Below are positions 1 through 64,000 of a stretch of 64,000 nt of DNA, piece after piece (within the stretch, counting starts at the first letter, position 1; every line of letters starts with the position of its first letter). The translations under genes were made by a program, and so were the position numbers. The notes under the pieces are model-generated. The model ran no database searches. It was given only the letters and a program-made list of their open reading frames with translations, and was not told the origin of the DNA. The stretch is from an uncultured SAR86 cluster bacterium. GTDB lineage: Bacteria; Pseudomonadota; Gammaproteobacteria; Magnimaribacterales; AG-339-G14. The DNA is taken from the NCBI GenBank assembly GCA_902587545.1, contig CACILL010000002.1:124001-188000 (forward strand), given 5' to 3'.

Positions 1-2
1 GA

Positions 3-125
3 AATCATTGTATTTCTTGGACAATAAATAATAAGAAATACATGAGAGAGCTGGTAGCAGCTGAGATTGACGCAATCATCACTGACAATCCGAAAAAACT
101 TTTTAAAGTTGTAAATGAAAACTAA
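3..125 (+). CDS. Glycerophosphodiester phosphodiesterase family, C-terminal end (partial)
   Basis: Only the last 40 codons are inside the window; the gene enters from the left edge and stops at TAA 123-125. The visible tail contains WTIN, then an MRELVAAEIDAIITDNP-type ending. This matches the last strand and helix of the GDPD TIM barrel, where a Trp-Thr-Val/Ile-Asn strand is followed by a GVDGIITDRP-like segment. GDPD enzymes cleave glycerophosphodiesters to glycerol-3-phosphate and an alcohol. The metal-binding and catalytic residues lie in the missing part, so activity cannot be judged. It converges with the SDR gene on the other strand, 10 bases away. Confidence 0.6.
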   Translation, partial: NHCISWTINNKKYMRELVAAEIDAIITDNPKKLFKVVNEN

Positions 126-135
126 TCTTTAGGTT

Positions 136-1044
136 TTAACCCTTCATGATGAGTTCAAAGATTTTCTGAGATTGCTCTCCACCTTGATAGCAAGGTCTTG
201 CGTCTTTCATATCAGAGATTTCATCCCATTTGTCTGCAATGTTTTCTGCGGTCATGTCCTCACCAGTACCTAAGTTGACACCCATTGTTTCATGAACAAA
301 AACTCTTGCAAAAACTCCAGCGCCTGCTGACATGATGACTCCTGTCGGAGCATCTTCAGAGACCATGTAGGTTACTGCTGGAGTTACGTGATCAGGTTGG
401 ATCTGATCTAAAACCTCTCCGGGCATCAAATCTTCGGTCATTCGAGTTCCTGCTACAGGAGCAAGAGCATTACATTTAATATTGTACTTAGCGCCTTCTA
501 GTTTAAGGGTGTTGATTAAGCCAACGACACCCATTTTCGCCGCACCGTAATTTGTTTGTCCAAAATTTCCATACAAACCGCTAGAAGATGAAGTCACTAC
601 AATTCTGCCGTAATTCTGTTCTTTCATAATTTCCCAAACTGCCTTTGTACAGTTTACTGTTCCCATTAAATGGACTTCTAAGACCATACGAAAATCTTCA
701 TCAGTAACTTTTGAAAAAGATTTATCTCTTAAGATTCCGGCATTGTTAACTAAGATATCTATTCGGCCGTAAGCATCCATAGTTTGTTTAACCATTTCCT
801 CGACTTGAGCAACATCAGTGACACTTGCTCCATTCGCCATTGCTTCTCCGCCTGCTGCTTTAATTTCTTCTACAACTTTTTCTGCTGCCGATAAAGAACC
901 ATCATCAGAACCATCTACGTTTCCACCAAGATCGTTTACAACAACCTTAGCCCCTCTCTTTGCTAAATCTAAAGCATGACATCTTCCTAATCCGCCACCA
1001 GCTCCAGTTACTATGGCAACTTTTCCGTCAAAATTAATAGTCAT
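136..1044 (-). CDS. Short-chain dehydrogenase, MFE2/HSD17B4-like 3-hydroxyacyl-CoA dehydrogenase type
   Basis: A 302-residue SDR. It has the cofactor loop TGAGGGLG (residues 13-20), the NNAG motif (100-103), a catalytic Ser run near 152-155 and YGAAK (Y166, K170). It is longer than a classical 250-residue SDR. The long loop after NDLGG and the C-terminal extension of about 60 residues resemble the (R)-3-hydroxyacyl-CoA dehydrogenase domain of peroxisomal multifunctional enzyme 2, so the likely role is NAD-dependent oxidation of a 3-hydroxyacyl-CoA or similar lipid substrate. It is divergent from a thiolase-like gene, which fits acyl-CoA metabolism. The exact substrate is not shown by the sequence. 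Confidence 0.8.
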   Translation of the reverse strand: MTINFDGKVAIVTGAGGGLGRCHALDLAKRGAKVVVNDLGGNVDGSDDGSLSAAEKVVEEIKAAGGEAMANGASVTDVAQVEEMVKQTMDAYGRIDILVNNAGILRDKSFSKVTDEDFRMVLEVHLMGTVNCTKAVWEIMKEQNYGRIVVTSSSSGLYGNFGQTNYGAAKMGVVGLINTLKLEGAKYNIKCNALAPVAGTRMTEDLMPGEVLDQIQPDHVTPAVTYMVSEDAPTGVIMSAGAGVFARVFVHETMGVNLGTGEDMTAENIADKWDEISDMKDARPCYQGGEQSQKIFELIMKG

Positions 1045-1102
1045 TTAGTTCTCCTTGTTATTTAATATGCGTTTGATTAATTCAAGTCGGTAATATTACA
1101 TC

Positions 1103-2644
1103 TTGTCAGAACGTAAGCAAAATAAAAAAATTGATAAAAGAGCTCCTGTCATCGTTGGTGTCGGTGACTTGGTTGATAGATCCAAAGAAGATGGGTTAAA
1201 CCCTCAAGAGCTTCTTGCAAAAGCCTGTGAGCATGCGATTCAAGACTCTGGTATTAAGGAATTGAATAAGCACATTGATTATGTGGGCGTAGTTAGATTT
1301 ACCATAGATTTTCTTACCGCAACCAACCAATCCAACTTTCAATATTCAAATTTTCCAAGAACTCTTGCCAATAAACTAAATGTCTTAGCAAAAAATGAAG
1401 TATATGCACCGATGGGTGGTAACAGCCCTCAAGTATTGTTAGAGGATGCTCTAGTTAAAATTTCCACTGGAGAAACAGATTGCGCTTTGCTTAGTGGTGG
1501 AGAAGCTCTTCAAACAATGATAGCCAAGTTAAAAGCTGGCATGTCATTGGATTGGCTAGATGAGCCAGGAGGCTCGCCAGAGATGATAGGCAATAACGAT
1601 ATTGGGTTTTCAGATCATGAAAAGTTACATGGAATGGACTTGCCAACCAACGTATACCCTCTTTTTGCTCAGGCATTAAGAAAAGAAGAGAAAAAAACAG
1701 CGGCTACTCATCTTGGTGAATGTAGCGCCTTATTCAGCGAATTCAGCAAGATTGCATCTAAAAATCCTTATTCTTGGTTTCCTTCCTACCGCAGTGCAAC
1801 CGAGATAGCAGAAGAAACGTCAAACAATCGAATGGTTGGTTTCCCCTATACAAAATATTTAAATTCAGTCATTCGTGTAAATATGGCATCCGCTTTTATC
1901 TTGATGTCACAAGCTAAAGCCGATGAACTAGGCGTTGCGGAAAATAAAAGAGTGTATGTACATGGTTGCTCTATTCTTAATGACATTTGGAACGTTACTG
2001 AAAGACCTGATTTTCATTCTTCCCCAGCAATCAAAACTTGTGTCAATCAATCTTTGGATCAAGCTGAAATTTCTTTATCTGACATAAAACATTTTGATTT
2101 GTATTCTTGTTTCCCTTCAGCAGTACAAATTGCAAAAAGAGAATTGAAAATTCCGGAAGAAAAAAAAGATTTAACGGTTACGGGAGGTTTGCCCTACTTT
2201 GGAGGCCCCGGAAATTCTTACACGATGTTTTCAACTACAGAAATGGTTAGGCAGCTCAGGAAAAAACCTCAAAGTTATGGATTGCTTACTGCAAATTCAT
2301 GGTTTATTACCAAACACGCAGCTCTTGTCATGTCGACAATCCCAGCTAAACCTTTTAAAAAAATAAATAATAGTTCTGTGCAAAAAGATATCAATTCAAA
2401 AGCAATTCAAAATTTTACAGAAACTCCTTCAGGAAATGGAAAGATAGATACTTATACCGTGATCAACGGGAGAAAAGGTTTAGAATTTGCTTTAATAGTA
2501 GGAACTCTAGATGATGGAACTAGATTTATTGCTAATAGCGAAAAAGATGAGATTCTTCTAAATAAAATGATTAATAATGAAATGCTGGATGCCAAAATAT
2601 CCGTTTCTCAAAAAGAAGGAAAGAATATTTTTAACTTAATTTAA
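1103..2644 (+). CDS. Thiolase-like acetyl-CoA acetyltransferase family protein
   Basis: 513 residues starting at TTG 1103; no ATG is placed better and no clear Shine-Dalgarno is visible. The first 390 residues have the thiolase fold, with an N-terminal APVIVGVGD strand, FDLYSCFPSA, a Gly-rich TGGLPYFGGPGN segment and a KHAALVMST segment carrying the conserved His. The usual nucleophilic Cys loop is replaced by APMGGNSPQ, as in a subfamily annotated acetyl-CoA acetyltransferase that lacks the canonical Cys. A C-terminal domain of about 110 residues follows (TYTVINGRKGLEFALIVG), probably an OB-like cap typical of that subfamily. Likely acyl-CoA metabolism; condensing activity is uncertain without the Cys. 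Malate dehydrogenase follows 10 bases downstream. Confidence 0.75.
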   Translation: MSERKQNKKIDKRAPVIVGVGDLVDRSKEDGLNPQELLAKACEHAIQDSGIKELNKHIDYVGVVRFTIDFLTATNQSNFQYSNFPRTLANKLNVLAKNEVYAPMGGNSPQVLLEDALVKISTGETDCALLSGGEALQTMIAKLKAGMSLDWLDEPGGSPEMIGNNDIGFSDHEKLHGMDLPTNVYPLFAQALRKEEKKTAATHLGECSALFSEFSKIASKNPYSWFPSYRSATEIAEETSNNRMVGFPYTKYLNSVIRVNMASAFILMSQAKADELGVAENKRVYVHGCSILNDIWNVTERPDFHSSPAIKTCVNQSLDQAEISLSDIKHFDLYSCFPSAVQIAKRELKIPEEKKDLTVTGGLPYFGGPGNSYTMFSTTEMVRQLRKKPQSYGLLTANSWFITKHAALVMSTIPAKPFKKINNSSVQKDINSKAIQNFTETPSGNGKIDTYTVINGRKGLEFALIVGTLDDGTRFIANSEKDEILLNKMINNEMLDAKISVSQKEGKNIFNLI

Positions 2645-2654
2645 GGAAAGATAT

Positions 2655-3650
2655 ATGAAAGAAGTAAATGTTTTAGTAACTGGAGCTGCCGGTCAAATCG
2701 GTTATGCCTTATTGACTAGATTGGCTAGTGGTGAAACTTTTGGGCCGGATGTTAAAGTTAATTTGAACCTTGTTGAAGTTCCCCAAGTAGTATCTAGGCT
2801 TGAAGGCTCTCGCATGGAATTAGAAGATTGTGGTTTTAATACCTTGGGAACTGTAAAAAACTTTTCCGATATGAATGAAGCTTCAGGAGATGTAGATTGG
2901 GCTCTTTTAGTTGGCAGCATCCCGAGAGGTATCACTATCAATGGAAAAAAAATTGAAGAACGCGCAGACTTATTAAGAATAAATGGCGGAATTTTTACTG
3001 AACAAGGAAAAGCTCTAGGAGAAAACGCCAAGGCAGATGCAAAAATACTTGTTGTTGGGAACCCGGCAAACACTAACGCTTTAATTGGCTGCACGCATGG
3101 TAAAAATGAGTCTCAAACCTGGATGGCAATGACTGCCTTGGATGCCAACAGAGCTAAAGCTCAGGTAGCAAACAAATGCAATTTGGAGATTTCCGATATT
3201 AAGAAAATGACGATATGGGGAAATCACAGTCCAACCATGTATCCTGATTTGGACAATGCAGAAATCAAAGGCGAATCAGCAAGCGGTTGGATCAATGATC
3301 AAAATTGGATTGAAAGTGATTTTCTAAGAATAGTGCAACAACGTGGAAAAGCCATTATCGATGCCAGAGGAGCTTCTTCTGCAACGTCAGCAGCTAATGC
3401 TGCTATTGATACTGTAAAGGCAACACTTTTAGAAACTCCTGAAAGTGACTGGTTCAGTGCGGCAGTTTTAAGCGACGGCTGTTACAATGTTCCAGAAGGT
3501 TTAATTTTTGGCTTTCCTTTGAAGGCAGATGCCAATGGAAAGATCTCAATTGTCCAAGATTTGCCGATAAGCGATTATGCGCAGGAAAAAATTGATCTAA
3601 CTACTCAGGAGCTTCTGGATGAGAAAAACGATATCAAAGACTTGTTGTAA
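2655..3650 (+). CDS. mdh: Malate dehydrogenase (type 2, cytosolic-type)
   Basis: 331 residues, normal for the family. Visible features are the NAD-binding TGAAGQIGYALL loop near the N-terminus, substrate and active-site Arg residues around GSIPRG, VVGNPANTNA (the NAD-contact Asn) and the catalytic His in IWGNHSPTMYPD. It interconverts malate and oxaloacetate with NAD in the cytoplasm and completes the TCA cycle whose other enzymes (sdh, suc) lie at 45-50 kb. It starts at ATG 2655 with AAGGA just upstream and directly follows the thiolase-like gene, so the two are probably co-transcribed. Confidence 0.95.
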   Translation: MKEVNVLVTGAAGQIGYALLTRLASGETFGPDVKVNLNLVEVPQVVSRLEGSRMELEDCGFNTLGTVKNFSDMNEASGDVDWALLVGSIPRGITINGKKIEERADLLRINGGIFTEQGKALGENAKADAKILVVGNPANTNALIGCTHGKNESQTWMAMTALDANRAKAQVANKCNLEISDIKKMTIWGNHSPTMYPDLDNAEIKGESASGWINDQNWIESDFLRIVQQRGKAIIDARGASSATSAANAAIDTVKATLLETPESDWFSAAVLSDGCYNVPEGLIFGFPLKADANGKISIVQDLPISDYAQEKIDLTTQELLDEKNDIKDLL

Positions 3651-3690
3651 AATTCAATAAGGGATAAATTCAAGAATTATTCTAAAAAAA

Positions 3691-4074
3691 ATGAAAAAAT
3701 TATTAAGTTTTCTTCTTGTTGCATCATTCTTGGTAGCTTGTGCAGGAGGTCAATTTACAAATTCTTCAACCACAATCAAGCCAGCTTATGTGTCTCCTGC
3801 GATGTACATGAACCTTTCGTGTAATGAATTAGAAAGAGAGGCTGCTAAATTAATCTCGAAGGCACCTGAATTAGAAAATGAGATAGATAAAATTAAAAAA
3901 GATAATGATGTCTGGATATCCACCGGAGCTGTTCTTTTTCTTCCGCTCCTTGCGGGGATGAAACCCAATAAAGAGCAAGCTGAAGAATTGGCTCAAATAA
4001 GAGGAAATTTAGTTGCCGTAAAAGAAGTTGCAATGAGAAAAAGCTGTCGTGGGGCTGGATATATTCCTCAGTAA
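3691..4074 (+). CDS. Small lipoprotein of unknown function
   Basis: 127 residues. The N-terminus is a lipoprotein signal: MKKLL, a hydrophobic stretch, then the lipobox LVAC with the acylated Cys at about residue 17. The mature part is mostly helical with a charged segment near residues 52-70. It then has a short hydrophobic stretch, GAVLFLPLLAG, and two further Cys residues. I do not recognise a domain. The stop codon overlaps the start of the PrsW-type gene (TAATG), so the two are translationally coupled. The whole plus-strand cluster to 6494 looks like envelope proteins. Confidence 0.7.
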   Translation: MKKLLSFLLVASFLVACAGGQFTNSSTTIKPAYVSPAMYMNLSCNELEREAAKLISKAPELENEIDKIKKDNDVWISTGAVLFLPLLAGMKPNKEQAEELAQIRGNLVAVKEVAMRKSCRGAGYIPQ

Positions 4075-4736
4075 TGATAACGCTTGGATTAACAATTATT
4101 CCAAGCATAGCAATTCTCTTGTACGTAATTTTTTCTGATAAATTCAGAGAGCCATTAATTTCTATTTTAACTACCTTTTTTTTAGGATTTTTAATAATCC
4201 TACCTGCAGGTTTTTTAAATAGTTTCTTAATTTTTCAAAATCAGGAACAAGACTTATCTTTTTTAGCAGGACTCACGGAAGAGTCACTAAAATTATTTTG
4301 CTTATATTTCTTTATCAGAGAAAAAAAGCATTTTAACGAGCCTATGGATGGTATTGTTTATGGAGTTTTAATTTCTCTAGGATTTGCGACTTATGAAAAT
4401 ATTCAATACGTTTACATCCTCTCTACAGAATATGGAGTAGCCCCTTTTGAAGTAGCTGCATGGAGGTCATTTTCTGCAATCCCGATGCATGCAATTTGTG
4501 GAATCATAATGGGTTATTTTTTTGGTGAGTATGTTTTTAAAGGTAACTCATCTGATATATTTAAAAGTTGGATTATTCCAATGATATTTCATGGTTTATA
4601 CAACTTCCTTGTGACTTTCACGCTTTTATATTTGATAATACTTTTCATTGCAGGAGCTTATGCTTATCGATTGCTCAAAAATGTTGCAAAAAAACAAAAA
4701 TTAAAAAATATTGAGGATGAAAAAAAAGCTATCTAA
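4074..4736 (+). CDS. PrsW-family intramembrane metalloprotease
   Basis: 220 residues, strongly hydrophobic with about seven membrane segments. Family motifs are present in order: TEESLK (the EExxK motif), MDGIVYG, ATYENIQYV, PMHAICG and IFHGLYNF, which together supply the Glu and His residues expected for metal binding. PrsW of Bacillus subtilis cleaves an anti-sigma factor within the membrane. The substrate here is unknown, and no sigma/anti-sigma pair is nearby. It sits between a lipoprotein gene (overlapping stop/start) and the ion-channel gene, whose 5' end overlaps its 3' end, so the three are likely one transcript. Confidence 0.8.
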   Translation: MITLGLTIIPSIAILLYVIFSDKFREPLISILTTFFLGFLIILPAGFLNSFLIFQNQEQDLSFLAGLTEESLKLFCLYFFIREKKHFNEPMDGIVYGVLISLGFATYENIQYVYILSTEYGVAPFEVAAWRSFSAIPMHAICGIIMGYFFGEYVFKGNSSDIFKSWIIPMIFHGLYNFLVTFTLLYLIILFIAGAYAYRLLKNVAKKQKLKNIEDEKKAI

Positions 4737-6180
4737 ATATTTATTTTTTGCATTTATGTACATTTTTTTTTCTTCATCTATTTTTGGAGAGAAAGTCACT
4801 ATAGATGTAGAATTTAACGAATGTGAAATTCTAGAAAATTTACTTATTTCAAATCCTTCAAAAATTGCATTTAATCTTCCATATTTATCCGATGCAGAGT
4901 ATTCAGGAATAGATTATGTTTTTATGGGAGATGCCTATCCTCTCATAACGAAAATTCACCCAAAGAGCATAGTAAATGGCCAGTTAATTACAAAAGCAAT
5001 TCACGAGATTGTTCTTAATGAAAAACTCACAAAAATTAATGGTAAAGACGTTTTGACATTGGACGAAACTCAACTGGAAGAGGAATTTTACAAAGAATCT
5101 ATATTTTTGGAATTTGAGAACTTTGAAGATATTTTTGAATTCAAGCTACAAAGTTTAAGCTGGCGTGAAGTTCTTGTTAGGCCTGAACTTAACTGGATAA
5201 AAAATATAAATACTAAAGAAGGTAAAATAGATATATCACTTGATCTAAATGTAAATTGGAGTGACACGTTTATTTCAAGAGAAGCTAATAAACTAAAAGG
5301 CATAGACTCTGTAGATGGATCTTGGCAGTGCATATATCCCATAGAATTGTTTAAAGAGTTAGGATACTTATTGCCAAAACCTATCTTTGTTGGTTTTGAA
5401 CCAAGTTTTGAAGACATAGAAATAAAATCTGTAACAGTTGCTTACTTTCCTCCAGAATTTTGTACCCCTGAGGCTGATTGCGATCCCTACGAAAAGGAAC
5501 ATGGTGAAACCCAACTCGTATATAAAAAAGAATATGTAGGAATTTTGAATTCCACATACAATTTAGAGAAGTTCCCTTTTGATACTCAAGACATTGTTGT
5601 TAGCTTTTATCTGGAAAATTTAACACAGTATCTTGATGACCCTACCACCGAAAGTAGGACAGATGACTTTTTGTATTACGCTTTATCTAAAAATAATTTC
5701 TTAGAATGGGATCTACTAAATTATGATGTTAACTATGGAACAACTTTAGATGTTTTAAGAGATGAAGTAATACCTACCTTTAATTTAAGTGTAACGGTCA
5801 AGAGGGAATCTCTATATTATCTGTTTAAAATTATGTTTCCCATTTTTTGTTTGGTGTTTATATGTTATTCAGTTTTTTGGATACACCCACGACAATTAGA
5901 AAGCCGGGTTACGATCAGCATAGTTTGCTTGTTGTCTCTTATAGCTTATAACTTTGTAATTGATGGCGACATACCAAAACTGGCATATCTAACTTTTCTA
6001 GATCAATACATTCTTTTATCGTACTTATTTGCCGGAATTCCGACAATCCAGACAGTTATAGTAAGAAGAGTTTATGAAAATAATGGAGAAGAAAAGGCAT
6101 TAAATTTTGATTACTATTCAAAAACTTTATTTCCATTAGGCTTTTTTATTATATTTACCTACCTAATTTTTACAATTTAA
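4717..6180 (+). CDS. Pentameric ligand-gated ion channel with N-terminal PDZ-like domain
   Basis: 487 residues from ATG 4717; an in-frame TTG at 4711 is an alternative start. A signal peptide (KKKLSKYLFF... ending SSIFG) comes first. Residues about 55-150 look like a PDZ-type fold: a strand GIDYVFM, a strand YPLITKIHPKS, LTKINGKDV, then a helix. A pLGIC extracellular domain follows (about 170-365), with KFPFDTQD in the Cys-loop position, here without the Cys pair. Four membrane segments end the protein: M1 around MFPIFCLVF, pore-lining M2 around SRVTISIVCLLS, M3 around LDQYILLSYLF and a C-terminal M4. Such channels pass ions when a ligand binds outside. The ligand is unknown. The gene overlaps the prsW-like gene by 20 bases. 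Confidence 0.8.
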   Translation: MKKKLSKYLFFAFMYIFFSSSIFGEKVTIDVEFNECEILENLLISNPSKIAFNLPYLSDAEYSGIDYVFMGDAYPLITKIHPKSIVNGQLITKAIHEIVLNEKLTKINGKDVLTLDETQLEEEFYKESIFLEFENFEDIFEFKLQSLSWREVLVRPELNWIKNINTKEGKIDISLDLNVNWSDTFISREANKLKGIDSVDGSWQCIYPIELFKELGYLLPKPIFVGFEPSFEDIEIKSVTVAYFPPEFCTPEADCDPYEKEHGETQLVYKKEYVGILNSTYNLEKFPFDTQDIVVSFYLENLTQYLDDPTTESRTDDFLYYALSKNNFLEWDLLNYDVNYGTTLDVLRDEVIPTFNLSVTVKRESLYYLFKIMFPIFCLVFICYSVFWIHPRQLESRVTISIVCLLSLIAYNFVIDGDIPKLAYLTFLDQYILLSYLFAGIPTIQTVIVRRVYENNGEEKALNFDYYSKTLFPLGFFIIFTYLIFTI

Positions 6181-6200
6181 TACTTTTTTAATATTTTAAA

Positions 6201-6494
6201 ATGAAACAAAGGCTTTGGCTTATACCTGTAATCACCTTGGCAGTTGGAATTTTTCCAATGCCCTACGGATATTATAATTTTTTAAGACTAGTTATATTTT
6301 TATGTTCTTTATTCTTAGCTTACAAGCTTTACAAGTTGAAAGATTTCGTTTTTGTAGCTTTTTTTAGTTTTTTTGTAATTCTTTATAACCCTATCTTTCC
6401 TATTTATTTATATGAAAAAAGTTTATGGATGATAATTAATCTCATCACAGCTTTTGCCTTTTATTACAAAAAAGATAATTTTAAATTCGAATAA
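6201..6494 (+). CDS. Small integral membrane protein (DUF6804-like)
   Basis: 97 residues with three or four predicted membrane helices. The sequence MPYGYYNFLRL near the N-terminus and YNPIFPIYL in the middle resemble the small DUF6804 family of unknown function. It follows the ion-channel gene by 20 bases on the same strand, so it is probably the last gene of that cluster. It ends head-on against the VWA-like gene, with one base between the two stop codons. No function can be given. Confidence 0.6.
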   Translation: MKQRLWLIPVITLAVGIFPMPYGYYNFLRLVIFLCSLFLAYKLYKLKDFVFVAFFSFFVILYNPIFPIYLYEKSLWMIINLITAFAFYYKKDNFKFE

Positions 6495-6495
6495 G

Positions 6496-7425
6496 CTATA
6501 CAGAATCAAATAACATTCTGTAATCAATATTCTCTCTCTTGACGCCTGCCCATTCAAAAAAAGAAATCCAAAAACCCTTCAAATTTCTTTCAAGAGGTTT
6601 TCCTCTAACTTCCTTATTTATTACGTGATAGATTATTATCTTTGAGTTTTCTGAGAAAGAAGGCTTAATTTCATCCAAATAAGATTGAATTTTTCTTGAA
6701 GCAGCTTTATAAAATTTTTCAAAATCGGAACAGTTTAGTTTTGTATTATAGTCCTTACATAACTTTCTCAAAAAAATACGATCGCTAAATTGCATCAAAT
6801 CAGAAAATAGAACCAATGTCCTTTCTTGGTAATCGCTTTCTCTAAAATCAAATTTTGAAACGGTGGTCACAGCATTTATATGTTCAAAAAGAAGAGTTTT
6901 ATTTGCAGGTTTAGCAGCTCCTAGACTTTCTAAAGATTTTAGCTGTGTTAATGCTCCCCATTTACGGAACTCATTCTTTGTAAAATTTACTCCTTGAGAT
7001 GAATGCGGAGCATCTGCTGCAAATGGTGAAACAGCAATGCCACTTCTTGGTCGGCAGCGATCTGCAAGAGGAATCGCCTCTGATGGAGTGACTTTATCAT
7101 TTAAATTTATTAGAGATACTTTCGTATAAGGCTCTAATGAAAGTAAGGTTTTTCTATCGAGCACATCTCCTTTCAAAAAACCGATTTCGTTATTGCTTAG
7201 ACCATCTGTAGTGTCTACTAAAACGAGATAATGTTTCCTCTTCATCTCAGAAAGTAAAGGACAAGATTTTGAATCAAAACATTCTTTCTTTGTTATCAGA
7301 GGAGGGTTTCTTGTTTGTCCATCTACGTCAGATTTGCATACTTCATTTAGGTTTTCATCTGATCCAAAAAAAGTAAAAGCAGAGAAGCTAAAACTAAAAA
7401 TAAAAAAAAGAACTATCCTTATCAT
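6496..7425 (-). CDS. Secreted VWA-like protein of unknown function
   Basis: 309 residues with a signal peptide (about 1-20, hydrophobic IRIVLFFIFSFSFSAF). A strand with acidic residues, HYLVLVDTTDGLS (about 65-77), and a later strand, RTLVLFSDLMQF, resemble the first and fourth strands of a von Willebrand A / Rossmann-like fold with a partial metal-binding site. Several Cys residues (near 30, 49, 55, 125, 220 and 232) suit an exported, disulfide-bonded protein. The start overlaps the stop of the preceding membrane-protein gene (ATGA), so the two are translationally coupled and probably act together at the inner membrane. The VWA assignment is from pattern only. Confidence 0.55.
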   Translation of the reverse strand: MIRIVLFFIFSFSFSAFTFFGSDENLNEVCKSDVDGQTRNPPLITKKECFDSKSCPLLSEMKRKHYLVLVDTTDGLSNNEIGFLKGDVLDRKTLLSLEPYTKVSLINLNDKVTPSEAIPLADRCRPRSGIAVSPFAADAPHSSQGVNFTKNEFRKWGALTQLKSLESLGAAKPANKTLLFEHINAVTTVSKFDFRESDYQERTLVLFSDLMQFSDRIFLRKLCKDYNTKLNCSDFEKFYKAASRKIQSYLDEIKPSFSENSKIIIYHVINKEVRGKPLERNLKGFWISFFEWAGVKRENIDYRMLFDSV

Positions 7426-8855
7426 TGAATCAGCCCATCTCTTTGATTGCTGTATTCTTCGTAGATCTCTTGAATACGTCTCAGAACACTATCTCTATTG
7501 ACTTCTAGAGTTCTTGTTGCTTCAGCTTTAATCTGATTGGCAGCATCATCTTCAAAGTATTCTCCTTGCAAGAAAGGAAAAGTGTTTGAAAATGAATAAT
7601 TATTAGGATTTAAATGAGTTTCAAATTCTGGGGACCTGATCAAGTCATAGTAAGCCGATCTTCCATGTAAATTTTGATTTCTATATTCATCATTTTTTGA
7701 ATAATATTCTTGTATCGCATGATCTAGCTTTGATGAAACATCTCTAATGAAAGAATCAAAACTTGATTTAAATAATTGTAGGGTTTCTACAGAACTTCTC
7801 CAAAGTTGAATTGACTCTATATCAGATTCAAATTCCTTCTTCACTTCATTAGAAAAATGAGTCATTCTAGAAAGTAATTTTTCGGTAAGAGCATTCCTAT
7901 TGTCTTCAAGATTTGATTTTGCTTTGTTTACTTTCTCTCCAAGAGACCCATATCCTCTGTAAGTATCATTTTTAAATAAACCATCTAAAAGAGAGGCAAA
8001 CGCAAAAATAAAACATACTGTTATAAATTGAATGCCGTTTTGCTCTAATGCACCTAGTTGACTAAAGGGATTCCCCACCTGGACTAAAGCTAAGCCAAAA
8101 GAAAAATCTTCACTATTAGCTTGATTTTCTAATAGGGACCTATATACCCCAAAAAGAAAATTTACAAAGGTAATTAAAGCAAGCCACAAAATAACAAAAA
8201 CAGAACCCCAAATACGATATGTTATTTCTTTAAACCAAAGCCATGGGAGCATCATGCCTATGAAAAATGAGGTCAATACATTTACAAGAGAGATTCCTAA
8301 GGCCATCATTTGACCTGCAACAGCACCGCCTTGCATGTTATCAGCAAAAACTTGTCCGTTATAATATGTTTCAAAACCTATGAAAACTAAGGGAACCAAG
8401 TAAGTAACAATCTTTATCCAATAAGGACGAACTACTGGGTCTCTTTTAAGTCTATGTTCCAGTTTGAAAGTTCTGAGATTATTTTCTGTTCGGCTAACTT
8501 CATCTCTTAAGGTAGCAAAATCTGATTCCGCACCTGCAAAATCTGCGTTTAATTGAGCCCTCATTTCTCCTTCAATTCTTGAAAAAGGATTTAAACTAAA
8601 TTTCTGTCTGTTATTGCTAATGTAGCCTGCTATATCTTGACTCCATGCTCTAGCTCTCTGTGTTTCTTCTCCTATGTGATTCAAAGCCTCAGTTTCAGCT
8701 TCTTGTGCGGTTTCGCAAAGAGAATTTAGCTCAGCCGAAGGTAGCCCTGCAGCAGCATCATTTTGTGCTCTATTTTCAATATCAGCTTTTCTTTCAAGCT
8801 CATGAGTTTCTAACAGTTTAAACTCAAAAACATCTATATCTAACTGTACGCCCAT
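7422..8855 (-). CDS. Coiled-coil inner-membrane protein of unknown function
   Basis: 477 residues. A long charged, helical N-terminal region (1-140) rich in Glu, Arg and Ala precedes four predicted membrane helices (about 146-163, 181-205, 214-238 and 274-294). A second long helical, coiled-coil-like region (about 305-400) and a Glu-rich C-terminal helix follow. I recognise no family. The layout suggests cytoplasmic helical arms on a four-helix membrane core. It lies upstream of, and overlaps by 4 bases, the secreted VWA-like gene; three tiny genes precede it. The 89 bases upstream (8856-8944) show no gene and probably hold a leader or promoter. Confidence 0.55.
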   Translation of the reverse strand: MGVQLDIDVFEFKLLETHELERKADIENRAQNDAAAGLPSAELNSLCETAQEAETEALNHIGEETQRARAWSQDIAGYISNNRQKFSLNPFSRIEGEMRAQLNADFAGAESDFATLRDEVSRTENNLRTFKLEHRLKRDPVVRPYWIKIVTYLVPLVFIGFETYYNGQVFADNMQGGAVAGQMMALGISLVNVLTSFFIGMMLPWLWFKEITYRIWGSVFVILWLALITFVNFLFGVYRSLLENQANSEDFSFGLALVQVGNPFSQLGALEQNGIQFITVCFIFAFASLLDGLFKNDTYRGYGSLGEKVNKAKSNLEDNRNALTEKLLSRMTHFSNEVKKEFESDIESIQLWRSSVETLQLFKSSFDSFIRDVSSKLDHAIQEYYSKNDEYRNQNLHGRSAYYDLIRSPEFETHLNPNNYSFSNTFPFLQGEYFEDDAANQIKAEATRTLEVNRDSVLRRIQEIYEEYSNQRDGLIQ

Positions 8856-8944
8856 AATTTTGTTCGAAAACTTTACAATATTTTTTTCCTTTCTGCATCC
8901 TAAAAGCTAAATAAAGAAGCTCCTGTTGATAAATAAATTACCTT

Positions 8945-9070
8945 TTAATGCCTATGAATCATATGTTCTACAGAATGTTGCATTTTCTCTAGTTGAGTGT
9001 GATAGAAGTTATAAAGGAAAGCTCCTCCAAAAATTAAAATAAGAATTACAAATATCAAAGTTTTATTCAT
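8945..9070 (-). CDS. 41-residue single-pass membrane microprotein
   Basis: A short open frame reading MNKTLIFVILILIFGGAF and then a His-rich soluble tail (Q-H-S-V-E-H-M-I-H-R-H). It has one membrane helix with a short charged C-terminus. Its ATG overlaps the TAA of the preceding small gene (TAATG), and GGAG-like spacing is compatible with coupled translation. Support is the overlap, the clean membrane helix and the position inside a tightly packed minus-strand run. The function is unknown. Confidence 0.45.
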   Translation of the reverse strand: MNKTLIFVILILIFGGAFLYNFYHTQLEKMQHSVEHMIHRH

Positions 9071-9300
9071 TAGTTAATACTCCTATCAATCCACTCCTCT
9101 AAAAAACCTTCGTAGGGTTGTTCTCTATCGTGAATTGGCAAACCGTTATCATCAATAGTTACTCCAAAAAAATACCTTACTCCAACATGGAAGGATTCCA
9201 TAATAAAACCCTCATCTAGAGCTAATGGAACTCCTTGATGATCAGATCTGTATTTTAAATAGTTAAGAAATCTTATTGGTTGAAAATCTTCTTCATTCAT
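9070..9300 (-). CDS. Small hypothetical protein (76 aa)
   Basis: Starts at ATG 9300 (MNEEDFQPIRFLNYL...), overlapping the end of the upstream small gene by 8 bases; an in-frame TTG at 9306 is an alternative. It is acidic, with aromatic-rich segments such as MESFHVGVRYFFGV. No signal or membrane segment is visible and I do not recognise a family. Its stop overlaps the start of the 41-residue membrane microprotein, which argues for co-translation. Confidence 0.5.
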   Translation of the reverse strand: MNEEDFQPIRFLNYLKYRSDHQGVPLALDEGFIMESFHVGVRYFFGVTIDDNGLPIHDREQPYEGFLEEWIDRSIN

Positions 9301-9538
9301 TTTCAACTCTTTCCAGATGTTCAGCTAGTGTTTTCCAAATCTTAGATTGTGAACTAATTTCTTTTTTAGCCAATAATCCTGCGGCATTTCCATATGCCCT
9401 TGAAATATATGAATTATTTTCTTCAGAACAATCTAAAATATATGTGCTTCTTCCGAAATTAAACTTGATAGTCTTATCATCAACCACAGAAAATGTTAAG
9501 TGTGTCTTTTTAGATTCAAGTTTTTTTTGTTTTTTCAT
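9293..9538 (-). CDS. Small hypothetical protein (81 aa)
   Basis: A basic N-terminus (MKKQKKLESKK) is followed by short strands (THLTFSVV, TIKFNFGRSTYILDC) and a C-terminal helix. It is predicted soluble and I recognise no family. Its ATG overlaps the TGA of the DUF6285 gene (ATGA), and its 3' end overlaps the next small gene. It is therefore part of one continuous minus-strand transcript from the acyl-CoA dehydrogenase gene onward, although its role need not be linked to that pathway. Confidence 0.5.
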   Translation of the reverse strand: MKKQKKLESKKTHLTFSVVDDKTIKFNFGRSTYILDCSEENNSYISRAYGNAAGLLAKKEISSQSKIWKTLAEHLERVENE

Positions 9539-9885
9539 AACTTATATTTGGGATTATCTATTTTAATTTTTTCCTCTGTAAGGTCATAAAGAAAATCTAT
9601 AAGATCTTTGTCTTCATGGTTAAATTCTTTATCTCTTATTTTTTGAGACAATTTATCTATAGCGAAACCATTTTCTCCAATTAGCTTTGAACCTAATTCA
9701 GTGAATTTTTCATTAATCGCTTTTCCAGTTTCAACCTCTCTTTTAACGATATTCAAAACATTTAAAACAATTTGAAATTTAAACTTTTTATTTGCAGGAT
9801 GAGAGTCAGATTTTATTTCGTCATTGATAAAATCAATTATCGCCTCCAAAAGTTCTGCAGAGGTTGGTCTATCAAAAACACTCAT
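9535..9885 (-). CDS. DUF6285 domain protein
   Basis: 116 residues. The start, RPTSAELLEAIIDFINDEI, followed by FKFQIVLNVLNIVKREVE, matches the DUF6285 pattern, a small helical domain of unknown function. Proteins of this type are commonly encoded beside an APH-type phosphotransferase and an acyl-CoA dehydrogenase, exactly as here. It overlaps both neighbours by 4 bases (ATGA junctions). The inferred role is an accessory to the kinase/dehydrogenase pair upstream; no catalytic residues can be named. Confidence 0.7.
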   Translation of the reverse strand: MSVFDRPTSAELLEAIIDFINDEIKSDSHPANKKFKFQIVLNVLNIVKREVETGKAINEKFTELGSKLIGENGFAIDKLSQKIRDKEFNHEDKDLIDFLYDLTEEKIKIDNPKYKL

Positions 9886-10844
9886 AAGAAATTTTTATGT
9901 TTAATCATATTCATCAAGTCAAATTCCGTTTCCGATACCCTTCTGCCAATAGCTGCTTTTTCAACTGAATTTACCATGCCACTTAGATGAGCAAAAGTTT
10001 GCATCATGCAAATAACTCCCCATCGTAATGAACCATATAGCTGCCATATATCCAGCTGCGATTCTTCAATTTTTATATCAGAATTGGATTCATAGCCGGC
10101 GATGAGATCTTTGATATCTCCTAGACCGCCAACTCTTTTCTCGACGTTTCCAAATCGCCAAGAACGCACGCAAAGCCATCCTAAATCTTCCATAGGATTA
10201 CCGATATGTGCGAGCTCCCAATCAATAATGGATTCTAAATTTTCTTCCGAGATAATGAAGTTGCCAAAGCGAAAATCGCCATGAACCAAAACATCTCCAT
10301 AGTCAGTAAGCTCTTGAGCTTCCAGCCATTTAAAAGCTAAGTCAAAAACCGGTTGCGGTTGGTTAAAGCTCAGATATACCTGAAAAAGTTTTTCTAAAGA
10401 ATCTGAAAAGGTCACCTGATCAAGAGCTGTTAAATCGTCTAATTGTGTTTGGTGGATTTTTGCTAAAGATTTACCGATTTCAAAAGGAAGTTTTTCTCGA
10501 GCAGTTGCAAATTTTTCATCTCTAAGAATTTTACGAGGAATAGTCTCTCCTGGGATTGCTTCCATAACATATCCCTCACCTATTTCTTCGCCTTCAGAAA
10601 ACTCAAATAAAATTTCTGGTACCGGGGCACCATTTTTTTTTACAACTTTTTGTATTTTTGCTTCTAAGATTTTTGGAATTGCCATCACGGATTTTTCTTG
10701 TGACAGAGTTCGCCTTACAATCAACTCATCGTCATTAACAAGAATAATACGATTGATGTCTGCAGAAGCTCCCCCTGTAAGAGGAATAAGTTGTTTGATT
10801 TTTTGCTGCAGAGAATTTTCTAAAAATTCCTGAAAATTAGACAT
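9882..10844 (-). CDS. APH-family phosphotransferase (ACAD10/11-kinase-like, LvaA-like)
   Basis: 320 residues with the aminoglycoside-phosphotransferase/choline-kinase fold. LTGGASADINRI is the N-lobe loop, VHGDFRFGNF is the Brenner motif (catalytic Asp in HGD) and IIDWELAHIGNPMEDLGW is the metal-binding segment. This fold joined to an acyl-CoA dehydrogenase is found in mammalian ACAD10/ACAD11. A similar pair occurs in the Pseudomonas levulinate pathway (LvaA with LvaC), where the hydroxyl of a 4-hydroxyacyl-CoA is phosphorylated. The acyl-CoA dehydrogenase gene lies 1 base upstream and DUF6285 overlaps downstream, so the same chemistry is likely. The name aminoglycoside resistance would be misleading. 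Confidence 0.75.
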   Translation of the reverse strand: MSNFQEFLENSLQQKIKQLIPLTGGASADINRIILVNDDELIVRRTLSQEKSVMAIPKILEAKIQKVVKKNGAPVPEILFEFSEGEEIGEGYVMEAIPGETIPRKILRDEKFATAREKLPFEIGKSLAKIHQTQLDDLTALDQVTFSDSLEKLFQVYLSFNQPQPVFDLAFKWLEAQELTDYGDVLVHGDFRFGNFIISEENLESIIDWELAHIGNPMEDLGWLCVRSWRFGNVEKRVGGLGDIKDLIAGYESNSDIKIEESQLDIWQLYGSLRWGVICMMQTFAHLSGMVNSVEKAAIGRRVSETEFDLMNMIKHKNFL

Positions 10845-10845
10845 A

Positions 10846-12045
10846 TTAAGACACTAAGGATGCGTCTCGCTCACCAAAATCCCATCCAGGGCCATTGTTT
10901 TCGTAGTTTTTGAGAATACGTCTGGCAACGGATTGGACGTGAACTTCATCAGGACCGTCATAGATTCTTGCTTCTCTGGCATGTCGATACATCAAACTTA
11001 ATGGAGTATCGTCAGTGAGTCCTTTAGCGCCATGAACTTGGATGGCTCGATCTATGACATTGTGTAGCATCTCTGCCCCAACCACCTTAATCAAACCGAT
11101 TTCAATTCTGGCATCATCTCCCTGGTCAATTCTTTTAGCAGCATCAAGGGTTAAGTGACGAGAGGCTTGGATTTCACAAGCACTATCGAAGACAAATTTT
11201 TGTAGCAGTTGTTTTTTCGTTAGAGGTGTCCCAAAAGTTTCTCTCTCATGCATTCTTTCACAAAGCAGATCAAAAGCTCTTTGAGCTTGGCCTAGCCAAC
11301 GCATGCAATGAAAAATTCTACCTGGTCCAAGTCGTTTTTGTGCGATGATGAAACCTTGTCCCCTTGGACCCAATAAATTTTCTTCAGGAACTTCAACGTT
11401 GTCATATTTAACTTCGTAGTGTCCACCATTAATGCCAAGTACAGGAGTTTCTCGAACAATTTTATAACCTGGGTTATCTGTAGGAACAATAATCATGCTG
11501 AAAGCGCCATGACTAGGAGCGTCTAATTCAGTTCGACACATTACTGTAGTGTAAGCAGCTCTGGCAGCTCCAGTGGTAAACCATTTTGTGCCATTTATTT
11601 TCCACGTACCGTTATCAAGGATAGCTGTGGTTTGTAATTGGGTAGGATCTGAACTTGCAACATCCGGCTCGGTCATACCGAAACTTGGAAAAATTTCTCC
11701 CTGTACTAAGGGCTCAAGATATTGATCTCGCCAATGTGGCGAAGCAAATTCTCTAAGCATTATTGAATCTTGTAGAGAATGTGTGCCCAATGCCACCATG
11801 GCAAAAGAAGATCTACCAATGACCTCATTTACGTATACATATTCCATAAAAGGCATCCCGCCTCCACCAATATCTTCTGGGTGTCCCAATGCCCAAATTT
11901 TTTCATCCTTTGCCAATTGCATTAATGAACCAAGCATTTCTCGCGCCTCGGGCGTACCCTTAGCTAACTCAGTTTCTTTGGGATAAATTTCACTTTCAAT
12001 GAAATCTTTTACTTTTGCTCTAATTTTTGTCCAATCTTTACTCAT
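10846..12045 (-). CDS. Acyl-CoA dehydrogenase, ACAD10/11-like (LvaC-like)
   Basis: 399 residues from ATG 12045; a longer open frame reaches 12153, but that would run into lysS and has no family match. FAD and substrate motifs are seen in order: FGMTEPDVASSDP, WKINGTKWFTTGA, GPGRIFHCMRWLGQAQ and VHGAKGLTDDTPL. Near the C-terminus YDGPDEVH stands where classical enzymes have YEGT, a change typical of the ACAD10/11 branch. The expected role is acyl-CoA oxidation, or phosphate elimination working with the APH-type kinase encoded next. The gene follows lysS by 5 bases but belongs functionally with the two downstream genes. Confidence 0.85.
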   Translation of the reverse strand: MSKDWTKIRAKVKDFIESEIYPKETELAKGTPEAREMLGSLMQLAKDEKIWALGHPEDIGGGGMPFMEYVYVNEVIGRSSFAMVALGTHSLQDSIMLREFASPHWRDQYLEPLVQGEIFPSFGMTEPDVASSDPTQLQTTAILDNGTWKINGTKWFTTGAARAAYTTVMCRTELDAPSHGAFSMIIVPTDNPGYKIVRETPVLGINGGHYEVKYDNVEVPEENLLGPRGQGFIIAQKRLGPGRIFHCMRWLGQAQRAFDLLCERMHERETFGTPLTKKQLLQKFVFDSACEIQASRHLTLDAAKRIDQGDDARIEIGLIKVVGAEMLHNVIDRAIQVHGAKGLTDDTPLSLMYRHAREARIYDGPDEVHVQSVARRILKNYENNGPGWDFGERDASLVS

Positions 12046-12050
12046 AATTT

Positions 12051-13505
12051 TTATTTGTTTTTTAGTTGAGGAAATAATAAAACATCTCGAATAGATTCGG
12101 TACAGGTAATTAGCATAGTTAAACGATCTATACCAATACCAACTCCAGCACATGGAGCCAGTCCATGCTCTAGGGCTTCAATGTAATCTTTATCAAAATG
12201 CATCGCTTCATTATCACCTGAATCCTTTTTAACAACTTGCTCTTTGAAACGTTCTGCCTGTTCTTCAGGGTCATTTAACTCAGAAAAGCCGTTAGCAATC
12301 TCTTTACCGTCAATAAAAAGTTCAAATCTTTCTGCTATCTCAGGATTTACAGTTGAAGCTCTCGCTAAAGGTGAAACTTCAATTGGATATTCAGTAATAA
12401 AAGTAGGCTCTAAAAGTTTCTCTTCGACCAATGCTTCAAATATTTCATTTTTAATGATGGCCAATGAGGCTTTAGCATCAGTTTTTATTTTTTCTGCCTT
12501 GCAAAATTCCTTAAGTTTTTTGACATCCCTTAAGTCTTTTTTCTTCAAAGAAGTGAATTGCAATATTGCTTCATCCATAGTTAATTTATGAAAAGCTTTT
12601 TTAAATATATTTGTTTTATGAGGCAATGATTTTGTAATTGCTTTGAACATCTTCTCCACAAATTTAATTTGAAAGTCACTATCAACGTAAGCTGTATAAA
12701 ATTCCAACATGGTAAATTCCGGATTGTGTCTAGTTGAAAGCCCTTCATTTCTAAAATTTCTATTAATCTCAAATACTTTTTCAAATCCACCCACAATCAA
12801 TCTCTTTAAATACAATTCTGGTGCAACTCTTAAAAATAAATCCATATCCAAAGAGTTATGATGCGTAACAAAAGGTCTTGCTGTTGCCCCACCAGGAATG
12901 GGATGCATCATAGGAGTCTCAACTTCAATAAAGTCATCAGCCAACAAAAAAGCTCTGATTTTGCTTATTATTTCTGCTCTGGTTTTAAAGACCTCTAAAC
13001 TTTCTGGATTGGTCAATAAGTCTAGATAGCGTTTTCGGTAACGTAATTCGGTATCAGTTAAACCTATGTGTTTTTCCGGCAATGGTCTTAAAGATTTGGT
13101 TAAGAGTATTAATTTTTTAACATGTATCGAAAGTTCGCCGGTATTGGTTTTAAATACTGTGCCTTCTGCACCAACGATATCTCCTAAGTCATAATTTTTA
13201 AATTCATCATAATTAGAAATTTCATCAGCTCTAATGTAAAGCTGAATTCTTCCAGAAAAATCTTGAATGGTTGTAAAACTTGCCTTGCCCATCATTCTTC
13301 TAAGCATGATGCGTCCAGCGACTGTACCCTTTACTTTTTTCTTTTCTAATTCTTCTTTGGAAAATTCATCGAATTCATCTTTTAACTCTTGAGCCAAATG
13401 TTTTCTTTTGAAATCGTTTGGAAAGGCTTTATTAGCTTGTCTTAGTTCGGCTAGTTTTTTTCGCCTTTCTTCAATTAAATGGTTTTCTTCTTTGTCTTGA
13501 GACAT
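12051..13505 (-). CDS. lysS: Lysyl-tRNA synthetase, class II
   Basis: 484 residues. The N-terminal OB-fold anticodon domain (about 60-150, VAGRIMLRRMMGKASF) is followed by the class II catalytic core. Motif 2 is FEINRNFRNEGLSTRHNPEFTM and motif 3 is GVGIGIDRLTML. It attaches lysine to tRNA-Lys. Its ATG overlaps the TAA of prfB, giving the prfB-lysS pair known from E. coli. The length is slightly below the E. coli enzyme (505), mostly from a shorter N-terminus. Confidence 0.97.
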   Translation of the reverse strand: MSQDKEENHLIEERRKKLAELRQANKAFPNDFKRKHLAQELKDEFDEFSKEELEKKKVKGTVAGRIMLRRMMGKASFTTIQDFSGRIQLYIRADEISNYDEFKNYDLGDIVGAEGTVFKTNTGELSIHVKKLILLTKSLRPLPEKHIGLTDTELRYRKRYLDLLTNPESLEVFKTRAEIISKIRAFLLADDFIEVETPMMHPIPGGATARPFVTHHNSLDMDLFLRVAPELYLKRLIVGGFEKVFEINRNFRNEGLSTRHNPEFTMLEFYTAYVDSDFQIKFVEKMFKAITKSLPHKTNIFKKAFHKLTMDEAILQFTSLKKKDLRDVKKLKEFCKAEKIKTDAKASLAIIKNEIFEALVEEKLLEPTFITEYPIEVSPLARASTVNPEIAERFELFIDGKEIANGFSELNDPEEQAERFKEQVVKKDSGDNEAMHFDKDYIEALEHGLAPCAGVGIGIDRLTMLITCTESIRDVLLFPQLKNK

Positions 13506-14597
13506 TATGCAATTCCCTGCTTTAAACTAGCTTCAATAAATAAATCTAAATTTCCATCCAGTACATCGTTGCAATTTCCTGTTTCTACACCTGTTCTGAG
13601 GTCTTTAATTCTTGCCGAGTCTAATACGTAAGATCTTATTTGACTTCCCCAACCGATATCTGCTTTCGATGCCTCTAAATTTTCCATTTCTTGTTGTTGC
13701 TTTTTTAATTCTATCTCAAAGAGCTTTGCTCGTAACTGCTTCATCGCACTATCTTTGTTTTTATGTTGCGATCTTTGCGTTTGACACTGCACCACCACAC
13801 CCGAAGGTATGTGAGTCAAACGCACTGCCGAATCCGTTTTGTTAACGTGTTGCCCTCCTGCTCCACTTGCTCGGTAAGTATCGATTCGTATGTCAGCAGG
13901 ATTTAAATCAATTTGAATATCATCATCTACTTCTGGTGATACAAAAATTGATGCAAAAGAGGTATGACGACGATTTCCAGAATCGAAAGGAGATTTTCTT
14001 ACCAGTCGATGTACCCCTGACTCTGTTCTAAGCCAACCATAGGCAAACTCACCTTCAAATTTAATCGTAGCGCTTTTTATTCCTGCTACTTCTCCCGGAG
14101 AGACTTCAATTAATTCAGTTTTAAAACCCTTGTTTTCTCCCCATCTTAAGTACATCCGCAAAAGCATTTCTGCCCAATCCTGAGCTTCTGTGCCTCCCGA
14201 ACCAGACTGAATATCGAGATAAGTATTTGACTGATCCATCTTTCCTGAAAACATTCTACGGAACTCCAAATCCGCAATTTTTTCTTCAACTTTTAAAAGT
14301 TCTTCTTTTAATTGATTTGCCTCAGACTCATCTTCGCTGAGGAGCTCAAATAATTCATTTAGATCTCCCACAGAGTCATTTAATCCCTCTACCAAATCAA
14401 CAAGTTTTTCTAAAGAAGCTTTTTCCTTACCTAATTTTTGACTTTCTTCTTGATTGGACCAAACTTCAGGATCTTGAAGTCTAGTGTTGATATCGTTTAA
14501 GCGTTTTTTCTTTTCTTCAAAGTCAAAGGTACCCCCTAAGCTCAGCTAGAGACTTAGCAGCAACTTTGATTCTTTCACCTAAAGATAGTTCAACCAT
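13505..14597 (-). CDS. prfB: Peptide chain release factor 2 (programmed +1 frameshift)
   Basis: The gene starts at ATG 14597 ([10 protein letters not shown]...) and reads 24 codons to CTT followed by in-frame TGA at 14525-14523. A +1 shift at that point continues with GAC into the 340-codon main frame, giving 363 residues. The main frame has the GGQ motif (GAGGQHVN) needed for peptidyl-tRNA hydrolysis and the RF2-type region before it. It recognises UGA and UAA stops. Expression is expected to be autoregulated, because low RF2 favours the shift. thrC ends immediately upstream (TAA then ATG) and lysS overlaps downstream. Confidence 0.95.
14523..14540 (-). promoter_or_regulatory. prfB: RF2 programmed frameshift signal
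   Basis: On the minus strand the sequence reads CTTAGGGGGTACCTTTGAC. An internal Shine-Dalgarno-like AGGGGG lies three bases before CTT-TGA-C, the canonical arrangement known from E. coli prfB. The ribosome slips forward one base at CTT when release at UGA is slow. Confidence 0.95.
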
Positions 14598-15983
14598 TTA
14601 ATTTAAAATCTCCAAATTAATATAATTATTCAGGTCCTCAAAACTGTTTTCAAGCACTGAAAAAGATTCCTCTTTAGTCATAATTTCCTTTAGAGGACTT
14701 GGAGTATTTTCTTCTAATATATCCAATTCTTTATTTATTGCATCTGGGAATTTAGCTGGATGTGCTGTAGCAAAGGTTACAAGCTCCGAAGTATCAAGAT
14801 TAAGGTCTTTGTTTCCTTTTATTGCCGTTGCAGTATGAGGATCAAATAAAATATTCTCTGTGTCATAACTGTTTACGATTGTGTTAACAATTTCCTTATC
14901 ATTACAAGTAGAGCTTTGAAAAAAAGCTTTCACTTCTTGCCATATTTCGTCGGATTGATTGAAATCAATCGATTTTGCAGGAAACGATGAGAAAGTATCG
15001 CTAAGCTTGGTTCCATCTTTTTTGTAAATCTCGAATAATAACCTCTCAAAATTACTTGCTACAGAAATATCCATAGATGGAGCAAGAGAAGCGGATGTTT
15101 CTTTTTTTTGATAAACATCATCCGAGAAAAGTCGGTGCAAAACATCATTCTTATTTGTTGCGATATTGATTCCTTTATATGAAAGACCCATATTTTTTGC
15201 TGTCCAGCCAGCATACGCATGCCCAAAGTTTCCAGAAGGAATTGAAGCTACATAATCTTTTTTTAATTGAAGTTTGGTGGAAAAAAAATAAACACTTTGT
15301 GCCATGATTCTTGTCCAGTTAATTGAATTAATTGATACAAACTTGACCTCTTCGTTGGTGTTTGCTTTAAACATTTTTTTTACGTAATTTTGGCAATCAT
15401 CAAAATCACCCTTTACCGCTAAAGGAAATACATTTTTTGCATTTGAAGTTGTCATTTGTCTTTGTTGAACAGGAGAAATCTTCTGATGAGGAAATAAAAT
15501 AGCAATATCGATATCTTTGAATTTTTTACATGCTTCTATGGCCGCAGACCCTGTATCGCCTGAAGTAGCTCCAAGTACAACAATTTTTTTATCTGTTTTT
15601 TCAGCAGCTTTATCCAGTAAAGCCGCCAACAATTGCATAGCTACATCTTTGAAAGCAAAAGTTGGGCCATGAAACAATTCAAGGACATAGCCAATATTTT
15701 TTGTTTCAACTAACTTTACAACCTCAGGAATAGTAAAAGAGTCATAAGCATTTTTTACAACTTGCTCAAAGTCATTTTTTGATAAAAAACCTTCAACGTA
15801 TGGATACAAAAGGTGCGAAGCCAGTTCTTGATAGCTTGCAGTCTCAAAATCAGCGATTTCTTCTTTGGGAAACTTTGGAAAATTTTCTGGCACATATAAT
15901 CCACCATCTTTTGCAGTACCTGATGTAAGCACATCAATAAAGTTTAGCGCTTCTGAATTTCCTCTGGTGCTGAAGTATTTCAT
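14598..15983 (-). CDS. thrC: Threonine synthase
   Basis: 461 residues. The PLP-binding lysine is in HGPTFAFKDVAMQ (near residue 110), and the phosphate-binding and substrate loops GATSGDTGSAA and IPSGNFGHAYAG are present. It converts O-phosphohomoserine to threonine, the step after homoserine kinase. Its start is 1 base after the end of hom, so the two are co-transcribed, and its stop abuts prfB. No homoserine kinase gene (thrB) is in this window. Confidence 0.95.
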   Translation of the reverse strand: MKYFSTRGNSEALNFIDVLTSGTAKDGGLYVPENFPKFPKEEIADFETASYQELASHLLYPYVEGFLSKNDFEQVVKNAYDSFTIPEVVKLVETKNIGYVLELFHGPTFAFKDVAMQLLAALLDKAAEKTDKKIVVLGATSGDTGSAAIEACKKFKDIDIAILFPHQKISPVQQRQMTTSNAKNVFPLAVKGDFDDCQNYVKKMFKANTNEEVKFVSINSINWTRIMAQSVYFFSTKLQLKKDYVASIPSGNFGHAYAGWTAKNMGLSYKGINIATNKNDVLHRLFSDDVYQKKETSASLAPSMDISVASNFERLLFEIYKKDGTKLSDTFSSFPAKSIDFNQSDEIWQEVKAFFQSSTCNDKEIVNTIVNSYDTENILFDPHTATAIKGNKDLNLDTSELVTFATAHPAKFPDAINKELDILEENTPSPLKEIMTKEESFSVLENSFEDLNNYINLEILN

Positions 15984-15984
15984 T

Positions 15985-17253
15985 TTAGATATCTAAAATC
16001 CTAATATGAGTTAATGGTCCTGAAACCTCATCTAAAGCTTCCAATTCTTTGATAGTCTCTTGGATAGTCGTTTCATCGGAGTTACTTAGTACAATAACCA
16101 AGGGAATTTGGTCATCACTTCTCTCTAATTCGTTTTGAATAAGATTATCAATTGAGAGATTATTGTTCGCTAACAAAGTAGAAATTTTTGCCACTACTCC
16201 AGGTTTATCATTTACTTTAAGTTTTAGGTAGCGATCACAGGAAAAATTATCAAAACTTGAAGAAAGGTTTTGCTTAACAAATTTTCCATAATCAAAAATT
16301 TTTCCACGCGCTATATCGATAACGTCTGATAAGACTGAATTGGCCGTCGGTTTGGCTCCAGCGCCTGGTCCAGAATACATCGTACCGCCAACATTTTCGG
16401 CATTTACAAGCACCGCATTATTTTCATTTTGAATTGAGGCCAAAAGTGAATCTGTTTTTACAAAAGCAGGAAAACTACCAAGAGAAATCTGGTCTTTATT
16501 TTGCATGCCAACCGATAAGGGCTTTAAAACAAAATTTAATTGCTTGCCATAATCTATGTCATCAGGTGAGATTTTATCGATTCCTTCAAAGTATACATTT
16601 TCCATTGAAGAGTTTTGAAAAAAAGAAAGTGTCGCTAAAATACTTGTTTTTTGTGCAGCATCTTGACCCGAAATATCAAAAGAAGAATCGGGTTCAGCAA
16701 ATCCTTCCTTTTGAGCCAAAGCCAATGCAGTGTCAAAAGATAACTTTTCGTCAGCCATTTTAGAAAAAATAAAATTGGAAGTGCCGTTTAATATTCCTGC
16801 AAAGGAATTTATGTGATTACTAATTAAACCATCTCTAATGGTTCTGATAATTGGAATACCCCCAGCTACGGAAGCCTCAAAACCGATGTGAACCTTATTT
16901 TCCTTTGCCAATTCAAAAAGTTCTTTTGAATGAGCAGCAATGAGAGCTTTATTTGCCGTGACAAAATGTTTTTTATTTTTAAGTGCTGAAATAGCTAGTT
17001 TGTAAGCGTCTTCAACCCCGCCAATCAACTCCACCACAACATCAACATCATCTGACTTGGCAACTTCTTGAATATCAGTAATAACTGAAATATCTGAGAC
17101 TCCGGATACCTTGCCTTTTCTTGCACCAATCAAAGATATTGAAATATTCAAACCATAATTTTGATTAATAAGAGATTCCGAAGAAATGATACTTTCAATA
17201 AAAGCTGATCCGACATTTCCAGTGCCGCACAAACCTATTTTTAAATTTGTCAT
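15985..17253 (-). CDS. hom: Homoserine dehydrogenase
   Basis: 422 residues. The NAD(P)-binding loop GLCGTGNVGSAF is at the start, followed by TANKALIA and the catalytic core with FEASVAGGIPIIRTIRDG and LNGTSNFIF. A C-terminal ACT domain (about 340-420, NDKPGVVAKISTLL) probably gives threonine feedback control. It reduces aspartate semialdehyde to homoserine. It is the monofunctional type without an aspartokinase domain. The gene order alaC-hom-thrC resembles Pseudomonas-type clusters. Its ATG overlaps the last codon region of alaC. Confidence 0.95.
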   Translation of the reverse strand: MTNLKIGLCGTGNVGSAFIESIISSESLINQNYGLNISISLIGARKGKVSGVSDISVITDIQEVAKSDDVDVVVELIGGVEDAYKLAISALKNKKHFVTANKALIAAHSKELFELAKENKVHIGFEASVAGGIPIIRTIRDGLISNHINSFAGILNGTSNFIFSKMADEKLSFDTALALAQKEGFAEPDSSFDISGQDAAQKTSILATLSFFQNSSMENVYFEGIDKISPDDIDYGKQLNFVLKPLSVGMQNKDQISLGSFPAFVKTDSLLASIQNENNAVLVNAENVGGTMYSGPGAGAKPTANSVLSDVIDIARGKIFDYGKFVKQNLSSSFDNFSCDRYLKLKVNDKPGVVAKISTLLANNNLSIDNLIQNELERSDDQIPLVIVLSNSDETTIQETIKELEALDEVSGPLTHIRILDI

Positions 17254-18431
17254 TATAGATACTCTTTGAAGGCTTTTTTTATACCTCTGACTGCCTGGTT
17301 TGTTCTTTGTTCATTTTCAATCAAAGAAAATCTAACAAAGTCATCTCCATACTCTCCAAAACCCAAACCTGGAGAAACGGCAACTTTAGCCTTTTCCAAT
17401 AAGAATCTAGAAAATTCCATAGACTTCATTTCAAAAGATTCAGGGATTCTTGCCCAAACAAACATAGTTGCTTTGGGTTTTTCAATGCTCCAGCCAAATG
17501 AATTTAAACCATCACAGAGTACATCTCTTCTGGATTTATAAGTTTGGCAAATCTTTTCTACTTCTTTATCGCCATTATTTAAAGCTTCTATTCCAGCTAC
17601 CTGAATGGGTGTAAAGTGACCGTAATCAAAATAAGATTTTAATCGTGCTAGCGCAGCTATGAGTTCTTTGTTGCCACAACAAAAGCCTAAGCGCCAACCT
17701 GGCATATTGTAGCTTTTTGAAAGAGTATAAAACTCAACAGCTATATCTTTTGCCCCTTCTACTTGAAGAATCGAAGGAGCTTCATAACCATCAAAGCAGA
17801 GATCGGCATAAGCCAAGTCATGAACAACCCAAATGTTATGCTCTTTAGCAATAGCGATAACTTCTTTAAAAAAATCTAAATCTACACAACTCGTTGTTGG
17901 GTTGCTTGGAAAATTAATGAGCAACATTTTAGGTTTTGGAAAAGAATTTTTTATCGCATCTTTTAAACTTTTAAAGAAATCAATGCCTGGTCCGATTGGT
18001 ACGTGATGAATATCCGCGCCAGCAATTACAAAACCAAAAGGATGTATTGGATAAGCTGGATTTGGTACTAAAATTACGTCTCCCTTATCCATTGTGGCAA
18101 TGGCTAAATGACTCAAGCCTTCTTTAGAACCAAGAGTGGCTATTGCCTCTTCTTCGGGATCCAATGCAACATCAAATTTTCTGGCATACCAATCGGTTAT
18201 AGCTTGTCTTAATTTGGGTATGCCTTTTGATTGAGAGTATCGATGGGTATCGGGTCGCATGATAACCTCTTTAAGCTTCTCAACAATAAAATCAGGAGTT
18301 GCACCGTCAGGATTTCCCATTCCAAAATCAATAATATCCTCGCCCCTTCTTCGAGCCGCCATTTTAAGTTGGCCAATTTCCTCGAAAACATAAGGAGGTA
18401 GTCGATCTATTGAAGAAAAGTTTTTATCCAT
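17253..18431 (-). CDS. alaC: Alanine-type PLP aminotransferase (AlaC-like)
   Basis: 392 residues, class I/II aminotransferase. Motifs are [36 protein letters not shown] and the PLP lysine in [15 protein letters not shown]. Sequence and length fit the AlaC (YfdZ) branch, which makes alanine from pyruvate and glutamate. The position immediately before hom-thrC is common in gammaproteobacteria. Other transaminase roles are possible, as substrate choice cannot be read from the sequence. Confidence 0.85.
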
Positions 18432-18433
18432 AG

Positions 18434-19144
18434 TTATTTTTTTAAAAAATTCAATATCTCCTCAGCAGAGTGATAACCTGCTAATAAGAAACCGTTCTCA
18501 AGAATTATAGTAGGAGTTCCTCGGGCATTAAATTCTTTGGCTAAATTATAATGTTTTGAAACAATTTTTTTAGTGCAATCATCGCTTTTGATGGTTTTTC
18601 CAAGTTTTAAAGTCGTCAAACTTACCTGAGGATCGTTTGAACACCAGGCAGTCTTCATTTTTTGATAAGTCTCACTTTCCAAGCCTTCTCTTGGATATGC
18701 CAAATAATTAACTTGTATGCCATTTTCTAGATAGTTTGTGATTTCAGAATGCAATTTTCTACAATACCCACAATCAACATCGGTAAATACATAGATATCT
18801 GTTTTCTTTTCTTTGGGCTCAAAGGTAATAAACTCACTTGGATTTATTTCAAGTATCCTATTAATTCTTTTTTTAGAATCTCTGATGTCTGAAAAATTTA
18901 TCAAAGAGTTTTTTTCAATTTGATAAAGATCGCCATTGATGATGAATTCACCATCTGCAGTTACGTAAAATAAAGATCCGTCAGATAATTCAACCGAAAA
19001 AAAGTTTGGGGAATAAGTATCTTCAACTATATCTACCGATATATCGTCAGGAATGATTTCATTTAATTTTGCTTTTATTTCGTCTTTATCTAAAACAAAA
19101 CTCTGCAAAGAAAATAACAAAACAATAAACCTAAAAATAATCAT
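18434..19144 (-). CDS. dsbC: Thiol:disulfide interchange protein DsbC
   Basis: 236 residues with an N-terminal signal ([15 protein letters not shown]). A dimerisation domain follows and then a thioredoxin-like domain with the redox motif CGYC ([12 protein letters not shown]) and the cis-Pro loop RGTPTII. It is a periplasmic disulfide isomerase. The order xerD-dsbC matches E. coli, but recJ, which follows there, is absent; alaC-hom-thrC come next instead. The gap to xerD is 3 bases. Confidence 0.9.
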
Positions 19145-19147
19145 ATC

Positions 19148-20047
19148 TTAGCCTCGTGGGTGGTGCTCAGTATGAAGTCTTTTCAATCGTTGTCTAGCAA
19201 CCTCAGTATAAATTTGCGTTGTATTTAAGTCGCTATGTCCGAGTAAAAGTTGCACCACTCTTAAATCAGCTCCATTATTTAAAAGGTGGGTTGCAAAAGC
19301 ATGTCTAAGTACGTGAGGCGAAATTTTATCTGGCTCAAAACCTGAGGCCAAACAATAGTGTTTTATCCTGTGCCAAAAGGATTGTCGAGTCATTCTTTGT
19401 CCTCTTGTTGATAAAAATAAAAAGTCAGAGTGTCTTTTATTGAGAAGATTTTTTCTTGAAGAGGAAATGTAGAGTTCTAATAAAGCAATAAGCTGATCGC
19501 CCATTGGAACTAATCTTTCTTTTTGGCCCTTTCCAATTACTCTGATCACACCCTGGCGCAAGTTAAGATTAAGCGATTCTAAATTTGTTAATTCTGAAAT
19601 TCTCAGCCCACAAGAATATAAAGTCTCGATCATGGTTTTATCTCTTAGTCCGATATCTGTCTTTTCATCAGGTGCAGCTAACAATGCTTCAACTTCTTTT
19701 TCTGAAATGGATTTGGGAATGGACTTTAATAATTTTGGAGTTTCTACCTCGCTTGAGGGATCGTTTGGAATAATGGATTTGAAGACCAAATAGCGGAAGA
19801 AAGATTTTAATGAAGAAAGTTTTCTGGCAACTGTTTTACTTCCTAACCCTTTTTGAAAAAGAAAAGATAAATAAGATAGAATTTCTTTCTTGGAAGTTTT
19901 TATATAACTAAGATTATTTTTTTCAAGCCATGTGGAAAATTGCTCAAGATCACTTCTATATGAGTCTAATGTATTTTGACTCAATCCTTTTTCAATCCAG
20001 ATATTATCGATGAAGGCATCAAGAATTTGCCTATCCGAATCACTCAT
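19148..20047 (-). CDS. xerD: Site-specific tyrosine recombinase XerD
   Basis: 299 residues. An N-terminal SAM-like core-binding domain (1-90) precedes the catalytic domain. Catalytic residues are visible: Arg in YSCGLRISEL, Lys in GKGQKERLVP, His and Arg in SPHVLRHAFATH, His in LLGHSDLNTTQIY, and the nucleophilic Tyr in the same segment. With XerC it resolves chromosome dimers at dif. Its chromosomal neighbours (rplS upstream, dsbC downstream) support XerD over a mobile integrase. Confidence 0.95.
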   Translation of the reverse strand: MSDSDRQILDAFIDNIWIEKGLSQNTLDSYRSDLEQFSTWLEKNNLSYIKTSKKEILSYLSFLFQKGLGSKTVARKLSSLKSFFRYLVFKSIIPNDPSSEVETPKLLKSIPKSISEKEVEALLAAPDEKTDIGLRDKTMIETLYSCGLRISELTNLESLNLNLRQGVIRVIGKGQKERLVPMGDQLIALLELYISSSRKNLLNKRHSDFLFLSTRGQRMTRQSFWHRIKHYCLASGFEPDKISPHVLRHAFATHLLNNGADLRVVQLLLGHSDLNTTQIYTEVARQRLKRLHTEHHPRG

Positions 20048-20054
20048 TATGAGA

Positions 20055-20408
20055 TTATACTTTTTCTTTTATTCTTGCGGATCTTCCAGAGCGTTCTCTT
20101 AAGTAATAAAGTTTAGATTGCCTAACCTTACCTTTCCTTTTAACTTTAATGGATTTTATTAATGGACTGTGAGTTTGAAATGTTCTTTCAACGCCAACAC
20201 CACTGGAAATTTTTCTTACTGTAAAAGCAGAATTAAGACCTCTGTTTTTGATGCCAATTACTACACCTTCAAAAGGTTGAGTCCTTTGTCGGTCTCCTTC
20301 TTTAACTACAATCTCAACTAAAACAGTATCCCCCTGGTTAAAATCAGGGATGCTATCTTTAAGTTGTGCTGCCTCTACGACTTGGACAGATGTTCTTTTG
20401 CTGCTCAT
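20055..20408 (-). CDS. rplS: 50S ribosomal protein L19
   Basis: 117 residues, the normal length. The typical segments [30 protein letters not shown] and [11 protein letters not shown] are present. It sits at the 30S-50S interface. It is the last gene of the conserved rpsP-rimM-trmD-rplS operon, 44 bases after trmD. Confidence 0.98.
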
Positions 20409-20452
20409 TTCTATTACTGCTTATCTACAAGGAAAAGAATTCTATCAGATTA

Positions 20453-21190
20453 TTACTCAAGTTCATCAAAAAATTCTTCCAAAAGAGCTTTTTCTTCAGG
20501 TGACAATTTGATTTTTTTGAGAAGATCTTTTCTTCTCGAAGCTGTAATTCCTAGCATCTGTTTCTTTCGCCATTGTTCTATAACCGCATGATTTCCAGTT
20601 AATAATTCTTTTGGCACATCACCTAATTTCATTTTTTCAGGCCTGGTATATTGGGGATATTCTAGTAGTCCTTCAGAGAAAGATTCTTGCTCAAGAGATG
20701 CGTCGTCACCTAAGACTCCCTCAATATTTCTTACGATAGCATCAAATACTACTAAAGCTGGAAGCTCTCCACCGGAGAGAACATAATCTCCAATGCTTAT
20801 CTCGTCATCCACATAATGATCAATGATTCTCTGATCAATTCCTTCATAGCGACCACAAATGAATATTATATTTTTCTCCAAAGCCAGAGTCTCAGCAGTT
20901 TCTTGAGTAAATGGCTTGCCTTTTGGAGATAAATAAATAATTTTGCTTTCTGATCTATCAACTTTAGAGGTTGCATCGTCTATGGCTTTCATTAAAGGTT
21001 CAGATTTCAAAAGCATTCCCGGACCACCGCCATAAACTTTGTCATCAATCCTTTCTTTGGTCTTTAGATAATCTCTAGGATTTATCGTTTCAAAAGAGAT
21101 CAAAGACTTTTCGATAGCTCTTTTGGTTATACTTTCATTCAATGAAGATCTTATGATTTCTGGAAACAAGGAAATAAAAGTAAAATTCAT
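20453..21190 (-). CDS. trmD: tRNA (guanine-37-N1)-methyltransferase
   Basis: 245 residues. SPOUT-fold motifs that form the knot and the SAM site are seen: YLSPKGKPF, FICGRYEGID and YVLSGGELPALV. It methylates G37 next to the anticodon and prevents frameshifting. It starts directly after rimM with no gap. Confidence 0.97.
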   Translation of the reverse strand: MNFTFISLFPEIIRSSLNESITKRAIEKSLISFETINPRDYLKTKERIDDKVYGGGPGMLLKSEPLMKAIDDATSKVDRSESKIIYLSPKGKPFTQETAETLALEKNIIFICGRYEGIDQRIIDHYVDDEISIGDYVLSGGELPALVVFDAIVRNIEGVLGDDASLEQESFSEGLLEYPQYTRPEKMKLGDVPKELLTGNHAVIEQWRKKQMLGITASRRKDLLKKIKLSPEEKALLEEFFDELE

Positions 21191-21700
21191 TTAAATCTCC
21201 CAATCTACATAAATGTTTTTTTTTGTTACTTCTAGAATTACTTGTTTCATGATGAAAGGAATCAAAATATCTTCTTGATTGGGGTTTTTAATTATTAGCA
21301 CATCATTAGAGCCAGTTTCCATAAGAGAATGGACCTTGCCTAAAGATTTTTCTGAGCTTCGTATGATTACCTCTAAACCAATTAGATCATTCCAATAAAA
21401 CTTATCCTCTGTTTCAGGGAGATCTGATTTAGGAATAAATATTTCTCTACCTTTAAAAGTTTCTTCAGCCTCTTCAAGAGAATTACAGTTATTCAAGAAA
21501 ATGATTAAATTTTTGCCGGAAGTGGTTATTTCTTTTACTTCTAATTCAACAAATTGGGAGCTCTCTTTCATAAAGAAAGAGTTGTAAGATTTTATGTTTT
21601 CAGGAGGTCTTGTGAAGGAATTTAATTTAATACTTCCTTTGAGACCGATTGGACGACCAAAATTACCTACCAAAATGAAATCATCATCTTGGTAGGTCAT
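21191..21700 (-). CDS. rimM: 16S rRNA processing protein RimM
   Basis: 169 residues. An N-terminal barrel (LVGNFGRPIGLKGSIK) is followed by a PRC-barrel domain (FYWNDLIGLEVI, LIPFIMKQVI). It helps mature the 30S head and binds S19. It lies between rpsP, 9 bases upstream, and trmD, immediately downstream. Confidence 0.95.
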   Translation of the reverse strand: MTYQDDDFILVGNFGRPIGLKGSIKLNSFTRPPENIKSYNSFFMKESSQFVELEVKEITTSGKNLIIFLNNCNSLEEAEETFKGREIFIPKSDLPETEDKFYWNDLIGLEVIIRSSEKSLGKVHSLMETGSNDVLIIKNPNQEDILIPFIMKQVILEVTKKNIYVDWEI

Positions 21701-21709
21701 TTTGATAAT

Positions 21710-22771
21710 TTATTTATCTTCTTTAGAGTCGTCAGATGTGAATGCGTCTTTGACAGCATCAATTGCATCACCAACTGCATCAGCAGCGCCTTCAGCAACA
21801 TCTTTCACAGCATCAACTGCATCTTCAACAACATCTTCTGCAGTTTCGACAACGTCTTCAACTACATCAGCTGCGCCTTCAGCTACGTCTTTTACTGCTT
21901 CAACTGCATCTTCAGCAACATCAACTGCAGTTTCGACAACGTCTTCGGCAACATCTACTGCGCCTTCAGCTACGTCTTTTACTGCTTCAACAACATCACC
22001 TTCAGCAAGATCGCCTGCCACTTCTTTTGCTGTATCAACAACATCATCAGCAACATCAGCTGCACCTTCGGCAACATCTTTAACGGCATCAACTGCGTCT
22101 CCAACAACATCTTCAGCAGTCTCAACAACATCGCCAGCTACGTTAGCAGCTCCTTCAGCGACGTCTGTTACTGCTTTGGCAGCGTCTTCAACGACATCTT
22201 CAGCAGTTTCTACTACTTCTTCAGCAACATTAACTGCGCCTTCAGCTACATCAGTTACAGCTTCAGCAGCGCCTTCGGCTACGTCTTTTGTACCCTCTGC
22301 AACCTTATCGATAATATCTTCGGTTTTTTCCATTAGATTATCCTCATTGTTTGATTGGTTATTATTATTGGTACTTTTTGGTTCTTTATTTTCTGCCTCA
22401 GTCGAGACTTCTTCTCCTTCGGAAGAACTTTCTTGAGTATCTGCTTCAGAGGCTGAAGATTTTTTCTTTTCAAGTTTCACTAACCTGAGTTTTTCTTTCT
22501 TTGCAATTAGTTGATTGAAGTCTTCTGTTGAAAGTTTTGACTCTTTTATCAAAGTCTTTACTCTCTCGGTAACTTGAGCTCCTTTGCTTACCCAATAGTC
22601 CAATCTTTCATGGTCTATGTTAAGTCTGTCATTTTGAGCTGAGGCAATTGGATTAAAAAAACCCACTCTTTCGATGTATTTCCCATCTCTAGCTCTGCGT
22701 GAATCCGCGACTGTGATATGAAAATAAGGGCGCTTTTTAGCGCCTCCTCTGGCTAGTCTTATAGTTACCAT
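21710..22771 (-). CDS. rpsP: 30S ribosomal protein S16 with long acidic repeat tail
   Basis: The start is ATG 22771 ([10 protein letters not shown]...); the longer open frame to 22855 adds a segment with no S16 similarity. Residues 1-82 are ordinary S16. A basic segment (about 90-104, [14 protein letters not shown]) and a Ser/Glu/Asn-rich linker (105-146) follow. Residues 147-353 are an Ala/Val/Asp/Glu helix array with a 29-residue period (units begin AVKDVAEGA). Normal S16 ends near 80-110 residues. The tail starts with Met-147, whose ATG (22333) has its own Shine-Dalgarno, so it may also be made as a separate 207-residue protein. The pattern resembles 11-mer amphipathic helices of LEA or synuclein type. 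Confidence 0.9.
21743..22261 (-). repeat. Tandem 29-codon (87-base) repeats in the rpsP tail
   Basis: Residues 171-343 of the rpsP product form units beginning AVTD or AVKD. They lie at 171-199, 200-228, 229-262 (34 residues, with a 5-residue insertion), 263-291, 292-320 and a short 321-338, followed by a remnant AVKDA. Each unit splits as 11+11+7 residues. Variation between units is mostly conservative (A/V, D/E), which suggests selection on the protein and not a young DNA duplication. Confidence 0.9.
22331..22346 (-). promoter_or_regulatory. Internal ribosome-binding site and ATG within rpsP
   Basis: On the minus strand the sequence is TGAGGATAATCTAATG, a TGAGGA Shine-Dalgarno seven bases before ATG 22333. 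The ATG is in frame with rpsP and falls exactly where the S16 linker ends and the helical repeat part begins ([10 protein letters not shown]). It could give a stand-alone tail protein; this is inference from spacing and position. Confidence 0.55.
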
Positions 22772-22873
22772 AAATCTCTTTGAGAAAGGTATTCTAAGTA
22801 ATTTAATTTTGTATTCAAGTAAAACCTTCCTATAATTGTAAAAAAATGCAAACAATTCACATAATTCCTACAA

Positions 22874-24154
22874 TTGGCTGACGTTAATCCCTGGATGCTC
22901 TTTTCAAGCATCGTTTTTCTGCTATTTCTTTCTGCTTTTTTCTCTGGAGTAGAAACGGCTATGATGTCCTTAAATAGGTATCGTCTTAAACATTTGGTTA
23001 AGGAAAACGATAAAGGAGCTATTAGAGCTGACAAACTTTTAAAAAGACCAGATAGGTTACTTGGTGTTATTCTCATAGGTAATAATTTTGTAAATATTCT
23101 TGCAGCTTCACTAACGACTGTCCTTTGTTTAAATTTATTTGGAGATAGTGGCGTTGTAATCGGTTCTATTGTCTTAACATTAATAATTTTAGTATTCGCT
23201 GAAATCACCCCGAAGACTTTTGCAGCATTGAATTCAGAAAAAGTTGCTCTTCCAGCATCTCTTATCCTTAAATACTTGCAAAAAATACTCAGACCCTTGG
23301 TGTTATTTGTTAATTTCTTTTCAAACTTTTTTATGAGGCTTTTGGGTACAAAAGAAACAACCATCAATGAAGATTTATCGCCTGAAGAGTTAAAGAGTGT
23401 TTTGGAAAACTCTGGAAATTTAATTCCAAAGAAATATCAGGACATGTTGATCAGTGTTTTGGAGCTAGATAAAGTTTCTGTAGATGAGGTCATGACACAA
23501 AGAAGTGAAGTAATTGGTATAGATATAAATCAGCCAATAGAAAATATTCTGAGTAATCTTCAAAATAATCAAAAAGATTTTTTGCCTGTCTATAACGAAT
23601 CTCTTGATGATTTAAGAGGAGTTATAGATCTTTATGGAATCACTTCTTTTCTTTCAAATGAAGACAAATCAATAGAAAGTTTAATTGAATCTTTGGATGA
23701 AGCTTATTTCATTCCAGAAAATACTCCTTTGAGTACACAACTTTTCAATTTTCAAAAAAATAAAAAGACAGTTGCAGTAATCATTGACGAATATGGTTCT
23801 GTTAAGGGATTGGTTACGATTAAAGATGTTCTTGAAGAAATTGTTGGTGAGCTTGCTACGGATATCGATAGAGAGACCGTAGAAATTATGGAGCAAAAGG
23901 ATGGGAGTTATTTAATTGATGCTTCAGTTCCTTTGAGAGAGCTAAACAAAAAACTAAATTGGCAGCTTCCAATAAATGGAGCTAAAACCCTTAATGGATT
24001 AATTATTGATCAAGTTGAAACGATTCCTGAAAACAATATCAAAATAGAAATAGACAATTACGCTATCGAAACTGTATTGATTAGAAATAATATGATTAAA
24101 ATCGCAAGAGTTCTTCAAATTAAACAAGAAGATGAAGAACTCAGCGATGATTAA
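22874..24154 (+). CDS. CNNM/CBS-domain transporter (CorB/YfjD, HlyC-CorC family)
   Basis: 426 residues from TTG 22874. A CNNM membrane domain covers about 1-185, with FFSGVETAMMSL, LGVILIGNNFVNI and FAEITPKTFA. Two CBS motifs follow (about 205-325, DEVMTQRSEVIGI and DEYGSVKGLVTIKDVLEEIVG), and a C-terminal CorC_HlyC transporter-associated domain ends it. Family members act in Mg2+/Co2+ efflux or homeostasis. It diverges from rpsP, with about 100 bases between that should hold both promoters. It ends 1 base from the convergent PuuD-like gene. No ffh is seen next to it, unlike E. coli. Confidence 0.85.
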   Translation: MADVNPWMLFSSIVFLLFLSAFFSGVETAMMSLNRYRLKHLVKENDKGAIRADKLLKRPDRLLGVILIGNNFVNILAASLTTVLCLNLFGDSGVVIGSIVLTLIILVFAEITPKTFAALNSEKVALPASLILKYLQKILRPLVLFVNFFSNFFMRLLGTKETTINEDLSPEELKSVLENSGNLIPKKYQDMLISVLELDKVSVDEVMTQRSEVIGIDINQPIENILSNLQNNQKDFLPVYNESLDDLRGVIDLYGITSFLSNEDKSIESLIESLDEAYFIPENTPLSTQLFNFQKNKKTVAVIIDEYGSVKGLVTIKDVLEEIVGELATDIDRETVEIMEQKDGSYLIDASVPLRELNKKLNWQLPINGAKTLNGLIIDQVETIPENNIKIEIDNYAIETVLIRNNMIKIARVLQIKQEDEELSDD

Positions 24155-24155
24155 C

Positions 24156-24839
24156 TTAGATATAAAAAACTAAGCCAGAAAAAATAATAGTTAAGATAAA
24201 GCTTGAAGTTATAACTGATCTTACGGATGCAATTACAGGAAACATTTTTCCATAAATTGCATTCAACTCAATTAAAAGAACCGCAGCTACTACAATCCAA
24301 AAATCATAACCTAAATAACCTGCAATGGGTCCCCCAGCAGCAGATTGATCAATTAAAAGATACGATTTTGGGTAAGATGCCGTTCCACCATGAGCTGAAG
24401 AAACCATGAAATAAAGCATTGGCAAAGAAAGTAAAGTATTCGTTCTCGAAGCCAGACCAGCTTTAGCTCCAGCAGCTGCAGCATCTCCTTCTTTAAGGCC
24501 GATGACAATCTTTTGATTACGCCAAATGATTCCCCAAACATTTAACATCATGATGATCCCCATTAATGATCCTAAAGTTATAGCTGTTGTAATTGCTCGT
24601 TCTTGAACATACAAAAGATATAAACCTGTTAGAAAAGTTAAAAAAGCAGCCCATCTAAACCACCAAAGTGCGTTAGGTGCTAATTTTTTCATAACATCTG
24701 CTTTAGCATCAGGATCTGCGACTTTTACATATTCTGTTTGCACAAAATTAAAATAATATAAAAGCCCTATCCAGGCTATACCAACTAAGATGTGTCCCCA
24801 TCTCACTAGGACATTGTATAAATATAGTTCTATTTCCAT
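24156..24839 (-). CDS. PuuD-like (urate hydroxylase-type) membrane protein, no cytochrome c domain
   Basis: 227 residues with about six or seven membrane helices. The segments VRWGHILVGIAWIGLLYYFNF and PNALWWFRWAAFLTF match the membrane domain of PuuD. Full-length PuuD ends in a cytochrome c domain with a CxxCH motif; none is present here, so urate oxidation is not supported. The several conserved His residues could bind haem. No purine-degradation genes are adjacent. It lies downstream of groEL but is separated from it by a terminator. Confidence 0.6.
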   Translation of the reverse strand: MEIELYLYNVLVRWGHILVGIAWIGLLYYFNFVQTEYVKVADPDAKADVMKKLAPNALWWFRWAAFLTFLTGLYLLYVQERAITTAITLGSLMGIIMMLNVWGIIWRNQKIVIGLKEGDAAAAGAKAGLASRTNTLLSLPMLYFMVSSAHGGTASYPKSYLLIDQSAAGGPIAGYLGYDFWIVVAAVLLIELNAIYGKMFPVIASVRSVITSSFILTIIFSGLVFYI

Positions 24840-24884
24840 TAGATCTCCCTCTTTAAAGCTATATTATATTCTAAAACCGTAAAA

Positions 24885-24920
24885 TAAAAAAAAGAGGCCT
24901 AACATGGCCTCTTTTTTTTC
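24885..24920 (-). terminator. Rho-independent terminator after groEL
   Basis: A perfect stem AAGAGGCC (24892-24899) / GGCCTCTT (24906-24913) with loop TAACAT is flanked by A and T runs on both sides. On the minus strand it ends in a long T tract, 20 bases after the groEL stop. Confidence 0.9.
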
Positions 24921-24932
24921 AACAGAAGATTT

Positions 24933-26579
<1,647 letters not shown>

Positions 26580-26609
26580 TTACCTCGTATTAAAAAAATA
26601 TGTAATTGT

Positions 26610-26903
26610 TTACTTGGAAACCGTTCCAAGAAGATCGCTTTCACTGAGAATTAATAATTCTTCACCGTCAACTTTTATAGTGTTGCTCCCTGCGTATTGG
26701 CCAAAAACAACTGTATCTCCGACACTTACTGGAACTTCAACTTTTTCTCCTGAATCAAGAACTCTTCCTGGTCCAATAGCTAACACTTCACCCTGAGAAG
26801 GCTTTTCAGCTGCAGAACCAGGCAAAACAATACCTCCTGCAGTGGTTTCTTCCTCTTCGCTTCTTCTTACGAGAAGTTTGTCTCCTAATGGATTAAATTT
26901 CAT
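26610..26903 (-). CDS. groS: Co-chaperonin GroES
   Basis: 97 residues, with the opening [12 protein letters not shown], the mobile loop ([13 protein letters not shown]) and the C-terminal [14 protein letters not shown]. It caps GroEL. ATG 26903 has a strong AAGGAG Shine-Dalgarno at 26911-26916. Confidence 0.98.
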
Positions 26904-26945
26904 ATTAGCACTCCTTAAAAATAACTAAACAAATGTGAGATGCGC

Positions 26946-26974
26946 ATTCTATTAAACGTATGCTCAATTCACAA
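26946..26974 (-). promoter_or_regulatory. Possible sigma-70 promoter of groES-groEL
   Basis: On the minus strand TTGTGA (26974-26969) and TAGAAT (26951-26946) are separated by 17 bases, about 40 bases before the groES start codon. I see no clear heat-shock sigma-32 (CTTGAAA...CCCCAT) match. Assignment is by pattern only. Confidence 0.4.
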
Positions 26975-26981
26975 CATTTAT

Positions 26982-27341
26982 TTATTTATGTTCTTTAGGT
27001 CTTTTTTCAAGAAAAAAAAGAAAAAAAATTGCAAAAGTTACACCTAGGATGTCTGAAACAAAGTCAAAAATACTTCCGGTTCTATAATTTAGAAAAGTTT
27101 GAACAATTTCAGTAAACAAAGCATAAAAAATACAAAAAATAAGTGCGTTATTCTTTTTTAATCTTCCGACTATTAAAAAGAAAGTCATTAAGAAAAAAAT
27201 AGAAAAATGGGCTACTTTATCTGAATGAGGAAAAATTTTTTGACCGTCATTTTCTATAGGAGCAAAAAATAAAAACAAAGATATGAAAAATAGAATATAA
27301 AAACTATTTAACCATGGATTAAAAAATTCAGATCTATTCAA
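26982..27341 (-). CDS. VanZ-like family membrane protein
   Basis: 119 residues with four membrane helices. The VanZ-type motif HSDKVAHFSIFFLMT and the later segment ALFTEIVQTFLNYRTGSIFDFVSDILGV are characteristic. Bacterial members of this length have no proven function, although VanZ itself affects teicoplanin resistance. The start overlaps the end of ampG by 8 bases, so the two are co-transcribed. Confidence 0.8.
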   Translation of the reverse strand: MNRSEFFNPWLNSFYILFFISLFLFFAPIENDGQKIFPHSDKVAHFSIFFLMTFFLIVGRLKKNNALIFCIFYALFTEIVQTFLNYRTGSIFDFVSDILGVTFAIFFLFFLEKRPKEHK

Positions 27342-28614
27342 AACCTAATTCCTGTCTTCTTTTATGGGCCATTATCGAGAAAATAATTGCCGGAATTCCA
27401 AGTAAAGCGCAAATTATAAAAAACTCGTGAAATCCCATACTATCGACAATTATTCCTGAACCTCCTGAAACAATCCTTGGTGGTACTGAAACTAGTGCCA
27501 CTAAAAAAGCAAACTGTGTTGCGGTAAAACTTTTCGAAACGATTGTGCCGAGAATAGTAACACCCATAACATTTACAAATCCCTGAGTAAAATTATCTAA
27601 AGTGATCGTCACTATCAGGAAATTTACATCATGACCAATCATATTTAGATATATAAAAGGGAGGTTAGTCAAAGGAGTTAGAATGGCTCCTGCAACCAAG
27701 TTTTTTGAAAGGCCGTAACGATATACTGAAGCTCCAGCAAATAGACCGCCTAAGATGGTCATGATAAGTCCATAAAAATTAGTTATTTCAGCAACTTCAA
27801 TTTTTGTAAATCCTGTTTCTCTGTAGAACGGCATAGCCATTGGACCTAAAAACATATCGCTCAGTCGATAAGTAAATATCAAGAGAAGTAACAGCAATAG
27901 ATGGTTCTTATATCTTAAATAAAGGTCTTTTAAAGGAGCTAAAAAAGAATCTTCAAACCATCCAAGAGGTTCCTTAAAAAAATCTTTAGGAGGTCTGATC
28001 TCTCTGGTTGGCTCTCTTATGAGGGTTAGGAAAATAAAAGACAAAAAGATAACAATTAAGCCAATCATTTGATAAGCAAAATTCCATCCAAATAATTCAG
28101 CTAAGTAAAAAGTTGCTACCCCAGAAAGCAAGATAGCTCCGATTCTCCAACCAATAACAAAAACTGCTGATGCTTCGCCTAACTCTCTTTTTTCGACAAG
28201 TTCTATTCTTAATGCGTCTGCACATATGTCTTGCGTAGCAGAAAAAAACCCAATTGCAAGAATCAAATATACAAAGATGTTTAAACTTTCTTTAGGCTCA
28301 ACAAAACTTATTGATAATATGATTAAACCAGTTACAAACTGAGATAAAAACAACCACGATTTTCTTTGTCCTAATCTATGAAGTCCTGGTATTTTTAAAC
28401 GATCTACTAAGGGAGCCCAAAATACTTTTAAAGAATAAATTAAAAAGACCAAAGAAAGCAGGCCAATAGTAGATTTTTCAATGCCCTCTTCTGATAACCA
28501 GTAGTTCAAAGGATCCATTAAGACCCCATAAGGGACTCCGGAGATGAAACCCAAGCATAAAATTACTAAAATTTGAGGACTTAAATAATTCCTCAAAGAA
28601 TCTATAAAAGTCAT
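27334..28614 (-). CDS. ampG: AmpG-type muropeptide permease (MFS)
   Basis: 426 residues with about 12 membrane helices. The N-terminal LGFISGVPYGVLMDPLNYWL and FWAPLVDRL segments and the ATQDICADALR motif fit AmpG. It imports anhydro-muropeptides released from peptidoglycan. ampD follows two genes downstream, so peptidoglycan recycling is encoded as a group. It is near the usual length, without the extra C-terminal helices of the E. coli protein (491). Confidence 0.85.
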   Translation of the reverse strand: MTFIDSLRNYLSPQILVILCLGFISGVPYGVLMDPLNYWLSEEGIEKSTIGLLSLVFLIYSLKVFWAPLVDRLKIPGLHRLGQRKSWLFLSQFVTGLIILSISFVEPKESLNIFVYLILAIGFFSATQDICADALRIELVEKRELGEASAVFVIGWRIGAILLSGVATFYLAELFGWNFAYQMIGLIVIFLSFIFLTLIREPTREIRPPKDFFKEPLGWFEDSFLAPLKDLYLRYKNHLLLLLLLIFTYRLSDMFLGPMAMPFYRETGFTKIEVAEITNFYGLIMTILGGLFAGASVYRYGLSKNLVAGAILTPLTNLPFIYLNMIGHDVNFLIVTITLDNFTQGFVNVMGVTILGTIVSKSFTATQFAFLVALVSVPPRIVSGGSGIIVDSMGFHEFFIICALLGIPAIIFSIMAHKRRQELGFE

Positions 28615-28616
28615 TT

Positions 28617-29099
28617 TTAGTCTCTAAAATTTTGAAATTGCAGAGGAATATTGAAATTTTGTTCTTTTATTAATGTGATTGCGGCTTGAAGATCGTCTCT
28701 TTTCTTTCCAGAAACTCTTACGGAGTCTCCCTGAATAGAGCTCTGTACTTTCATTTTTTTTGATTTTATAAGTACATTAATTTCTTTACCTATTTCACTC
28801 GAAATACCTTGAACAAGTTCAATATTTACTGAAGCTGAATTGTTGGCTTCATGAGTCTCACCTATTTTTAAACTTTTTAAGTCAATTTTACGTTTACTTA
28901 GATTTTCTTTGAGAATTGGAATAATTTGATCCAATTGAAAAGACTCATTAGCAGCAACTTTAATTTCGTTCTCTTGCAGAGCCACATTGGCGTTTGCATC
29001 TTTAAGGTCGTATCTATTAGTTATAACTCTATTAGTTTGGTCTATTGCATTTGATAACTCATGGTTATCAATTTTGGATTCAATATCAAAAGACGGCAT
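28617..29099 (-). CDS. yajQ: YajQ-family nucleotide-binding protein
   Basis: 160 residues, with the opening MPSFDIESKIDNHELSNAIDQ and the family's two ferredoxin-like RNP domains (ISSEIGKEINVLIKSKKMKVQSSIQ). Xanthomonas YajQ binds cyclic di-GMP; its role in other species is unclear. It lies between ampG and ampD without an evident functional link. Confidence 0.92.
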   Translation of the reverse strand: MPSFDIESKIDNHELSNAIDQTNRVITNRYDLKDANANVALQENEIKVAANESFQLDQIIPILKENLSKRKIDLKSLKIGETHEANNSASVNIELVQGISSEIGKEINVLIKSKKMKVQSSIQGDSVRVSGKKRDDLQAAITLIKEQNFNIPLQFQNFRD

Positions 29100-29108
29100 A
29101 AAGCTATT

Positions 29109-29639
29109 TTATCTTATCTTTGACCAATCAAAAAAGGGTCCTGGGTCAGTCTTTCTATCTGGTGCTATTTCAGAATGGCCTACGATATTTTCTTTTTTTA
29201 TCTCTGGAAAAGAACTGCAAAGAATTTCAATAAGCTTATTTAAAGAATCATATTGATTATCTTCAAAGGGAGCATTATCACTGCCAATAAGTTCAATACC
29301 TAATGAAAAATCATTACAATTTTCTTGGTTTTTAAAAGAAGATGCGCCAGCATGCCATGCCCTGTCATAAACCGACACGAATTGATAAATTTTTCCTGTT
29401 CGATCAATTACAAAGTGGCTAGATACTTTTAGACCTCTTATCTCATGAAAAAACTCATGGGACTCGAAATCAAGTTCGTTTTTGAAGAACTTTTTGACAT
29501 TATCAGGCGCAAAGTTTTCTGGGGGCAAGCTTATGTTATGAATAACGACGAGTTTTATCTCAGAATTTTTTGGTCTTTCATCAAAGTTTGGAGATATATG
29601 TTTTTCCGCGTTTGTAAGCCAACCTTCTTTATTTATCAT
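29109..29639 (-). CDS. ampD: N-acetyl-anhydromuramyl-L-alanine amidase AmpD
   Basis: The chosen start is ATG 29639 (MINKEGWL...), giving 176 residues. The upstream extension to 29678 lies inside dadA and has no match. Zinc ligands are seen as His in VVIHNIS, and His and Asp in VGHSEIAPDRKTDPG; the latter pair matches H154 and D164 of E. coli AmpD. It is a cytoplasmic enzyme that removes the peptide from anhMurNAc-peptides brought in by AmpG. It overlaps the 3' end of dadA by 11 bases. Confidence 0.9.
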   Translation of the reverse strand: MINKEGWLTNAEKHISPNFDERPKNSEIKLVVIHNISLPPENFAPDNVKKFFKNELDFESHEFFHEIRGLKVSSHFVIDRTGKIYQFVSVYDRAWHAGASSFKNQENCNDFSLGIELIGSDNAPFEDNQYDSLNKLIEILCSSFPEIKKENIVGHSEIAPDRKTDPGPFFDWSKIR

Positions 29640-30870
29640 TTCCCATCTTTTCAGCCAATATTTCGCCAGTAGCTGCACCTAAAGTCCAACCTAAGTGACC
29701 ATGTCCCGTATTGTAAAATATACCCTTAACTCTACTCTCAAATATTAAAGGCATCATGTCAGGTGTCATAGGTCTCAAACCAGCCCAGGGTGTATAGTTT
29801 TCTGTACTTACAGAAGGAAAATATTCTCTTACCCAATTAAGCAAAGGACGAATTCTATCTTGTCTGATATCTTTATTTTTTCCTGCTAATTCTGCAGTTC
29901 CTGCAACCCTAAGTCTATTACCAAGCCTGCTGGAAACAATTTTTACCGGATCATCCAATAAAGAAACCTGAGGTGCTGCTTGTTGAGAAATCATATCGTC
30001 AAGATAGATAGTCACACTATAACCTTTGACAGGATAAACCCTCATGCCATCACCTAATATATCTGCAAACTTTTGAGTTTCAACGCCAGCACAAACTGCA
30101 ACTTGATCGAAAACATATCCTTTTGAATTGGCTTGATCTGTCGCAGAAAGAATTACTTTATCTTTGTCCTTGTAGATTGTTTCTATTTCAGTATTGAAAA
30201 AAGTTTCCACACCGTATTTTTCTTCCAGGATTTTGATCATATTAGTACAAAATTTATGAATATCACCACTTGCGTCGGATTTTGTATAAATTCCCCCGAC
30301 TATTTTTTTTTCGTTGCTCGCAGACTTGAATGCAGGTTCCAAATCTTCAATTTCATCTAAAGATAAAGCCTCCCATTCCATGCCTTCCTGATCTAACCAA
30401 GAAGCTTTGTCTGCTGCAGAACTAAATTCTTTTTCGTCATTATAAAAATGAAGAATACCTTTCTTTAAAAGATCAAACTTAATGCCTTCAGAGTCGGCAA
30501 TATCAAAGTATATTTCTCTGGCTCTTTTGGCTAACTCGATAGTTTGCTGAGTGTTAGATTTGTGTTTGCCATTAAATGTAGCTAAAAGAAAACCAATCAT
30601 CCACTTGTATTTTTGAATACTGGGCGAGGGATTAAAAAGAAGCGGAGCATCTTTCTTGAACATCCACTTAATTCCGTTAAGTATGTTTTTTGTAGTATTC
30701 CAAGTTTCGGAATTACTAGCACTTAGTTGACCTCCATTAGCATAACTGGTTGCCATTGCAGGGTATCTTCTGGAATCAATTAAAGTAACTTTGTGACCTT
30801 TTTTAGCAAGTGCGTATGCTGTTGTTATGCCAGCGATACCAGCTCCAATAATTGCTATGTCACTTCTCAT
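29629..30870 (-). CDS. dadA: D-amino acid dehydrogenase (DadA-type)
   Basis: 413 residues. The FAD-binding IAIIGAGIAGITTAYALAKKG loop is at the start, SYANGGQLS follows, and the C-terminal FAD segment is WAGLRPMTPDMMP plus NTGHGHLGWTLG. It deaminates D-amino acids, mainly D-alanine, and passes electrons to quinone at the membrane. The position next to ampD suggests use of D-alanine from recycled peptidoglycan. It overlaps ispH by 4 bases. Confidence 0.88.
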   Translation of the reverse strand: MRSDIAIIGAGIAGITTAYALAKKGHKVTLIDSRRYPAMATSYANGGQLSASNSETWNTTKNILNGIKWMFKKDAPLLFNPSPSIQKYKWMIGFLLATFNGKHKSNTQQTIELAKRAREIYFDIADSEGIKFDLLKKGILHFYNDEKEFSSAADKASWLDQEGMEWEALSLDEIEDLEPAFKSASNEKKIVGGIYTKSDASGDIHKFCTNMIKILEEKYGVETFFNTEIETIYKDKDKVILSATDQANSKGYVFDQVAVCAGVETQKFADILGDGMRVYPVKGYSVTIYLDDMISQQAAPQVSLLDDPVKIVSSRLGNRLRVAGTAELAGKNKDIRQDRIRPLLNWVREYFPSVSTENYTPWAGLRPMTPDMMPLIFESRVKGIFYNTGHGHLGWTLGAATGEILAEKMGNDK

Positions 30871-31808
30871 CTAAGCTCTTTTGGAAGTTTGAAGGATATA
30901 TTTTCTTTGAGGCCTTGGATTTCTTCAACTATAGAAAACCCAAAACCTTTGCAATAAGAAATTATTTCTTTGACCAGTTCTTCAGGAGCTGAAGCTCCTG
31001 AAGTAATGCCTAATTTACTGATGTTTTTCAAAGAGTCCTCAGAAAGTTGCGAAACATGATCTACCAAGCATGATTCCGTTCCCATGAGTTCTGCTAGTTC
31101 CTTCAAGCGATTTGAATTTGAGCTATTTTCGGAACCAACAACAATTATAAAGTCTGTTTCTAAAGCAAGCTGCTTTACAGCATCTTGTCTATTTTGTGTT
31201 GCATAACAAATATCATCTGCATTTGGTGATTTTATTTTGGGAAATCTTTTCTTGAGTATTTCAATGATCTGCTTCGTGTCATCTACCGAGAGAGTTGTCT
31301 GAGTTACTAAAGCTAAATTAGAGGGCTGAGAAATATTTATATTTTGAGCATCTTTTTCATCTTCAACGAGATATATTTTTCCTGAACTATCATTTGGAAA
31401 CCTGCCAAGAGTTCCCTCAACTTCAGGATGATTTTTATGTCCGATCATGATGACGTCTCTTCCTTGCTGAGCATATTTAATGACTTCCATATGTACTTTA
31501 GTAACAAGGGGGCAAGTAGCGTCAAAAAAGTTTAAATTATATTTTTTTGCTTGAGATTCTACTTTTTCAGATACCCCATGAGCTGAAAATATTGTGACAG
31601 ATCCTTCTGGAACCTCATCAAGATTATCAACAAATCTAGCTCCACGAATTTTTAGGTCTTGCACAACTTTTCGATTGTGAACAACTTCATGCCTTACATA
31701 AACAGGAGGTCCAAACCTATCCAAAGCAATGTTTACGATATCTATTGCCCTATCTACCCCGGCGCAAAAGCCTCTAGGATTAGCTAGCTTAATGGTCTTA
31801 CTCTGCAT
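30867..31808 (-). CDS. ispH: 4-hydroxy-3-methylbut-2-enyl diphosphate reductase
   Basis: The chosen start is ATG 31808 ([15 protein letters not shown]...). Cluster Cys residues are in PRGFCAG, DATCPLV and [10 protein letters not shown], and the His residues VRHEVVHN and [11 protein letters not shown] are present. It makes IPP and DMAPP in the last step of the MEP pathway, and needs a 4Fe-4S cluster. The start overlaps the lspA end by 11 bases. ispG of the same pathway is at 54.8 kb. Confidence 0.96.
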
Positions 31809-32313
31809 CAGATTTATGCACAAAAAAGGAATCAAACAATAAAAAAATTATACCTAATGTCACAAAGCAGTCAGCTAAATTAAATACATAAGGATTAAAT
31901 GTTATATCAATAAAATCTACAACATAGCCTCTTGTAATTCGATCTAAAAGATTTCCCAAGCCACCAGCAAAAATGAGGCTCCAAAAAACCCTTTCTTTGA
32001 AAAGGATTTCTTTGAATACAAGATTGGTAAAAATTGCTAAAAGCAGATAAAAACATATTAAAGAAACTAACAAAATAAATATTAATCCTAAATTAAGAGA
32101 AGCATCATTAAATAAATTAAAAGCGCCACCAAAATTTTTTATAAAAGTGAAGTTTAAAAACGGAATTATGTTTGTAGACTCATAAAGATTAAAGTTTGCC
32201 TCAATTAAGTATTTTGAGAATTGATCAAAAAAGACCAAAGAAATAATTAATGCAGTCAGAAAGAATAATTTTTGTGTTTTAAAAAAACTTTCTTTTTTCA
32301 CCCTCGCCCTCAA
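31798..32313 (-). CDS. lspA: Lipoprotein signal peptidase (signal peptidase II)
   Basis: 171 residues from TTG 32313, four membrane helices. The two catalytic Asp residues are in [17 protein letters not shown] and [11 protein letters not shown]. It cleaves lipoprotein signals such as those on the 3.7 kb lipoprotein and BamB. The start lies 35 bases inside the ileS end, which fits coupled translation in the ileS-lspA-ispH series. Confidence 0.94.
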
Positions 32314-35053
32314 CGTTTTCTATACACCTTGGGCATAGACTTGAATCTAAAATCTTTTTGAGATTACCCGTATGATGCCAGCAACGATCACATTTTTCTT
32401 TATCGGAGGATTTTACTTCAATTAAAATAGAAGATTGACCATTGTCATCGGCAACCTCCAAGGAAGCATCTGAAACAATTAAAAGAAATTTCAACTCATC
32501 AATACAAGGACTTAATCTTAAAAAGGTCTCAGAGTTACAGAAGATTTTTACTTCAGCGTCTAAGGAAGAACCAATAATTCCGTCATTTCTTTTTTCCTCC
32601 AAAAGTTTATTTGCTTCAATTTTTATTTCATTTAACACTTTCCAAGAATCTTCGTCTAAAGTTAGGGATATATCTTTTTGAGCTGATGAAAAACTTTCTA
32701 GGAAAATAGACTTTTTGTCTTTATAGAACTCTCTGAAAGCCTCTTCTGCAGTGAAACTTAAAATTGGTGCAATCCATAACAATAATTTATCCAACAGGCT
32801 TTTTATTGTTGCTTGCGCTGAAATTCTAGCAAAACCAGATTTTTTTGAGGTATAGAGTCTGTCTTTGAGAATATCTAAATAAAAACTACCCAATTCGTTG
32901 GTACAAAAATTTAGAATTTTTTGATAAACCAAATGAAACTCATAATTTGAATAATCTTCAATAATTTCATTTTGGAGTTTTTCAGCCTCTTTAAGAATCC
33001 ATATATCTATTTCCACTCTTGAATCTAAACTGACTTCTTGCTGATGATCAAAATCATATAAATTTGATAACAAAAATCTAATCGTATTTCTGATTCTTCT
33101 GTAAGAATCCGCGGTTCTATCGAGGATTTCATCTGAAAAATAAATTTCATTTCTAAAATCTGATGAAGCTACCCATGCCCTCAGAATATCAGCTCCTTTC
33201 TTGTTCCAGACTGATTGAGGTGAGACAGTATTACCCAGAGATTTGGATTGTTTTTTTCCTTCGCCATCAACTACAAATCCGTGCGTGAGAACTGATCTAT
33301 ACGGAGCCTCTTTATTAATAGCCATGCCAGTCAATAAAGAAGACTGAAACCACCCCCTGTGTTGATCTGAACCTTCTAAATATAAATCAGCAGGATAAGA
33401 TAAATTTTCTCTTTGTTCTAAAACACAATGATGAGTTACGCCAGAGTCAAACCAGACGTCCAGGATGTCAGAAGATTTTTCATATAATTCATAGTCATCA
33501 ATTAACGAACTTGGTTCCATATCATACCAAGCTTGGATGCCTATTTTTTCTACCTCTTGTGCAACTTTTTCTATAATTTCAAGAGTCTTAGGATGAAGTT
33601 CTCCAGTTTCTTTATTTGTGAACAAAGGAAGCGGTACCCCCCAAGAGCGTTGTCTTGAAATACACCAATCTGGTCTTTCTTGCATCATTCCTTCAATTCT
33701 TGATTTTCCCCACTCTGGAAGCCAATTGATCTCATTTATTTTTTCTTCAGAGTTTTGCAAGAGGAAGTTCTTTTCCATGGAAATAAACCATTGAGGTGTT
33801 GCTCTAAAAAAAACAGGAATTTTATGACGCCAACAATTTGGAAAACTATGTCTATAAGTACTTTTACTAAGCAATAAAGATTTTTCAGCCAATAATTCAA
33901 TAATTTTATTATTTGCCTCCTCTAAATTTAGTCCACCAACAAATTCTTGGCTTTTGATAAATTCACCCTTTTCATCAACCGGGCTTCGAAAATCTAAGTC
34001 TTTACCTAAGCAAGCATGATAATCATCCATACCGTGAGCAGGAGCTGTATGAACGAGTCCTGTTCCCATTTCATCGGTTACATGCGTTCCAGAAATAAAT
34101 AAAGATCGTCTCTTTAAAAAAGGATGATTTGCTTCGATTTCGTTTAATGCACTTCCAGGTAACTTACCCAAAACATTGTGCGAACTAACATCTATTCTCT
34201 CTAAAGTTCTTTCCTTTAAAGTTGAAGCAACTAATACAGCTATTTGATTATTTTCATGTTCAAATTCTATTAATTCATATTGAAACTCAGGATTGAAAGA
34301 GATTGCTTGGTTGCTTGGAATTGTCCAAGGAGTAGTAGTCCATGATGCAGCAAAAGTTGGAGAATTAATTTCTAATGAAAGTAAATTTTCAAGAACTTCC
34401 TTTTGCATTGGAAAGAGGAAATCTATCGCTTTAGATTCTTTGTCATAATATTCAACTTCAGCTTCAGCAAGTGCGGACTTGCATTCTGAACACCAGTAGA
34501 CAGGTTTTTCTCCTCTTACTAAATGATTGGCTTCAATTATTTTGCCAAGCGCTCTGATGGTATTCGCCTCATAATCAAAAGACATGGTTTTGTAAGGATT
34601 TTTCCAGTCCGCTTGAATCCCAAGCCTTTTAAAATCATTCCTTTGAATGGCAATTTGTTGGTTAGCGTATTCTCGACACTCTTCTCTAAATTTATCAGCG
34701 GGAACTTCAACATTTACCTTTCCAATCTTTTTTTCAACATTCAATTCGATTGGAAGCCCATGACAATCCCAGCCTGGAATGTATGGAGAGTTGAACCCTT
34801 GAAGTTGTTTAAATTTAATAATGATATCTTTCAATACCTTATTATTTGTAGTTCCAAGGTGAATCGGACCATTTGCATAAGGTGGTCCGTCGTGTAATAA
34901 AAAATTTGGTCCATCTTTATTTTTACTTTGCAGCAAGTCATAAAGCTTAATTTCTTCCCAATACTTAATCATCTCTGGCTCTTTCTGAGCCAAATTGGCT
35001 TTCATGGAAAATCCTGTTTTAGGCAGATTTAAAGTATCTTTAATTTTTTTCAT
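32279..35053 (-). CDS. ileS: Isoleucyl-tRNA synthetase
   Basis: 924 residues. The HIGH-like signature is in GPIHLGT (HDGPPYANG precedes it) and the KMSKS-like signature is KKQSKSLGN. The C-terminal zinc site has CDRCWHHTG and CPRC. It charges tRNA-Ile and edits valine. It overlaps ribF by 14 bases and lspA by 35 bases. Confidence 0.98.
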
Positions 35054-35996
35054 CTAGTAATTGTTCTTTGGCAGTATTTACGTCTTTTGCAATTTGTTTT
35101 TTTAGATCATCAAGACTATCGAACTTTTTTTCATCTCTTATTTTTTTAACGAATTCTACTTTTATACGCTTCCCATATATTTCTTTTTTAAAATCAAAAA
35201 TATTTACTTCTAGTACTGGAGAGGTACCTCCAACCGTAGGTCTGATTCCAATATTGGCAATACCCTCAAATTCTGACACATCTATTGAAATCTTTACAGA
35301 GAACACTCCTTTTATAGGCAAATTATTTTTCGGAAGCCATATATTTGCGGTTGGGAATCCTATTGATCTCCCCAATCTGTTTCCATGAACAACTTTTCCC
35401 TCAAAGGAGTAAGGTCTGCCCAATAATTTCTTTGTTGTCGAAAAATCACTTAAAGATAGTGTTTCTCTAATCCAAGTACTGCTAACGCGACGGTTATCGA
35501 TTGAAAAAGTAGGTAATTTTGACAATGAAATACCCTGACTCTTACTCCAATCTTTAAGCATCAAAAAATCTCCTTTTCTATCCTGTCCAAATCTAAAGTC
35601 ATCTCCTATCATTAAATTGCTAATATTTAATGGTCCTAAAACTTTCTCAATAAATATTTCTGGACTCATTGTTTGAAGAGACTTATTGAATTTTAAGAAA
35701 AAGGCAAAATCTATATTTTCATTTTCTAAATTTTTAAACTTGTCACGCCAAGGGGAGATTCTTGCTGGCTGCTCCATGATGTTTTTATCCATAGAAAAGA
35801 ATTCCTTTGCATGAGGTTCAGTAAATATCACCATTGTTTTAGCACTTGAATTTTGAGAAATATTTTTCATTTCCTGAATAATTTTTTTATGGCCTTTATG
35901 GAGGCCATCAAAGTTCCCAATAGTAACTACGAGTTGTTCTTCGCTAAATCTCTCATTGAATAGCGATAAGTTTTTTAATCCTCTTATCAAATACAT
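35040..35996 (-). CDS. ribF: Bifunctional riboflavin kinase / FAD synthetase
   Basis: 318 residues. The FAD-synthetase half begins with VVTIGNFDGLHKGHKKI, and the kinase half contains GRPYSFEGKVVHGNRLGRSIGFPTANI. It makes FMN and FAD from riboflavin. It is encoded directly after murJ and overlaps ileS, the usual gammaproteobacterial order. Confidence 0.96.
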   Translation of the reverse strand: MYLIRGLKNLSLFNERFSEEQLVVTIGNFDGLHKGHKKIIQEMKNISQNSSAKTMVIFTEPHAKEFFSMDKNIMEQPARISPWRDKFKNLENENIDFAFFLKFNKSLQTMSPEIFIEKVLGPLNISNLMIGDDFRFGQDRKGDFLMLKDWSKSQGISLSKLPTFSIDNRRVSSTWIRETLSLSDFSTTKKLLGRPYSFEGKVVHGNRLGRSIGFPTANIWLPKNNLPIKGVFSVKISIDVSEFEGIANIGIRPTVGGTSPVLEVNIFDFKKEIYGKRIKVEFVKKIRDEKKFDSLDDLKKQIAKDVNTAKEQLLDEKN

Positions 35997-37553
35997 TTAA
36001 TTTTTAAAAAAACTCATCCTTAAGCCGAGTACAAACATTAAACCAAAATATATAAACGCTCCAAAGAAAATGATGGAGAGTAAATTAAAAATTTGAAATA
36101 ACAAACTCCAGTCGGAAAAGTTAGGAAATAATGTTTGAAAGCCAAGAAGTCCAATAAATAAACCTAAAGAACTGATAATAATTTTCATAAGAAAAATCAC
36201 TGAATCTCCTTCTAGGGTTAATATGGATCGTTTTATAAGTATAAAGCTCAAAATAAAAAAGCTAACTATCGCAGCTATAACACTTCCAATTGCTAAACCA
36301 ATATGACCATAACCAAACTTAAAAGCAAAAAGCCAATTAAAAAATACATTTAGGATCAAGGATACTAGAGCAACATACATTGGAGTTTTGGGATCTTGTC
36401 TTGCAAAAAAACCTACATTGAGAATTTTTATAGCCATAAATGCAATCAACCCAAAACAAAATGCTTTTAGACTATAACTTGTCATAAGAGCATCTGAAGT
36501 TGAAAACTCACCTCGCAAGAATAAAATGCTAATGATTTCCGAGCTTAAAAAGTAAAGCCCAACTGATGACGGGATACCTACAATAAATATGAATTTTAAA
36601 GCCCAATTAAATTTTTCATTGAATTCCAAATCATTTTTTAGAGCAGCAGCATTTGATAAAGCGGGCAAAATAACTGTAGCTGCAGCAATAGCAAAAATTC
36701 CTAAAGGTAATTGAATTAGTCTATCTGAAAGATATAGCCAAGTTGGACTTCCGGTTTTTAGTAGGGATGCAAAAATTGTATCTATAAGGATATTAATTTG
36801 AATTATTCCACCACTTAAAATTCCTGGAAGCATCAATATTGAAATTTTTTTTAATCCAGGATGATTAAAATCCAATTTTAATTTTGGAAACAGCTTGAGT
36901 TTTAGAATAGGAATTAAATTTATAAAAAATTGAATGAGTCCTGCGGCAAAAACTCCCCAAGCAATAGCCAAAACCGGAAGTTGAAAGTAATCTGTAAAAA
37001 ATATTGCTCCAATAATAATGCTTAAGTTAAAAGCAATAGGAGTTGCAGCTGGGATGGAAAAAAAGCTAAAAGAATTCAGTATGGCCCCAAAAAAAGCAAC
37101 CAAAGATACAAAAAATAGGTAAGGAAAAGTAATTCTTAAGACTTCTATCGCAAGAATTTTTTTTGCCGGATCAAAATAAAACCCTGGAGCAAAAATAAAA
37201 ACCACGATTGGAGCAAAAATCATGAACAAAATACAAAGGAATAAAACCAATGATGAAATTGCAGTAAAAGTTAAATCTATCAGCTTCTTTAGCTCTTCCT
37301 TTGATTGATTATTCTTGTATTCCGTTAAGACAGGAATGAAAGCTTGGCTAAAAGCACCCTCAGCAACTAGCCTTCTGAATAAGTTGGGTATTTTTAGCAT
37401 CACCACAAATACATCGTGAGCAACTCCAGCTCCTAAAATATATGTGGTTGCTATGTCTCTTAAAACTCCAAATATTCTCGAAATAAAAGTCCAAAATGAA
37501 ACAACTAGAGTCCTAAGAGAAGTTTTAGCCTTTTGACTTTGTGAGGAATCCAA
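35997..37553 (-). CDS. murJ: Lipid II flippase MurJ
   Basis: 518 residues with 14 predicted membrane helices of the MOP superfamily. The N-terminus has SRIFGVLRDIATTYILGAG, and VAEGAFSQAFIPVLTEY follows. It moves lipid II across the inner membrane for peptidoglycan synthesis. ribF starts 1 base after its end; msrB lies 2 bases upstream of its start. Confidence 0.95.
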   Translation of the reverse strand: MDSSQSQKAKTSLRTLVVSFWTFISRIFGVLRDIATTYILGAGVAHDVFVVMLKIPNLFRRLVAEGAFSQAFIPVLTEYKNNQSKEELKKLIDLTFTAISSLVLFLCILFMIFAPIVVFIFAPGFYFDPAKKILAIEVLRITFPYLFFVSLVAFFGAILNSFSFFSIPAATPIAFNLSIIIGAIFFTDYFQLPVLAIAWGVFAAGLIQFFINLIPILKLKLFPKLKLDFNHPGLKKISILMLPGILSGGIIQINILIDTIFASLLKTGSPTWLYLSDRLIQLPLGIFAIAAATVILPALSNAAALKNDLEFNEKFNWALKFIFIVGIPSSVGLYFLSSEIISILFLRGEFSTSDALMTSYSLKAFCFGLIAFMAIKILNVGFFARQDPKTPMYVALVSLILNVFFNWLFAFKFGYGHIGLAIGSVIAAIVSFFILSFILIKRSILTLEGDSVIFLMKIIISSLGLFIGLLGFQTLFPNFSDWSLLFQIFNLLSIIFFGAFIYFGLMFVLGLRMSFFKN

Positions 37554-37555
37554 CT

Positions 37556-37939
37556 TTATTTATCAGATTTTTTAAACTGCATTGCAACAGAATTCATACA
37601 ATACCTTTTTCCTGTAGGCATCGGCCCATCAGGAAACAAATGTCCTAAGTGAGCATTGCACTTTTGGCAATGCACTTCTGTTCGAATCATCCCATGACTT
37701 TTGTCAATTTCTTCACCAACAGAATTTTCATTAAGAACATCCCAAAAGCTTGGCCATCCAGTTCCGGAATCATATTTTGTATCTGAGGAAAAAAGCTCAT
37801 TGCCACAACAAACACAAGTAAAAATACCTTCCTCTTTTGTATCCAAAAGTTCACCAGAAAAAGGTGCTTCAGTTCCATGCTCTTGAGTGACTATGTAAGA
37901 TGCTTTAGAAATCTTACCTTTGAGATCTTCTTTGTTCAT
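37556..37939 (-). CDS. msrB: Peptide methionine-R-sulfoxide reductase MsrB
   Basis: 127 residues. The zinc-binding pairs are CVCC and CQKC. The core YDSGTGWPSF and the catalytic Cys in GKRYCMNSVAM are clear. It repairs methionine-R-sulfoxide in proteins. It sits between murJ and the desaturase gene on the same strand, with gaps of 1-2 bases. Confidence 0.96.
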   Translation of the reverse strand: MNKEDLKGKISKASYIVTQEHGTEAPFSGELLDTKEEGIFTCVCCGNELFSSDTKYDSGTGWPSFWDVLNENSVGEEIDKSHGMIRTEVHCQKCNAHLGHLFPDGPMPTGKRYCMNSVAMQFKKSDK

Positions 37940-37940
37940 T

Positions 37941-38852
37941 CTAGATAATTACTTTTTTAAAAACGTTGAAGTAACCATTTTCAATTTCTAAATCTTTGTA
38001 GAAATCTTTTTCTTTCAGCATTTCGTGAGCTTTAGGAAGGTTATACCATGGACAAAACATAAATAGATGATGTTCAAGATGATAATTTACATTCAGAGGC
38101 GCAATGAAATATCTTACAAAATTTGAAGATAAGGTCGTTCTGGTATGAGTAAAGTCATCTTGTCCAGATGTACAAGCATGCTCTGAGATGCTTCTTAACC
38201 TGTAAAACAAACTGAAAATTGTTAATTTTGGTATCCACCACAAAAGCAAATATAGCCATGGCACATTAAAAAAAGTTAATGTCGAAAAAATTATTAGCTG
38301 ACAAATTAAGAAACCATAAAGTGAAGAAACAAAATGCTTAAGATGTCCAAAAAAAGTATTTTCATTTACGCCCCATGCTGAATAGAAGTATCCAAAATAA
38401 CGCCTCAAACCAGATATGCCAGTTAAATCTCTTAATACTTTTCGAGAAAAGCTTTTTTTTGATACTGGAAAAGGATCGGTCAGGGTTTTATCAGGGTCTA
38501 AATCAGTTTCCGTATGTTTGTGGTGTATTAAGTGATATTTTCTATAACTTATCGTTTCTGTCATCATTGGATAGGCACAAAGCCACTGAGAAATAAAGTC
38601 GTTAATCTTTTTATTCTTTGAAATCAAATTATGAGCGCCATCGTGCATCATTACTACCAGGGCAAACTGCCTGGTTCCGATAATAAGAGCGGCAACCAGA
38701 AAGGTTAAGATACCTGGTGAAAAAGAAAAAATGAAAAAACCAAGAGCAATTTGAGCCCAAATACTAAAAATAGCTAAATAATTCCTCCAATCCTTAGAAT
38801 CTCTCAAAATGGCAATTTCTTCTTCAGAAAGAAGAGTATTTGGGTTAATCAT
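37941..38852 (-). CDS. Membrane fatty acid desaturase family protein
   Basis: 303 residues with several membrane helices. The three His boxes of the di-iron desaturase/hydroxylase superfamily are present: HDGAH (about 70), HLIHHKH (about 108) and HLEHHLF (about 258). The likely reaction is O2-dependent desaturation or hydroxylation of a lipid acyl chain, or a carotenoid. The exact substrate cannot be told. It lies 1 base upstream of msrB, so both may be part of an oxidative or membrane-lipid response. Confidence 0.8.
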   Translation of the reverse strand: MINPNTLLSEEEIAILRDSKDWRNYLAIFSIWAQIALGFFIFSFSPGILTFLVAALIIGTRQFALVVMMHDGAHNLISKNKKINDFISQWLCAYPMMTETISYRKYHLIHHKHTETDLDPDKTLTDPFPVSKKSFSRKVLRDLTGISGLRRYFGYFYSAWGVNENTFFGHLKHFVSSLYGFLICQLIIFSTLTFFNVPWLYLLLWWIPKLTIFSLFYRLRSISEHACTSGQDDFTHTRTTLSSNFVRYFIAPLNVNYHLEHHLFMFCPWYNLPKAHEMLKEKDFYKDLEIENGYFNVFKKVII

Positions 38853-38884
38853 CGGTTTATTATACTAGACAATTCATGCCTTTC

Positions 38885-39991
38885 TTAAAGTCTGAATCCA
38901 AAAAGCTCTAATTTTGTTTTGGCTGCACTGCCTAAATCACCAACTATTTTATGATTATTGAAACCTAGCCTTTTGAGTGAAGTTCTTAATTCCTGAAAAT
39001 CCCTTGGATCTTTTTTTGTTTTGAAAAAACTTTTAAAGACGAAATCATCTCTTTTAACATCATAAATTTTTAGAAAGATTGAAGGTGGAATTCCAAAGAC
39101 ATCCATTTCCTCTTCTATGGAGTTATCTATTGTAAAATCTATAAATCTCTTAGGTTCGATTGCCTCTAGATTTTCATTAAAGAAATTATTAAATTCACTT
39201 AAAGCTTTTTCATTGAATTTATTTTCTGCGCTCATTGTTTTTCCAGCAATATGGGGAGTCGCGATATAAGGCTTTTTAAACTTTGTTAAGTTAAGATTGG
39301 GTTCATTAGGCCATACATCAAAAATAAAATTATCTGATTTTTTTGATAAGTAGTACTCATCACTTAAAACTTCACCCCTTGAAGAATTAATTAAAAATTG
39401 ATCATCTTTCATTTCATTCAGAAAATTTACATCTAAAAGATTATGAGATGGAAATTTTCCAGTTTTTGAATAAGAACAGTTTAAGGAAATTACCTCTGAG
39501 GATAAAACTTCATCAAGGCTAGAGGATACTTCGGGAAAATATGGATCATAAATACAACAAGGAAAATTAATTTCATCCAAAATATTTTTGAATCTTTTAC
39601 CAATATTGCCAAATCCGATAATGCCAAACTTTGTCTCATAGGGCTTAATTTTATTGCCAATAATCAAGACAGATAAGACACTTAATAAATATTCAATGAC
39701 AGCTAATGCATTTCCGCCTTTGCCTGTAGAAAGATGAATATTAGAGTTTTTAAAGTAATCTTGATCTATATGATCTTCTCCTGAAGTTAAAGAAGCGACA
39801 AATTTTACATTTGTGTTATCTAACAATTCCTCGTTGATTTTCGTCGTAGATCTTAAAAAGACAGCATCGGAATTTTTGATAGCTTGATTTGAGATTTCGT
39901 GAGAGGCAAGGCTTCGAACATTGAATTTAGAATTACTTTCAAATGTCTTAATTAACTCGTGCAAGTCTTTATTAATAACAATATTCATCAA
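38885..39991 (-). CDS. pdxB: Erythronate-4-phosphate dehydrogenase
   Basis: 368 residues of the D-2-hydroxyacid dehydrogenase family. The NAD loop is [13 protein letters not shown]. The PdxB-specific [15 protein letters not shown] segment is present, as is the catalytic His in TPHIAGKTM. The C-terminal dimerisation domain (about 270-368) is typical of PdxB. It catalyses the second step of the DXP-independent vitamin B6 pathway. It overlaps the acyltransferase gene by 4 bases. Confidence 0.88.
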
Positions 39992-40710
39992 TTGTTTTTG
40001 TTGGGCAGCAACTTACTTTTTATCCAGCCAAAAAAAGAATTGTTTTTAAGACTGATTTGATCGATTTTGAGGTATAAATCATCCAATTCTTTAGGGGAAG
40101 AAAACATATCTGCTCTGGATATCATTTTTTCATTCTCATCTAATTCTTTTACTACTTTTGCAGGATTGCCGGCAACTACAACATTTGGAGGAACATCTTT
40201 AACCACTATCGATCCAGCGCCAACAATGCTATTTTTTCCAATTCTCACCCCTTTGTTAACAATTGCACTATCTCCTATCCAAACGTTGTCTTCTAGAACT
40301 ACTTCTAAAGACTTTCCAACAGGCAAAGCTCTATCATAAATTCCATGCCAGTCAGAGTCGGAAATGTATACCCCATTGGCAAACATACATGAATCTCCAA
40401 TTTTTATTGAAGTAGCTGCAGAAATTCTTACTCCTGGACTAAACAAACAAAACTTGCCTGCTTCTATTTTTCCATCGTGTTTGTCTGCATTCCATGTAGT
40501 AATGTGAACATGAGCATCTGGGGATGTTATAAAAGTTGCGAAATCTCCAACCGATATGTTTTTACCAGATACGTGAAGATATTTAACACCCAAAATAAGA
40601 GGGCTGGTTCCCAAATGATCAAATTGAGGAGTGATAATTTTTTTTATGTATTGTTGATCAAACCACCAATGAATTCTTTTAAGCCAAAAAGGTCTATTGT
40701 CTTTTCTAAT
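39988..40710 (-). CDS. Hexapeptide-repeat acyltransferase, probable AUU start
   Basis: Left-handed beta-helix acetyltransferase of the LacA/WbbJ type. Hexapeptide repeats run through [17 protein letters not shown] and [24 protein letters not shown], and the catalytic-type His is in [15 protein letters not shown] 40614 is the first standard start (208 residues). The frame stays open upstream to a TGA at 40737-40735, and the extra residues ([12 protein letters not shown]...) look like a family N-terminus. ATT 40710 is preceded by GGAG at seven bases, giving 240 residues. It probably acetylates a sugar or surface glycan. Confidence 0.7.
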
Positions 40711-40756
40711 TTTTAATCTCCAGATATTTTTACATCATGTATGATACAGCGATTCT

Positions 40757-42166
40757 ATGAAAGAAACCCTCAACACTTCTGCAGAAGATAGCGTCATAAA
40801 AAATTCAATAGCTTCAGAAGAAGCCAAAGAGTATTTTAAATTAGCTACTCCAATGCTTTTGACTCAATTAGCAGCTCACGCTACTGGAATAATTTCTGCT
40901 TTAATGACTGGTAATTACAATACTGTTGATCAGGCTGCTGTTGCTATAGGTAATATGCTTTTTTGGCCTGCTTATTTTGGGATCGCAGGAGTATTGTTTA
41001 TTGTTACTTCTTTTGTTGCTCAATTTTATGGCGCAAGGCAAATTGCGCAAATTGGACCCGTCGTAAAGCAATCTTATTGGCTAGCAATCCCCTTGATTCT
41101 TTTATTTGTCGTTTACACGTTAAATGCAGATTCACTTCTTAATATTTTAGGTACTCCTGAAGAAGTGAAGACCATTACAAAGGATTATTTATTTGGGTTG
41201 ATGATTGGTGCTCCGGCAATGTTTTTATTTCAACCCTTAAGATCCATGTGTGAGGGTATGAAAAAACCACTTCCCATTACTTACATAAATGTTGTGATGG
41301 TCTTAATAAATGCTCTAGTGAATTATGTTTTGATTTTTGGTAAGTTTGGCTTCCCTGAATTGGGTGGTAAAGGTTGTGGCATAGCATTTTTAATTTCTTC
41401 ATGGTCTTCTCTTTTAATCATTCTTGGATACATTTATTTTTCAAAGTTCTTTAAAGAAATTAGATTTTTTGAGAATTTTGAAGCTCCTAATCCAAAACAA
41501 ATTTCTGAAATCATAAAACTTGGAATACCAATTGGTGGAACCCTATTCATAGAAATAGCTGTTTTTAGTGGAGCAGGTTTGATTTTAAGCAGGCTTGGTG
41601 AAAATGTTATTTCTGCTCATGCAATTGCCATGCAAGTAACTACCTTAACTTTTATGTTGCCCCTATCAATAGGCTTAGCAGCTAATGTTAGAGTTGGAAA
41701 TTTAGTAGGGTCAAACTCATTAGATAAAGCAAGATATTCTTCATTTTTTGCTATGTTTTTTGCCTTGTTTTTGGCAATTATAAATACCTTTATCCTCATA
41801 GAGTTTGGTAATTACTTAGCAAGCTTCTTCAATCCAGATATCGAAATTGTAAATTTAGCAGCTACATTATTAATAATTGCTGCCATATTCCAGATTGCAG
41901 ATGGGCTAAACTTTGCTGGCGTTGGTGCTTTGAGGGGCTTTAAAGACACTCAGATTTTATTCTTTTTTATGTTCATCGCTTATTGGATTATTGGAATGCC
42001 AATAGGATATACCCTGTCAATGACTGAATTCTTTTCTGATCCTATTGGGGCACCAGGTATGTGGATTGGTTTGACTGTTGGCCTTTTTGTTTCGGCAGCT
42101 TTTGTTATTGCAAGAGTTAATTATACTACTGGTAGAGGTAGAAGTAGATTTGTCTTAAATTCTTGA
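40757..42166 (+). CDS. MATE-family multidrug/cation antiporter
   Basis: 469 residues with 12 predicted membrane helices in two halves. MATE features include the N-half ATPMLLTQLAAHATGIISALMTG and the C-half LGIPIGGTLFIEIAVF. Members of the NorM group export cationic drugs against Na+ or H+. It diverges from the acyltransferase gene, with fewer than 50 bases between the likely starts. It is immediately followed by tusA with no gap. Confidence 0.85.
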   Translation: MKETLNTSAEDSVIKNSIASEEAKEYFKLATPMLLTQLAAHATGIISALMTGNYNTVDQAAVAIGNMLFWPAYFGIAGVLFIVTSFVAQFYGARQIAQIGPVVKQSYWLAIPLILLFVVYTLNADSLLNILGTPEEVKTITKDYLFGLMIGAPAMFLFQPLRSMCEGMKKPLPITYINVVMVLINALVNYVLIFGKFGFPELGGKGCGIAFLISSWSSLLIILGYIYFSKFFKEIRFFENFEAPNPKQISEIIKLGIPIGGTLFIEIAVFSGAGLILSRLGENVISAHAIAMQVTTLTFMLPLSIGLAANVRVGNLVGSNSLDKARYSSFFAMFFALFLAIINTFILIEFGNYLASFFNPDIEIVNLAATLLIIAAIFQIADGLNFAGVGALRGFKDTQILFFFMFIAYWIIGMPIGYTLSMTEFFSDPIGAPGMWIGLTVGLFVSAAFVIARVNYTTGRGRSRFVLNS

Positions 42167-42388
42167 ATGATTGAAATAGATGCCAAAGGTCTTAAATGTC
42201 CTGAGCCAATAATGCTTCTTCATCAATCTATTCATGAAGCTAAAAAAGGTGATGAAGTGACTCTCATAGCCACAGATCCTACTGCAATTAAAGATGTTAA
42301 AAAGTTCTGTGAATATCTTAATCATTCGTTGATATCTTTTTCTGAGGAAGACGGAATCATTACATTCAGAGTAAAAAAGGGAGAATAA
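42167..42388 (+). CDS. tusA: TusA-family sulfur carrier protein
   Basis: 73 residues. The sulfur-carrying Cys is in the family motif LKCPEPIM, followed by TLIATDPTAIKD. It accepts persulfide sulfur from a cysteine desulfurase such as IscS, encoded at 58.5 kb, for tRNA thiolation or other pathways. No tusBCD genes are next to it. Confidence 0.85.
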   Translation: MIEIDAKGLKCPEPIMLLHQSIHEAKKGDEVTLIATDPTAIKDVKKFCEYLNHSLISFSEEDGIITFRVKKGE

Positions 42389-42393
42389 GGAAC

Positions 42394-43431
42394 ATGGAAA
42401 AAATTAATAAGAGATGGGTCTTAGCAAAAAGACCTGAAGGCATGCCGGAAGATGAATGTTGGAAATTAGAAGAGGCTTCTATAAAAGATCTTGATGAGAA
42501 TCAAATCTTAATAAAGGTGATGTATCTCTCTATTGATCCATACATGCGAGGCAGAATGAACGATATGAAATCTTATACCGAGCCTGTTGCAATAGGAGAG
42601 GTAATGACAGGCGAAAGTGTTGGTCAAGTAATTCAATCCAGATCAGAGAAATTCCAAATTGGAGATTATGTTGCAGCTCACCTGGGTTGGCAGTCTTTCA
42701 TTAGATGTAATGATGATAATCCTGCATTAATGAGAATTTATCCTGACTTGGCTCCAATACAATCTTTTTTAGGACCAGCAGGCATGCCAGGTAGAACTGC
42801 TTATTTTGGACTTAAAGAAGTAGGAAAGGTAAAGGAAAGTGATACCGTAGTTGTATCTGCAGCCTCTGGAGCTGTGGGCTCTGTCGTTGGTCAAATGGCT
42901 AAACTTATTGGTTGTAAAACAATAGGTATCGCTGGCGGAAAGAAAAAATGTGATTTTGTTAAGGATGTGATGGGATTAGATTATGCCATTGACTATAAAT
43001 CAAAAACATTTAGAGATGACTTATCTAAGGCTTCTTCAGATGGGATAGATATCTATTTTGAAAACGTTGGTGGAGAAGTTTCAAAAGTAGTTGCTGAGCT
43101 TCTCAATCCTGGAGCGAGAGTTCCAATTTGTGGCTTTATATCAGCTTATAATTCCTTTAATTCAAATATCTCAGAAAGCAGCGAGTTGCCTGAGACTCCC
43201 TTTGATATCTTTGGGAATTTAGATCCAGCGCCTGAACATAGATTTTTTGTGGTTACAGAATTTAATAAAAACTGGGAACAGGCAACACGTGAGTTAGCCG
43301 AATGGATGCGTCAAGGTAAAATAAAATATAAAGAAACCGTCTTAGAAGGTATCGAGAATGCTCCTCAGGGGTTAAGAGATGTATTAAGCGGTAAGAATTT
43401 TGGAAAACAACTTATAAAAGTGAGTGACTAA
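42394..43431 (+). CDS. NADPH-dependent enone/2-alkenal reductase (CurA/YncB-type MDR)
   Basis: 345 residues of the zinc-free medium-chain dehydrogenase/reductase family. Markers are LSIDPYMRGRM, the nucleotide loop VVSAASGAVGSVVGQMAK and PICGFISAYN. Relatives such as CurA, YncB and prostaglandin reductase reduce the C=C bond of enones with NADPH. It ends overlapping the alpha-glucosidase start by 8 bases. Confidence 0.85.
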   Translation: MEKINKRWVLAKRPEGMPEDECWKLEEASIKDLDENQILIKVMYLSIDPYMRGRMNDMKSYTEPVAIGEVMTGESVGQVIQSRSEKFQIGDYVAAHLGWQSFIRCNDDNPALMRIYPDLAPIQSFLGPAGMPGRTAYFGLKEVGKVKESDTVVVSAASGAVGSVVGQMAKLIGCKTIGIAGGKKKCDFVKDVMGLDYAIDYKSKTFRDDLSKASSDGIDIYFENVGGEVSKVVAELLNPGARVPICGFISAYNSFNSNISESSELPETPFDIFGNLDPAPEHRFFVVTEFNKNWEQATRELAEWMRQGKIKYKETVLEGIENAPQGLRDVLSGKNFGKQLIKVSD

Positions 43432-45037
43432 AAAGCTTTCTTCAGAAACTAACCTCCCTTGGTGGAAAAAAGGAGTTATTTATCAGATTTATCCACGTTC
43501 TTTCAATGATACTTCTGGAAATGGTATTGGTGATCTCAAAGGAATATCCAAAAAAATTTCTTACTTATCTTCGTTAGGTGTTGATGCATTATGGCTTTCG
43601 CCAATTTTTACCTCTCCTATGAAAGATATGGGTTACGATGTTTCCAATTACACTGACATTGATCCCTTATTCGGAGATATTCATGATTTTGAAAGACTCA
43701 TAGAAAAAGCCAAAGAAAATAAAATTAAAGTAATAATTGATCAAGTTTTATCACATAGTTCTGATGCTCATCCTTTCTTTAAGCTCAGTAAATCAAATAA
43801 AAATAATTCAAAATCGGATTGGTATGTCTGGGCTGATCCTAAACCTGATGGCTCTCCTCCAAACAATTGGCTTTCTGTTTTTGGAGGTTCTGCATGGGAA
43901 TGGGATACCGGTAGAGAACAATATTACTTACATAATTTTTTAAAGTCACAACCAGACTTTAACTTCCATAACTTAGAAGTTCAGAAATGGTTACTTTCAA
44001 CTGTTAAGTTTTGGCTAGAAAAAGGCGTTGATGGCTTTAGGCTTGATACTGCTAATTATTATTTTCATGATAAAAAATTAAGAAATAATCCTGCTATCAA
44101 ATCAAGAGCTTCTGGAAAAAATCCTTACTATTATCAAAATTTAAAATATTCAATTAATCAAAAGGATAATTTTGCATTCCTAAAAAAGCTAAGGAAGCTT
44201 ACAGATCTATATAAAGAAACGACGATGATTGGAGAAATTTCAAATGTTGAATTACAAGCCAAATACACTGCGAACAATGACAAGCTGCATATGGCTTACA
44301 GTTTTGATCTTCTCAGAGATGAATTTTCTCCAAAACACATAAGGAATACTGTTTCTAAATTTTTTAAAGAAACTAAAGATGGGTGGCCGACATGGAGTTT
44401 TTCCAATCACGATGTAGTGAGGCATTTGTCTAGATGGAATAAAACAAAAAAAGATAGACAAAAATTTGCAAAATTAACTTGTGCGTTACTCATGTCATTG
44501 AAAGGAACACCATGCATTTACCAAGGCGAAGAGCTTGGTCAAACTCAAACCAAAATTGAATTTGATGAAATAAAAGACCCTCCTGGAAAAAAATTCTGGC
44601 CTATGGATTTTGGTAGAGATGGATGTAGAACTCCCATGATTTGGGATGAAAGCAAGAAATTTGCTGGCTTTTCAAGTGCAAAGCCGTGGCTTCCAATTAA
44701 AAAAGAACAAATTATCAACTCTGTTAAAAAGCAATTAAAAAATAGAGACTCAACCTATCATTTTTATAAAACATTTATTTCTTTAAGAAAAAAAATATCC
44801 TTCTTTACCGAAGAAATTTATTTTGAAAATAATAATGAAGTTTTGATTCTTTATAGAGGAAATGAGAAAGAAATTTGCTGTATGTTTAATTTATCCCAAA
44901 GAGAAATTGCGATAGATAATACTTATGGGAAAATCATACCTTTTCTCCCATCTCAGCAGGTCAGGCAAGACTCAAAAAAATTAAATCTATCGTCCTATGG
45001 ATTTTGTTTCTTAACGAAGACGGATTTTAAGATTTAG
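43424..45037 (+). CDS. Alpha-glucosidase, glycoside hydrolase family 13
   Basis: 537 residues from GTG 43424. It has an N-terminal (beta/alpha)8 barrel with YQIYPRSF, the catalytic nucleophile Asp in DGFRLDTAN, the acid/base Glu in MIGEIS and the transition-state Asp in FSNHDVVRH. A small C-terminal beta domain ends it. There is no signal peptide, so it is cytoplasmic. It is expected to hydrolyse maltose, isomaltose or similar alpha-glucosides. No sugar transporter gene is alongside. Confidence 0.88.
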   Translation: MTKKLSSETNLPWWKKGVIYQIYPRSFNDTSGNGIGDLKGISKKISYLSSLGVDALWLSPIFTSPMKDMGYDVSNYTDIDPLFGDIHDFERLIEKAKENKIKVIIDQVLSHSSDAHPFFKLSKSNKNNSKSDWYVWADPKPDGSPPNNWLSVFGGSAWEWDTGREQYYLHNFLKSQPDFNFHNLEVQKWLLSTVKFWLEKGVDGFRLDTANYYFHDKKLRNNPAIKSRASGKNPYYYQNLKYSINQKDNFAFLKKLRKLTDLYKETTMIGEISNVELQAKYTANNDKLHMAYSFDLLRDEFSPKHIRNTVSKFFKETKDGWPTWSFSNHDVVRHLSRWNKTKKDRQKFAKLTCALLMSLKGTPCIYQGEELGQTQTKIEFDEIKDPPGKKFWPMDFGRDGCRTPMIWDESKKFAGFSSAKPWLPIKKEQIINSVKKQLKNRDSTYHFYKTFISLRKKISFFTEEIYFENNNEVLILYRGNEKEICCMFNLSQREIAIDNTYGKIIPFLPSQQVRQDSKKLNLSSYGFCFLTKTDFKI

Positions 45038-45053
45038 AATAAAAAATCTTAAA
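45026..45053. terminator. Inverted repeat between convergent genes
   Basis: TTTAAGATTT (45026-45035) pairs perfectly with AAATCTTAAA (45044-45053), leaving an 8-base loop. It spans the stop codons of the alpha-glucosidase and sucD genes. The stem is purely AT-rich and the T runs are short, so it is a weak bidirectional terminator at best. Confidence 0.35.
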
Positions 45054-45921
45054 GAGACATTTCTTCTAAAATAGATTGTCCTATTTCAGATGGACTTTTA
45101 ACGGTCCTTACCCCAGCACTTTCTAAAGCATTAAATTTGTCTTCTGCAGTTCCTTTGCCGCCAGAAATTATTGCACCTGCATGGCCCATTCTTTTTCCGG
45201 GAGGCGCGCTTACTCCTGCAATATAACCTACAACAGGCTTTGAGACGTTTTCTTTGATATATTCAGCGGCTTCCTCCTCAGCTGAACCCCCAATTTCTCC
45301 TACCATAACAATTCCCTCTGTTTGAGGATCTTCTTCAAAAAGCTTTAAAACATCAATAAAGCTTGTGCCTGGAAGCGGATCTCCTCCTATACCCACACAA
45401 GTAGACTGTCCAAGACCTGCCTTGGTAGTCTGATCAACTGCTTCGTAAGTAAGAGTTCCTGACCTTGAGACAATTCCTACCTTTCCAGGGCTATGAATGA
45501 AACCCGGCATAATTCCTAATTTGCATTCGCCTGGCGTAATTATTCCCGGACAATTTGGACCAATAATTCTTATGCCTTCCTTATCTGCTAGTTCTTTAAC
45601 TTCTAACATATCCAAAGTTGGGATGCCTTCGGTTATACAGATTATCAATTCAATACCGCTTTCTATTGCCTCAATTATTGAAGGTTTACAAAATTTGGCG
45701 GGAACAAAAATTATACTAGCATTTGCCTCAGTGACTTGTTTTGCTTCTTTTACGGAATTGAAGACTGGAAGATCCAAATGGATTTGCCCGCCCTTACCAG
45801 GAGTCACGCCACCTAAAATATCGGTTCCGTACTCTATCGCTTGACTGCAATGCAATGTGCCTTGTGCTCCAGTAAATCCCTGACAAATTACTTTAGTTTT
45901 TTTATTAATTAAGATACTCAT
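45049..45921 (-). CDS. sucD: Succinyl-CoA synthetase alpha subunit
   Basis: 290 residues. The CoA-binding [11 protein letters not shown] is at the start, and the phosphorylated His is in [17 protein letters not shown] near the end. With SucC it converts succinyl-CoA to succinate with ATP formation. It overlaps sucC by 4 bases and is the last gene of the sdh-suc operon. Confidence 0.98.
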
Positions 45922-47075
45922 CCTGAATTTTTAACTGCTAATTCTGCAGCTTCTGAGAGATCATCCGCAGAAATAATATTAAGATCGCTTTCAGATAGAA
46001 TTTTTTTTGCCTCTTCTGAATTATTACCTTTAAGCCTCACGATGACAGGTATATCAACTCCAACTTCTGAGACAGCTGAAACTATCCCAGAGGCAACGAC
46101 ATCACACCTTACAATTCCACCAAAAATATTTATCAAAACCGACTTAACTTTTTCATCAGAAAGAATGATCTTAAAAGCCTCGGCTACTCTTTCTTTATCT
46201 ACAGTACCTCCAACATCTAGAAAATTAGCTGGAAATCCCCCGGAAAGCTTTATGATATCCATTGTTGCCATTGCAAGACCAGCTCCATTCACCATACATC
46301 CTATATTTCCATCCAAAGCTACATAATTAAGATCCCATTTTGCTGCTTCGATTTCCTTTTGATTTTCTTGCGAAGAATCTCGCAGTTTTAAAAGATCTTC
46401 TTGTCTAAACAAAGCATTTTCATCAATATTTATCTTTGCATCTAAACATTTTAGAGAATCATTTTGATCAATAACCAAAGGATTGATTTCAATCAAAGAA
46501 AGATCTTTTTCAAAAAATAAATTTACCAACCCAGAAACTATTTTCATAAATTCTTTGGTTTGGTTGGGAGTCAACCCGAGGCCATTAACCAGAGGTAAAA
46601 CATCAAAATCTTCTTTCTTATTTTTACTAACATTGATCTTAAAAATCTTCTCAGGACTTTCCTCAGCAACTTTTTCAATATCCATGCCTCCTTCTGGTGA
46701 GGCCATCACCACCAAAGATTGAGAACTTCTGTCTATTACAGCACCTAGGTAAAATTCTTTTTGGATCTTAGTACTTTCTGCAATCATTATTGCAGAAACT
46801 GGCTTTCCTTCATCACCAGTCTGGTGATTGACAAATTTCTTTCCAAGCCAATCCTTAGAAAATTGTATAATCTCATCAATATCGTTTGTTATTTTAACTC
46901 CACCTGCTTTCCCCCTTCCGCCAGCATGAACTTGGACTTTGACAACAAATTCTTCGCCGTCTAATTCACTGATAAGACTGGAAATTTCTTCTTCTGAAAA
47001 AACTACTACAGACTTAGCTGTTGGTAGGTCAAAATTTTCTAGGAGTTGTTTAGACTGATATTCGTGTAAATTCAA
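45918..47075 (-). CDS. sucC: Succinyl-CoA synthetase beta subunit
   Basis: 385 residues, an ATP-grasp enzyme. Features are [27 protein letters not shown] and [14 protein letters not shown]. It lies 10 bases after sdhB. In E. coli sucA and sucB separate sdhB from sucC; here they are missing. Confidence 0.98.
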
Positions 47076-47085
47076 AGTGTTAGTA

Positions 47086-47826
47086 TTATAAAGCTCTTTT
47101 AACTAACATTTTTTTAATTTCACCAATTGCTTTTGTAGGGTTTAAGCCTTTAGGACAGACTGAAACGCAGTTCATAATTCCATGACATCTGAAAACGCTA
47201 AAAGCATCTTCTAGTTGCTCTAATCTTTCTTCTGTAGCAGTGTCTCTACTGTCAGCAATAAATCTGTATGCTTGTAATAGAGCTGCCGGTCCCAAAAATT
47301 TGTCAGGGTTCCACCAGAAGGATGGACAGGCAGTAGAGCAGCAACCGCACATTATGCATTCATAGAGGCCATCTAACTTTTCTCTTTCTTCGATTGTTTG
47401 AGGAATGGCTTCTCTAGTATCAACTTTTTTATCAGTGATCAGATATGGTTTAACTTTTTTATACTGATCAACAAATTGTTTCATATCAACAATTAAATCT
47501 TTAATAACAGGTAGACCTGGTAGAGGTCTGATAGAAAGCTTATTAGATTTGATTGCATCAGATAAAGGCGTAATACATCCAAGCCCATTTTTACCATTTA
47601 TGTTTAAACCATCAGACCCGCAAACTCCCTCACGACAAGATCTTCTGAAAGAGATTGAAGGATCTTGTTCCTTTGCAAGCATCAAGACATCTAAAACCAT
47701 TAAATCTTTTTCTGCCGGTATATCGATATCAAAGTCCTGCATGTAAGGCTTTTCTTGCTTCAAGGGGTCGTATCTGTAGATACTCAATCGTAGAGTTTTG
47801 ATCTCACTTGCTGCAATTGCATTCAT
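47086..47826 (-). CDS. sdhB: Succinate dehydrogenase iron-sulfur subunit
   Basis: 246 residues. The [2Fe-2S] site is in SCREGVCGSDG with a later GLGC Cys. The [4Fe-4S] motif is CIMCGCCSTACP and the [3Fe-4S] motif includes CHGIMNCVSVCPKGL. It passes electrons from FAD to the quinone. The ATG overlaps the last base of sdhA. Confidence 0.98.
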   Translation of the reverse strand: MNAIAASEIKTLRLSIYRYDPLKQEKPYMQDFDIDIPAEKDLMVLDVLMLAKEQDPSISFRRSCREGVCGSDGLNINGKNGLGCITPLSDAIKSNKLSIRPLPGLPVIKDLIVDMKQFVDQYKKVKPYLITDKKVDTREAIPQTIEEREKLDGLYECIMCGCCSTACPSFWWNPDKFLGPAALLQAYRFIADSRDTATEERLEQLEDAFSVFRCHGIMNCVSVCPKGLNPTKAIGEIKKMLVKRAL

Positions 47827-49631
47827 TAATAAGTCCTGACAATGGGTTGGAAAGCTTGAACCTGTTTAGGCCTAAAATTAACGTCTCTTTTAGATACTTG
47901 CTTGGTATCGGAAAAATAAATCGAGTGTTTGAGCCAATTTTCATCATCTCTATCTGGGTAATCTTCTCTAGAGTGAGCTCCTCTACTTTCTTTTCTTTCG
48001 TTTGCACTGATTGCAGTAGCCTCAGCGACTTCGATTAAATTAAGAAGTTCCAAAGCTTCAACTCTGGCGGTATTAAACTGAGAGGATTTATCAGCAAGAT
48101 GAATGTTTTGAGATTTATCTCTGAGATCAGAGACTTCTTTAATGCCATTTTCCATCAATTCTTCAGTTCTAAATACTCCAAAATTCATTTGCATTGTTTT
48201 TTGTAAGTCTTTCTTAACTTCTACAAAGTTTTCACCAGATTGGCTGACGTTCACTCTGTTGAGATTTCTAAGAGCATAGTCAACATCATCAGATGATGGA
48301 TCATCCATTTTTATACCTGCCTTGAAACTTTCTTCAATGTGTAATCCAGCAGATCTTCCAAAAACAATAAGGTCTAGAAGGGAATTTCCTCCTAAACGAT
48401 TACCGCCATGAACGGAGACACAAGCTGCTTCTCCTGCAGCATAAAGACCATCTATGATTTTATCCGTACCGTCAGGATTTTGAGAAATGACCTGACCATG
48501 AACATTAGTTGGAATACCTCCCATTGCATAATGACATGTGGGAACAACCGGAATAGGATGTTCGGCAGGATCAACATGAGCAAACCTTTTTGACAATTCT
48601 GTTACACCAGGCAGTCTTTTGTGAACAATTTCTGGCCCTAAATGATCAAGTTTTAAATAAACGTGATCAGCATCTGGACCACAGCCTCTACCTTCTAAGA
48701 TTTCAGTAAACATGGATCTTGCAACAACATCTCTGCTAGCAAGATCTTTATAATTTGGCGCATATCTTTCCATAAATCGTTCGCCGTCTTTGTTGACCAA
48801 GTAACCTCCTTCTCCTCTACAACCTTCAGTTACTAAAGTTCCATGACCATGGATACCTGTTGGATGAAACTGCCACATTTCCATATCTTGCACTGGGAAT
48901 CCGGCTCTCAATGCCATTCCAGTACCATCACCAGTGTTAATGAGAGCGTTTGAAGTTGTTTGATATATTCTTCCTGCTCCTCCAGTAGCTAAAACAGTAG
49001 CTTTTGATTTTAAAAAGTATGGTTCACCGGATTCAATTTCAAAAGCAATAACTCCAACGACCTGATCGTTTTGATTTTTCACAAGATCAACTGCGAACCA
49101 TTCTGAAAGAAAGTTGGTTCCCGCTTTAACGTTTGCTTGGAAAAGTGTATGCAAAAGAGCATGGCCTGTTCTATCAGCAGCGGCACAAGTTCTTTCGGCT
49201 TGTCCCCCTTTTCCATAATCTTTTGACTGACCTCCAAATGCTCTTTGGTAAATTTTGCCTTCTTCAGTTCTAGAAAATGGCAATCCCATGTTTTCCAATT
49301 CAAATATTGCTTCAGGTCCTTCTTTGCACATGTATTCAATGGAGTCTTGATCTCCAATGAAATCAGAACCCTTGACTGTATCAAACATGTGCCATCTCCA
49401 GTCATCATCTGGATCTGCACTTTGAATTGAACAGGTGATGCCGCCTTGAGCAGAAACGGTATGTGAACGAGTTGGAAAAACTTTAGAAACAACAGCTGTA
49501 TTCATTCCGGATTTAGCCAGCTGAAGTGAGGCCATCATTCCAGAACCGCCACCGCCGACGATAATTCCATCAAATTCCTTTACGGGTAAAGTAGATGCAT
49601 CCAAAAGAGTCCCTTTTCCATTCATTGCCAT
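47826..49631 (-). CDS. sdhA: Succinate dehydrogenase flavoprotein subunit
   Basis: 601 residues. The FAD-binding loop is [17 protein letters not shown], and the covalent-FAD His is in [12 protein letters not shown]. Catalytic segments [11 protein letters not shown] and [14 protein letters not shown] are present. It oxidises succinate to fumarate. Length and motifs are standard for the bacterial enzyme. Confidence 0.98.
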
Positions 49632-49636
49632 ATTTA

Positions 49637-49999
49637 CTAACCTAAAATATAAAAACTACAAATAATTAATCCAAGAGCTTGGAACCAGCTAAAACCTATA
49701 ACTGCAGGTCTAAGAAGTTTAGCCGAAGCACCAATCTGCGCCTGGGTAAGATAATCTGTTGCCACGTTCCAAATTCCTTGCACTGAATGATAAGCAATTG
49801 AAAAAGCAACGATTACCGTAAAAATTTCTATGATGAGAATATCAAAAAAGCCAGATAGTTGTTCGTATTTAAAGTCCCTATTGACTAACCAATAGAAGGT
49901 TATAACTGAAAAATATACTGCCTGAATTACTGCCGTGATTCTTACAAAAACATAGTCAAAGATTCCTGTTTTCTTTAATCTGTATAACTTCGTTACCAT
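49637..49999 (-). CDS. sdhD: Succinate dehydrogenase membrane anchor subunit SdhD
   Basis: 120 residues with three membrane helices. The haem-ligand His is probably in [17 protein letters not shown]. It anchors the complex and binds quinone with SdhC. Its start overlaps the sdhC end by 7 bases. Identification rests on helix pattern and position as well as these residues. Confidence 0.88.
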
Positions 50000-50361
50000 G
50001 CCAAATACAAAAAAGAAAAGAAAAATAATCCTGTGGAAATAAAAGTAGCAAGAGCAGATATCCTACCAGCTTTTAGAGTTTCCCAATATCCAAAATCCAT
50101 TACTAAATGTCTTAGGCCGGAGACAAAATGATAAAACATTGCCGTAACGAAAAGGGAAAACAAGCTCTTAAACAGAAAATTTCCAAATAATGAATTAATG
50201 ATTTGATAATTTGCCTCAGAACTCAAAGAAAAAACTAAAATCCCCATCATTGGAAGGGATAAAACAAAAATAGCAATTGCAGAAATTCTATGCAAAATGG
50301 AAGAAACCCCTGGCAATGGTAACGCTATCTTAAATAGATTTAGATATCTAGGCGAATTCAT
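49993..50361 (-). CDS. sdhC: Succinate dehydrogenase cytochrome b556 subunit SdhC
   Basis: 122 residues with three membrane helices. The family motif PLPGVSSILHRISAIAIF contains the quinone-site Ser and Arg, and the haem His is in FYHFVSGLRHLVMDFGY. It is the first gene of sdhCDAB-sucCD. The 35-base gap from der leaves little room for a promoter, so transcription may start inside the end of der. Confidence 0.93.
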   Translation of the reverse strand: MNSPRYLNLFKIALPLPGVSSILHRISAIAIFVLSLPMMGILVFSLSSEANYQIINSLFGNFLFKSLFSLFVTAMFYHFVSGLRHLVMDFGYWETLKAGRISALATFISTGLFFFSFLYLAW

Positions 50362-50396
50362 CTCAAAGTCAGCATTATATTGTATAAATTATTTTA

Positions 50397-51782
50397 TTAG
50401 CGCCTTGCTATTCTTTTTCTCTTAGCTAATTGCTTTTTTGTAAGTTTGTTTTTCTTTTTCCCAAAAGGATTAGTATTGTTTTTAAAAATTAACTTAATTG
50501 GAATACCCTCAAAGTTCAATTTTTTTCTTAAAAAGTTTTCTAAGTACTTTTGATATTGTTTTGTTAACTTATCTAAGTTGTTTCCCTGAATCCTGATAAT
50601 TGTAGGCTGGGATGAAAGTAAATTTGCATATTTAATTTTAGGTCTAAACCTGCCAGACATCTGGGGGGGATTTAACTTTGATGCTTCTTCTACCAAGTCA
50701 TTCAACTTTGAAGTATCAATTTTTTTTACGCTTTTCTTTATGAGCTTTATAAGTTCTTTAAATACCTTAGCAGTGCCTTTATTTTCTTTTGCGGAAATAT
50801 AGTGGATGGATATGCCAGATATGAAAGCTAATTTTTTATTAATGGATCTGGTTAAATTTGATTTGTCATATTGAGACAGTTTATCCGATTTGTTGATTCC
50901 TAAAATCATAGGTTTTCCAGAAGAAACGATTAAAGAAATAAGATGTAAATCTTGATCAGTAATGTTTTCTTTTCCATCAACTAAATAAAGAACTCCAGAA
51001 GAAGATCTCATGCTCGAAATAGCTTTAGAAACTGAAAAGCTTTCTATTGCTTGATCTATTTTTGATTTTTTTCTCAAGCCCGCTGTATCAAAAAGTTCTA
51101 TCTTGTCGTTTTTAAAAACAATTGATTTAGAAATGGCATCTCTTGTTGTGCCAGCCTTGGGCGAAACAATAGAACGATTTTCTTTAATTAAAGAATTAAA
51201 AAAAGTAGATTTTCCAGCATTAGGTTTTCCTAAAATACTCACCTTGATACTTTGACTAACAATATCTTCCTCAAGGCTGGAACTTGTTTCTTTGTGAAAT
51301 TGATTCAAGACTTCCTCTTTGAGATTTTTTATTCCTAAACCGTTTTTAGCGGATACTTTGATAAAGTTTTTGACTCCAAGCTGATAAAAGTCGTTTATAT
51401 TTTTTTCTGAAGACTTAAGTTCAGATTTGTTGAGGACAAGAATATATTTTTTTCCAGATTTTCTTAGAATCTCATTAATCTTAAAATCATTCTTGCTTAA
51501 ACCATAGTCAGCATCTACTAAAAAAATAAATCCGTCAGCTTCCTCAATGGCCTTATCTATTTCCTTGAGAATGAGAAGATTCATTTCTTCTCTCTCGTCC
51601 GAAATTCCCCCTGTATCAATTATTGAGAAATTTCGAGATTTGAAAGAAAAATTTCCATAAAGCCTATCTCTAGTCAACCCTGAAAAATCAGCAATTATAG
51701 CTTTATCTTCTCCAATTATTTTATTAAAAAGCGAAGATTTGCCGACATTAGGTCTACCTATTATTGCTACTATGGGTCCCAT
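50397..51782 (-). CDS. der: Ribosome-assembly GTPase Der (EngA)
   Basis: 461 residues with two consecutive GTPase domains. P-loops are GRPNVGKSS and GKPNAGKST, with NKSE and NKSD base-recognition motifs. A C-terminal KH-like domain ends it with a basic tail (KKNKLTKKQLAKRKR). It is needed for 50S assembly. It follows bamB, as in E. coli. Confidence 0.97.
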   Translation of the reverse strand: MGPIVAIIGRPNVGKSSLFNKIIGEDKAIIADFSGLTRDRLYGNFSFKSRNFSIIDTGGISDEREEMNLLILKEIDKAIEEADGFIFLVDADYGLSKNDFKINEILRKSGKKYILVLNKSELKSSEKNINDFYQLGVKNFIKVSAKNGLGIKNLKEEVLNQFHKETSSSLEEDIVSQSIKVSILGKPNAGKSTFFNSLIKENRSIVSPKAGTTRDAISKSIVFKNDKIELFDTAGLRKKSKIDQAIESFSVSKAISSMRSSSGVLYLVDGKENITDQDLHLISLIVSSGKPMILGINKSDKLSQYDKSNLTRSINKKLAFISGISIHYISAKENKGTAKVFKELIKLIKKSVKKIDTSKLNDLVEEASKLNPPQMSGRFRPKIKYANLLSSQPTIIRIQGNNLDKLTKQYQKYLENFLRKKLNFEGIPIKLIFKNNTNPFGKKKNKLTKKQLAKRKRIARR

Positions 51783-51795
51783 GGTGGGGACAATA

Positions 51796-52929
51796 TCATT
51801 GCAAGGTAAAGAGTGAAAGTTTTCCTTTTGAATCCAAGGTTAAGACGTTTTCATCTTTCGTGGATATTGAAATAATTTTTGATCTAGAAACTCTTTTTCT
51901 TGCAACTTGTTCTCCCTGCGAAATATCTAGCGCATGGAGAAAGCCCTGAAAATCACCATAAACTACCAAAGATTTTAATCTGTTTGGTGAGGTAAGTTCC
52001 CTCAAAAAAAAATCTTTATTGAACCATTCCAAATTTCCTGAATTTTGCGAATACGCAAACACCTGATCTTTTTCATCTATTAAAATTATTTTTCCTCTAG
52101 AAGAGAGCAAATCATTAGCAGTAGAAGTCTTTTCTTTCCATACAAATCTTCCAGATCTTGTATCCAATGCGGCAATATCTCCTTGAAAAGTTGCAACAAA
52201 AGCAATGCCACTAGAAAAAACAAAATTTCCATCAATGTCAACAATCCTTCCAATTTCTGATGTTTCTTTAGATATTGTTATAGGTATTTCCCATTGCGTT
52301 ACTCCAGATCTGGGCTCAATCTTAGCCAAATTACCATTTGCAAAACCAATGTATAGAAAACCTTGATAGAAAGACGGTTCAGAAGTTCCTCTCAGGGTTA
52401 GGTTTGGAATAATGCTTCTATAATCCCATCTAAACTCTCCTGTTTCCAAATCAACTGCTGTTACTCTGCCATCAATATTTTGTATTGCTACTACATCTCC
52501 ATTTGTTGCTGGCGGAGATAAAACTTCTCCCGAAGTTGAATATCTCCAAATTATTGCTCCTGTGTCTTTAGAAAGGCAAAACACCTCTCCGTTTGATGAA
52601 CTCAATAATAGCTTGTTAAAGCCAAGAGTTATCCCGGTGGAAATATCAACATCGAGTTCCTTATTCCAAATTCTTTTTCCATTATTAGAAAATGCTTTAA
52701 TTTCTCCTTTTGAATCGAAGATAAAGACGCCATCTTGATCCGAGGCAATTTTTATTTTTCCTAAAGGCAATGATTTAAATGCATTTACTGACCATCTTCT
52801 ATCAAAGGAAAACTTTTCGTTAATTTGTTTTTTTAATTCGTTAGGTTTTTCGACTTCTTTTGCTCCTGTCTCACAAGCAATGAGAAATACAAAAATGAGC
52901 AAATAAAGTAAATTTTTAAATTTCATCAA
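51796..52929 (-). CDS. bamB: Outer-membrane assembly lipoprotein BamB
   Basis: 377 residues. The lipoprotein signal ends in LIACETG. An eight-bladed beta-propeller follows, with repeated PQQ-like segments such as GAIIWRYS, GEFRWDYRS and GRFVWKEK. It is part of the BAM complex that inserts outer-membrane proteins. It overlaps the yfgM gene by 4 bases. Confidence 0.93.
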   Translation of the reverse strand: MMKFKNLLYLLIFVFLIACETGAKEVEKPNELKKQINEKFSFDRRWSVNAFKSLPLGKIKIASDQDGVFIFDSKGEIKAFSNNGKRIWNKELDVDISTGITLGFNKLLLSSSNGEVFCLSKDTGAIIWRYSTSGEVLSPPATNGDVVAIQNIDGRVTAVDLETGEFRWDYRSIIPNLTLRGTSEPSFYQGFLYIGFANGNLAKIEPRSGVTQWEIPITISKETSEIGRIVDIDGNFVFSSGIAFVATFQGDIAALDTRSGRFVWKEKTSTANDLLSSRGKIILIDEKDQVFAYSQNSGNLEWFNKDFFLRELTSPNRLKSLVVYGDFQGFLHALDISQGEQVARKRVSRSKIISISTKDENVLTLDSKGKLSLFTLQ

Positions 52930-53549
52930 TCTGTCAAAGTAGAAATTTTTAAATTAATAAGATTCTTTTGAGTGTCATTTTCAGATCGTTCTAATGCGTC
53001 AATATATTTCTGTTTAGCTTCATCAAATTTTTTTTCTATCGCTAAAATGTCTCCCCGAAGGATGAGTTTATTTGTTTGATAGGTTGTAAAAGCATTTTTA
53101 AGAATATCATTAGCTCTGTTTAAATCTTCTAAATCAATAAAAATATTTACCATTCTTAAATCAATAATTTCTTTTAAAAAGTCAAATTCACTTCCTTTTG
53201 AGCTTAAAATTTCTCTTGCAATTGAAAGTTCAGTTAAAGCTTTTTGTAGATCGTTATTTTCTACAGATACTGTCGCATAAATTGATTTGAGCATTACCAA
53301 ATAAATTGAAGCATCATCGATTTTAGAAATTTCATCAAAAACAATTTTATATTCCTGATCATTGAAGTTAGAAGCCGAATAAGAATTATAAAAATTCAAA
53401 AATAAATCTCCTGCTTCTTGATCTTTTTTTTGAGCCATAAAATAGAAATAAAGATAAGTTCCGTAGGCTAAACCAATAACTAGGAGAAATGAAATCACCT
53501 TAATGTAATTTTTAAGAATCCAAGCATAGATTTTATTAAGAAAATTCAT
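52926..53549 (-). CDS. yfgM: YfgM-like TPR membrane protein
   Basis: 207 residues. One membrane helix near the N-terminus (YIKVISFLLVIGLAYGTYLYFYF region) is followed by a periplasmic helical, TPR-like domain. E. coli YfgM binds SecYEG and periplasmic chaperones. The assignment is supported by the conserved position between hisS and bamB, because the sequence is divergent. Confidence 0.8.
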   Translation of the reverse strand: MNFLNKIYAWILKNYIKVISFLLVIGLAYGTYLYFYFMAQKKDQEAGDLFLNFYNSYSASNFNDQEYKIVFDEISKIDDASIYLVMLKSIYATVSVENNDLQKALTELSIAREILSSKGSEFDFLKEIIDLRMVNIFIDLEDLNRANDILKNAFTTYQTNKLILRGDILAIEKKFDEAKQKYIDALERSENDTQKNLINLKISTLTD

Positions 53550-53554
53550 TTAAT

Positions 53555-54805
53555 TTATTTTAGATTTTTTAATAAAGAATCAAAATTATCGATTTTTATT
53601 TCTTGATTCATTGAAAGTTTTTTTAAGGTATAAGAATTATTTTTAATCTCTTCTCGGCCAATTATAACCATGAAATCAGTATTTTTTTTGTTTGCTTTTT
53701 TAAGGAGAGTTTTTAAACTTTTTTCTTTCCCAGAAAATTGAATTGAAAAGTTTTTTAATTTCTTTCTCAGAGAGGAAGCTAGTTTCATACCATCTAGGAG
53801 AAATGAGTCTTCAAGAGATACTATCAATAATGATTTTGTATCTTCACCCATTGAATCTTCAATTAACAAACATAACCTTTCAAGGCCTATTGATAAGCCA
53901 ATAGCTTTGGTTTCTCTTCCACCAATAATTTTAGATAAAGAATCATATCTTCCTCCTCCGCAAATAGTATCTTGGGACCCAATTGAATTTGATTTCCATT
54001 CAAAGACTAAATCGTTGTAATAGTCTAATCCTCTTACCAAAAGTGGATTTTCTTTGTATTCAATTTCTAAATCCTCTAGACAGGTTTTTACAAAAGAAAA
54101 TTTTTCTTGAGATTCCTTTGAAATTGATTGTTCTATTTTAGGGGCTTCTTTAATGAGATTTTCTAAATCTTGATTTTTTGAATCTAAAATTCTCAAGGGA
54201 TTTTTTTCTAATCTTTTTAAACTATCCCTATCAAGATCTTTTTTATACTTTGCAAAATAATCTTTTAGTTTTTGGGAGTATTCTTGTTGATCCTTTTGTG
54301 AGCCAATAGAATTAATTTCTAAGGTCATTTCTTTTTTTACTGAGAGTTCTTCAAAAAGAAAATTTGAAATCTCAAGCATTTCTAAATCAATGGCAGGATC
54401 ATTAAAACCATAAGCCTCCAAACTAAGTTGTTGAAATTGGCGAGATCGACCTTTTTGAGGACGTTCGTATCGAAACATTGGGCCTTTATAAGACAATCTT
54501 TGTTGGCCAGCATCAAGCAATCCAGTCTCTATAGCCATGCGCATGCAACCAGCTGTCCCTTCTGGCCTAAGCGTCATCGATTTCCCACTTTTGCTTTCGA
54601 AAGTAAACATTTCTTTATTCACTATGTCCGATTGATCACCAACGGATCTTTTGAATAAATCTGTGCTTTCTATGATTGGGAATCTCACCTCTTGATAGCC
54701 ATAACTTTTGGAAATTTCATTAAAGATGTTTTCTACAAAATTTATTTTGGTTGTTTCAATAGGATCTGTATCTTGCATTCCTCGCAACTTTGAAATCTTT
54801 TTCAT
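53555..54805 (-). CDS. hisS: Histidyl-tRNA synthetase
   Basis: 416 residues, class II. Motif 2 region MFRYERPQKGRSRQFQQ and the His-specific segments VRGLDYYNDLVFEW and GGGRYDSL are seen. A C-terminal anticodon domain (about 330-416) follows. It attaches histidine to tRNA-His. It is encoded 5 bases after ispG. Confidence 0.97.
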   Translation of the reverse strand: MKKISKLRGMQDTDPIETTKINFVENIFNEISKSYGYQEVRFPIIESTDLFKRSVGDQSDIVNKEMFTFESKSGKSMTLRPEGTAGCMRMAIETGLLDAGQQRLSYKGPMFRYERPQKGRSRQFQQLSLEAYGFNDPAIDLEMLEISNFLFEELSVKKEMTLEINSIGSQKDQQEYSQKLKDYFAKYKKDLDRDSLKRLEKNPLRILDSKNQDLENLIKEAPKIEQSISKESQEKFSFVKTCLEDLEIEYKENPLLVRGLDYYNDLVFEWKSNSIGSQDTICGGGRYDSLSKIIGGRETKAIGLSIGLERLCLLIEDSMGEDTKSLLIVSLEDSFLLDGMKLASSLRKKLKNFSIQFSGKEKSLKTLLKKANKKNTDFMVIIGREEIKNNSYTLKKLSMNQEIKIDNFDSLLKNLK

Positions 54806-54810
54806 GACTA

Positions 54811-55923
54811 TTAGACCTCTTTAATGGAAAGCTTACTTTTGGATTGTTTAACTTTTTTTGCTTTCTTCCTAATTAATTTCTCAAGAGAGTCGACAAGGTC
54901 TTTATTTGAGAGTTTATGATCTGCTTTTCCATCTATGTAAATGAGATTATTTGGCGAAGCTCCAGTTAAACCAACATCCGCTGCTTTAGATTCTCCAGGT
55001 CCATTTACATAACAACCAATAACCGCGACATCTATATTTTCTGTTACATCTTCGAGTCTAGATTCAAGTTCGTTCATGGTTTTAATGACATCAAAATTTT
55101 GTCTTGCGCAACTCGGACAGGCGATGAAATTGATACCTTTTTTCCTTAATTTAAGAGACCGTAAAATATCGAATCCTACTTTTATTTCCTCACACGGATC
55201 AGAAGCTAGAGATACTCTTATAGTATCGCCTATGCCCTCTGAAAGTAGTTGTCCAATTGCTATAGATGATTTGATAGTTCCACTTCTCTTGCCTCCAGCT
55301 TCTGTCAGACCTAAATGAAGGGGTTGGTCAATCAAAGAGCTAATTTTTCTGTAACTTTCTGTCATCATATAGATGTCAGAGGCTTTAATACTAAGTTTAA
55401 AATTTTCAAAATTTTGTTTCTTTAAAATATTTACATGGTTCATTGCCGATTCCACTAATGCATCAGAATTTGGTTCTCCATATTTTTTTTGCAATTTCTT
55501 TTCAAGAGAGCCTGCATTCACTCCGATCCTAATTGGAATATTATGATGAGATGCACAAGCAATAACTTCTTTTACTTTTTTTTCGTTACCAATATTTCCA
55601 GGATTTATTCTCAAACAATCTGCACCTTGTTCTGCAACCTGAATGGCAATCTTGTAATCAAAGTGAATATCAGCAATCAATGGAACATTCGCTTGTTCTT
55701 TGATTTTTCCAAAGGCTTTTACCGAATCTTTGTCTGGAACAGAAACTCTTATTAAATCTGCTCCAACTTTTTCTAGCTCTCTGATTTGTTCTAAAGTTTT
55801 TTTTGTATCAGTTGTTAAAGTATTAGTCATACTCTGAACTGTTATATCTGAATCTCCTCCAACAGGAACGTTTCCAACCTGAATCAGCCTGCTTTTTCTT
55901 CGTTTAATCTCTAATTGACTCAA
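54811..55923 (-). CDS. ispG: 4-hydroxy-3-methylbut-2-en-1-yl diphosphate synthase (flavodoxin)
   Basis: 370 residues. The TIM barrel begins with [15 protein letters not shown]. The 4Fe-4S Cys residues are in [10 protein letters not shown] and [11 protein letters not shown]. It is the penultimate step of the MEP isoprenoid pathway. It overlaps rodZ by 20 bases. A basic C-terminal tail ([12 protein letters not shown]) is present. Confidence 0.97.
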
Positions 55924-56746
55924 CTTTATTTGCCTCGTTTACCCAAAAATGAGCGTAGTTACTTGCTCCTTTAATTGCTCTAGAAAAACTAATTTTTTGA
56001 TCATCTATATATAAGTTAGTTGCAGGAGCATAGCCTATTTTAAACCTCAGTGGAGATATTCCTGAAAGCTCATAACTTCCAGTTTGCATCAATTCGTAAA
56101 TAAGCCTTTCATTTTTATCAAAAACTACTACCCAACTTTCTCCTTTAATGACTATTTCAATCTTTCTTATTAAATCTTTTGGACTCATATCATCTATGAT
56201 TTCGTCTTTTGAAAATAAGTCATTGTTGATTGGATACTCATTTGATGATGTTTCCTCGGAAAAACTGATCAATAAATCTTGATTTTTAATTTCCGAAGGT
56301 TCAAGTGTGCTCTCCTTTTCTTGATTGTCTAATAAATAAGTTTCTTCATCATCTGTAATATCAAATACTAAGAACATTAAAATAATGGAAATAAATAAAA
56401 TACCTCCATATTTAAGGTAAGAGTTACTGACGCTCGGAAAATTTAGATTATTCAAGAGGTTCTGAAAATTAAGCTTTTTATCCACAGAGGGTTCTTCAGA
56501 TATTATTTCCGGAGGAGATATAAATTCTTCATAATCCTTTAACGCTTCACTTGGATCAATTCCTAAAAATTTAAAAAGGCGCTCTATCTGAGATTTAGCA
56601 AAAATTTCAGCTGGAAGGTTCTTAAAATCAGCTTTCTTAATTGCTTCGATGAATTTTGTGGGAATTTTTGTTTTATCAGATATTTCTTTTATAGAAAATT
56701 CAGATTCAAGAATTTTAGTCTTTAGCTGTTCGTTCCAGCTTTCCAT
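55904..56746 (-). CDS. rodZ: Cytoskeletal protein RodZ
   Basis: 280 residues. A cytoplasmic HTH domain (about 1-70, [20 protein letters not shown]) precedes a single membrane helix (about 118-132) and a periplasmic C-terminal domain of the DUF4115 type (about 190-280, [18 protein letters not shown]). It links MreB to cell-wall synthesis for rod shape. The order ndk-rodZ-ispG matches E. coli, but rlmN, normally between ndk and rodZ, is absent. Confidence 0.9.
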
Positions 56747-56755
56747 AACCTTAAA

Positions 56756-57163
56756 CTAAAACAAAGCAGACATTATTTCAATTTCTCTGTCTGCGGATTC
56801 TGGTGAGTCTGAACCATGTACCGCATTTTTAGAAATTGACTCAGCAAATTTTTTTCTAATAGTGCCCTCTCCAGCTTCTTCCGGATTGGTTGCACCCATT
56901 AAATTTCTGTAGCTTATTATGCATCCATCACCTTCAAGAATTTGGACAACTGCAGGTCCTGAAGTTATAAAATCCACTAGTTCATTGAAAAATGGTTTTT
57001 CCGAATGCTCTGCATAAAATTGCCTAGCAATTTCAGAAGAAATATTAGTTTTTTTGCTTTTTAAAATACTTAACCCCTTCGATTCAATCATTTCATTTAT
57101 TTGATCTACAAAATTATTTTCAACTGCATCTGGTTTAATTATGCATAAGGTTTTTTCTGACAT
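56756..57163 (-). CDS. ndk: Nucleoside diphosphate kinase
   Basis: 135 residues. IIKPDAV is at the start, and the phosphorylated His is in NAVHGSDSPESADREI. It balances nucleoside triphosphates. It starts overlapping the iscX end by 1 base. Confidence 0.98.
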   Translation of the reverse strand: MSEKTLCIIKPDAVENNFVDQINEMIESKGLSILKSKKTNISSEIARQFYAEHSEKPFFNELVDFITSGPAVVQILEGDGCIISYRNLMGATNPEEAGEGTIRKKFAESISKNAVHGSDSPESADREIEIMSALF

Positions 57164-57357
57164 TAGTCTTTCTCCTCTATCCAGATAGCCTGAATGGCTT
57201 CTAAAATTCTTTCGTTACAGTTCTCTTTCTTTCCTTCAAACCCCTCAAGAGACGTAACCATATTCATAAGATCCAAAAAAAGCAACTTTTCAGGCTCTTC
57301 ATTTGGATATTTTTCACAGAGACTATCTACGATGTCATAGGTATCTGACCAATCCAT
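57163..57357 (-). CDS. iscX: Fe-S assembly regulator IscX
   Basis: 64 residues. The opening MDWSDTYDIVDSLCEKYP and the acidic surface match IscX (YfhJ), which binds IscS and iron and modulates cluster synthesis. It is the last isc gene here, 5 bases after the fdx-iscA fusion. Confidence 0.95.
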   Translation of the reverse strand: MDWSDTYDIVDSLCEKYPNEEPEKLLFLDLMNMVTSLEGFEGKKENCNERILEAIQAIWIEEKD

Positions 57358-57362
57358 TGTAT

Positions 57363-58091
57363 TTAGTTGTTAGATAAATCTTTTACAAGCTCGTTGTCAA
57401 AATTAAAACTCTCACCGCAACCGCATTCAGCTGAAACGTTTGGATTCAAAAAAACCAGTTCTTGGTTTAAGTTTTTTTTAACGAAGTCAAGTTTAGTACC
57501 TTTTAGGAATACAAAACTCTTATCGTGAATAAATAAATTTACTCCATTTACTAGACCAGCGAGATCGTTTTTGTCTTTTTCATCAATTAAATCAAGTTGA
57601 TACGCAAAGCCTGAGCAGCCCGAGTCTTTTAAAGATATTCGAACGCCATATGAATTATTTGCTTTGATCATTTCTGTTAGATGATTAGCAGCAGTATTAG
57701 AAATATCAAAATCTTTTGAAGAAATTTCTTTAGTTGAAGTCTTAGTGGATTTTGGGTGATTTTCAGAAACCATATTTATTGTGTATTTAGGAATTTGAAT
57801 TTCCAAATCTGTATCTTCTACTATTGTCTGACAACTTAATCTTGATTTTGGCTCCAAACCCCAGGCTTTATCTAATAGATCTTCCTCAACATCTGAAGAA
57901 TCATTTAAGGAATTAAAACCTTCTGTAAAGACAACATGACAAGTAGTACAGGCGCATGAAAGTTCACAAGCATGTTCTAAATCTATATCCTGATTGAGAA
58001 GGTTTTCACAGACAGATATACCTGACTCTGCTTCAAATTCTGCGCCTTGAGGACATATTTCAGCATGCGGCAATACTTTGATTTTTGGCAT
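57363..58091 (-). CDS. Ferredoxin-IscA fusion protein of the Isc system
   Basis: 242 residues in one continuous frame. Residues 1-107 are an Isc-type [2Fe-2S] ferredoxin, with cluster Cys 42, 48, 51 and 87 (CELSCACTTC, RLSCQT) and a tail like E. coli Fdx. A 15-20-residue linker rich in Lys, Thr and Ser follows. Residues about 127-235 are an A-type scaffold with Cys 159, 223 and 225 (DSGCSGF, AECGCGESF). In E. coli iscA and fdx are separate genes with hscB and hscA between them. The fusion would couple an electron donor to the cluster carrier. It overlaps iscU by 1 base and precedes iscX. Confidence 0.92.
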   Translation of the reverse strand: MPKIKVLPHAEICPQGAEFEAESGISVCENLLNQDIDLEHACELSCACTTCHVVFTEGFNSLNDSSDVEEDLLDKAWGLEPKSRLSCQTIVEDTDLEIQIPKYTINMVSENHPKSTKTSTKEISSKDFDISNTAANHLTEMIKANNSYGVRISLKDSGCSGFAYQLDLIDEKDKNDLAGLVNGVNLFIHDKSFVFLKGTKLDFVKKNLNQELVFLNPNVSAECGCGESFNFDNELVKDLSNN

Positions 58092-58513
58092 TAGTCATTA
58101 TTTCTTCTGCTTTTGAAGTCATCTATCGCCCTATGGATAGCTTCTTCAGCAAGGACACTACAGTGGATTTTTATTGCTGGTAATTCAAGAATATCAACGA
58201 TTTCTTGATTTGAAATATTTTGAGCTTCTTCTAAAGTTTTTCCTTTGAGCATATCTATAAGCTCTCCGCTAGAGGCAATTGCTGAACCACAACCATAGGT
58301 CTTGAATTTGGCATCTACAATTTTATTAGTACCATCTATGTTTTCACATTTAATTTGAAGCTTCATGACGTCTCCACAAGCAGGAGCTCCAACTATACCT
58401 GTACCAACTCTGTGAAAGTCTTTATCTCCAGGCTTCCATCTTCCTACACTTGCTTCTTTAGGATTTTTTAATGTTTGTTCAAATTTGTCTACTACTTTCT
58501 GTGAATAAGCCAT
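58091..58513 (-). CDS. iscU: Fe-S cluster scaffold IscU
   Basis: 140 residues. Cluster ligands are Cys46 (GAPACGDVM, with Asp48), Cys75 (TYGCGSAIAS) and Cys118 with His117 (KIHCSVLAEEA). The HscA-recognition motif, LPPVK in E. coli, reads LPAIK at 111-115. An N-terminal insertion of about 12 residues lies around 15-35. It assembles clusters from IscS sulfur. No hscA or hscB gene is in the cluster. Confidence 0.97.
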   Translation of the reverse strand: MAYSQKVVDKFEQTLKNPKEASVGRWKPGDKDFHRVGTGIVGAPACGDVMKLQIKCENIDGTNKIVDAKFKTYGCGSAIASSGELIDMLKGKTLEEAQNISNQEIVDILELPAIKIHCSVLAEEAIHRAIDDFKSRRNND

Positions 58514-58540
58514 TGGTTCCTCGCAGTTAAAATTTTTAAA

Positions 58541-59746
58541 TTATGCCCACTCTATTTTATCTAAATCTACGCCATCTTGATACATTTCCCATAGCGGAGA
58601 GATTTCTCTGAGTTTGTTAACAGAATCTTTCACAAGCTCTACAGTCTGTTTGACCTCTTGTTCCTTTGTGAACCTTCCAAAAGAGAATCTTATCGAGCTA
58701 TGAGCAAGTTCATCTTTTCTTCCCAAGGCTCTTAAAACATAAGAAGGTTCAAGACTGGCAGAAGTACAAGCAGAGCCAGATGAAACTGCAATATTTTTTA
58801 ATGCCATTATAAGAGACTCGCCTTCAACAAAGTTAAATGACATGTTAAAAATTCCTGGAAATGTATTATCAATTGCTCCATTTATATAAACTTCTTCCAT
58901 ATCTTTTAGTCCGTTCCACAAAATGTCTCTGTATTTAGAAAGATTTTTAAAATCTTCTGACATTTTTTCTTTGGCAAGCTTAAAAGCTTCGCCCATTCCA
59001 ACAATCTGATGAGTTGGGAGAGTTCCAGCTCTGATACCTCTTTCTTGGCCCCCACCATGGAATAAAGGTTGCAAACGCACCCTAGGCTTCCTTCTGATGT
59101 ATAACGCTCCAATCCCCTTAGGACCGTATATTTTATGGGCAGAAAATGACATTAAATCAACTTCTAAATTCTCAATATCAATTGGAATCTTCCCTGCGCT
59201 TTGAGCTGCATCAACATGAAAGATACTCCCATTTTGTTTTACAATTTTTCCTATAGCCTCAATGTCATTTATAACGCCTATTTCATTATTAATATGCATT
59301 AAAGAAACTAAAACGGTATCCTCTCTTAGGGCTGCTTCAACAGACTCAGGTGTAATAATTCCATCATTGTTTGGCTCTAAATAAGTGACTTCATAAGATT
59401 CGCTTTCAAGTTGTCTACATACATCTAAGACCGCTTTGTGTTCAATTTTAGAAGTGATTATGTGTTTACCTTTGTCAGAGTAAAAATATGCTGCGCCTTT
59501 GATTGCTAAATTATCTGATTCAGTAGCTCCAGAAGTCCAAATTATTTCTCTGGGATCACAGTTAATTAAGTTAGCAACGTTTACTCTAGCCTCCTCAACC
59601 AATTCTTCAGCTTTCCAGCCAAAAACATGTGATCTAGATCCAGAGTTGCCAAAGGCTCCATCGACTGATAAGCATTCTTTCATTTTATCTACTACCAAAG
59701 AATCAACTGGAGTAGTAGAAGCATAATCAAAATAATAAGTATTCAT
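58541..59746 (-). CDS. iscS: Cysteine desulfurase IscS
   Basis: 401 residues. The PLP lysine is in [12 protein letters not shown] and the persulfide Cys in [17 protein letters not shown], within the extended loop of group I desulfurases. It supplies sulfur to IscU and TusA. It is the first gene of the isc operon. No iscR precedes it; the divergent KOR operon begins 168 bases away. Confidence 0.98.
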
Positions 59747-59790
59747 TTCATCAAAATTTGGCTGAATGGTACCACGAAAACAATAATCTA

Positions 59791-59908
59791 AAAAGGTACA
59801 TTTAATTAAAAGCTAACATTTCATAAACATATTACTTAGTATTGTACCTTTTAAATAAAAATACTATAATCATTATCAAATAGCGCTGTGAGATGAATAT
59901 AAGGTACA
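59791..59908. repeat. Three AAGGTACA repeats in the iscS / KOR divergent region
   Basis: AAAAGGTACA (59791-59800) and its perfect inverse TGTACCTTTT (59843-59852) form a 10-base inverted repeat with 42 bases between. A third direct copy, AAGGTACA, lies at 59901-59908, just before the ATG at 59915. They could be operator sites for the two divergent operons, or recombinase-binding sites linked to the integrase-like leader. The function is not shown. Confidence 0.5.
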
Positions 59909-59914
59909 CTTTAA

Positions 59915-61945
59915 ATGTCTGATAAAAAATACTTATTTAAAAGAAACAATGTATGGTGGGTGAAACTTGCTGTACCTTTGTCTCTAAGAAGTGAATTAGG
60001 CTATGATTTAAGAAGAACTACTGGTGAGAAAGATTTAGATAAGGCCATACCTATCAGAGATAAAATTATTGAAGAATTCAAAACTGAATTTCAAATAAGG
60101 AAAGTTAATGCAGATGATAAAGGCATCGTGCTTCGAGGGACTGAGCACATGCAAAAAACTGATATTTCTGATCCGCAATATTTTCATAAGGTAGTTGATT
60201 GCCAATATGCATGCCCTGCTCACACCAATGTTCCTGAATATATTCGTCTGATTGCTCAAAAAAAATATGATGATGCATACATGCTTAACTGGGAATCTAA
60301 CGTATTTCCAGGAATACTTGGAAGAACATGTGATAGGCCATGTGAACCTGCATGTCGTAGAGGGAGAACTCACGATAAGCCAGTAGCTATCTGTAGATTA
60401 AAGAGGGTCACTTATGATTATAAAAATGACATTGATCCTTATCTCCCTGATATTCCAAAAGTTAAAAATGGTAAAAAAATTGGCCTTATTGGTGCAGGTC
60501 CTGCTTCCTTGACAGTGGCCAGAGACTTATTACCCCTAGGATATGAAGTTACTATTTTTGAGAAAGATAATAAACCTGGTGGATTAATGAGAACTAATAT
60601 TCCTTCATTTAGGCTTCCTGCAGAAGTATTAGATGAAGAGGTTTACAGAATAATAAAAATGGGAGCTGAACTTAAAACTAATTCTTACATTGATAGCTTG
60701 GAAAAAGTCATTGATTCTTTTGATGCTGTATTTGTTGGCACAGGAGCTCCTAAAGGTAAAGATCTTGAATTACCTGGCAGAAGAGAAGCTAGCGAAAATA
60801 TTCATATTGGAATCGATTGGTTAACTAGTATTGCTTTCGAACATACCAAATCAATAGGTAAGAAAGTAATTGTCATTGGTGGTGGAAATACTGCTATGGA
60901 TTGTTGTAGAACAGCCATTAGATTAGGAGCGGATGACGTTATGGTGACTGTTAGAAGTCCAAAATCAGACATGAAAGCATCTGATTGGGAGTTAGAAGAA
61001 GCTATTGATGAGGGAATTCCTATTCTGGATAACACTTCTCCAAAAGAATTTTTACTAGATGATGATGGCAAGCTTAAGGGAATGAAATTTGAAAAAATGG
61101 AAGCTCAATATACCGATGGCAAAAGAAAGCTGATTCCTACTGGCGAAGAAATAATTATTGAGTGCGACGACGTTCTTTTGGCAATTGGTCAAGATAATGC
61201 TTTTCCATGGATAGAAAAGAATATCGGAATTGATTTTAATGAATGGGACTGTCCTATTGTTGATAAAACTACAATGCAGTCTTCTCATCCAAAAGTCTTT
61301 TTTGGTGGTGATGCTGCCTGGGGACCTGAAAACATCATATGGGCTGTCGCGCACGGCCATCAAGCTGCTATTTCTATAGATAATTTTTGTAGTGAAGTTG
61401 ATTTATTCGATAGACCTCCACCGCTAACAAATTTAGTGAGTCAAAAAATGGGAATTCATGAATGGTCTTATGACAATGATATTTCTCAAGAAGCTCGACT
61501 GGAAGTTCCTCATGCAGATTTAAAACAAGCTCTAAATGATCTTAAAATGGAAGTTGAGCTAGGCTTTGATGAGAAACTCGCACTCGATGAAGCACAGAGA
61601 TGTCTAAATTGTGATATGCAGACAGTTTTTCAAGAAAAACTATGTATAGAGTGTGATGCTTGTGTTGATATTTGTCCCACAGACTGTATTACATTCACTA
61701 CAAATGACACTGAAGAAAAGGTTAGAGAAAAACTCAGAGTACCGGCTTTGAATTTGGATCAAGATCTTTATGTATCGGGAAAACTGGCCACAGGGAGAGT
61801 CATGATTAAAGACGAGGATATGTGCGTTCATTGTGGATTGTGTGCAGAAAGGTGTCCGACGGGAGCTTGGGATATTCAAAAAAATAATTATATTGAAGCG
61901 CATAACCTAAACAAAGGTAGAGTTAAAGCCAAGGAAGTTGCTTAG
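59915..61945 (+). CDS. NAD(P)-linked Fe-S flavoprotein subunit of 2-oxoacid oxidoreductase (KorC-like) with integrase-like leader
   Basis: 676 residues from ATG 59915. Residues about 5-63 (YLFKRNNVWWVKLAVP, RRTTGEKDLDKA) look like the N-terminal DNA-binding domain of a tyrosine recombinase. From about residue 85 the protein is a GltD-like flavoprotein. It has N-terminal Cys clusters (VVDCQYACPAHTN; GRTCDRPCEPACRRG), an FAD loop IGLIGAGPASL (189-199) and a nucleotide loop VIVIGGGNTAMD (318-329). Two 4Fe-4S motifs end it (CIECDACVDICP at 577, CVHCGLCAERCP at 637). An ATG at 60149 with GAGGGA eight bases upstream starts just before the flavoprotein part and may be the real start. It probably exchanges electrons between NAD(P) and the oxidoreductase encoded next, and overlaps it by one base. 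Confidence 0.8.
   Translation: MSDKKYLFKRNNVWWVKLAVPLSLRSELGYDLRRTTGEKDLDKAIPIRDKIIEEFKTEFQIRKVNADDKGIVLRGTEHMQKTDISDPQYFHKVVDCQYACPAHTNVPEYIRLIAQKKYDDAYMLNWESNVFPGILGRTCDRPCEPACRRGRTHDKPVAICRLKRVTYDYKNDIDPYLPDIPKVKNGKKIGLIGAGPASLTVARDLLPLGYEVTIFEKDNKPGGLMRTNIPSFRLPAEVLDEEVYRIIKMGAELKTNSYIDSLEKVIDSFDAVFVGTGAPKGKDLELPGRREASENIHIGIDWLTSIAFEHTKSIGKKVIVIGGGNTAMDCCRTAIRLGADDVMVTVRSPKSDMKASDWELEEAIDEGIPILDNTSPKEFLLDDDGKLKGMKFEKMEAQYTDGKRKLIPTGEEIIIECDDVLLAIGQDNAFPWIEKNIGIDFNEWDCPIVDKTTMQSSHPKVFFGGDAAWGPENIIWAVAHGHQAAISIDNFCSEVDLFDRPPPLTNLVSQKMGIHEWSYDNDISQEARLEVPHADLKQALNDLKMEVELGFDEKLALDEAQRCLNCDMQTVFQEKLCIECDACVDICPTDCITFTTNDTEEKVREKLRVPALNLDQDLYVSGKLATGRVMIKDEDMCVHCGLCAERCPTGAWDIQKNNYIEAHNLNKGRVKAKEVA
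60135..60151 (+). promoter_or_regulatory. Candidate true start of the KorC-like gene with Shine-Dalgarno
   Basis: GAGGGA (60135-60140) lies eight bases before ATG 60149 (MQKTDISDPQYF). The next residues, YFHKVVDCQ, are where recognisable flavoprotein sequence begins. The upstream ATG at 59915 has only a weak AAGG ten bases before it. Confidence 0.55.
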
Positions 61946-63778
61946 TGGAAAATCCTGTTAAAGTAGATCCCATTAATTCACTTAATGACTTTGTCATCAA
62001 ATTTGCAAATGTAAATGGAACAGGTTCTGCAAGTGCCAACCAAATGTTTGCTAAGTCTATCTTTAGGATGGGAATACCCATTAGTCCAAAAAATATTTTT
62101 CCCTCAAATATCCAAGGTTTGCCTACTTGGTTTGAAGTCAGAGTAAATAATAAGGGGTACTTGGGTAGTAGAGGTGGCGTAGATATTGCTGTTGCTATGA
62201 ATCCACAAACTTATTCTCAAGACGTTGAGGAAATTTCAGAAGGTGGTTACCTTCTTTATGATTCAACTTGGAAAAGAAATTTTAATAGGGAAGACATTAC
62301 TATTATTGAAATACCTTTAACGCAACTTTGTGTAGATTCTTTTACTAATGCAAAACAAAGAGCGTTATTTAAAAATATCGCATATGTAGGTGCATTATCA
62401 CCTCTTTTAGAAATTGAATATGAAGTTCTTGAGAAATTAATTTCAGAGCAATTCGTTAGCAAGCCTGCTCTTATTGAACCAAATATAAAAGCTTTAAACA
62501 TAGGAAGAGACTACGTTTTAAAGAATTTACCTTATCCACTAGGAATTAATGTAAAGAGAGAAGATAAGCTTAAAGATAAAATACTTGTTTCTGGAAATGA
62601 CGCATGTGGATTAGGAGCAGTCTATGGTGGAGCTACATTTTGCTCTTGGTATCCAATAACTCCGTCTACCTCTGTTGCTGAAGGCTTCGAAAAATACGCT
62701 TCAAAGTATAGGGTTGATCCTCAGTCGGGTAAAAATAATTATATAAGTGTTCAAGCTGAAGATGAATTAGCTGCAGTTGGAATGGCGATAGGCGCCAACT
62801 GGAATGGTGCAAGAGGCTTCACAGCAACTAGCGGTCCAGGTATTTCCTTGATGAGTGAATTTTTAGGTCTAGCTTACTTTGCAGAAGTACCTCTTGTTCT
62901 TTTCAATATTCAAAGGGGGGGGACCTTCGACTGGAATGCCAACCAGAACTCAACAATCAGATATTCTTTCTTGTGCTTATGCTTCACATGGAGACACTAA
63001 ACATGTGCTTTTATTTCCTGAAGATCCTCAGGAGTGTTTTGAGTTCTCTGCAGAAGCTTTTAATTTAGCCGAAAGATTACAAACTCCTGTATTTGTGATT
63101 AGTGACTTAGATATTGGAATGAATGATTGGGTTACAGATAAATTTGAATGGGATGATGAACAAAAATATGACAGAGGAAAAGTTCTAAAAGCTGAAGATT
63201 TAGATCAAATGGATAATTTTGGAAGGTATTTAGATGTTGACGATGATGGGATTTGTTATCGAACTTATCCTGGAACTCATCCTGAGAAGGGAGCATTCTT
63301 TACAAGAGGAACATCTCACGATGAATATGCTAGGTATACAGAAAATGGAGACATCAATGAACAAACCTTAACAAGATTGGTTAAAAAATTTAGGACCGCG
63401 TCTGAATTAGTTCCTAATCCAATAATCAATCTTTCTGAAAAGCAAGGAAGTTCTGGAGTAATTTTTTATGGCAGCACATCTGCAGCTATGTATGAAGCTA
63501 AAGATATTCTAAATGAAAATAATATTGAAGTAGATCTAATGAGAATTAGATCTTTCCCTTTCAACTTAGATGTATGGGAATTTATTGAAAACCATGACCT
63601 TATCTATGTGATTGAACAAAATAGAGATAGTCAAATGAGAACCTTAATTATGGCTGAAGGCGGAATTTCAGCAGAAAAACTTAGATCACTAGTTTGGTTT
63701 AACGGCGACCCGATTCAAGCAAAATTTATTGCTAAGAAAATATATGAAAGAGAATCACAACAAACCCTTATCACATGA
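61945..63778 (+). CDS. korA: 2-oxoacid:ferredoxin oxidoreductase, fused gamma-alpha subunit, frameshifted
   Basis: Starts at GTG 61945, overlapping the previous stop. Residues about 1-185 are the gamma domain. The alpha domain follows, with YPITPSTSVAEG and AEDELAAVGMAIGAN. The reading frame breaks at a run of eight G (62915-62922). After VLFNIQR the family sequence GGPSTGMPTRTQQSD continues only in the +1 frame, so one G is surplus. With seven G the gene would encode 610 residues, the normal length. Fragments are 61945-63000 and a frame beginning upstream of the shift and ending 63778. It oxidises 2-oxoglutarate or another 2-oxoacid with CoA, reducing ferredoxin. The substrate is inferred. 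Confidence 0.85.
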
Positions 63779-64000
63779 GTTACTTTAAACCAATAAATAA
63801 ACATCCTAATTTAGAAAAAAATAAATTAGGTCTCACAAGAAGAGATTATGAAGGTGGTGTTTCCACCCTGTGTGCTGGATGTGGCCATGATTCAATAAGT
63901 GCATGCATCATTGAAGCCTGTTTTAGGTTAAACATAGAAGCTTACAAAGTGGCAAAATTATCTGGAATTGGATGTTCTTCAAAAGCTCCTGCATACTTTT
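63775..64000 (+). CDS. korB: 2-oxoacid:ferredoxin oxidoreductase beta subunit (partial)
   Basis: Begins at ATG 63775, overlapping the korA stop (ATGA), and runs off the window after 75 codons. The visible part has LCAGCGHDSISACI and KLSGIGCSSKAPAYF, the cluster- and TPP-binding start of the KorB-type beta subunit. It completes a flavoprotein-alpha-beta operon. Confidence 0.9.
   Translation, partial: MSYFKPINKHPNLEKNKLGLTRRDYEGGVSTLCAGCGHDSISACIIEACFRLNIEAYKVAKLSGIGCSSKAPAYF

Follow-up and report, generated by a model that had tools for sequence, protein, structure and literature searches.

The 64,000-nucleotide stretch of SAR86 DNA analyzed here (the window), which comes from a genome of 1.13 Mb, encodes a ligand-gated ion channel subunit of the pLGIC family (P0001) in which an additional periplasmic segment lies between the signal peptide and the ligand-binding domain. 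On balance, we favor the reading that this protein forms an inner-membrane pLGIC in which each subunit carries a periplasmic PDZ-like domain of ~100 residues, the partner of which would most likely be PrsW, a protease of this family being encoded immediately upstream, or a PrsW substrate. The features considered are as follows, all on the forward (+) strand:

2655..3650, +, malate dehydrogenase gene (mdh), the syntenic anchor (synteny in relatives; Pfam Ldh_1 on the orthologue in G149)
4074..4736, +, PrsW-family intramembrane protease gene (Pfam PF13367), overlapping the channel gene by 20 bp
4717..6180, +, pLGIC subunit gene (P0001), 487 aa, with Pfam, NCBIfam and PDB matches
4717..4788, +, signal peptide, residues 1-24 (MKKKLSKYLFFAFMYIFFSSSIFG), read from the sequence, with a predicted cleavage site
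4789..4857, +, short N-terminal extension, residues 25-47, without family match
4858..5157, +, probable PDZ-like domain, residues ~48-147, from the two-row profile against the RseP PDZ
4939-5151, +, profile-aligned core of the PDZ-like domain, residues 75-145 (hhalign)
5164..5808, +, ligand-binding beta-sandwich domain, residues ~150-364 (covered by PDB alignments from residue 266 on; N-terminal limit judged by eye in the alignment with the relative P0002)
5572..5583, +, Pro-loop motif FPFD, residues 286-289, invariant in P0002
5812..6177, +, four-helix transmembrane domain, residues 366-487 (Pfam PF02932 at residues 373-454; hydropathy)

The channel gene and its pLGIC core

The original prediction of a pLGIC core with FPFD and four membrane helices agrees with Pfam, NCBIfam, PDB and hydropathy alike. 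P0001 passes the cut-off of the Pfam model Neur_chan_memb (PF02932; 29.7 bits, cut-off 28.1) and matches NCBIfam LGIC_1 with an E of 2.9e-29, yet far under the curated cut-off of that subfamily. Sequence matches in the PDB are ELIC, DeCLIC and GLIC chains (E 6e-14 to 1e-11), and hydropathy places hydrophobic helices with peaks at residues 369-387, 398-416, 431-449 and 469-487. In P0002, the closest relative, the ligand-binding domain matches PF02931 with an E of 3e-4, which is under the cut-off. Judged from these matches, P0001 is a genuine pLGIC subunit, and the channel would presumably be homopentameric and located in the inner membrane. The M2 helix, compared by eye with GLIC, has what we take to be E at -2', T at 2' and L at 9', residues that suggest a channel that is probably cation-selective.

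The open reading frame runs from the ATG at 4717 to 6180, with an in-frame TTG at 4711 as a possible alternative start. Since the signal peptide sits at the N-terminus and is directly followed by the extra segment, a mis-set start, which could have produced the segment artificially, is excluded. The extra segment itself is present as predicted, but its length of ~140 residues had been overestimated; it spans ~125 residues (25-150), with the strands of the ligand-binding domain beginning at ~150. GLIC and ELIC likewise have a signal peptide, a beta-sandwich ligand-binding domain, the Pro-loop and four helices, but they lack an extra domain, whereas P0001 carries these additional ~125 residues in the periplasm.

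Similarity of the extra segment to PDZ domains

Part of the extra segment had been read as a PDZ fold from its strand-helix order and a KINGKDV segment; this segment was found at residues 106-112 of P0001, within the profile-aligned core. The N-terminal domain of P0001 has no match to the curated Pfam PDZ models, even up to an E of 10, and single-sequence searches of Pfam and the PDB with this domain returned nothing PDZ. The N-terminal domain of P0002, searched alone, gave a sub-threshold Pfam PDZ match at residues 33-64 (E 0.027 for the whole Pfam library; 15.3 bits, cut-off 23.2), while the E for the whole P0002 fragment was 0.28, also for the whole library. This match falls on the segment equivalent to KINGKDV.

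Profile comparisons gave a clearer signal. Each of the two N-terminal domains was compared singly with a SAR86 PDZ profile, built from the PDZ domains that PF17820 detected in five genomes. Both aligned in a common register; the scores of 17.7 and 19.0 are modest and lie inside the top 2% of window segments. A two-row profile of the N-terminal domains of P0001 and P0002, its sole close relative, reached hhalign scores of 24.5-31.1 against all SAR86 PDZs; the best 9 of 129 sequence windows all came from the PDZ-like domain, and the maximum among 120 control windows, taken from other paired proteins and the channel core, was 18.6. The highest scores were obtained with the PDZs of RseP (33.7 and 31.8; P 2e-5 and 3.5e-5), with hhalign probabilities of 77 and 72%, the former being the peak for this profile, on templates that are small. 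By comparison, 138 comparisons with non-PDZ profiles gave at most 19.2. In a PDB search with the profile, 13 of 24 weak matches were PDZ chains (LIMK2, GIPC and syntenin; E 0.29-1.3). The PDZ signal is thus common to both sequences, specific and in register, but it lies under curated thresholds. RseP is a site-2 protease, whereas in P0001 the PDZ-like domain would be borne by an ion channel.

These comparisons, together with the one distant relative of the same architecture, make it quite probable that the extra domain of P0001 is PDZ-like, and the original prediction in this respect stands in part, as P0001 itself has no curated PDZ match. A less probable explanation is a different small alpha/beta accessory domain, specific to this channel lineage, in which the strand-ING-helix segment came to resemble PDZ by convergence. 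The missing PDZ match in P0001 would fit such a domain, as would the restriction of the similarity to ~70 residues and the weak alignment of the two N-terminal domains to each other; the score of their direct pairwise alignment lies within shuffles (p ~0.1), so that their homology rests on position and the shared profile match. Convergence does not readily account, however, for the match of each single sequence to PDZ in the same register, or for a joint profile well above all controls.

PDZ domains have a fold of five to six strands and two helices, and in the classical ones a carboxylate-binding loop between the first two strands holds peptide carboxylates. Structure prediction, proposed earlier as a check, was run, and its models were too poor to show a PDZ or any other fold, which also leaves room for convergence: AlphaFold gave a pLDDT of 38.6 for full-length P0001 on the two-row alignment and 43.7 for the N-terminal domain of P0002, because just two sequences exist. 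The matches listed by Foldseek and VIA-align for the latter poor model (pLDDT 43.7) were unrelated folds, with no PDZ among them (E at least 0.1, Z <5), and were given zero weight. The region before residue 75 of P0001 showed no alignment with PDZ profiles. As the aligned core (75-145) begins past the carboxylate-binding loop, binding of C-terminal peptides is not supported, and the idea that the domain ties channel opening to protein C-termini was not borne out. A DegS-like role, in which the PDZ-like domain would bind the C-terminal peptides of misfolded envelope proteins and gate the channel, is consistent with a periplasmic domain similar to the PDZs of envelope proteases, but is improbable given that the carboxylate-binding loop region is unmatched and that the closest PDZ type is that of RseP and not of DegQ.

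Distribution of the channel and its PrsW-family neighbor

The closest relative, P0002, is encoded on contig 14 of G149, the SAR86 single-cell genome AG-337-O06, which belongs to the same order and thereby places the window in SAR86 as well. P0001 and P0002 were found to be sister channels in the tree (support 99/98), although their identity is merely 29%. This channel subfamily was found in 2 of 203 genomes of the SAR86 order, i.e., the window genome and G149, and a search of the 203 SAR86 genomes with the N-terminal domain alone found, below an E of 0.01, only these two channels. Both the channel and PrsW are missing from all 15 congeners of the window genome. One scan of genome contigs yielded AG-337-O06, a plain actinobacterial channel and nothing else, and no close relatives were found on viral contigs, in phages or on plasmids. 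The architecture, for which a search in related genomes had been suggested, recurs in one distant relative and is rare, with 2 of 203 SAR86 genomes.

Two sets of matches were rejected as relatives: Azospirillum channels matched on plasmids, which aligned over the core only, and SAR86 proteins of 730-770 aa (L014-L021), which belong to a different, non-channel family. Channels sampled from the class and the phylum were either plain or had long N-terminal parts, mostly periplasmic-binding-protein-like by eye, and the PDZ-like domain was absent from them. One gammaproteobacterial channel of 684 residues (L030, from G502) begins with a long extra part that, inspected by eye, looks like beta domains in repeat and may be of the DeCLIC type. 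Five other SAR86 genomes (G041, G193, G013, G126 and G011; members L004, L005, L010, L011 and L013) encode a second pLGIC-like family, highly divergent and ~690-780 residues long, in which the N-terminal part is longer and is periplasmic-binding-protein-like by eye. The L004 protein has no Pfam match at an E of 0.01, channel models included.

The gene upstream of the channel gene shares PF13367 with PrsW-family intramembrane proteases (E 9e-33; 113.9 bits, cut-off 23.5), yet it does not reach the NCBIfam cut-off for PrsW proper. PrsW was found in 18 of the 203 SAR86 genomes, namely in the window genome, alone in its family, and in 17 genomes of another family. In 16 other SAR86 genomes PrsW occurs without a P0001-type channel and so does not need the channel. 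Members of the 17-genome family usually have lysS followed by PrsW, then a convergent ORF of ~150 codons, then mdh; in several of them only a few bases separate PrsW from the convergent ORF. In G149, contig 27 carries prfB, lysS and then PrsW, ending within PrsW, and contig 14 carries mdh, a DUF6231 ORF and then the channel, ending within the channel gene. Because these contig ends fit the lysS-PrsW-ORF-mdh order of its genus-mates, the simplest reading, across the unsequenced gap between the contigs, is that the channel of G149 would lie directly behind PrsW, as it does in the window.

In two SAR86 families that are distant from each other, the channel thus adjoins PrsW (the adjacency being indicated in G149), while closely related genomes in either family lack the channel. 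This supports a functional pair of channel and PrsW, although two cases are few and PrsW is often alone. The proposed tie between the channel and the neighboring protease is strengthened insofar as this neighbor is PrsW-like, overlaps the channel gene and appears to be paired with the channel in the relative as well, but the part that the extra domain would play in it we infer. A somewhat doubtful alternative is that the PDZ-like channel is a plain chemoreceptor that stands next to PrsW only incidentally, as cargo of a variable locus. Bacterial pLGICs have been proposed as chemoreceptors (PMC549065), the region downstream of mdh varies among congeners, and PrsW without a channel is found in the 16 genomes mentioned above; against this stand the same adjacency indicated in two families, the 20-bp overlap of the two genes and the lack of PrsW in every congener without the channel.

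The PrsW tree neither supports nor contradicts a sister relationship of the two PrsW copies linked to channels. In it, the PrsW of G149 (L097/L098, contig 27) does not group with those of its genus-mates, which form a strongly supported clade, hinting that this channel-linked copy may have its own history. In the window, positions 3651-9535, from mdh to a DUF6285 gene (9535-9885), represent a hypervariable site at which congeners carry other cargo or none; within the genus the cargo 3' of mdh differs between species, and two of those examined have none. On the - strand, positions 6496-8855 hold a pair of ORFs of 309 and 477 aa that overlap each other and match no Pfam family; the one of 477 aa has a weak PADLOC LeoBC match (E 4.5e-4), in which no individual stretch passes on its own. 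Neither the channel nor PrsW matched a known defence family.

Comparison with known channels and proposed role

Accessory domains at the N-terminus of prokaryotic pLGICs have been described before. DeCLIC and P0001 both have such a domain, placed after the signal peptide and ahead of the ligand-binding domain. That of DeCLIC is built from two jelly-roll lobes, which account for roughly half of the receptor (PMC9897478, PMC12664993), whereas P0001 would have one short PDZ-like domain without sequence match to it; ~125 residues are short for two jelly-roll lobes, and the PDB match of P0001 to DeCLIC covers residues 330-485 only. Other pLGICs are fused to PBP-I, Cache or MCP-N domains (Tasneem et al., PMC549065), which, as in P0001, are periplasmic and precede the channel core, but which bind small molecules, unlike the PDZ-like domain. 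The word PDZ is absent from PMC4795631, PMC549065 and PMC12664993, and a text search of the literature, with most subscription journals outside its scope, found no paper on PDZ and pLGIC, PrsW and pLGIC or SAR86 and pLGIC, which is no proof of novelty. As the pair recurs in one distant relative, P0001 with its PDZ-like domain is a rare variant of a known channel family and not a new kind of system.

The most likely role of the extra domain would be docking or regulation in concert with PrsW. In each subunit it would follow the signal peptide and precede the ligand-binding domain; in the pentamer, the PDZ-like domains would form a ring over the ligand-binding domains, positioned like the accessory domain of DeCLIC. 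The domain may be a degenerate PDZ that serves docking or allosteric control and not a classical receptor for C-terminal peptides. Docking of a protein partner to the ring could then adjust gating, the best candidates being PrsW, its substrate or its product, and proteolysis or the state of the envelope could tune channel opening. A more far-reaching version, in which the PDZ-like ring would recognize unfolded or PrsW-cleaved polypeptides and open a cation pore, turning envelope proteolysis into an ion-flux signal, appears quite unlikely.

Little is understood of the accessory N-terminal domains in prokaryotic pLGICs, and that of DeCLIC has been described as the only one partly characterized (PMC12664993). 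The pairing with a PrsW-like protease supplies a concrete, testable partner for the channel. If the proposed reading is true, the channel would carry a protein-docking domain instead of a small-molecule sensor, and proteins or proteolysis could thereby control a relative of neurotransmitter receptors.

Follow-up and report, generated by a model that had tools for sequence, protein, structure and literature searches.

We found a three-gene set on the minus strand of a 64,000-nt stretch of DNA (the window) from an uncultured SAR86 cluster bacterium. The set probably (about 0.8) represents an LvaABC-type module that feeds 4-hydroxyacyl-CoAs into beta-oxidation. SAR86 is an abundant bacterial group of the surface ocean. 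One of the closest known systems is the lva operon of Pseudomonas putida KT2440 (lvaABC), of which a complete homologue lies on the P. aeruginosa plasmid p12939-PER (L028).

The three-gene locus and its conservation

The initial annotation had placed an acyl-CoA dehydrogenase (ACAD), an APH-type kinase and a DUF6285 protein here. The coordinates and the strand were confirmed, and all three products gave Pfam profile matches. The ACAD gene (10846..12045, 399 aa) comes first and is separated by 1 nt from the kinase gene (9882..10844, 320 aa), which in turn overlaps the DUF6285 gene (9535..9885, 116 aa) by 4 nt. The ACAD start at 12045 was preferred, because the mechanical ORF start at 12153 falls within lysS (last base 12051). 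The lysS gene (lysine--tRNA ligase, 12051..13505, minus strand; NF001756/TIGR00499) lies directly upstream of the trio. Upstream of lysS is a prfB-like release factor ORF (13505..14395, minus strand), a putative name taken from its translation, and the other neighbours were two ORFs with no Pfam match.

The order ACAD, kinase, DUF6285 was seen in 11 of the 13 named SAR86 loci; the remaining two (L035 and L043) are truncated at the end of a contig. DUF6285 was present in 27 of 41 related genomes, namely 21/25 in the window's family, 6/6 in a second family and 0/10 in two other families. On the other hand, it was present in 3 of 143 genomes of the class sample (the window's own genome is included in both counts). 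The conserved gene order and the difference between these two counts argued that the grouping is not due to chance.

ACADs of the ordinary type (with Glu, and without HCMR) do adjoin kinase-DUF6285 pairs in L029, L070, L073, L077, L079, L081, L091 and L098, as would be expected if an ordinary acyl-CoA dehydrogenase merely stood beside an unrelated small-molecule kinase, in a grouping without metabolic meaning. For the window this is hardly credible: its ACAD is not of the ordinary Glu type, and the trio is kept across two SAR86 families amid different surroundings. In 4 of the 13 named SAR86 loci (L036-L039) the trio comes after prfB-lysS. The remaining nine, some of which have little upstream sequence, gave no match to lysS or prfB. 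In L059 the gene ahead of the trio is ketoacyl-synthase-like, and an acyl-CoA ligase and SDRs are close by.

Two sister genomes have an ACAD that is 100% identical along all 399 aa, and the identity was 84% in another family. This unusual conservation of the SAR86 ACAD is new here. A search for kinase relatives on viral contigs found none.

Active site and branch of the dehydrogenase

The ACAD matched PF00441 (2e-41), PF02770 (2.2e-22) and PF02771 (1.5e-12), and its nearest solved chain was ACAD11 (3.5e-69). Alignment to 8v3u/8v3v placed the active-site helix RLGPGRIFHCMR at 11299..11334 (minus strand). R238, R243, H246 and R249 of the window ACAD aligned with R626, R631, H634 and R637 of ACAD11, in the numbering of PMC12440821 (the chain number in 8v3u/8v3v plus 1). 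The catalytic Asp, D363 (= ACAD11 D753), aligned within IYDGPDEVH at 10957..10959 (minus strand).

R626, H634 and R637 of ACAD11 are reported to be missing from conventional ACADs and to hold the 4-phosphate in a simulation, and their non-conservative replacement was the most disruptive (PMC12440821, excerpt). In a set of 42 ACAD rows, the equivalents of R626, R631, H634, R637 and D753 separated the ACAD10/11/LvaC class from ordinary ACADs; a paralogue in the window's own genome (L136) deviated at R637. By these residues the window ACAD falls in the class of 4-phosphoacyl-CoA ACADs, and it is a predicted 4-phosphoacyl-CoA lyase in the LvaC role. The residues supported the earlier proposal of 4-hydroxy acid use by a kinase and an ACAD-type lyase.

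In the tree, the window ACAD was in its own 12-row branch (support 100/99), with mouse ACAD11 outside, in a separate 7-row branch (support 100/100). It thus did not group with ACAD10/ACAD11 proper. From its sequence, we assigned it to a third, uncharacterised branch of the ACAD10/11/LvaC family. To our knowledge, none of the third-branch ACADs or SAR86 enzymes has been assayed. Within 1.1 Mb, the window genome encodes four members of the ACAD10/11/LvaC class of ACADs, and its paralogues of the ACAD10/11 type are scattered (ACADs L137 and L138, kinase L151).

The protein families of the trio are those of LvaA, LvaB and LvaC. The trio might then be a levulinate-catabolic set as in P. putida, with the levulinyl-CoA reductase and ligase encoded elsewhere, and the genome does have 8 AMP-binding ligases and 17 SDR matches to LvaD. 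The best SDR was 36% identical to LvaD, and the 8 AMP-binding enzymes matched LvaE at 22-32%. However, the ACAD was 35% identical to the lva-operon LvaC and in a separate branch, and housekeeping genes, not LvaD, LvaE, LvaF, LvaG or LvaR, were its neighbours. We consider levulinate use by the trio quite improbable.

The SAR86 locus shares with the lva operon a kinase followed directly by LvaB (DUF6285), an HCMR/Asp ACAD and the same kinase clade. Unlike in the lva operon, the ACAD gene is first and not last, and the trio stands behind lysS with no regulator, LvaD, LvaE or transporter beside it. Membership in a levulinate operon was rejected because none of the other operon genes adjoins the trio and the ACAD lies outside the LvaC branch. 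The non-adjacency of LvaD, LvaE and a transporter is also a point against the LvaABC-type module. The open-licence library searched contained nothing on SAR86 together with levulin*.

The kinase and its small partner

The kinase matched PF01636 (APH, E 2.4e-24), and its nearest solved chains by sequence included 3dxp and ACAD11. Alignment to 8v3v placed the catalytic loop HGDFRFGN at 10260..10283 (minus strand), in which D190 and N195 correspond to D220 and N225 of ACAD11. With the catalytic D and N, a DWE motif and a place in the LvaA/LvaB clade of the tree, apart from the ACAD10/11-type kinases, it is of the LvaA type and a predicted 4-hydroxyacyl-CoA kinase. It neither grouped with the ACAD11 kinase, which was represented by a 174-residue piece of the mouse protein only, nor contained RQxxxW.

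The initial annotation had matched the kinase and ACAD to the partners fused in ACAD10/ACAD11, which in the strict sense was not supported. It had also named grouping outside ACAD10/11 as a refutation; to the letter, this is what the trees gave, with the residues of the shared chemistry kept. The mammalian fusion proteins ACAD10/ACAD11 agree with the SAR86 proteins in the active-site residues of the ACAD and in the catalytic residues of the kinase. Unlike them, the SAR86 proteins are separate and accompanied by LvaB, with the ACAD in another branch and the kinase in another clade without the RQxxxW segment. Bacterial ACAD10/11-type pairs (for example Bosea L147 and Sphingopyxis L149) likewise combine an HCMR/Asp ACAD with an APH kinase.

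The kinase could instead act on another hydroxylated compound, such as a hydroxy-steroid or a cyclic acyl-CoA, with the ACAD eliminating that phosphate or acting separately. Its sequence matched 25-hydroxy steroid kinase (9fsg, 3e-04), an enzyme of the same fold that phosphorylates a hydroxyl so that the hydroxyl can leave. In fold comparisons of a kinase-DUF6285 fusion (L108), 9fsg was the first PDB chain (E 5.2e-13) and 9ft5 gave Z 23.7 (3.8 A over 322). A Rhodococcus relative of the ACAD (L146) adjoins Rieske genes and genes for lipid-transfer proteins, and its surroundings have no annotated kinase. On the other hand, 3dxp and 3ats tied with the steroid kinase in fold, and 3dxp and ACAD11 outscored it by sequence. 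Unlike the proposed SAR86 kinase, it acts on free steroids; its phosphate lyase is given as unknown, with no candidate near the kinase gene (PMC8449060, excerpt). The window ACAD moreover keeps all the residues that hold the 4-phosphate. Another substrate thus appeared unlikely.

The initial annotation had described DUF6285 as without a known role, and a full-text search of the open-licence library gave no mention of DUF6285. The window protein matched PF19802 over residues 30-114 (E 5.7e-15; 56.2 bits against a cut-off of 28.1), and so did the NCBI-named LvaB of the complete lva operon in L028 (85.3 bits, 4.8e-24). A direct BLAST between these two was insignificant. Through the shared Pfam profile, DUF6285 is assigned to the LvaB family, LvaB being the small subunit in 4-hydroxypentanoyl-CoA kinase. 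In P. putida, LvaB bound to LvaA in a pulldown, and the cells required it to grow on levulinate (PMC6692424, excerpt, citing Rand 2017), so a role is on record.

Among 80 related named loci, the best 80 of 591 in the search, DUF6285 was present in 79 and stood directly behind the kinase, on the same strand with a gap <350 nt, in 78, a figure biased upward because the query was an alignment of DUF6285-partnered kinases. The two exceptions were L043, where the contig ends, and L087, with DUF6285 1.6 kb downstream. The overlapping DUF6285 gene of the window is likewise directly behind an LvaA-type kinase. In 5 of 114 loci (L032, L065, L075, L107 and L108) the kinase and DUF6285 were in a single open frame. 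Adjacency and fusions supported the earlier idea of an accessory subunit.

The fusion was modelled with pTM 0.89 from a smaller alignment (A6) with checked row placement, in which a few kinase-only rows stray into the DUF6285 part. Another alignment (A4) was dropped, since the rows with DUF6285 alone had evidently been aligned to the kinase, at low identity. The window DUF6285 was predicted to be a four-helix protein (pLDDT 92.5), and Arg49 and Pro112 (window numbering) were invariant across 44 DUF6285 rows. Searches for PDB relatives found none by sequence (best E 0.77) and none with Foldseek at E<=0.001; in VIA-align the model reached a best Z of 6.8 over 46 residues, a value that speaks neither for nor against a relationship.

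The RQxxxW segment and the proposed pathway

R176 of the ACAD11 kinase was linked to CoA in a simulation (PMC12440821, excerpt). In the window kinase, the stretch aligned with its RQxxxW segment (10359..10412, approximate limits, minus strand) did not contain the motif. The missing R176 segment is a point against the LvaABC-type module.

An R/T/K-before-W pattern occurred in 0/109 kinase domains with DUF6285 directly behind and in 5/12 without. With 12 plasmid loci added, RQxxxW within a stretch of 75 residues leading up to the HGD loop was found in 0/109 partnered and 13/24 unpartnered kinases; over the whole domain, the counts were 1/109 and 17/24. The 75-residue rule thus missed four cases, and the whole-domain rule added one partnered match. 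DUF6285 adjoined none of the 17 segment-bearing kinases among the 24. The 109 kinases, which leave out copies of the window's own, comprise 105 distinct sequences, many from Bradyrhizobium, and some genomes were fetched twice, so that the 109 do not stand for as many independent events. The plasmid loci were found using a query kinase without a DUF6285 partner and chosen for breadth from 60 of 231 records, passing over human-associated species. In the kinase tree, groups were labelled by locus, so L075_4643, L034, L087, L145 and L074_5827 count as partnered there, with no DUF6285 gene directly behind these kinases. In the 12 added loci, fetched as a test, DUF6285 was absent from all 12, all 12 kinases carried an RQ...W segment, and an HCMR ACAD was within the fetched flank in 9.

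Within the aligned stretch, the segment and an adjacent DUF6285 did not occur together in these kinases. This pattern, new here, suggests that LvaB takes the place of the segment. A tentative extension, which we hold possible but doubtful, is that LvaB is a detached substrate-recognition domain that attaches to the kinase and provides the surface to which 4-hydroxyacyl-CoA binds. ACAD10/11-type kinases would recognise CoA through their in-built segment with R176, and LvaB-clade kinases would have lost this segment or never had one. The four-helix LvaB, with its invariant Arg49 and Pro112, would dock in its stead. The two types would represent one enzyme in two parallel families, both of them present in the SAR86 genome.

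In the LvaABC-type module, gamma-lactones or 4-hydroxy fatty acids would be the sources of 4-hydroxyacyl-CoA. The kinase, complexed with LvaB, would use ATP to phosphorylate the 4-hydroxyl. D363 of the FAD-containing ACAD would then abstract the C2 proton, with transient use of FAD; the 4-phosphate, held by R238, H246 and R249, would be expelled to give 2-enoyl-CoA with no net oxidation. Both reactions are inferred from characterised homologues. Expression from the lysS operon, presumably on the same transcript, would be constitutive and not substrate-induced.

With these results a Pfam domain of unknown function gains a name, LvaB, and the 4-hydroxy-acid enzymes, solved recently, gain a third branch located in SAR86. 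The need of LvaA for LvaB becomes a directly testable question. If SAR86 constantly meets 4-hydroxy acids and gamma-lactones from lipid oxidation, as food or as a hazard, the highly conserved ACAD would be a marker of it.

Gene layout and the identity of DUF6285

The three genes were found where the initial annotation had placed them, all on the minus strand: the acyl-CoA dehydrogenase (ACAD; 12045-10846), the APH-type kinase (10844-9882) and the DUF6285 gene (9885-9535). The ACAD started at 12045, 5 nt past the lysS stop; 1 nt separated it from the kinase gene, which overlapped the DUF6285 gene by 4 nt. From this tight spacing behind lysS we infer that the trio is likely a single translationally coupled unit downstream of prfB-lysS. 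None of LvaD, LvaE, a transporter or a regulator adjoined the trio. At L059, a different SAR86 locus, the trio came after a ketoacyl-synthase-like gene, and genes for an acyl-CoA ligase and two SDRs were close by. For the trio, a general 4-hydroxy fatty acid route is more likely than levulinate use.

Two neighbouring ORFs (309 and 477 aa; 6496-8855, minus strand) after the trio gave no Pfam matches at E<=0.001. On the plus strand, the product of 4711-6180 resembled pentameric ligand-gated ion channels (PF02932, 9.7e-07; best phmmer E against bacterial channels 5.8e-14), which was unexpected in a streamlined genome.

The levulinate operon of plasmid p12939-PER reads divergent PrpR-like regulator, kinase, LvaB, ACAD, SDR, acyl-CoA synthetase, DUF485 and symporter. 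Its NCBI-named LvaB (WP_015270461.1) matched PF19802 (4.8e-24), as did the DUF6285 proteins behind such kinases in Thermus and Sulfitobacter. The window protein and this LvaB gave no mutual BLAST match and were linked through the PF19802 profile, by which DUF6285 is assigned to the LvaB family. According to PMC6692424 (citing Rand 2017), a pulldown showed the 12-kDa LvaB of Pseudomonas putida to interact with LvaA, and levulinate growth stops without lvaB. The accessory role that the initial annotation proposed for DUF6285 is therefore already shown, in that account, for a family member, and its view of a protein without known role gives way to a subunit already known as LvaB. The model of the window protein had four helices (pLDDT 92.5, pTM 0.75), and Foldseek and VIA-align found no convincing PDB relative.

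The dehydrogenase and its branch

The top solved relatives of the window ACAD were ACAD11 chains (3.5e-69). In the alignment to these chains, R238, R243, H246, R249 and D363 corresponded to ACAD11 R626, R631, H634, R637 and the catalytic D753, and all were kept. According to PMC12440821, conventional ACADs are without R626, H634 and R637, these three residues hold the 4-phosphate in simulation, and Ala or Leu at these positions was the most disruptive to ACAD activity.

In a 42-row tree, ACADs with the ACAD11-type active-site helix residues and catalytic Asp (HCMR/Asp) grouped together as 24 rows (98/100) that divided into three main branches. The first held LvaC and Thermus (99/97), and the second the ACAD10/11 type including mouse ACAD11 (100/100). 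The window ACAD fell in the third (100/99), with other SAR86 sequences, two other gammaproteobacterial loci, Rhodococcus and Nonomuraea (66.6% identity). L136, L148 and L150 were firmly placed in none of the three, and ordinary ACADs had long branches and unsure placement, a point on which the tree program itself gave a warning.

Ten PF02770 matches in the window genome included four ACADs of the ACAD10/11/LvaC class (the window's, L136, L137 and L138). L136 (1099-2325 of that locus, contig C1), the fourth of HCMR class, had Asn at the R637 position; its phosphate site is possibly changed. All six SAR86 genomes searched had matches to the window ACAD at 41-43%, which may be the same gene as L136.

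The kinase, its partner and the RQxxxW segment

Aligned with ACAD11, the window kinase had the same catalytic Asp and Asn. In a 44-row tree it shared one clade with LvaA of the complete lva operon (99/97). The ACAD10/11-type kinases (Bosea, Sphingopyxis, the own-genome paralogue L151, and mouse and 3dxp as partial sequences only) formed a separate group (100/97). The window genome had four APH matches; L152, a divergent kinase of this genome, was on a very long branch and unplaced. The residues kept in both enzymes bore out the 4-hydroxyacid chemistry first proposed, and the two trees made the window enzymes cousins of ACAD10/11 rather than members proper.

At 3531-5493 of L151 (C1, 334 kb), the kinase was followed by two short ORFs, MaoC-like on reading of the translation, and a transporter-like ORF. 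Of 12 loci with an ACAD10/11-type kinase, four (L161, L164, L166, L168; two of the 12 were unannotated) had a histidine phosphatase gene immediately next to it, and in Thermus (L030) one lay behind DUF6285; the phosphatase is perhaps a counterpart of the ACAD10 HAD domain. Records L053 and L065 (only the latter in the tree) are titled Bifidobacterium breve, their kinases sit among those of other groups, and both are probably mislabelled metagenome bins.

Among the best 80 of 591 kinase relatives, from a search seeded with DUF6285-partnered kinases, DUF6285 was present in 79 named loci and directly behind the kinase in 78. Kinase and DUF6285 shared a single open frame in 5 of 114 loci (L032, L065, L075, L107, L108), a strong sign that the two would form one complex. 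The model of the natural fusion L108 (pLDDT 89.9, pTM 0.89, low-confidence linker) suggests a defined docking of the domains.

L074 (5827-7989) had two tandem LvaA-type kinases ahead of a single DUF6285. In eight loci (L029, L070, L073, L077, L079, L081, L091, L098) the ACAD close to the pair belonged to another clade, in which the catalytic residue is Glu and HCMR is missing; many Bradyrhizobium loci had an additional HCMR/Asp ACAD a few kb off on the opposite strand. LvaAB may also take part in a second pathway.

The ACAD10/11-type kinases had in common an RQxxxW segment that includes R176 (mapped by alignment), a residue tied to CoA in the simulation reported in PMC12440821. The LvaB-clade rows were without it, the corresponding stretch being about 5 residues shorter. 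With DUF6285 directly behind, none of 109 kinase domains had the pattern within 75 residues before the HGD loop, and one had it anywhere; without, it occurred in 17 of 24 (whole domain). The other seven were L043, at a contig end; L034, L087 and L145, with DUF6285 about 380 nt, 1.6 kb and more than 5 kb (other strand) away; L074, the first of its tandem kinases; L031, partnered by a shortened LvaB-like protein; and the divergent L152. Because the kinase rows are related, we interpreted this pattern as a clean split of two clades, not as a large number of separate events. The pattern is compatible with LvaB taking the place of the recognition segment that its partner kinases lack.

Distribution and conservation

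DUF6285 occurred in 27 of 41 related genomes (21/25 in the window's family, 6/6 in a second, 0/10 in two others) and in 3 of the 143 genomes sampled across the class, among them the window's genome (assembly about 1.13 Mb, 85% complete). The nearest named relatives place this genome in the SAR86 cluster, the window kinase being 96% identical to its AG-404-D10 counterpart.

Two genomes of the genus encoded the window ACAD with 100% identity across its 399 residues; identity was 96% in two further genera, and 87% and 84% farther out. In the same six genomes, the ACAD10/11-type paralogue L138 gave 94, 92, 76, 74 and 75% in five and had no close copy in the sixth. Over four comparable loci (L036-L039), identities were 96-97% for the ACAD, 79-94% for prfB, 64-84% for LysRS, 77-80% for the kinase and 58-63% for DUF6285, the ACAD surpassing both LysRS and the kinase with which it is paired. 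This excess over L138, neighbours and partners points to unusually strong constraint on the ACAD.

The new elements are this bare, highly conserved SAR86 form of the trio, the third ACAD branch, and the two-clade split of the kinases, which suggests what LvaB is for.
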